From a virus, in the IMG/VR virus record IMGVR_UViG_3300035182_000473, positions 1-20,688 of that record: 20,688 bases of DNA; one strand, written 5' to 3'. The translations under genes were made by a program, and so were the position numbers. Under the pieces are notes generated by a model. The model searched no databases, was not told the DNA's origin, and was given only the letters and a program-made list of their open reading frames with translations. This document shows, piece after piece, positions 1 to 20,688 of the stretch; the stretch's first letter is position 1, and each line of letters starts with the position of its first letter.

Positions 1-38
1 TCGGCAAGAGTTAATTGAGTCGTTGCTAGTGTTGCCAT
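1..38 (-). CDS. Start of the probable major capsid protein gene (partial)
   Basis: Only the first 12 codons are visible; the gene runs off the left edge. The ATG at 38-36 is preceded by a strong AAGGAG Shine-Dalgarno about 6 bases upstream, and the visible peptide is MATLATTQLTLA. The gene follows the scaffold gene. In BPP-1/epsilon15-type phages scaffold is followed by the major capsid protein, and I recall N-termini of that kind with a similar 'LTLADWA' stretch. The identity is therefore inferred from gene order and this short N-terminus. The 83 bases separating it from the scaffold gene are the largest clean gap in the head module and leave room for separate translational control of an abundant product. 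Confidence 0.6.
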   Translation of the reverse strand, partial: MATLATTQLTLA

Positions 39-121
39 CGTATTACTCCTTCAGCACCATCACGGTGTTAGAATTAAAGGTGCTCAGCGCTTCACAGCGT
101 TAGAGCGTTAGTTACTGCCTG

Positions 122-769
122 TTACCCGTACAACTTTGATGCAAGTGATTGATCTGAATTACCTGCTGGCTTACTTCCGCCTGGCACAAATGAATCTTCG
201 CTAATCGCTTTGCCAGCCTTGTAAAAGGCTCTGATAATTTCAGGATGGTTGCCCAAGCCTGACTCATTCAGCAAGTCACGCAAAGCTGGCGTACCAAATG
301 CATCAAGCGCTTTCTTTGCTACTGATAAATTCGCATCGAGCTTATCTCCACCGATCTCTTTATCAGCCTTGGTACTAGCTACCCATTCATCCTGCGCTGC
401 CTTGATAACGTCAGCTTGTTTCTGCGCCAGCGCTGGTGCAATTTTGTCCAGCATCTTTTGCGCTTCAGCTTGCGGCAAGTTTATCTCGCGTGCTACTTCT
501 TCAAACTTAGCAAGTACATTAGAGTCAAACGATTGACCTTCAGGCGATTTGAAATCGTACTTCTCAGGCGCGCCAGATGGTTTACTCGTATCGGTTTTAT
601 CGTCGGCCTTAACGACATCGCCATCTACCTTAGCAGCTTCAGTCGCAACTCCTATGCCATCTACAGGTGCAGCTGATGAAGCAGTCGATTCAGTTGTAAC
701 TGGTGCGGATACCGATTCACTTGTTGCAGGCGCTGCGCTTGTTGCTGCTACTGCTGATTCTTCAGCCAT
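122..769 (-). CDS. Capsid scaffolding protein
   Basis: 215 residues. Residues 1-65 are a low-complexity Ala/Ser/Thr/Val-rich, probably disordered stretch. Residues 70-215 are helical and charged, with the pattern seen in scaffolds of this phage type: a YDFKSPEG-like segment, then 'FGTPALRDLLNESGLGNHPEIIRAFYKAG' (given here only as the order FGTP, LRDLL, SGLGNHPE, IRAFYKAG), ending in a Ser/Lys-rich tail. Scaffolds guide assembly of coat subunits into procapsids and then leave the shell. The ATG at 769 lies 8 bases behind an AAGGA and overlaps the end of the upstream gene by 8 bases, so translation is probably coupled. Its place between the Bbp19-like gene and the capsid gene agrees. I see no protease motif, so I do not call it a fused prohead protease. 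Confidence 0.82.
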   Translation of the reverse strand: MAEESAVAATSAAPATSESVSAPVTTESTASSAAPVDGIGVATEAAKVDGDVVKADDKTDTSKPSGAPEKYDFKSPEGQSFDSNVLAKFEEVAREINLPQAEAQKMLDKIAPALAQKQADVIKAAQDEWVASTKADKEIGGDKLDANLSVAKKALDAFGTPALRDLLNESGLGNHPEIIRAFYKAGKAISEDSFVPGGSKPAGNSDQSLASKLYG

Positions 770-1070
770 TTGCTCGTTCCTTTAGCATGGTTAAATACAT
801 TTCAGGGCAATACTCATGTATGTCCGAGATAAGCATAAGCCCTATATTACGTTGACCCTCGTTAAAAAACGTAGCGTTATCACCCGTGAAACTGGTTCTA
901 AATACGCCAGTTTTTTCAAGCAAGCGCCATATAATTCGCCTGCCACGTTTGTTACTCATCAACCACTTAAAATCATTACCTGCATCAACCGCCGCTAGCT
1001 TTGCACGTTCTGTTGCATCTTCTTTAGCTCGCTCTTGCGCCTGTATGTCGGTTGGGTCAAAATCATTCAT
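762..1070 (-). CDS. Bbp19-like phage structural-module protein
   Basis: 102 residues. The C-terminal two thirds (about 35-100) match the domain first seen in BPP-1 Bbp19: 'RGRRIIWRLLEKTGVFRTSF' followed by FFNEGQRNIGL and a conserved aspartate-rich helix ending in a CPEMY segment. Residues 1-30 are a charged helix rich in Ala, Glu and Lys. The family is a steady member of head gene clusters next to scaffold and capsid genes, and its exact function is not established. The start at 1070 follows the stop of the 41-residue gene by 9 bases with only a weak Shine-Dalgarno, suggesting reinitiation. It overlaps the scaffold start by 8 bases. Confidence 0.8.
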   Translation of the reverse strand: MNDFDPTDIQAQERAKEDATERAKLAAVDAGNDFKWLMSNKRGRRIIWRLLEKTGVFRTSFTGDNATFFNEGQRNIGLMLISDIHEYCPEMYLTMLKERANG

Positions 1071-1079
1071 GCGGTTACT

Positions 1080-1205
1080 TTATACTTTGATTATCTTGGT
1101 ACGTGCACCACCCTGAGCTAATGTAAACGCATGAGGTATCCACGCCACTTTCTCACACTCAAGCGCGGCAGTGGTTAGCTGGGATATGAAGTCCGTCTTG
1201 GTCAT
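1080..1205 (-). CDS. Small phage protein, 41 residues, unknown function
   Basis: A short reading frame between the large virion protein gene and the Bbp19-like gene. Its ATG (1205-1203) overlaps the upstream stop in an ATGA junction, as at many other junctions in this operon, and it stops 9 bases before the next start, so it fills the gap exactly. The peptide begins MTKTDFISQL and ends QGGARTKIIKV; it is soluble, mixed in charge and has a single Cys at residue 17. No domain was recognised. The 'GGARTK' near its end is also found near the C-terminus of the large terminase, encoded by an identical 14-base run. Support is positional; the function is unknown. Confidence 0.6.
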   Translation of the reverse strand: MTKTDFISQLTTAALECEKVAWIPHAFTLAQGGARTKIIKV

Positions 1206-2869
1206 GGCTTAACCCAAGCACCATTAGTAATAGTGCCGTTATTTGCCGCGTTAACTGTAGCCGCTACGGTTGATCCAGTGGCTTCGGTAAATTTCCATTC
1301 TTCCACTAATCCGCTGGTAATATCCTGCCCAGACTGTCCAAGAAAACCGATGTTGTAACGCCGTGTTACTTCACCAGCAGAAAGCGCCCTGTTATACACA
1401 CGCCCCAGCGCATGCAGCGTATTCTGAGATGCATACCACGCGCCATTTGCATAACGCGCACCGAACCCCATAACAAGTCCTGCTGTATTAGTGATGCCAT
1501 TTAACCCGATGACGGACTGAGGAAAACGCCTCCAGTTGACTAACTTACTGTCTACGTACATCAGCCATTTATCAACCCCATCATGCGTAAACATTAAGTG
1601 ATAACGTCTGCCTAATTGCGGTTTCCATCCAGTGCGCCATCGGTTGAACGCGGTAACTGTAGGGCTTGGCACTACGCTAGAAAACTGGTCTGATGTGCAA
1701 ACTTCTAAGCCGTTGGCTGAATCAGTGTAAGCCATGGCATAGTTAAATGAGCCATTTGTTGGGGTGGAACGACTGCCAGTTGATGCTCCGCCACCTCGGC
1801 TCATCAGTACATGCTCGCTTACATTCCCAGAGAACTCGCCTATCCATTCCAGAGTAATTGCTCCCGCAACGCCAAGTGAGTTGTCACTGCCACATGCAAC
1901 ACGACTAATCGTGCCAGATTGATTACGCATCCTAATAGCAGTACGCTGTGCAACTTTTGATGCGCTAATTTGCTGTGGTGAAGATGCAGCGAAGCACAAT
2001 ACTGTATAAGTTACACCAGGTGTATTAACTGACGCATCAGTACCTATAGCGATATTGCCAGCACTGAAACCCGTTATCTTATTTGCGACTAATGCAGTGT
2101 TTCCGCCATCTGCTGAGTTGGCGCCCATTGTGCCCCAGTTGAATACCATTGCACCTGATGCATTAGGAATTACAATCGCTGCTACTGGTGTTATGGGAAC
2201 TGGCACATTCAAGGCTGAACCTGTACCGACATACGATGTTGTGTACCAGGAATTTCCATTATTAAATAGCGCAAAGAAGTTATGCGCTTCACCGCTATCT
2301 ATTGCATTGTTTTCATTTACTGAAATGTCAGTACTGAGTGATAACGTGCCGTCCGAATTAACTGTTAACAGTGTTGGGTCGGGAGCATACGCACCGTCTT
2401 TTTTAACAAATGATGAGTTTGCAAACACGGCAGGACGAGTAGCAGAATCACGTTTTACGAAAAATGCGTCAGGTTTTGCTTTGAGAATATCAAGCGTTAC
2501 TGGGTCAGAATTTGCACCATTCGCGACAGTAGTTTGATACCGATAACCGTTATAATTGCCTGTCTGAAGGACACCGCTTTGGTTATCAGAAATCGCTAAA
2601 TAATGGTATGTTACTCCAGATGAGTTATTCGTTGCGTCCGTTTTAAGCGTAAAACCTTCATCTGTAAAATAACATAAAGATCCATCAGAACCTGACAGCG
2701 TTATATTGCCAAACGCTTCACGACCACCACCCCACGTATAATCATGCTGAAAACTAGCGTATTGACCTGAGCCTTTAATAAGCAATAGGTCTGGCTTAAA
2801 CCCAATGCGAATTACTTGTGCTGCGCCAGTGCCAACGTATGAAGCTGTTTTAATGATTGGTGTATTCAT
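1202..2869 (-). CDS. Large virion-associated protein with beta repeats and a LamG-like C-terminus
   Basis: 555 residues. Three related modules of about 85-105 residues occupy residues 9-95, 100-203 and 211-296. Modules 1 and 3 open with SYVGTG, modules 1 and 2 share a K/FKPDxxxxK strand ('GFKPDLLLIK', 'AKPDAFFVKR'), and all end in a 'GVTYxxL/NFFALF' strand. This resembles the beta-modules common in virion fibre or decoration proteins of podoviruses. Residues about 305-555 look like a concanavalin A/LamG-type jelly roll ('AITLEWIGEFSG', 'YHLMFTHDGVDKWLMYVDSK', 'GRVYNRALSAGEV', 'LVEEWKFTEATG'), a fold that often binds carbohydrate. The likely role is a head decoration, fibre or receptor-binding protein. 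It starts in a TA-ATG overlap with the upstream gene. It lies inside the head module rather than in a tail module, which is unusual for an adhesin. Confidence 0.68.
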   Translation of the reverse strand: MNTPIIKTASYVGTGAAQVIRIGFKPDLLLIKGSGQYASFQHDYTWGGGREAFGNITLSGSDGSLCYFTDEGFTLKTDATNNSSGVTYHYLAISDNQSGVLQTGNYNGYRYQTTVANGANSDPVTLDILKAKPDAFFVKRDSATRPAVFANSSFVKKDGAYAPDPTLLTVNSDGTLSLSTDISVNENNAIDSGEAHNFFALFNNGNSWYTTSYVGTGSALNVPVPITPVAAIVIPNASGAMVFNWGTMGANSADGGNTALVANKITGFSAGNIAIGTDASVNTPGVTYTVLCFAASSPQQISASKVAQRTAIRMRNQSGTISRVACGSDNSLGVAGAITLEWIGEFSGNVSEHVLMSRGGGASTGSRSTPTNGSFNYAMAYTDSANGLEVCTSDQFSSVVPSPTVTAFNRWRTGWKPQLGRRYHLMFTHDGVDKWLMYVDSKLVNWRRFPQSVIGLNGITNTAGLVMGFGARYANGAWYASQNTLHALGRVYNRALSAGEVTRRYNIGFLGQSGQDITSGLVEEWKFTEATGSTVAATVNAANNGTITNGAWVKP

Positions 2870-3237
2870 TATTGTGGTGTGTAGATAGCGTTAAGAGTCA
2901 AAGTGCCCGATATTGCAATATACAGGCCAGTGTTGAATTGCATTGCTATTGGGAATGGTATTATCTGACCAACAGTTAACGTCATCCCAGTGCTGTCGAA
3001 TAATTTAATACCTGACGCTGCTGTGCTGTCATATACAGTAAAAACTCCAGATGTAGTTGCAATAACAATGAACCCTGCCACGACACCAGGACCCGTTACT
3101 ACTGCTGTACTAGCAGTTAACTGTTGATACGGATAAGACTCCTGCACAAGTTTTCGATTGTATGTTGCTGAATCGCCAGGATGTACGGCTATATCATTTA
3201 CGTTTGATGTTTGATTTGATGCGTTTTCATTAGCCAT
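2869..3237 (-). CDS. Small beta-rich virion-module protein, unknown function
   Basis: 122 residues from the ATG at 3237; a GTG at 3249 would add four residues, but the ATG sits just behind the upstream TAA (TAATCATG), which favours reinitiation there. The first 30 residues are polar (MANENASNQTSN), followed by alternating short strands rich in Val, Thr and Gly ('ASTAVVTGPGVVAGFIVIA', 'GVFTVYDSTAAS', 'GLYIAISGTLTLNAIY'). This looks like a compact beta-sandwich. It sits between two other accessory virion genes, and its stop overlaps the next start by one base (TAATG). A decoration or minor head protein is plausible, but nothing in the sequence proves it. Confidence 0.7.
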   Translation of the reverse strand: MANENASNQTSNVNDIAVHPGDSATYNRKLVQESYPYQQLTASTAVVTGPGVVAGFIVIATTSGVFTVYDSTAASGIKLFDSTGMTLTVGQIIPFPIAMQFNTGLYIAISGTLTLNAIYTPQ

Positions 3238-3239
3238 GA

Positions 3240-3539
3240 TTAACCACACACCGTAAAGTAAGAAGTAGTAGAGGCGCCAGCAGAACGAGTGACGCGGATA
3301 TGTGAGCAGCCAGCGGATAGCGTCACGCCTTGGCTTGTCGTCGCAGTCAGTAGTGGCGTGTCGTAAGTTAGCCCTCCATCAAACGACTGGTCTAGCACGA
3401 GAGTATCGCCTGCGGTGACGTATAGCTTTATGATTGATGGAAGTGGTGCACCTACCATGGGAACGACTATTGGAGTAGAACTTAAAATAGAGTGCACTGG
3501 ACCCCATAACCCCACCATATAATTACTGTTTCCACTCAT
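3240..3539 (-). CDS. Small virion-module protein, unknown function
   Basis: 99 residues, beginning MSGNSNYMVGLWGP and rich in short hydrophobic strands, Thr and Ser, with a 'DTLVLDQSFDGGLTY' turn region and two Cys near the C-terminal half. Its ATG overlaps the stop of the capsid staple gene (ATGA), so the two are translationally coupled. There is no signal peptide or membrane segment and I recognise no family. The composition and place between the staple and other virion proteins suggest a structural beta-protein, perhaps a decoration partner of the following gene product. Confidence 0.68.
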   Translation of the reverse strand: MSGNSNYMVGLWGPVHSILSSTPIVVPMVGAPLPSIIKLYVTAGDTLVLDQSFDGGLTYDTPLLTATTSQGVTLSAGCSHIRVTRSAGASTTSYFTVCG

Positions 3540-3853
3540 GACCCACTCCCATATAACATTGTTGAAGGATCTACGCCTTTAGACGTACTTAATTCCATGT
3601 CTGTAATCTGCAACTCAAGATACACATCGTTGCCAGCATCATCACCGTCATCCTCAACCGATTGAGTGGCACTTGCTACGAAGGCCACGGCGTTGATGTT
3701 CATCTTGCTACCAGCTGTTGGCGGCGTAGTAATGCCAAGCGCTTCACACTGGTCGTCATTCAATCTGATACGCAAACCATAGCCGTACTGATTGGATGAT
3801 GCTATTTCCTCGTTACTATCATCTGGAGGTATTTTCATGCTTACCATGCTCAT
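3536..3853 (-). CDS. Capsid staple (cement) protein
   Basis: 105 residues. It has the N-terminal pattern of staple proteins of epsilon15/BPP-1-type phages: a 'MVSMKIPP' start, then 'YGYGLRIRLNDDQCEALGI', a small beta-core and the conserved 'LELQITDMELS' strand. In epsilon15 the staple protein holds neighbouring coat subunits together on the outside of the shell. Three in-frame ATGs occur in the first six codons; the first (3853) has AAGGA five bases upstream and is chosen. It follows the portal gene by 9 bases and overlaps the next gene by 4. The acidic middle (DDGDDAGND) is a surface-loop feature. The assignment rests on remembered family patterns and gene order. Confidence 0.72.
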   Translation of the reverse strand: MSMVSMKIPPDDSNEEIASSNQYGYGLRIRLNDDQCEALGITTPPTAGSKMNINAVAFVASATQSVEDDGDDAGNDVYLELQITDMELSTSKGVDPSTMLYGSGS

Positions 3854-3862
3854 ATCATTCCT

Positions 3863-5533
3863 TTATCCGTTGTACCCGCTAAACATATTCATCACATCAC
3901 TTGCAGCATTGCCGCCTGTAGTGTTTACCGTTCCTAACTTCTGAGCCGTATCTGCCTGTTGGTTAGCCATTGCCGACTGTTGCGCTTTAGCCTGAGCCTG
4001 CGCTCGTGCCTGACGTACCATTGCTACTTGCTCATCAGATACCAACATCGTAGGGTCAACACCGAGCATATCTGCATAATCGTTCGCCCAGACATCTGCA
4101 TCGAATTTGTCCAGGACTTCTGGTTTAATCTGAGCAATACTCCCAAGACCTCCAATAAAGCGGTCAATGCCATTAGTTGCAATGGCGCGCTGTGCTTGCG
4201 CCAACATGCTAACTAACTCAACACTCAATACCTGGCCTTGCAATTCAGGCGGAGGAGGTGGAACGACGCCAGCATCAAGCATGATCTGGAACGTAGTATC
4301 TATCAAAGGCTCTAGCAGCTCATTATGCAGTCGCTCAAGTACAGGACCCAGCATCAGCATCTTTTCTTCGTGCCGTTCTGACACTTCGGTTGCAGTCATG
4401 CGGCCTGTCTGATCTTGTGACAGCATCAAGAATAAGTCAGAATAAAACGCGCTGCTAATGCGAGTTCTAACATCTTGAATATCTTGAAGCAGATAAGCTA
4501 GATTAAGCTGTACATCGAATGCGGTTTTAATTCCGCCGCCTGTACTGGCAGAATCTACGAAGCTGATACCGCCTGGCAATGTTTCAACATCACGGTTCTT
4601 CATCGACGTTGGAACTTGCAGAGGCGGGTTGGTTTGGTAATCGATGCACTGCGCTTTGCGTAGTTGCTCATGCTGCAATTGCTTTACGTCACCTAGCGCT
4701 TCCATGCCTGGGCTGTTACCGTAAATATCCCCACCAGCTACCCCCCATCTAGGGCATAGAGCAGGAAATTTCTTGTACCCTGATTCGCGTAACGGCTTGT
4801 CACTCTCGCCACCGAGTTCATAATAGACACTCGACCACGGCATATTCTTAGAATCTGACTTACTATGATCCCTATCCTCACGCGGTTCAATCGCATGGAT
4901 GATAGTTACCCACTGGTCAAGCTGCCCCTGGTCATACATATTACGAACTGCATTGCTGCAATTGTCATAACCGAACTCTTTGACAATCTCACTGACCGTC
5001 TTCTGGAACTCACGATATAGCGTGCAAACGTCACCCCTGTAATCGGTAGCGATGCAGAACTCGCCGACCGTAAGCGGGTAATGGCGGATAACTGAATCAT
5101 AATCTTCCATCATGATGCAAGCCGATGTTCCGAATGCGCCAAGTTCTTCATACATGCCGTGAAGTGCACGATAGGTATTAGACTTTGCAAATATATCCAG
5201 CATCTTGGTTGTGCAATCATCAAGCCAAACCTTAACGCCCGCATTCTTCATCAGCTTGCTATCAGATACAGCAAGGCGGAACCATGGGCGAGCAGGGGAG
5301 GTTAAGCCGCCCATTAAGCCAGCAGCAAGGATACGCAGGGATTTAGTGCCTGTACTATCGTAAATGGCGTTGTTACGGCGCTGTCCTCGGTCACGATCTT
5401 GAACAAAGAAGCGGCCATTGCGAGGAAGCAGATAGCTTGATATTTCTTGCCAGTGCGCTATCCAGCTAGCACGTTCAGTCTTTAACTGCCCATACCTGTT
5501 TAGTATCTTTTCTTTGGGAGTTATATCCGCCAT
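3863..5533 (-). CDS. Head-to-tail connector (portal) protein
   Basis: 556 residues, typical for the podoviral head-to-tail connecting family. Characteristic segments: the N-terminal 'WQEISSYLLPRNGRF', then 'STGTKSLRILAAGLMGGLTSP' (reads STGTKS, LAAGLMGGLTSP), 'RPWFRL', 'EELGAFGTSACIMMEDYD', 'YPLTVGEFCIATD', and the helical 'QDQTGRMTATEVSERHEEK' followed by LGPVLERLHNELLEPLI. The C-terminus is Ala/Gln-rich coiled (about 500-530), as in the barrel region of portals. Twelve copies form the ring through which the terminase pumps DNA and to which the tail attaches. It lies two bases behind the 95-residue gene and just before the staple gene, the usual order. Confidence 0.97.
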   Translation of the reverse strand: MADITPKEKILNRYGQLKTERASWIAHWQEISSYLLPRNGRFFVQDRDRGQRRNNAIYDSTGTKSLRILAAGLMGGLTSPARPWFRLAVSDSKLMKNAGVKVWLDDCTTKMLDIFAKSNTYRALHGMYEELGAFGTSACIMMEDYDSVIRHYPLTVGEFCIATDYRGDVCTLYREFQKTVSEIVKEFGYDNCSNAVRNMYDQGQLDQWVTIIHAIEPREDRDHSKSDSKNMPWSSVYYELGGESDKPLRESGYKKFPALCPRWGVAGGDIYGNSPGMEALGDVKQLQHEQLRKAQCIDYQTNPPLQVPTSMKNRDVETLPGGISFVDSASTGGGIKTAFDVQLNLAYLLQDIQDVRTRISSAFYSDLFLMLSQDQTGRMTATEVSERHEEKMLMLGPVLERLHNELLEPLIDTTFQIMLDAGVVPPPPPELQGQVLSVELVSMLAQAQRAIATNGIDRFIGGLGSIAQIKPEVLDKFDADVWANDYADMLGVDPTMLVSDEQVAMVRQARAQAQAKAQQSAMANQQADTAQKLGTVNTTGGNAASDVMNMFSGYNG

Positions 5534-5534
5534 A

Positions 5535-5822
5535 TCATGAACCTAGCAGGGTATTCTTTCCAAGTGCTAATGTATTAGGGTCAACGCCACCAGCGCCAGT
5601 CAACATAGTTTGCCCAACTCCTGGCGATCCGCCAGCCTGTCCAGCACCAGCCATACCTCGCGCAATACCCTGCGCATTAGGCGCTTGTGATGCTTGCGGC
5701 ATAGGAGGTGCAGCCGCCATCTGTGGAGCTTTAGGCTGGTTAGACGCGCTATATGCTGAAACTGCAACCGACCCAATCGCAGCGATTGCACCCCATGCAG
5801 CTGCTGATATTCCTAAAGACAT
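5535..5822 (-). CDS. Small protein with hydrophobic N-terminus, terminase-portal linker gene
   Basis: 95 residues. Residues 4-25 (ISAAAWGAIAAIGSVAVSAY) form a hydrophobic, small-residue helix that could cross a membrane. The rest is Pro/Ala/Gln/Gly-rich and probably disordered, ending in 'GVDPNTLALGKNTLLG', a motif I associate with small proteins encoded just before portal genes in this phage type. The function is unknown; an internal virion protein is possible. It starts in a TAATG overlap with the cupin-like gene and stops two bases before the portal start. Codon use looks like its neighbours. Confidence 0.72.
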   Translation of the reverse strand: MSLGISAAAWGAIAAIGSVAVSAYSASNQPKAPQMAAAPPMPQASQAPNAQGIARGMAGAGQAGGSPGVGQTMLTGAGGVDPNTLALGKNTLLGS

Positions 5823-6298
5823 TAGTTAACCCCCTTCAATTCATCTATCACGTCAAAATGACTATGCTTTATTTGATTGTTATTTGACTTACGGCTTTGA
5901 AGCATGTCGCTTTCGCATGTCATCTCGTCCTCAATCTCTGTTATATCAGTCAAATCAGTTTTCCAAACGGTAGTCCAATACGTATCAGCGTGAGCAATGC
6001 CAGCACGCTTATTCCCTTTCGTCGCAGGCAATACGTGGTATCCAGTAAATCTAACTGTTCCCTCATCCGTAGTTACTGTAATATCGCCAGATGTAATGCA
6101 GATGTTATCGATATTAGTTAGTGCACCTGTTAGCACCGTGCCAGCAGGAATTAAGATTGTGCGTGCGCACATGCCTGCATGAATCAAGTTTGAAGTTGAT
6201 AAGTCAACTTGTGGAACAGTAAGCAGTAAGCTTTCTAATTCAGCCACGCTGTGATTAGTTGCTAGTATTACATCACCTAATTGATCCGCTGGCAGCAT
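5822..6298 (-). CDS. Cupin-fold phage protein
   Basis: 158 residues. Residues about 32-125 carry the pattern of the cupin-like proteins frequently encoded next to terminase in podoviruses: 'CARTILIPAGTVLTGA' (first beta pair), 'NICITSGDITVTTDEG', 'FTGYHVLPATKGNKRAGIAHADTYW' (reads GYHVLPATKGNKRAG, AHADTYWTTVW) and 'TDLTDITEIEDEM'. In the second cupin motif the His/Asp of AHADT could bind metal, but the full His set of metal-dependent cupins is not obvious. The C-terminal 30 residues are charged. Its role in the phage is unknown. It lies 8 bases behind terL with only a weak AGGG upstream, so coupling to terL is likely. Confidence 0.68.
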   Translation of the reverse strand: MLPADQLGDVILATNHSVAELESLLLTVPQVDLSTSNLIHAGMCARTILIPAGTVLTGALTNIDNICITSGDITVTTDEGTVRFTGYHVLPATKGNKRAGIAHADTYWTTVWKTDLTDITEIEDEMTCESDMLQSRKSNNNQIKHSHFDVIDELKGVN

Positions 6299-6306
6299 GG
6301 CAAACC

Positions 6307-7872
6307 CTATTTGCTTGAATAAGGGTCATAATCTACCATTCTGCTTTTAGTACGTGCACCACCTAACAACTTAGAGCGCTTGGGCGTATCTATCAGCGCC
6401 AGCATGTACGCGCTTGCCCAGTCTGGTGACCGACCAATGCGATTGATAATACCCTCGCGGCTTTCAACCTTGATAACGCTGCCTGATAACTCCCACGTTG
6501 GCGCGCATAAGTCAGCTAACAGTTGCTTGTTTGGCGGCAGGCATATACCAGTATTGTTTGACGGGTCCAGCGCCTCGCGCATCTTCCAGTAATATTCAGA
6601 GCGCTGGTTAAAGAAACGTAGCCGCCCTGACTTGTCTGTTGCTAGTGACTTCTCTGATACGTTAACGCCAATCACTTGCTGGTTAGCTGAGTTGAGGAAA
6701 TCATACGGACTAGCACCGACACCAATAACGTCAATATGGATAGGTGCTGCGTCGCGCATGGCAGCAATACACAAGCCAGCAACGGATGGTCCGTCTGGTG
6801 TTGCTGCGCCAGTGTATGTTAGCGGCTCGTCGAACCACATTCCATGACGGCGAGCGATTATCGTGTTGTCTTTACCCCCGCGTGCTACGTCTACGCCCAG
6901 TGAATCCATCGGGGATAATTGTGCTGGCTTAACCCATCTAGCCTGTGCAGCTTCTACCCACGTGGTAGGTATAACCTGCCAAGGGTCGTCCTCTATGCCA
7001 GCATTGAAATCACCGTACAGCATTTGCGAGCGCAGCGGCTCAGGTAACGATTGAAGCGTTGACATATAGCCCGTTCCTATCAAGTATGGATTGTCAGTTA
7101 CCCGCGCAGGGATGAACGTGCGCGACTTCGGAGTAAGGATATTTTCCTGCTTGTGTTCATCTGGATTGAAGTCGTACAGATACTCACCATCATCCCCGAG
7201 CACGAAGCTACGCGAATCAGGTACTTCGACGTCTTTACCGCCGATTGTAGTGAACCATCGTAACTCGCCAGGCTTTGCAGGGTTATGGTGCTTTGCGTCA
7301 AGCCATGGTGCAAAGAAAGTAATTACCCATCTCCCATCGGCTTTAGTCGGCGGGTTGAATGTCATCAAAACTTGCGGCTTTACAGTTGGATCCGCTGAGC
7401 GTGTCCATCCCATTACGAATCTAGCTTGAGATTCACGCATCTCAGCGACTTCCTCAAGCAGCTTAAGGTCGTGCGCTCTACCTTGCCAGCGGTTTTCGTC
7501 ACCAGGGTTATCCAGTCCACCGAACTCAATTAACGGCTCAGTTCCAACAGGTAATCGCCATACGCCCTTTTGCGAGTTATACCCGTTTGATGATCCAGCT
7601 ATCTCAGTTAAGCGCTGCACTACACCCTCTGTCTGGGCTTTCTCTCGTCGCACAATCAGCACGCGCTTGTGTTTAGTTATTGCTTTACCGCAGGCCAAAT
7701 CAGTTTTCCCGCCTCCTGCTGAACCGCCGTAACCGATAATATCCGCGTTACTCTCGTAAGCTAGAGTCTGCGGTCCTGGTAGCGGTTTCCACGGGTGACG
7801 CCTCCTCAGCTCACGCGCAAGAAGTAAGGCGCGTTCTAACTTTACCCTCTCATTAGTTGCTTGATCACTCAT
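6307..7872 (-). CDS. terL: Terminase large subunit
   Basis: 521 residues, the ATP-driven DNA packaging motor and headful or site-specific nuclease. N-terminal ATPase: Walker A GGSAGGGKT at residues 49-57; Walker B-like 'LKLLEEVAE' ending at 140-144 (Glu-Glu where Asp-Glu is common); coupling motif 'LMTFNPP' at 169-175. C-terminal RNase H-type nuclease: first acidic strand 'LGVDVARGGKDNT' with D328, second 'IDVIGVG' with D381, third 'RSPDWASAYMLA' with D484. All expected blocks are present, so it should be functional. The ATG at 7872 lies inside the last codons of terS (8-base overlap). The C-terminal tail 'GGARTKSRMVDYDPY' probably contacts the portal. Confidence 0.97.
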   Translation of the reverse strand: MSDQATNERVKLERALLLARELRRRHPWKPLPGPQTLAYESNADIIGYGGSAGGGKTDLACGKAITKHKRVLIVRREKAQTEGVVQRLTEIAGSSNGYNSQKGVWRLPVGTEPLIEFGGLDNPGDENRWQGRAHDLKLLEEVAEMRESQARFVMGWTRSADPTVKPQVLMTFNPPTKADGRWVITFFAPWLDAKHHNPAKPGELRWFTTIGGKDVEVPDSRSFVLGDDGEYLYDFNPDEHKQENILTPKSRTFIPARVTDNPYLIGTGYMSTLQSLPEPLRSQMLYGDFNAGIEDDPWQVIPTTWVEAAQARWVKPAQLSPMDSLGVDVARGGKDNTIIARRHGMWFDEPLTYTGAATPDGPSVAGLCIAAMRDAAPIHIDVIGVGASPYDFLNSANQQVIGVNVSEKSLATDKSGRLRFFNQRSEYYWKMREALDPSNNTGICLPPNKQLLADLCAPTWELSGSVIKVESREGIINRIGRSPDWASAYMLALIDTPKRSKLLGGARTKSRMVDYDPYSSK

Positions 7873-8347
7873 CTTTAACGGTTAGTTTTAATGCAGCTAA
7901 CTCAGCCAGAATATCCTCATCACTCATAGTTGATAATGTTAGATTGCCAGATAGCTCAACCGCTTGCTTTTCGCCGTATCGCTTAGGTGCCAGCTTTGAC
8001 AGATACCACTTGCGCGTATCAACTCGCAATCGTGACCGAGCTATAACTTCTTGGTTAGTTCGTTCTACCCCATCTTCAGTCTGGTATGTGTCGCTTGAAC
8101 TATCATCAGCAATATCAAGTAACTGATCAGCCATCACATCAAGGCCGATGTCTCTTGCCATTGCGTATTGCGTGTAAACTCCATTTTTATCATCTAACAA
8201 CCATGTGCGGAATGTTGCTTCGGGTGGCATACCATCTTCCCTGCAAATACCTCGCAAAGTTTCACCAGAAGCCAACCGCTCGCAGACTATATCAACAATA
8301 TCTTTGTTAAATGTAGTTGGTCGGCCTGTTTTCTTCTTAGTAGTCAT
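7865..8347 (-). CDS. terS: Terminase small subunit (Sf6 gp1-like)
   Basis: 160 residues from the ATG at 8347. An upstream ATG at 8365 overlaps the previous stop, but an AGGAG sits between the two and only serves the 8347 start. A basic N-terminus (TTKKKTGRP) leads into a homeodomain-like HTH at about residues 14-52 ('GETLRGICREDGMPPEATFRTWL' reads GETLRGIC, GMPPEATF, RTWL). A long helical oligomerisation part follows, ending in 'SRLRVDTRKWYLSKLAPKRYG', the strongest signature of Sf6 gp1-type small terminases (reads RLRVDTRKW, LAPKRYG). It forms a ring that recognises phage DNA and loads the large subunit. The packaging site is often in or near this gene; I could not locate it. Confidence 0.92.
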   Translation of the reverse strand: MTTKKKTGRPTTFNKDIVDIVCERLASGETLRGICREDGMPPEATFRTWLLDDKNGVYTQYAMARDIGLDVMADQLLDIADDSSSDTYQTEDGVERTNQEVIARSRLRVDTRKWYLSKLAPKRYGEKQAVELSGNLTLSTMSDEDILAELAALKLTVKDE

Positions 8348-8361
8348 TCTACAAACTCCTG

Positions 8362-8598
8362 TCATTCATCTATGCGCACAGTCTTAAAATGATGCACGCA
8401 CTGAGATCGCAGCTCGCACTTTACATACTTACGCGCTGTTGTAATTCCTATATCAAACATTTTTGCTAATCTTCTATATCCATAACCTGACTCGTGCAAA
8501 TCTCGCAAAGTATCTACTTCCCGATTAGTAAGTTTCGCATTAGGATGATATTCACCAACGCGCAAACCTTTTTCACTAACACCGACCAGGATATTCAT
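8362..8598 (-). CDS. Small HTH protein next to terminase
   Basis: 78 residues from the ATG at 8598, which lies four bases after the upstream TAG with AGG inside the end of that gene. An ATG at 8619 would extend it by seven residues but has no ribosome site. Residues 14-60 have the pattern 'GEYHPNAKLTNREVDTLRDL' plus 'YRRLAKMFDIGITTARKYVK', a helix-turn-helix of the kind often encoded upstream of terminase genes in phages. It probably binds DNA; a role in packaging-site recognition or late regulation is possible but not shown. The C-terminus (61-78) has two Cys and two His but no clear finger. Confidence 0.7.
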   Translation of the reverse strand: MNILVGVSEKGLRVGEYHPNAKLTNREVDTLRDLHESGYGYRRLAKMFDIGITTARKYVKCELRSQCVHHFKTVRIDE

Positions 8599-8602
8599 TT
8601 TT

Positions 8603-8815
8603 CTAACCTGGCATTTCATCAGCGCCTACTACGATCAGCCTAGGCTTATTCATTTCTTTTGAGTTCAGTTCTTTATGAATTGCATTGAGCGCAACGGCCC
8701 CCATTGTTTGTGCAGGCGTGAAATCAGTTTGTGCTTCAGTGACCTTTGGCTCATCCTGCAATTGAACCTCAACTCCGCTGTCAGTATCACGAATTGTTAT
8801 AACGATTAAAGCCAT
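8603..8815 (-). CDS. Conserved-looking small phage protein, unknown function
   Basis: 70 residues. It opens with a beta-hairpin pattern 'MALIVITIRDTDSGVEVQL' and continues with an acidic linker, then 'FTPAQTMGAVALNAIHKEL' as a helix. This resembles small hypothetical proteins often found between recombination genes and terminase in proteobacterial phages, but I know of no function. An AAGGA six bases before the ATG at 8815 supports the start, which lies within the end of the 59-residue gene (10-base overlap). The stop is followed after 4 bases by the HTH gene. Confidence 0.7.
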   Translation of the reverse strand: MALIVITIRDTDSGVEVQLQDEPKVTEAQTDFTPAQTMGAVALNAIHKELNSKEMNKPRLIVVGADEMPG

Positions 8816-8985
8816 GGTAATTCCTTTTCAAAATAGTCTGGGTATTGATATTTTACCCACTCAATAGCGCGATCAACTGCTTTGCGCCGTGCGAGTGGAT
8901 CATGTTTTGTAACTGGTGTTTGTGCTGCCTTCATCAATGCTTCTCTTGCAGATTTTGGCAATATATCAACATACTTAATACTCAT
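8806..8985 (-). CDS. Small charged protein, 59 residues, unknown function
   Basis: A short gene filling the space between rusA and the 70-residue gene. Its ATG (8985-8983) has an AGGAG five bases upstream, one of the best ribosome sites in the operon, and its end overlaps the next start by 10 bases. The peptide starts MSIKYVDILPKSAREALMKA and contains 'DPLARRKAVDRAIEWVK', so it is mostly helical and basic, ending in aromatic residues (YQYPDYFEKELPWL). No domain was recognised. Length, coupling and ribosome site support a real gene. Confidence 0.68.
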   Translation of the reverse strand: MSIKYVDILPKSAREALMKAAQTPVTKHDPLARRKAVDRAIEWVKYQYPDYFEKELPWL

Positions 8986-9015
8986 CTTAACTCCTGAATA
9001 TCTAAGATAGCATGG

Positions 9016-9393
9016 TCAAGGCATAGCCCCAATAGTCACTGTCATCCCGCCATCTTTGACTGGGTCGCCATACTCTGCTTCAATTCGCATTATCTGCCTG
9101 TCATCATTGTATGCAATTCCATTAAGCGCGTCACAAGTTACTTTTATTGAGTTATCCAAATCCAAGCATATTTTTGACGCGTCGCCATTCTTTGTCACTT
9201 TTGGATGCAAAACTATCTTAATCTCGATATGCTCATGTACTGGTCGTACTCCTGCCGCTATCGCTATCCATGCCACAGCCTGCTTATATGTCCTAGCCTC
9301 CGCGCTAACATAAGTAACAGCATGGCCTTTTGTAACCATTGTGCGCCAGTATTTATTGGCTGATACAGGATATGGTAATCTAATCGTTATCAT
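9016..9393 (-). CDS. rusA: RusA-family Holliday junction resolvase
   Basis: 125 residues, the usual size. The N-terminus 'MITIRLPYPVSANKYWR' matches RusA family members. The catalytic centre is visible as D78-x-D80 with K84 in 'CLDLDNSIKVTCDALNG', and a further acidic pair D97-D98 in 'YNDDRQI', matching the Asp/Lys set known in E. coli RusA. The enzyme cuts four-way junctions and so clears branched DNA before packaging. It lies between the Dam-type methyltransferase and small genes upstream of terminase, the typical nin-like location. It has only a weak ribosome site and starts 6 bases after the upstream stop, so coupling is likely. Confidence 0.93.
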   Translation of the reverse strand: MITIRLPYPVSANKYWRTMVTKGHAVTYVSAEARTYKQAVAWIAIAAGVRPVHEHIEIKIVLHPKVTKNGDASKICLDLDNSIKVTCDALNGIAYNDDRQIMRIEAEYGDPVKDGGMTVTIGAMP

Positions 9394-9399
9394 ATTTAT

Positions 9400-9900
9400 T
9401 TACTCATCAAAATACATATTTACTCCCAAATCAGAGCAATTATTTAACGCGTGCACGTTTTTTGTTCCCCAAGCCACAAGCATAGACCCGCTTCCTGCGC
9501 CATTACCTCCTGATACCCCTAGTCCATCAACAAATTTTACACGACCTTTTAGGAACAAGATGCTATCCGCATTAGCAACGTAATCATGAAACCACCTGCA
9601 ATCTGTACGCGAAAACAATAAGGCAATACCATTCCTATGTCCATCCATCTTTTTAAGCCATTTACCTGTTTCCTTGCCGTAAGGTGGGTTGAGCCATACA
9701 TTGCCTTCCCAATCTTGAATTAGTCCATCATCTTCAACAGTATAATATTTCTTTGCAGGTATCCAAGGAACTCCTCCTATCGGCTGGCACGGGTCTAAAT
9801 CGAACTCTATTCCTAATGCGTCAAAAATTGATTTTGGCGTGTACCAATCAACATTATTTTTACCGCTATCATCATGAGTAAAACCCATCTTTTTTTTCAC
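9400..9900 (-). CDS. dam: Phage Dam-type DNA N6-adenine methyltransferase
   Basis: 166 residues from a GTG at 9900. GTG is preferred because AAAGG lies five bases before it and the GTGA overlaps the previous stop; the in-frame ATG at 9888 is too far from that site. Visible motifs: 'DWYTPKSIFDALG' near the N-terminus, 'FDLDPC' at 33-38 (motif I-like), the catalytic NPPY at 71-74 in 'VWLNPPYGKETGKW', and 'ALLFSRTDCRWFHDYV'. This matches the short phage Dam family that methylates adenine, often at GATC. It probably protects phage DNA from restriction. A run of eight A follows the start codon and could allow slippage, though that is speculative. Confidence 0.9.
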   Translation of the reverse strand: MKKKMGFTHDDSGKNNVDWYTPKSIFDALGIEFDLDPCQPIGGVPWIPAKKYYTVEDDGLIQDWEGNVWLNPPYGKETGKWLKKMDGHRNGIALLFSRTDCRWFHDYVANADSILFLKGRVKFVDGLGVSGGNGAGSGSMLVAWGTKNVHALNNCSDLGVNMYFDE

Positions 9901-10151
9901 ATTAACCTTTCTATTGTTTCCGCCAGCACTAACAATTCAGTCTTGTGCATGATATTCCACATCGCTTTACGCCCGTGTATTCCGTTATGATTATCCTGAT
10001 GGCATGATTTGCATAGTGGGATAACTGCAAAGTGACTTACCCTGCGTCCACCCTCTAATATATGATGAGCGTCTGATGTTTCTCCATCTCCACATACGCC
10101 ACATGATAGATTTTTTACGCGTTCTATGTGTTTATGCTCAGATTTTGTCAT
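9897..10151 (-). CDS. Ref-like HNH nuclease
   Basis: 84 residues. It has the layout of phage Ref/RecA-dependent nuclease relatives: 'HIERVKNLSCGVCG' with C17 and C20, 'DAHHI' with H29-H30, 'SHFAVIPLCKSCHQDNHNGIHG' (reads HFAVIPLC, C47, C50, H51, H55, H59), then a short C-terminal helix. P1 Ref cuts DNA with help from RecA. This protein is shorter, close to the nuclease core alone. It starts 14 bases inside the end of ninB and overlaps the dam gene by four bases. A general HNH nuclease of unknown target is the alternative. Confidence 0.75.
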   Translation of the reverse strand: MTKSEHKHIERVKNLSCGVCGDGETSDAHHILEGGRRVSHFAVIPLCKSCHQDNHNGIHGRKAMWNIMHKTELLVLAETIERLM

Positions 10152-10518
10152 TAAACTTTACCCCATTATTCGCACCAAATGCCGCGATTAACTCAAGCAA
10201 TTCGCTGAACTCTGATTTTGTCATCTTTGAAGTGGACTGGCCACAAACAACAAAGCCGCCATCTAGCCCAGGTACAACTTTTTGCTTTTTAAGCGATGAG
10301 CTAAAAACTGACTTCCATTCTTCCTGACTTAGTTTATTGCCGTACCAGTCAACTTGCCGACTAATATCTGTTAGCATCGCCCACAATGCCGCGTTCTGAT
10401 CTAGGTTACGTGTTGGCTCTGATACTGTGATGATATATCCATCTTGCGCGTCTTTAACTGCTTGAATAGCCCTGCGCCGCGCTTCGTCATGCACTAGCCT
10501 AAATATCTGTTTACTCAT
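10138..10518 (-). CDS. ninB: NinB recombination protein
   Basis: 126 residues. It matches lambda NinB (Orf): 'ARRRAIQAVKDAQDGYIITVSEPTRNLDQNAALWAMLTDIS' gives the landmarks AVKDA, GYxITVSEPTRNLDQNAALW and MLTDIS, followed by 'EEWKSVFSSSL', 'VPGLDGGFVV' and the 'SEFSELLELI' helix. NinB binds single-strand DNA and SSB and helps load annealing or RecA-type proteins. The start at 10518 lies 10 bases after the end of the first methyltransferase gene with a weak AGAG site. The first 19 codons are duplicated 1350 bp upstream, beyond that methyltransferase gene (see the ninB remnant entry). Confidence 0.93.
   Translation of the reverse strand: MSKQIFRLVHDEARRRAIQAVKDAQDGYIITVSEPTRNLDQNAALWAMLTDISRQVDWYGNKLSQEEWKSVFSSSLKKQKVVPGLDGGFVVCGQSTSKMTKSEFSELLELIAAFGANNGVKFNDKI
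10466..10518 (-). repeat. Direct repeat, ninB copy, flanking the first methyltransferase
   Basis: This 53-base stretch, the first part of ninB, is repeated in the same orientation at 11816-11868 with seven mismatches. The two copies are offset by exactly 1350 bp and enclose the whole first methyltransferase gene. Mismatches are spread along the repeat, so the duplication is not recent or the copies came from related phages. Confidence 0.9.
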
Positions 10519-10528
10519 ACTGTACGCT

Positions 10529-11800
10529 CTATTTTGTGTTGGTGTTTTCTACAGCCTGAATGCGTTCACCTATCCATTTCATAACAGGCACAGCCATCGA
10601 GTTACCTAACGCTTTGTAACGCCCAGTGTCAGATGCGCCAGGTATATTTGTGTAACCATCAGGGAACCCTTGCAAGCGTTCGCACTCTGTTGGGGTTAGA
10701 CGGCGCACCTGCATTGTTTGAAGAACTGCATTGCCTCCCTGATTACATGATGGGTTTAATCCGCTTGTATCTATAGTTTTTGAAACATCCACTTCATTAC
10801 ACCCACTTATCGGGTTTCTTGATTTCATAGAATTGCTGCTTAGACTGTCAAACGCAAAAGCAACAGCGTGACTATGCGCTGCCTGCAATGTGTATGCAGG
10901 GTCACTTTCAAACCCAATACCCATTCCAGTACCCTTACCCATAGCTTCGTGGCGTGTTGCTATCTGCGTATTTATTGGATAGCAAATCGCGTGCTGGTCT
11001 GTCTTAGTCAGCGTGTAACTAACACCAGATTCATCATATCCATTACCATTCCCCCCATTTTCAGGTTGCCGCCCTATTGTGTTACCTGCTAGAGCAAAAA
11101 CATGGTAATCGCCAGAAAGCGCCTCTTGGTTTCCCAACCATTGCTTTGTACCGCAGTTAGCTAACAGGGTTCCAAATACTGGTTTTCCGCTGCATGTTCC
11201 AACGCCTTTTTCAATATTGGCGGCAGCGACTTCCCCCGCTTCTCGGCTCGGCGGAGTATTCCCGCGCAGGCTTTCGGTGTCAAAAAGTACCGCTGCTGCA
11301 CTTCTCCAGTCTCCAAAACACCCGACAACGAACACACGGCGGCGGCGTTGGGCCACTCCGAAGTATTGAGCGTCAAGAACTCTGTAGGCGAACCCATACC
11401 CGAGTTCGCCCAACATCCCGAGGAAGGTGCCAAAATCCCTACCTCTGTTACTTGACAGGACACCAGGCACGTTTTCCCATACAAGCCATTTGGGATTAAG
11501 TCTGCGAGCAAGCGAACCGAACTCAAGCATGAGGTTGCCACGCGGATCATCCAATCCTGCTCGAAGTCCTGCAACTGAAAAAGATTGGCATGGTGTTCCT
11601 CCGACAAGAAGCTCAATTGGGTCATAATCATCTTTCTTTATTGTTGTAAAATCACCGTGTAGCTTGGTATTTGGATAGTGGTGCGCCAATACTCTACGTG
11701 GGAAGGTTTCTATTTCAGACAGAAATGACGCTTTCCATCCTAACGACTCCCATGCCACGCTTGCAGCTTCTATGCCTGAGCAAACTGAGCCGTATCTCAT
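10529..11800 (-). CDS. dcm: C5-cytosine DNA methyltransferase, Dcm type (first)
   Basis: 423 residues. Motif I 'SVCSGIEAASVAWESLGW' (4-22), motif IV with the catalytic Cys at 71 in GGTPCQSFSVAG, motif VI 'WENVPGVLSS' (108-117), motif VIII QRRRR (151-155), and C-terminal motifs IX-X 'RRLTPTECERLQGFPDGY' and 'ALGNSMAVPVMKWIG'. Residues about 190-370, the target-recognition part, contain repeated short modules of the type 'SYTLTKTDQHAI', 'AYTLQAAHSHAV', 'SKTIDTSG'. The complete motif set predicts an active enzyme. No restriction endonuclease is nearby, so protection against host restriction is the likely role. It starts in an ATGA overlap with a ninB remnant and has a strong antisense-like shadow frame but no other gene inside. 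Confidence 0.95.
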   Translation of the reverse strand: MRYGSVCSGIEAASVAWESLGWKASFLSEIETFPRRVLAHHYPNTKLHGDFTTIKKDDYDPIELLVGGTPCQSFSVAGLRAGLDDPRGNLMLEFGSLARRLNPKWLVWENVPGVLSSNRGRDFGTFLGMLGELGYGFAYRVLDAQYFGVAQRRRRVFVVGCFGDWRSAAAVLFDTESLRGNTPPSREAGEVAAANIEKGVGTCSGKPVFGTLLANCGTKQWLGNQEALSGDYHVFALAGNTIGRQPENGGNGNGYDESGVSYTLTKTDQHAICYPINTQIATRHEAMGKGTGMGIGFESDPAYTLQAAHSHAVAFAFDSLSSNSMKSRNPISGCNEVDVSKTIDTSGLNPSCNQGGNAVLQTMQVRRLTPTECERLQGFPDGYTNIPGASDTGRYKALGNSMAVPVMKWIGERIQAVENTNTK

Positions 11801-11868
11801 GATGCAGACTTCTGCATAGCCCTGCGCATCGCTTCGTCATGTGCTAACCTAAATGTCTGCTTACTCAT
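11797..11868 (-). pseudogene. Remnant of a second ninB 5' end
   Basis: The ATG at 11868 opens a 23-codon frame whose first 19 residues (MSKQTFRLAHDEAMRRAMQ) repeat the NinB N-terminus with four substitutions. It then ends in a TGA that overlaps the methyltransferase start (ATGA). At DNA level 46 of 53 bases match the true ninB start. It may now act only as a leader that couples the preceding gene to the methyltransferase, since it also overlaps that gene's stop by 8 bases. A 23-residue product of any function is doubtful. Confidence 0.75.
11816..11868 (-). repeat. Direct repeat, upstream copy of the ninB 5' end
   Basis: This is the partner of the repeat at 10466-10518 (46 of 53 bases identical). 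Similarity begins at the ATG and stops at codon 19, two to four codons before the methyltransferase start, so the junction of ninB-derived and other DNA lies at about 11815. Confidence 0.9.
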
Positions 11869-12223
11869 CGTCTTGCTCATCCTTGCGTCTGTTATTGTAC
11901 GCCATGGGATTAGCTGTCCGTGAATCAGCCGTTTTTATCCACGCCAGCACGTCCTTTTTCTTGATTATTTTTAACGTACTAATGTCCAGCTTGCGCAACC
12001 CGTCAATAGACGCGCCATTCAAATCAAATATACTGCCAGTTATAACATCGACATATAACCGCTTCCCGTCCAGCACCGAATCAGCACAAACTCGTCCGAT
12101 TTGTGCGTATTGCACAATCTGCATTCTGCCTATGCTATTTGGTGCGCTGGCCATTAGTCTGATAGCATTAGCTGTTAGGGCATAGCAATCGGATGATATG
12201 ATCTTAATATTAGACGTTGTCAT
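11861..12223 (-). CDS. Unknown phage protein between the two cytosine methyltransferases
   Basis: 120 residues from the ATG at 12223, which overlaps the stop of the second methyltransferase (ATGA). A GTG at 12238 would extend it inside that gene and is less likely. Residues 1-60 hold 'IKIISSDCYALTANAIRLMA' and 'MQIVQYAQIGRVCADSVLDG'; the middle 'LNGASIDGLRKLDISTLKII' looks like a small helical DNA- or protein-binding unit; the C-terminus is very polar (NRRKDEQDDE). I recognise no family. Overlap with genes on both sides suggests it moved or is expressed together with the methyltransferases. A modulator of modification is only a guess. Confidence 0.68.
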   Translation of the reverse strand: MTTSNIKIISSDCYALTANAIRLMASAPNSIGRMQIVQYAQIGRVCADSVLDGKRLYVDVITGSIFDLNGASIDGLRKLDISTLKIIKKKDVLAWIKTADSRTANPMAYNNRRKDEQDDE

Positions 12224-13410
12224 TTTTTTAATCCACACGTTAGTATGTGAGCGATTACATCAACAGTCCAGCCATTGCCAAGCATCTTATACCGCTGCGT
12301 GTTACTTACGCAGTCAGAATATCCGTCTGGCACTGTTTGCAACCTCTCACACTCGACTGGGGTTAGTTTCCGATATTGAAGGTCGGAATAAACTACCACG
12401 TTATCTTTTTGCACCGTGGTTAGAGTATTAGTTTTCCCGTCATGCCTAACCTCCAGCCGTTGCTCTGTTAGTCCTGCCGTTTTCATCTTGTGGTCTTGTC
12501 GCTTGCTATCAACTATATAACGCCCGCGTATTGCTCCGCACAGTAACTTTGGCGTATGCCCTGCCGCACGTAATGTTGGTGCTTTCCCTGTTTCGGCATA
12601 TACCCTACTGCTATAATAATTAACTTGCTTCGTATCTTTAGCATCTGCGGCATGGTGCAACTGTGCATTTGCATCATATCCTCTAGGCTTGCATGGTCGT
12701 AACATAGGTATATACCCAAGTGCATAACCATGAGTTCCAGCGCAGATAGTCGGCGACTTACTATCAACCGCATGTATTGTGTTAGCTTGCGATTTGTACT
12801 CTGGGTTTAATTGATTACCCCCATTATGGTTTGCTGGTGTTGGTGTTATAAAGACATCACTAACTTCGATTTCAAGAATATCAGCAAGAATGATCCCTTT
12901 ATCTTCTGGCTGAGTTACCTCAAAGTTCGTCCAGTAGTAACGCTGGCGGCTCTGTGCTGATACCAGTGCAGAGTTAATTAGCGTCTTGTGTACTGTTCCT
13001 AACGCTTGCTCTGTATGGTGCGTGATGTACTGCTCAAACTCTTTTTTCATCTTGACATTTTCCATCAAGAATTTGGCATTTGGGTTATGCACCATCACAT
13101 TCTTAATAATGTCTAGGAACGTCCAGAACAATGCCCCACGTGGGTCTTTGTCGCCCAACCCTTTACCAGCTACTGACCAGCTTTGGCATGGGAAACCTCC
13201 AGTTACTATGTCAATGCTTTTCCAGTCTAGATTCCAGTTTCCCCACCCCAATATACTGCCCAATTGTATCGTGTCTGGGTAATTTTTTTGCGTCACTGTG
13301 ATAGCGTATTTATCAATCTCGGCAGCGTAGTATATATCAGGTTTTACGCCAATACGATTCAGCGCAATCTGACCTGATGACATTCCATCAAAGCATGATA
13401 GTACATTCAT
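12220..13410 (-). CDS. C5-cytosine DNA methyltransferase (second, different subfamily)
   Basis: 396 residues. Motif I 'NVLSCFDGMSSGQIALNRIG' (2-21), catalytic Cys 75 in GGFPCQSWSVAG, motif VI 'FLMENVKM' (114-121), motif VIII 'SAQSRQRYYW' (151-160), C-terminal 'RKLTPVECERLQTVPDGY' and 'MLGNGWTVDVIAHIL'. Between residues about 200 and 345 are repeated short modules 'SPTICAGTHGY', 'APTLRAAGHTPK' and 'TNTLTTVQKDN', likely target-recognition units. It differs clearly from the first methyltransferase in motif I and motif VIII, so it was acquired separately rather than by duplication. It starts in an ATGA overlap with the HNH-AP2 gene. The function is probably anti-restriction; the recognised site is unknown. 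Confidence 0.95.
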   Translation of the reverse strand: MNVLSCFDGMSSGQIALNRIGVKPDIYYAAEIDKYAITVTQKNYPDTIQLGSILGWGNWNLDWKSIDIVTGGFPCQSWSVAGKGLGDKDPRGALFWTFLDIIKNVMVHNPNAKFLMENVKMKKEFEQYITHHTEQALGTVHKTLINSALVSAQSRQRYYWTNFEVTQPEDKGIILADILEIEVSDVFITPTPANHNGGNQLNPEYKSQANTIHAVDSKSPTICAGTHGYALGYIPMLRPCKPRGYDANAQLHHAADAKDTKQVNYYSSRVYAETGKAPTLRAAGHTPKLLCGAIRGRYIVDSKRQDHKMKTAGLTEQRLEVRHDGKTNTLTTVQKDNVVVYSDLQYRKLTPVECERLQTVPDGYSDCVSNTQRYKMLGNGWTVDVIAHILTCGLKK

Positions 13411-13904
13411 AATATGACTCCTCTATTGAAAAACTCGCCATGCGCTTTGCTTGCAAATTCCTGATAAGCAAGTGATGCTTCTTCGGCTGTATCGAATCTT
13501 CCAAGATTATATTTCTTACTATTTACCTTGCATTGTGCCACCCACTTTTTTCGATCTTTCTGCCAACTAACACCCTTAAACCCTGATTTATTATCTGATT
13601 GCATACCTCGATTACATAGATTTTCACTATTCGTCGCCAAACGTAAATTGCAAATCCTATTGTCTGACCTATTAGAGTTGATGTGATCTATGAATTTGGG
13701 TGGAAATGTTCCGTGGACGTAGAACCATGCCAAACGATGCGCTCGGTATCTGACATGCTTAATTACAATTTGAATATAACCGTCCTTATCAAATGAGCAA
13801 GCCACGCTTCCAGATTTGGCTTTACCACGAGAAACAAGCCACGTAAAAACACCTGTGGACGGGCAGTAATGTAGAAGTGATTTTAATTCTGATTGCGTAA
13901 GCAT
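13407..13904 (-). CDS. HNH homing-type endonuclease with AP2 domain
   Basis: 165 residues from the ATG at 13904, which has an AAGGA six bases upstream; the open frame continues upstream to 13985 but without a good ribosome site. The N-terminal part has 'HYCPSTGVFTWL' and 'RAHRLAWFYVHGTFPPKFIDHINSN' (landmarks H56, RLAW, D73-H74-N76), then 'NRICNLRLAT', the HNH_3 fold. Residues 108-158 form an AP2 DNA-binding domain ('GFKGVSWQKDRKKWVAQ', 'LGRFDTAEEASLAYQEFA'). Such proteins are selfish mobile nucleases that cut cognate DNA lacking their gene. It is free-standing, with no visible intron ends, and overlaps the second methyltransferase start by four bases. Confidence 0.92.
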   Translation of the reverse strand: MLTQSELKSLLHYCPSTGVFTWLVSRGKAKSGSVACSFDKDGYIQIVIKHVRYRAHRLAWFYVHGTFPPKFIDHINSNRSDNRICNLRLATNSENLCNRGMQSDNKSGFKGVSWQKDRKKWVAQCKVNSKKYNLGRFDTAEEASLAYQEFASKAHGEFFNRGVIL

Positions 13905-13996
13905 TGATTTTCCTTGGCTGTGAGTGAGTGTGTCGGCTTGCTGCAGCGGCCAAGCGCCTTGCAATTTACGCATTCTCCAATGCAACCGACATGCAA
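13883..13996 (-). CDS. Possible small Cys-rich protein before the HNH gene
   Basis: A 37-codon frame that would start at TTG (13996) and end 22 bases inside the HNH gene. It encodes 'GCIGECVNCKALGRC' with a C-x3-C-x2-C-x5-C spacing, which looks like a zinc-binding knuckle rather than random sequence. There is no ATG; a weak AGG lies about seven bases before the TTG. It could be a real small gene, the 3' remnant of a gene broken when the HNH gene arrived, or chance. Confidence 0.3.
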   Translation of the reverse strand: MHVGCIGECVNCKALGRCSKPTHSLTAKENQCLRNQN

Positions 13997-14027
13997 ATTA
14001 TACCTGAAACTGGAAATAATAGTTCAA
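13997..14027 (-). promoter_or_regulatory. Candidate promoter before the HNH/methyltransferase genes
   Basis: On the minus strand there is a perfect TATAAT (14002-13997) with TTGAAC (14027-14022) as a -35 candidate, 19 bases apart, which is longer than the ideal 17. It lies in the loosest junction of the early operon and would drive the endonuclease and both methyltransferases. A second frame of 23 codons (13966-14037, coupled ATGA) covers the same bases, so the match could be chance. Confidence 0.4.
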
Positions 14028-14033
14028 GTACTT

Positions 14034-14171
14034 TCATTTGTCGCCTTTCATCAACTCGACCATAACAATACTAGCTTGCATTAGTAATTCGTCGATAGTC
14101 GCATTTAACTCTGCTTCGTTTACTATTTTATCTAGTTCTATGCCACTAAATGACCAGGTAAGTTTATACAT
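14034..14171 (-). CDS. Small phage protein, 45 residues, unknown function
   Basis: The ATG at 14171 overlaps the stop of the upstream gene in a TAATG junction, the same arrangement as other well-supported genes here, so it is probably translated. The peptide starts MYKLTWSFSGIELDKIVNEA and is acidic and helical, with a C-terminal 'LLMQASIVMVELMKGDK' that is amphipathic rather than a membrane span. No family was recognised. Its stop is overlapped by the start of an even shorter frame (13966-14037) that I do not trust. Confidence 0.6.
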   Translation of the reverse strand: MYKLTWSFSGIELDKIVNEAELNATIDELLMQASIVMVELMKGDK

Positions 14172-14620
14172 TATTTCCCAATCTTAATTTTTTTACGCTC
14201 TACTTTTTCAAGTCTTTGCGTTTCTGCTACAGCTTCCCGCATTTCACGTTGCGTTATCATATTCAACTGAGCATCGTGCAGCTCTATCAGCCCCTTGGTC
14301 GATCTAATCGCGTCGGATGTAAGCAAATACACGCCACTCTTTTTAGACAGCTCATACGCGGTTTTAATCTGCACCTGGAATTCTTCTATATCTTCTGATT
14401 TATTGCTGTGAAAATACTTATCATCAATTACTTTTGCCAGGTTAGACAATGCAGCGATAATTTCAAAATCGCGCAAGCCGCCGCCATTTAGCAAGTTTTC
14501 CAGAGCCAAGTGATTATGCAGATTAAGATCAGTCCTCTGGTCGTCAGTCAGCGGCCGTGCGCCAAATATCGCACCAAGTCCACCAATTACCGAAACTTTC
14601 TTCTGTTTAATTTTTGCCAT
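14171..14620 (-). CDS. Conserved-looking phage protein of the replication region, unknown function
   Basis: 149 residues from the ATG at 14620. The frame is open to an ATG at 14665, but that would overlap the zinc-protein gene by 59 bases; the chosen start has GGA eight bases upstream and overlaps by only 14. It begins MAKIKQKKVSVIGGLGAIFG and continues with 'PLTDDQRTDLNLHNHLALENL', a helical run, then 'SGVYLLTSDAIRSTKGLIELHDAQL' (landmarks YLLTSDAI, LIELHDAQL) and a basic tail ending KKIKIGK. Related proteins of unknown function occur beside phage replication genes. It is soluble, mostly alpha, and has no catalytic signature. Confidence 0.72.
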   Translation of the reverse strand: MAKIKQKKVSVIGGLGAIFGARPLTDDQRTDLNLHNHLALENLLNGGGLRDFEIIAALSNLAKVIDDKYFHSNKSEDIEEFQVQIKTAYELSKKSGVYLLTSDAIRSTKGLIELHDAQLNMITQREMREAVAETQRLEKVERKKIKIGK

Positions 14621-14810
14621 GTTTTGCATCCATTCTTTTTTGCCAGTCACTCTGACAGTCAGCATCGCAAAATAAGCCAGAATATAGTATCTCTTGGCAA
14701 TTGTAGCACTGGCCTGAATACGCCATCTTTACCGCAGTTGCGCGGGTTTGGCTGATTGCAGCATCTCTGTACTTTTGTTCTAACTCACTTGCTCTATCGA
14801 ATTCATCCAT
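14607..14810 (-). CDS. Small zinc-binding protein
   Basis: 67 residues. Residues 1-30 form a helix; then four cysteines at 35, 38, 48 and 52 ('CYNCQEILYSGLFCDADC') make a C-x2-C-x9-C-x3-C zinc site, followed by 'WQKRM'. Small proteins with 'FCDxDCxxDW' endings are common in phage early regions, but their function is unknown. An AAAGG eight bases before the ATG at 14810 supports the start. It overlaps the ATA-initiated gene by 8 bases (ATGGATGA) and the next gene by 14. Confidence 0.78.
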   Translation of the reverse strand: MDEFDRASELEQKYRDAAISQTRATAVKMAYSGQCYNCQEILYSGLFCDADCQSDWQKRMDAKHGKN

Positions 14811-14964
14811 TTTTACGACCTTTCCAAATTTTTATAACCATGCGCTCGACCTCATCGGAATACTTATCACCGTGTAATTTTTTCCAGTAATCCAAACACT
14901 CACGGCGGTACTCCTTGGTTTTGCTCGAGATTAAAAACGCTGCGGCTTCTTGTGCTGTTAGTAT
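14803..14964 (-). CDS. Small protein with a non-ATG (AUA) start or frameshift entry
   Basis: 53 codons read from ATA at 14964-14962 to TGA at 14805-14803. The peptide (ILTAQEAAAFLIS, then SKTKEYRRECLDYWKKLHG, ending IWKGRKNG) has the helical, charged composition of a genuine small phage protein. There is no ATG, GTG or TTG near its N-terminus. An AAGGAG lies seven bases before the ATA, and the ATA overlaps the upstream stop as TAATA, where other junctions in this operon have TAATG. A -1 shift on the seven A's in CTA AAA AAA GGA just upstream would also enter this frame. The end overlaps the zinc-protein start by 8 bases. Its function is unknown. Confidence 0.6.
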   Translation of the reverse strand: MLTAQEAAAFLISSKTKEYRRECLDYWKKLHGDKYSDEVERMVIKIWKGRKNG

Positions 14965-15656
14965 TATGCAGCTCCTTTTTTTAGCATTTTTTTAATCTCA
15001 TCCAGACGTTTGTTAGCGCTCTCTCGATCTAATGCGGTTGCAGCCTTATCGGTTAACAGTCCGTTGTTTGATACCAGTGATAAAACAGCGCCTATCCGCT
15101 CTTGGCTTGCTTCAGGCGGAGGTAACAAGCCACGCGCATAACTCGCGCTTAATCGACCAACTTGAACCGCTGATTCAATAACCAATCTTCTACGGTCAAT
15201 ATCCCACCCCTCAGAAATGCTCCAAACAGCAGGCTTGCGATTTTTTCGAGATTCTGAACACAACCTATCATAAGCATTTCGGAATGCCATCCTTGCCCCT
15301 GTACGGTCGTTTATCTCAAGCAATGGCCTTGCTATCCAGAACGCCTGGGATTCTTCCTCAGTCCAAACAATAGTTTCAGCCTCATCATTTGCAAGCATTG
15401 AATTAGCCCACGCTTCGTCTGAGCTTAGTCTTCCATCGGCAGATTGAATGCGATCTACAACATCAGCAACGGTTAACCGTCTGCATTCGCGCCGAACCAG
15501 CGTAAGCGCTTGCAAAACAGATTCTTCGCCGTAGCAGCTCAAGTCATCGGACATCATCAGCAAACCTGCTGGACTTATCTGCTGTCCCATTGCTTCGGCT
15601 GTTACTCCTAAAGCTCGGATAATAGTTTCTGTACTCTTGCTAGTTTCTGTACTCAT
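14964..15656 (-). CDS. Phage replication protein in the lambda-P position
   Basis: 230 residues. N-terminal pattern 'TAEAMGQQISPAGLLMMSDDLSCYGEESVLQALTLVRRECRRLTVADVVDRI' gives the landmarks QxISPxxxxxMSDDL, ALxxxRRECRRLTVADV and 'DEAWANSML'; then 'ETIVWTEEESQAFW', 'AARMAFRNAYDRL'-like 'GARMAFRNAYDRL' and 'GRLSASYARGLLPPP'. Proteins of this type are commonly found just downstream of the O-like initiator and may load the helicase or assist the replisome; the biochemical role is not proven. It overlaps the initiator stop by ATGA. It ends DEIKKMLKKGAA, where two A7 runs lie close together. Confidence 0.6.
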   Translation of the reverse strand: MSTETSKSTETIIRALGVTAEAMGQQISPAGLLMMSDDLSCYGEESVLQALTLVRRECRRLTVADVVDRIQSADGRLSSDEAWANSMLANDEAETIVWTEEESQAFWIARPLLEINDRTGARMAFRNAYDRLCSESRKNRKPAVWSISEGWDIDRRRLVIESAVQVGRLSASYARGLLPPPEASQERIGAVLSLVSNNGLLTDKAATALDRESANKRLDEIKKMLKKGAA

Positions 15657-16564
15657 GCAAGTTTCCTTTCTGCCGACATGGATAAAGCTTGTTCGATAGC
15701 GTTAAAATTAGATTGTGTTGAATCTATCTGACGCGCTGTTGCTGTTGTCATGCTGCGTCCAGTAGCCCACTCGGTGCGCATTTTTTCAGCATCAGCAAGC
15801 AGATTCCCAAACTGGTGACCTCTGCCAACGTAAAACGATGAGTTACTTGCAACAAAGAATCTTGCGATACTTGGGGCTTCTGCTTGAGGAACTCGCTTGC
15901 AAAAATCAACAACCTGTTTACTAACTTTGGCATTGCGAACTGGATCGATTCCGTAGCGTTCAAAATATCCTGTTGCGTATGCCTCCCAAGTTTCTCTGCA
16001 AACCTGTTTTTCATTGTCAGATAAAACTTTCTTTTTGGTAGCAACTGCGATAGCGGTTGCAGGTGTGTTTTGCAAATGGTCTGTTAATGGTCTGTTACTG
16101 GTCTGTTTATGGTCTGTTACTTGCCCTTCCCCGTTTTGGGGTAGGTTAGCACCCCGTTTCGGGGTAGGTTTACACCCCATTTCGGGGTAGGTTAATTCCC
16201 ATTTCGGGGTAGGTTTATTTGTTTTAACCTCTCCTGTTTTTGGGTGGGTTAATGCACCCTGTTTTGGGGTAGGTTTTCTAACATTTGTTGGCTCATCAAA
16301 AATCACATAAACATTAGAAGTTGACCTACCTCCATCACCTGATCTTGTGATCCATCCAAACAATTCCAGTGCGCGAGTGTCGTCAGAAATCTTACTCTCG
16401 GCCACCCCTATTAATTCAGTTAATTGTGAACGTTTAGGGTGAGCCATTCCTGTGTCTGAGCTTGCAAACAAGCGCAAAGCACAAAGCACTTTGAATTGCC
16501 TACCTGTGAGCCTTTCGTCTGATAGCATTGCCTCTGAAACCATGGCGAATCTTCGTTTGCTCAT
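15653..16564 (-). CDS. Phage replication initiator, lambda-O-like
   Basis: 303 residues. Residues 1-90 form a winged-helix domain ('FAMVSEAMLSDERLTGRQFKVL', landmarks RLTGRQFKVLCAL, 'KRSQLTELIGVAESKISDDTRAL' with ISDDTRALxxxGWI, then 'GGRSTSNVYVIF') of the replication-initiator HTH type. Residues 91-170 are a low-complexity linker encoded by the iteron arrays, with repeating peptides KPTPKxG, LTHPKTG and LTYPEMG. Residues about 180-290 form the helical C-terminal part ('RETWEAYATGYFERYG', 'FVASNSSFYVGRGHQFGNLLADAEKMRTEW' in part), probably for partner contact. It should bind the iterons in its own gene and open the origin, as lambda O does. The ATG at 16564 has AAGG upstream. Confidence 0.88.
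   Translation of the reverse strand: MSKRRFAMVSEAMLSDERLTGRQFKVLCALRLFASSDTGMAHPKRSQLTELIGVAESKISDDTRALELFGWITRSGDGGRSTSNVYVIFDEPTNVRKPTPKQGALTHPKTGEVKTNKPTPKWELTYPEMGCKPTPKRGANLPQNGEGQVTDHKQTSNRPLTDHLQNTPATAIAVATKKKVLSDNEKQVCRETWEAYATGYFERYGIDPVRNAKVSKQVVDFCKRVPQAEAPSIARFFVASNSSFYVGRGHQFGNLLADAEKMRTEWATGRSMTTATARQIDSTQSNFNAIEQALSMSAERKLA
16076..16119. repeat. Four 11-bp tandem repeats beside the iterons
   Basis: There are four adjacent copies of ATGGTCTGTTA: 16076-16086, 16087-16097, 16098-16108 (two differences) and 16109-16119. Eleven bases is about one helical turn and is not a multiple of three, so the copies change reading frame inside the initiator. They lie 9 bp from the first iteron and could be a second protein-binding array or part of the unwinding region of the origin. 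Confidence 0.88.
16129..16275. other. Iteron array, probable phage replication origin
   Basis: Six 19-bp direct repeats with plus-strand form CCCCGTTTCGGGGTAGGTT lie at 16129-16147, 16152-16170, 16175-16193, 16197-16215, 16232-16250 and 16257-16275. Start-to-start spacings are 23, 23, 22, 35 and 25 bp. The left part of each is itself a small inverted repeat (CCCC-N5-GGGG in the best copies). The repeats fall in all three reading frames of the initiator, so selection acts on DNA rather than protein. Lambda has four iterons inside O; this is the same design with more copies. Confidence 0.87.
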
Positions 16565-16598
16565 ATATAACCTTAATCTAGCTATTTAACGATAATAG

Positions 16599-16805
16599 TT
16601 ATTGTTGATGCTGTTGGCATGTTTCAATTTCAGCCATGACAGCTTTATAAAGCTTTGGTTTTCTGTATCTTATCAACTCCAGGCAGTCTGAAGGAATTGA
16701 GTTACGTCGCCACTGGCTTATCGCGGCGGCAGACTTATTCATCATTTTAGCCGTGGCGTTTGTTCCCCCAATTGCGTCAATAATTTTGTTAGCCAGTAAA
16801 TCCAT
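16599..16805 (-). CDS. Small Cro-like HTH regulator
   Basis: 68 residues. A compact helix-turn-helix at about residues 5-46 ('NKIIDAIGGTNATAKMMNKS' and 'AAISQWRRNSIPSDCLELI') resembles the YdaS/Cro type: 'GGTNATAKMM' is the first helix region and 'AAISQWRR' the recognition helix. It is the first gene of the minus-strand operon, directly beside the divergent control region, so it most likely binds the dyads there and represses early transcription. The ATG at 16805 has a strong AAGGA six bases upstream. It is followed after 34 bases by the initiator. No opposing CI-type repressor is present in the window. Confidence 0.83.
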   Translation of the reverse strand: MDLLANKIIDAIGGTNATAKMMNKSAAAISQWRRNSIPSDCLELIRYRKPKLYKAVMAEIETCQQHQQ

Positions 16806-16823
16806 TTTATTTCCTTTAAGTTA

Positions 16824-16833
16824 AGTTGCAACT
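16824..16833. promoter_or_regulatory. Palindrome, operator candidate near the Cro-like gene
   Basis: AGTTGCAACT is a perfect 10-bp palindrome located 19 bases before the start codon of the HTH gene. It shares GTTGCAA with the dyad at 16933-16947 at the other end of the control region, which suggests one protein binds both. Confidence 0.5.
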
Positions 16834-16835
16834 AT

Positions 16836-16841
16836 ATCATA
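16836..16841 (-). promoter_or_regulatory. Candidate -10 box of the minus-strand operon
   Basis: TATGAT on the minus strand lies about 30 bases before the Cro-like start codon and beside the palindrome at 16824-16833. I could not find a convincing -35 at the right distance, so the exact promoter remains open; it must lie within the AT-rich stretch up to 16900. Confidence 0.35.
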
Positions 16842-16843
16842 AC

Positions 16844-16859
16844 CTATATTTTAATATAG
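16844..16859. promoter_or_regulatory. AT-rich dyad in the divergent control region
   Basis: CTATATTTTAATATAG has perfect 6-bp arms CTATAT/ATATAG around a 4-base centre. It lies where the -35 or spacer of the minus-strand promoter should be, so it may be an operator. Because the sequence is so AT-rich, chance symmetry is possible. Confidence 0.35.
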
Positions 16860-16894
16860 CGGAATTAAATTGTTTTATTTTTATTAAAAAAGTG

Positions 16895-16923
16895 TTGATT
16901 ATTTAATTTAGATGGCTTAATAT
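16895..16923 (+). promoter_or_regulatory. Promoter of the plus-strand (PL-like) operon
   Basis: TTGATT (16895-16900) and TAATAT (16918-16923) are separated by exactly 17 bases, a good sigma-70 match in a long AT-rich stretch. Transcription would start near 16930, about 37 bases before the first gene. The dyad at 16933-16947 lies directly over or behind that start site. Confidence 0.6.
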
Positions 16924-16932
16924 TCGTCAACG

Positions 16933-16947
16933 GTTGCAAATTTCAAC
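16933..16947. promoter_or_regulatory. Operator candidate at the plus-strand start site
   Basis: GTTGCAAATTTCAAC is a 15-bp near-palindrome with six of seven arm pairs matching around a central A. The size and place (just after the predicted start of transcription) are typical of Cro/CI-class operators. It shares GTTGCAA with the palindrome at 16824-16833. Confidence 0.5.
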
Positions 16948-16966
16948 GAGCGAATAGGAGTTAAAA

Positions 16967-17122
16967 ATGTACAAAGGTAAATACGGCATAACGCAACATA
17001 GCGGACGTTATACGCGTAATGATTTTCAGCCAGAACCAGAGAATACTACACTATTCCGAGTGATATTCTGGTCGCTGGTTGCAAGTGTAATTATTGGTTG
17101 GATGTCCGGGTGGCTGGTATGA
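16967..17122 (+). CDS. Small membrane protein, first gene of the plus operon
   Basis: 51 residues. Residues 1-28 are polar (MYKGKYGITQHSGRYTRNDF, then acidic), and residues about 30-51 form one membrane helix running to the C-terminus ('FRVIFWSLVASVIIGWMSG'). The ATG has AGGAG six bases upstream, so translation should be strong. As the first product of the divergent early operon it could act on the host membrane, but no family was recognised. Its stop overlaps the next start (ATGA). Confidence 0.72.
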   Translation: MYKGKYGITQHSGRYTRNDFQPEPENTTLFRVIFWSLVASVIIGWMSGWLV

Positions 17123-17382
17123 ATAACGCAGAGTGGTTAACAAAAAGGATTACAGAGTTAATGGCAGGACGCTACCGCTGGAACGGCGTAGACAATCTGC
17201 GCTACTGGCTGGAAAGCCTGGACGCTGCTGAGGCTGAGATTGTGGAGGATCAGATTATCAACCTTAATTTTGGGGATATTAAACAGCAAATTTTCAGTTA
17301 CGCATGGACTTCTGCCTATGATGCAGCGGTTTATGAGTACGAGCATTTGGAGGAATTGCAAAAACATGAGCAAGATAAATGA
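17119..17382 (+). CDS. Small acidic early protein, unknown function
   Basis: 87 residues from the ATG at 17119, coupled to the upstream stop by ATGA; an ATG at 17098 in the same frame lies inside the membrane protein gene and is less likely. The sequence 'EWLTKRITELMAGRYRWNGV', 'NLRYWLESLDAAEAEIVEDQI' (in part) and 'AWTSAYDAAVYEYEHLEELQ' is helical, rich in Glu, Tyr and Trp. No catalytic motif, finger or membrane segment is seen. Its location in the recombination operon does not identify it further. Confidence 0.7.
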   Translation: MNNAEWLTKRITELMAGRYRWNGVDNLRYWLESLDAAEAEIVEDQIINLNFGDIKQQIFSYAWTSAYDAAVYEYEHLEELQKHEQDK

Positions 17383-17554
17383 CTATGTAATGCAACAACA
17401 AGAGCAAGCTGGGTTTTTTAGTGATGATAACGGAAATAACTACGAAGGGGTGTACGATGAAAACGAGCGAAACAATAACAATGCGAACAGCATTTCCAGA
17501 GCACCAAATAAGCAAGTTACCAAAACCAACGAAAGCGCAGACAGATGCAGTTAA
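17366..17554 (+). CDS. Possible small polar protein overlapping the annealing gene
   Basis: 62 codons from the ATG at 17366, overlapping the previous gene by 17 bases and the next by 98. It starts MSKINDYVMQQQEQAGFFSD and is rich in Asn, Gln and Asp. The first 30 codons cover the otherwise empty stretch 17383-17456 and look plausible; the remainder is an out-of-frame reading of the next gene. A GGAGG lies 12 bases upstream, too far to be good. It may be real, or this short gap may be only a leader for the next gene. Confidence 0.3.
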   Translation: MSKINDYVMQQQEQAGFFSDDNGNNYEGVYDENERNNNNANSISRAPNKQVTKTNESADRCS

Positions 17555-18143
17555 GGCAGATTTTAAGGCTGGAGTTAGATGCCCCATTTGTGGAGGCTGG
17601 CATCATCCACAAGTAGTGCATCTTGATTATGTTGGTCACGCGGCGCTAACAGACCGATTGCTAGATGTTGATGAAGCATGGTCATGGGAGCCAGTGGCAC
17701 TTGATAGCAACGGACTCCCGGCCATTGATAAAGACGGTGGACTATGGATTAAGCTAACTGTAAATGGTGTTACAAGGCTTGGCTACGGAGATGCGCAAGG
17801 CAAGACTGGCGGCGATGCTATGAAAGAGCGCATAGGCGACGCTTTGCGCAATGCCGCTATGCGATTCGGTGCAGCTCTGGACTTGTGGCACAAGGGAGAT
17901 TTACATAAGGACGATGATGAGCTGCCAGCGCCAAAGCAAGCGCAGGTTAAAGATAAACCATCGGCTAAGTCATACCTATCATCTGATGATATTGTTCGGA
18001 TAGGCGACGCATTAGACGAAGCTGGGCTATCGCTTGGTGACATTTTCAAGGCCGCAAAAGTAAACGCGCTGGACGAAATAGAATCAAGCCGACTAGAAGG
18101 CTTATTGAAATGGATTTCAACAAATAAAAAGGATGCAGAATGA
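17457..18143 (+). CDS. Rad52-like single-strand annealing protein candidate
   Basis: 228 residues from the ATG at 17457, which has AAGGGG six bases upstream; upstream in-frame starts lack one. Residues 41-50 hold 'RCPICGGWHH' (C42, C45, H49, H50), a possible zinc site; then 'VHLDYVGHAALTDRLLDVD', 'AWSWEPVALDSNGLP', 'GGLWIKLTVNGVTRLGYGDA' and 'GGDAMKERIGDALRNAAMRFGAALDLW' (in parts), the core of phage Rad52/22-type proteins that anneal single strands. A flexible linker follows (about 150-172) and a C-terminal helical part. The gene overlaps ssb by ATGA, as annealing and SSB genes often do. No partner exonuclease gene is visible. Confidence 0.78.
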   Translation: MKTSETITMRTAFPEHQISKLPKPTKAQTDAVKADFKAGVRCPICGGWHHPQVVHLDYVGHAALTDRLLDVDEAWSWEPVALDSNGLPAIDKDGGLWIKLTVNGVTRLGYGDAQGKTGGDAMKERIGDALRNAAMRFGAALDLWHKGDLHKDDDELPAPKQAQVKDKPSAKSYLSSDDIVRIGDALDEAGLSLGDIFKAAKVNALDEIESSRLEGLLKWISTNKKDAE

Positions 18144-18544
18144 ACGTGTTTAATTTTACCGCCCGAATCGGCAAGGATTGCGAAACCCGATATACAAATG
18201 CAGGCGTTGCAATTGTCAACTTCACCGCCGCGGTGTCGTCTGGCTATGGTGATAAAGAATTGACTACTTGGGTCAATTGCTCAATGTTCGACAAGCGTGG
18301 CGAGGCCGTGTCGCCGTACTTGCTAAAAGGTACACAAATCGCGGTTAGTGGAGAATTGACTAATCGCAAATACACAGACAAATCAGGTAATGAGAAATAC
18401 TCGCTTGATGTACGAGTCAACGACGTTACGTTGATTGGTGGCAAGCAAGAAGCGCAACAGTCGGCACAGCCAGCGCGTTCACAGCCAGAGCCAGTGCATA
18501 AAGCTAATAGCGTTGAAGATATGGACGACGACATCCCATTTTAA
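18140..18544 (+). CDS. ssb: Single-stranded DNA-binding protein
   Basis: 134 residues. The OB fold is clear: 'FTARIGKDCETRYTNAGVAIVNFTAAV', 'TTWVNCSMFDKRGEAVSPYLLKGTQIAVSGEL', 'KYTDKSGNEKYSLDVRVNDVTLIGG' (parts: RYTNAG, WVNCSMFDKRGE, KGTQIAVSGEL). A Gln/Pro/Ser linker leads to the acidic tip 'EDMDDDIPF', the docking peptide for SSB partners. It coats single strands in replication and recombination and should work with the annealing protein encoded just before it and with NinB. It is shorter than E. coli SSB but normal for phages. Confidence 0.97.
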   Translation: MNVFNFTARIGKDCETRYTNAGVAIVNFTAAVSSGYGDKELTTWVNCSMFDKRGEAVSPYLLKGTQIAVSGELTNRKYTDKSGNEKYSLDVRVNDVTLIGGKQEAQQSAQPARSQPEPVHKANSVEDMDDDIPF

Positions 18545-18590
18545 TTAACCACAATGGCGTATCTACGAGGTGCGCCACTAGGAGAAAATA

Positions 18591-19085
18591 ATGAACCTAT
18601 ACGAATTAACAGGCGATCAGCTACGCATCAAGAACGATCTTGAGTCTAAAGGACTAGATGATGAAACAGTGCAAGATACGCTAGAGAGTATCAGCGGTGA
18701 GTTTGAGGATGTGGCGATAGCTTACGTTGCGGTTGCCCGTGAGAAATTGGCAGAAGCTGAAGCGATTAAAAACGAATCAAAGAGGATGGATAGACGTGCA
18801 GAAGTTTTAGAGAATGGCGCGCAGTATCTGTTAGACACGGTTAAATCAAGTATGCAGGCAATCGGACGCAATAAGATTGACTCTTTGCTGTTCAAAATAT
18901 CACTAGCAAAAACAAATGGATCGTTAAAGATTGATGATGAGTCGTTGATACCTGCCGAATACTGGACACAGCCAGAAACACCAGCTCCAGCAGTTAATAA
19001 GATACTTGCCAAGAAAGCGATAAGCGACGGAGTTAAAGTGCCTGGGTGTAGCGTTGAGTCTGGCGTGCGGCTTTCGATTAAATAA
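18591..19085 (+). CDS. Gp157-family phage protein
   Basis: 164 residues. It starts MNLYELTGDQLRIKNDLES, continues with 'VQDTLESISGEFEDVAIAYVAV', a long coiled coil (about 45-95), then 'IGRNKIDSLLFKISLAKTNGSLKIDDESLIPAEYW' (parts), and ends with the repeated-lysine motif 'NKILAKKAISDGVKVPG'. This is the Siphovirus Gp157 pattern; the family sits in phage early recombination operons and its role is uncertain (phage resistance was once suggested for Streptococcus phage members). An AGGAG six bases before the ATG is strong. The 46-base gap before it carries TGGCGTA/TGCGCCA arms that could form a small RNA hairpin. Confidence 0.88.
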   Translation: MNLYELTGDQLRIKNDLESKGLDDETVQDTLESISGEFEDVAIAYVAVAREKLAEAEAIKNESKRMDRRAEVLENGAQYLLDTVKSSMQAIGRNKIDSLLFKISLAKTNGSLKIDDESLIPAEYWTQPETPAPAVNKILAKKAISDGVKVPGCSVESGVRLSIK

Positions 19086-19097
19086 TGGGATTGTGAT

Positions 19098-19286
19098 ATG
19101 TTAATACCTAAAGATGGAACGCTTGAGCGGATTGTTCTTGATAAGTTAAAGATAGGCGATCCAGTGTCATATTTGGATTTTATAGGAACAGGAATAACAG
19201 AGAAAAACATTGACCAAGTTATAAATAACTTGCGAAATAATATGTTTATTGCTGAGAATGATCACGAACTGGAGAAAGACTCATGA
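19098..19286 (+). CDS. Small early protein, possible winged-helix-like, unknown
   Basis: 62 residues. 'GTLERIVLDKLKIGDPVSYLDF' followed by 'GITEKNIDQVINNLRNNMFI' resembles the helix-loop-helix of small winged-helix proteins (a short helix, then 'TEKNIDQVINNLR' as recognition helix), but the match is loose. The C-terminus is acidic. Its start is 12 bases after the Gp157 stop with a GGGA-like site, and its stop overlaps the next gene by ATGA. The function is unknown. Confidence 0.65.
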   Translation: MLIPKDGTLERIVLDKLKIGDPVSYLDFIGTGITEKNIDQVINNLRNNMFIAENDHELEKDS

Positions 19287-19501
19287 GAGATATTGAACAA
19301 TTATCTAAACAAATAAGTGGATTAAACTCAACTAATTCAAGTATGGCGGGAAGCATTGGGGCTATCGGTAACTACATGGATTTTTTGGGTATCCCAAAGA
19401 TGAATAAAATAACAAAACGTGTAAAGCTAATGACAATCTTATATCAGCAATTAACGCTAGAAAATGAGAGATTAAAACTTTTGATTGACGATAAAAATTA
19501 A
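19283..19501 (+). CDS. Small coiled-coil early protein, unknown function
   Basis: 72 residues beginning MRDIEQLSKQISGLNSTNSS and ending in a Leu/Glu/Lys-rich helix ('ILYQQLTLENERLKLLIDDK') likely to form a coiled coil. There is no known domain, membrane segment or cysteine. It is coupled to the upstream gene by ATGA. The run of small AT-rich genes from here to 20395 is typical of fast-changing phage early regions. Confidence 0.62.
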   Translation: MRDIEQLSKQISGLNSTNSSMAGSIGAIGNYMDFLGIPKMNKITKRVKLMTILYQQLTLENERLKLLIDDKN

Positions 19502-19514
19502 GAGGCTGGCCACA

Positions 19515-19682
19515 ATGCTAGATTACAGCGAAATCATGCAAGACCTGCCACAGATTCAACGTGAGCGCGATGATTCCTTGCGTAGTGAGGATTGGTATGG
19601 GGCGGTTAAACTAACTATTAATATTTGGAAAATTGATAGTTTGTTAATAGTGTGGCTTATAGAAAAAATTTTGAAGAAGTGA
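19515..19682 (+). CDS. Small early protein, 55 residues, unknown function
   Basis: The ATG at 19515 has GAGG nine bases upstream; a TTG at 19485 in frame would overlap the previous gene and is less likely. The peptide starts MLDYSEIMQDLPQIQRERDD, with 'WYGAVKLTINIWKIDSLLIVWLIEKILKK' at the end (landmarks WYGAVKL, LLIVWLIEKIL), a hydrophobic, basic C-terminal helix that might touch membrane. No family was recognised. Confidence 0.6.
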   Translation: MLDYSEIMQDLPQIQRERDDSLRSEDWYGAVKLTINIWKIDSLLIVWLIEKILKK

Positions 19683-19694
19683 AGGAGTAATAAA

Positions 19695-20288
19695 ATGAAT
19701 GATAAATTTGATTTGCAACGTGCCATTGATGGCGATCCGATTGAAAAAGAATGTGGAACTACAGTGTCATTTGTTGCGTATATACCTACTGCAAAAGCAG
19801 ACAGGCAGTTAATCGTGCAGGATGGTTATAATGTATTAGCGTATTATGCAAACGGAAGATATATTAACCAAGTTATTAGTAGTCCTTTTGATCTTCGCAT
19901 GAAGTCAGTGGTGAAGCAAGTTGACTGGTCGAAGATGCCAGTTGATACGTTGCTGATTACCCAAGCAGGATACTCTAGGTATTTCAAGGGGTTTACAGAG
20001 GATAACGTGACTTACTATGCAGAGGGTAGAACCTCAGAGTCAGGCGGAAATTGCCCAATAGGGGGATCTATCCCAAGGGTTATACAAATCTCACCCAATC
20101 AACCGTGGAAGATATGGTTTGGGGGAGAGTGCCCAATTCCAGACGGGCTTGAGTTTGAGTATATGATCCATGGTGACCCTGGGCAGGCAGTAGTTTGTAC
20201 AGAAAGCGCAAGCGCGTATTTATGGCAGCCTAAGCTTATTTACGCATACCGATTGACAGGCAAGGTTCTAGACGGGTATTCATTATGA
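19695..20288 (+). CDS. Phage early protein with family-like N-terminus, unknown function
   Basis: 197 residues. The start 'MNDKFDLQRAIDGDPIEKE' followed by 'LAYYANGRYINQVISSPFDL' resembles phage proteins of unknown function that open with 'FDLxxALxGxPV' and carry a short 'GRY...SPxDL' repeat. The rest is Tyr/Trp/Gly-rich beta structure: 'RYFKGFTEDNVTYYAEGR', 'QPWKIWFGGECPIPDGLEFE', and a C-terminal 'LIYAYRL'. Two Cys near 120-150 and one near 168 are unpaired by motif. An AAGGAG seven bases before the ATG is strong. It ends in an ATGA overlap with a small membrane protein. Confidence 0.72.
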   Translation: MNDKFDLQRAIDGDPIEKECGTTVSFVAYIPTAKADRQLIVQDGYNVLAYYANGRYINQVISSPFDLRMKSVVKQVDWSKMPVDTLLITQAGYSRYFKGFTEDNVTYYAEGRTSESGGNCPIGGSIPRVIQISPNQPWKIWFGGECPIPDGLEFEYMIHGDPGQAVVCTESASAYLWQPKLIYAYRLTGKVLDGYSL

Positions 20289-20395
20289 GAGATTTTCTAC
20301 TTATCCTATTCACCAAATTTATTATTCTTTTGACCGAGGCATCAAAATTTTCCACTTTTATAATCATTGCGCATTTTGTGCTTAAATACTGGTAG
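20285..20395 (+). CDS. Small hydrophobic peptide, probable membrane protein
   Basis: 36 residues (MRDFLLILFTKFIILLTEAS, then a second hydrophobic half IIIAHFVLKYW). It could form one long or two short membrane helices. The ATG overlaps the upstream stop (ATGA), which supports translation despite the small size. There is no match to known holins, which are normally longer and placed with lysis genes. The function is unknown. Confidence 0.5.
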   Translation: MRDFLLILFTKFIILLTEASKFSTFIIIAHFVLKYW

Positions 20396-20406
20396 AGGTG
20401 AAGGTT

Positions 20407-20688
20407 ATGAGTGAGATTACAAGATATTTTCCATCTGACGTGCAATTAAAATCAGGTGATAATCAGGTTGTATTTACAGAACACTCAAATGGGCAGTTAT
20501 GCATGTACGAAGACGTAGCCCCAATAATACAGGAGCTTCAAGAAGAGCTAACACTGCTACGTGAGCAGGAGCCAGCACAAGAGATGCCCGCCGAGCTTGT
20601 GAAGTGGGCTAATAACGACGAACCCAACCTTGAAATGGATGATAGCGCAGATGTTGCACTTGAGAAAATAGTGCGTAATGAGTGCCGA
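20407..20688 (+). CDS. Unknown early protein (cut by the right edge)
   Basis: 94 codons are visible from the ATG at 20407 and the frame is still open at the window end. GAGG lies eight bases before the ATG. The visible part starts MSEITRYFPSDVQLKSGDNQ; residues 37-55 ('DVAPIIQELQEELTLLREQE') form a short coiled coil, followed by an acidic, Pro-containing stretch. No domain can be named from this part. Generic phage proteins with an N-terminal coil and variable tail look similar. Confidence 0.65.
   Translation, partial: MSEITRYFPSDVQLKSGDNQVVFTEHSNGQLCMYEDVAPIIQELQEELTLLREQEPAQEMPAELVKWANNDEPNLEMDDSADVALEKIVRNECR

Follow-up and report, generated by a model that had tools for sequence, protein, structure and literature searches.

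Positions 16076–16275 of the phage DNA analysed here, a 20,688-nt stretch that we call the window, probably (at roughly 83% by our estimate) form a replication origin of the lambda type, embedded in the linker-coding part of the phage's own O-like initiator gene. The winged helix of the initiator is predicted to bind long palindromic iterons, and an adjoining array of short repeats likely unwinds. This reading draws on sequence, structure prediction and analogy with characterized origins. A preliminary description of the window had proposed an origin of lambda design inside the initiator gene, and the proposal gains comparative support from the O-like family of the protein, the linker position of the repeats, constraint at the DNA level and recurrence in diverse phages. 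The inferred steps, from binding and unwinding through strand capture and helicase loading to origin activity, are as follows. Winged-helix dimers of the initiator would bind the six palindromic iterons, as suggested by their dyad symmetry and the precedent of lambda O, and the bent nucleoprotein complex would melt the adjoining short array, whose strands are strongly unlike in base content. One exposed strand would then be held by the initiator or a partner, probably sequence-specifically, before the host helicase is brought in by the C-terminal domain together with the protein encoded at 14964–15656. Counted against the origin reading are the linear, fragmentary nature of the 20.7-kb window, the only moderate AT-richness of the short array, an in-frame bias of repeat periods among relatives and the weak likeness to lambda O.

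In profile searches the initiator belongs with the O-like proteins of PHROG (phrog_391, 'replication initiation O-like'; E=5.5e-19 over residues 16–293, most of the protein) and not with the lambda O family of Pfam, Phage_rep_O, which gave no match at E up to 1. The same phrog_391 also takes in lambda O (E=2.7e-39), which matches phrog_678 too. A Pfam HTH_36 match (E=2.2e-4) lies under the gathering cut-off, and a PDB sequence search returned nothing useful. The nearest solved folds to the winged helix include the N-domains of staphylococcal plasmid RepA (4pql, 4pt7 and 5kbj, with Z of 9.2, 8.9 and 8.3); this likeness is one of N-domain fold only, with no Pfam match to RepA_N at E up to 1. The winged helix of lambda O aligns with that of the window collinearly but weakly (P=0.0011, probability 21%). 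The C-terminal domain matches phrog_11527 (E=3.2e-25) in addition to phrog_391, and a fold search of the PDB gave no convincing match despite its high-confidence prediction; it may function in replisome recruitment. The gene that follows stands in the position of lambda P and is a candidate helicase loader; in one relative (L005), a 61–62% identical homologue of its product likewise comes after the initiator. The resulting gene order is cro-like, O-like, P-position. An upstream promoter scan found three candidates against 2.3 expected, no excess over shuffles.

Table 1. Features of the putative origin, its host gene and the neighboring genes
Feature	Position in window	Strand	Details
Cro-like repressor gene, upstream of initiator	16599..16805	-	P22_Cro E=2.1e-4 (below cut-off); phrog_8008 DNA binding protein E=2.5e-9
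O-like replication initiator gene, 303 aa	15653..16564	-	phrog_391; weak Pfam HTH_36
Winged-helix DNA-binding domain (predicted), residues about 6-95	16280..16549	-	AlphaFold2 pLDDT mostly above 90
Disordered-linker DNA, residues 97-168, holds both arrays	16061..16276	-	pLDDT below 50, residues 98-167
Iteron 1	16256..16275	-	19/20 matches to AACCTACCCCRAAACGGGGT
Iteron 2 (weak)	16231..16250	-	15/20 matches to AACCTACCCCRAAACGGGGT
Iteron 3	16196..16215	-	17/20 matches to AACCTACCCCRAAACGGGGT
Iteron 4	16174..16193	-	19/20 matches to AACCTACCCCRAAACGGGGT
Iteron 5	16151..16170	-	20/20 matches to AACCTACCCCRAAACGGGGT
Iteron 6 (adjoins short array)	16128..16147	-	19/20 matches to AACCTACCCCRAAACGGGGT
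Short repeat 1	16109..16118	-	AACAGACCAT
Short repeat 2	16098..16107	-	AACAGACCAG
Short repeat 3	16087..16096	-	AACAGACCAT
Short repeat 4	16076..16085	-	AACAGACCAT
Helical C-terminal domain (predicted), residues about 181-270	15755..16024	-	pLDDT about 96
Next gene, 230 aa, overlaps initiator 3' end	14964..15656	-	phrog_6028 (unknown function) E=4.3e-61

The iterons are six copies of a 20-bp palindromic unit, AACCTACCCCRAAACGGGGT, at 16128–16275 on the coding (minus) strand of the initiator gene, with start-to-start spacings from 16128 upward of 23, 23, 22, 35 and 25 bp. Five are strong and retain the greater part of the dyad CCCC-RAAAY-GGGG; the weak copy does not, and its score was also reached by chance, as the best among 50 shuffled versions of the whole window. 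In gene order the iterons fall in frames 1, 2, 1, 2, 1 and 0, so that all three frames are used and the DNA is read as KPTPKxG, LT(H/Y)P(K/E)(T/M)G or NLPQNG. The preliminary description, which had reported six iterons across three frames inside the initiator gene, is thus borne out, including its peptides. Its further claim that the repeat is conserved as DNA also finds support: when the protein was held fixed and codons were redrawn from local usage in 2000 trials, none reproduced the repeats (0/2000; summed iteron score 109 observed, null mean 87, maximum 97), and the silent sites of the linker are conserved, as described below. No second comparable array was found elsewhere in the 20.7-kb window. 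That six units depart from the lambda design, as was also suggested, does not stand, and we dropped the idea that the number is unusual, since the Stx phages P27 and 933W carry six intragenic iterons (PMC7466680).

Directly 3' of the iterons on the coding strand lies a second array, overlooked in the preliminary description, of four 11-bp repeats of AACAGACCA (16076–16118). Both arrays are encoded within the linker that AlphaFold2 predicts to be disordered (residues 98–167), the iterons corresponding to residues 97–146 and the short array to residues 149–163. The 9-bp core of the short array is matched at 36 of 36 positions, against a mean of 27 and a maximum of 34 under the codon null, and its frame order of 2, 1, 0, 2 again uses all three frames. 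Its GC content of 0.38 makes it only moderately AT-rich, and it stands at the 90th percentile of instability within its gene, the least stable stretch of which is elsewhere; its AT skew is +0.52, compared with +0.19 for the gene. The array is a low-stability, strand-asymmetric region adjoining the iterons, as found in lambda-type origins.

In lambda, dimer-bound iterons are accompanied by a strand-asymmetric AT-rich region that opens (PMC5043065). Lambda and the window share palindromic iterons placed midway along the initiator gene at spacings of about 20–24 bp, G-tracks flanking an A-tract (CCCTCAAAACGAGGG in lambda, CCCCAAAACGGGG in the window), a strand-asymmetric low-stability region on the same side after the iterons and the gene order of a cro-like gene, O and the P position; with P27 and 933W the window shares the number of iterons. 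Unlike in lambda, the C-terminal domain and the downstream gene belong to other families, the Pfam lambda O family is without a match, and the short region is a regular 11-bp AACAGACCA repeat whereas that of lambda is an A/T-rich tract. A similar arrangement is observed in staphylococcal RepA_N plasmids such as pSK41, which combine a winged-helix N-domain, origin boxes within the stretch of rep that codes for the linker, a dispensable linker and a separate C-domain; in the pPR9 chimera, the N-domain is of the HTH_36 type (pfam13730), is related to a phage replication protein and has been exchanged along with the origin region (PMC5703833). The window likewise places its arrays in DNA coding for the linker (residues 97–163) between winged helix and C-domain, RepA N-domains are among its nearest solved folds, and its initiator weakly matches HTH_36, as in pPR9. 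Among the differences, the RepA_N family consists of Gram-positive plasmids, there are four Rep boxes in pSK41, and no sequence similarity was found. In plasmid RK2, TrfA specifically binds one strand of four 13-mers in the DNA unwinding element, all four of which are required (PMC4081077). RK2 oriV and the window both set iterons beside short repeats, those of RK2 lying in the unwinding element; RK2 is unlike the window in being a plasmid origin with T-rich 13-mers (consensus TAAACnTTnTTTT) and an initiator of another family.

Relatives of the initiator repeat the pairing: long palindromic iterons accompanied, where helix stability is at a minimum, by a strand-asymmetric array of short period. 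The phage collection held no DNA-level similarity to the window, and a full-protein scan of IMG/VR found one near relative only. Relatives were gathered through an alignment of the C-terminal domain, which gave eighty loci, plus phage records and ten loci in bacterial genomes, the latter including Yersinia similis, Aromatoleum, Polaromonas and Pseudomonas segetis; a single C-domain query of the bacterial genomes had returned none. Among 57 non-redundant genes, with repeat significance set at p of at most 0.01 by codon shuffles, long-period repeats reach significance in 39, in every case within the linker, and 36 genes show significant short-period repeats, which fall in the linker in 33. The long array precedes the short one in 51 of the 57. 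The short arrays of the family lie at a median 96th percentile of instability within their own genes (in 41 of 47, the 80th or higher), with a GC content of 0.44 versus 0.55 and an absolute AT skew of 0.45 versus 0.16; the stability minimum and strand asymmetry fit an unwinding element. Repeat periods that keep the reading frame are in excess (20 of the 36 long periods and 23 of the 29 short ones), which suggests that some protein constraint or in-frame duplication also contributes.

Several relatives vary this layout. T-rich linker arrays on the coding strand, of CTGATTCC type, are found in twelve relatives with another N-domain (L028, L033, L035, L037, L041, L042, L051, L057, L071, L075, L096 and L102), in the same array place and with strand asymmetry opposite to that of the window. 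One locus (L078) has the same C-domain and a 12-bp short array, and its N-terminal part reads as HNH nuclease-like rather than as a winged helix. Another homologue (L094) carries about a dozen perfect 6-bp GGGACA repeats in its linker.

The long iterons differ from phage to phage: CCCCGAAACGGGG in the window, GTAGCCGATTCGGCTAC in L018, L027, L029 and L054, GGGGTAGGTTCACAG in Pavtok-like phages, ACCCCCGCAG in Pseudomonas phages and CCCTCAAAACGAGGG in lambda. Iteron similarity follows the N-domain when the C-domain is held fixed (partial r 0.30, 0/300 permutations). Between the window and L018, where modules appear swapped, similarity is 0.69 for the C-domain, 0.14 for the N-domain, 0.03 for the iterons and 0.65 for the short array. 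Across the family, short-array similarity has a partial r of 0.30 with the winged helix and 0.09 with the C-domain. A role for the C-domain in reading the short array was set aside: similarity goes with the N-domain, and the motif is found with several C-domain families.

When IMG/VR was scanned without regard to homology, three copies of AACAGACCA occurred in eight stretches, all eight in initiator genes and directly behind palindromic repeats of other sequences, with differing C-domains. Two copies were found in 46 stretches; of 39 distinct proteins scanned, at least 20 match phrog_391, and the motif is read as EQT, TDH/Q or NRP, and thus in three frames. The reversed control pattern gave 22 stretches, with initiator families in 2 of 16 proteins (Fisher p=0.014 on phrog_391 alone). 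The reversed motif, ACCAGACAA, itself has two occurrences within initiator genes whose N-domain is of another type (L190 and L198), perhaps as a further short-array variant. The two-copy iteron pattern CCCCRAAAYGGGG occurs in 26 stretches, mostly in winged-helix replication genes and in several frames, with some elsewhere. At L109 7363–7432, the CCCCAAAACGGGG iteron pair has two tandem matches within an ORF whose product looks integrase-like and not like an initiator.

The same short array behind unrelated iterons and before unrelated C-domains may point to swappable modules for specificity and melting. We tentatively suggest, at somewhat less than even odds, that AACAGACCA at 10–12-bp spacing is a portable unwinding or strand-capture code common to many phage initiators, with specificity (the iterons) and melting (the short array) carried by separate, exchangeable modules of coding sequence. 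The intragenic iteron origin is a known design, and the fresh part is the short motif common to phages with unrelated iterons. A literature search for this two-part layout in other phages returned almost nothing, which is not evidence of novelty because subscription journals lay mostly outside its scope. If the AACAGACCA array is recognized as single-stranded DNA, strand-specific repeat capture of the RK2 kind would extend to phages, and how lambda-type initiators hold the melted strand would become testable.

Alternatively, the iterons may indeed form the origin while the short array serves to bind or load some other factor, for instance host primase or a DNA-binding protein of the host. CTG, the trinucleotide of E. 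coli primase, lies on the opposite strand of each AACAGACCA copy, and such a role would suit both the sharing of the motif among different iterons and C-domains and its moderate AT-richness. We regard this as unlikely, though with appreciable weight, because the short arrays across the family, although unlike in sequence, are strongly strand-asymmetric and lie at stability minima, some of them without CTG, and because their similarity goes with the winged helix and not with the C-domain. Improbable is a mainly regulatory role, in which the iterons would bind the initiator for autorepression or copy control and replication would start elsewhere. Iteron-bound initiators of iteron plasmids are known to regulate as well as initiate, but the sites here lie mid-gene rather than at a promoter, beside a low-stability array in the layout of lambda, and the window offers no other such array.

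For the embedded origin, the substitution pattern of the linker is informative. Between the window and L002, whose initiator is 92% identical, dS is 0.086 in the linker and 0.333 and 0.227 in its flanks, whereas dN is 0.076 in the linker and 0.028 and 0.026 in the flanks (Fisher p=0.001 for the contrast of synonymous and nonsynonymous changes); the short-array part differs by one change. Nine independent pairs of relatives give a linker pS of 0.167 versus 0.336 in the rest of the gene and a pN of 0.083 versus 0.060 (Fisher p=1.4e-8), p-values here being approximate because substitutions inside one pair are not fully independent; two of the nine pairs, with another N-domain type, exhibit little effect. 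Silent sites that are held while the linker protein drifts are what an embedded DNA element predicts, and the preliminary description had proposed this very comparison, expecting repeats to be kept as linker amino acids change; the outcome agrees with that expectation. That the repeats merely reflect a low-complexity protein linker spread by replication slippage, their DNA being without function, is highly improbable: the linker is predicted to be disordered and in-frame periods are over-represented in the family, but both arrays run in mixed frames, redrawn codons for the same protein never give the repeats, linker silent sites are more rather than less conserved, and the DNA of the short motif turns up again in unrelated linkers, read in three frames.

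The combination offers a rule for locating phage origins from sequence alone: a winged-helix initiator linker whose DNA holds palindromic long-period repeats and then a short-period strand-asymmetric array, with conserved silent sites.

Elsewhere in the window, two related DNA methyltransferase genes (phrog_116; 10529–11800 and 12220–13410, minus strand) lie in one replication region, adjoined by an HNH endonuclease gene (13407–13985). Wholly within the first of these, a cytosine methyltransferase gene, and on the same strand in another frame, a 156-aa ORF (11161–11631, minus strand) matches phrog_16143 (E=2e-7) and is possibly an overlapping gene.
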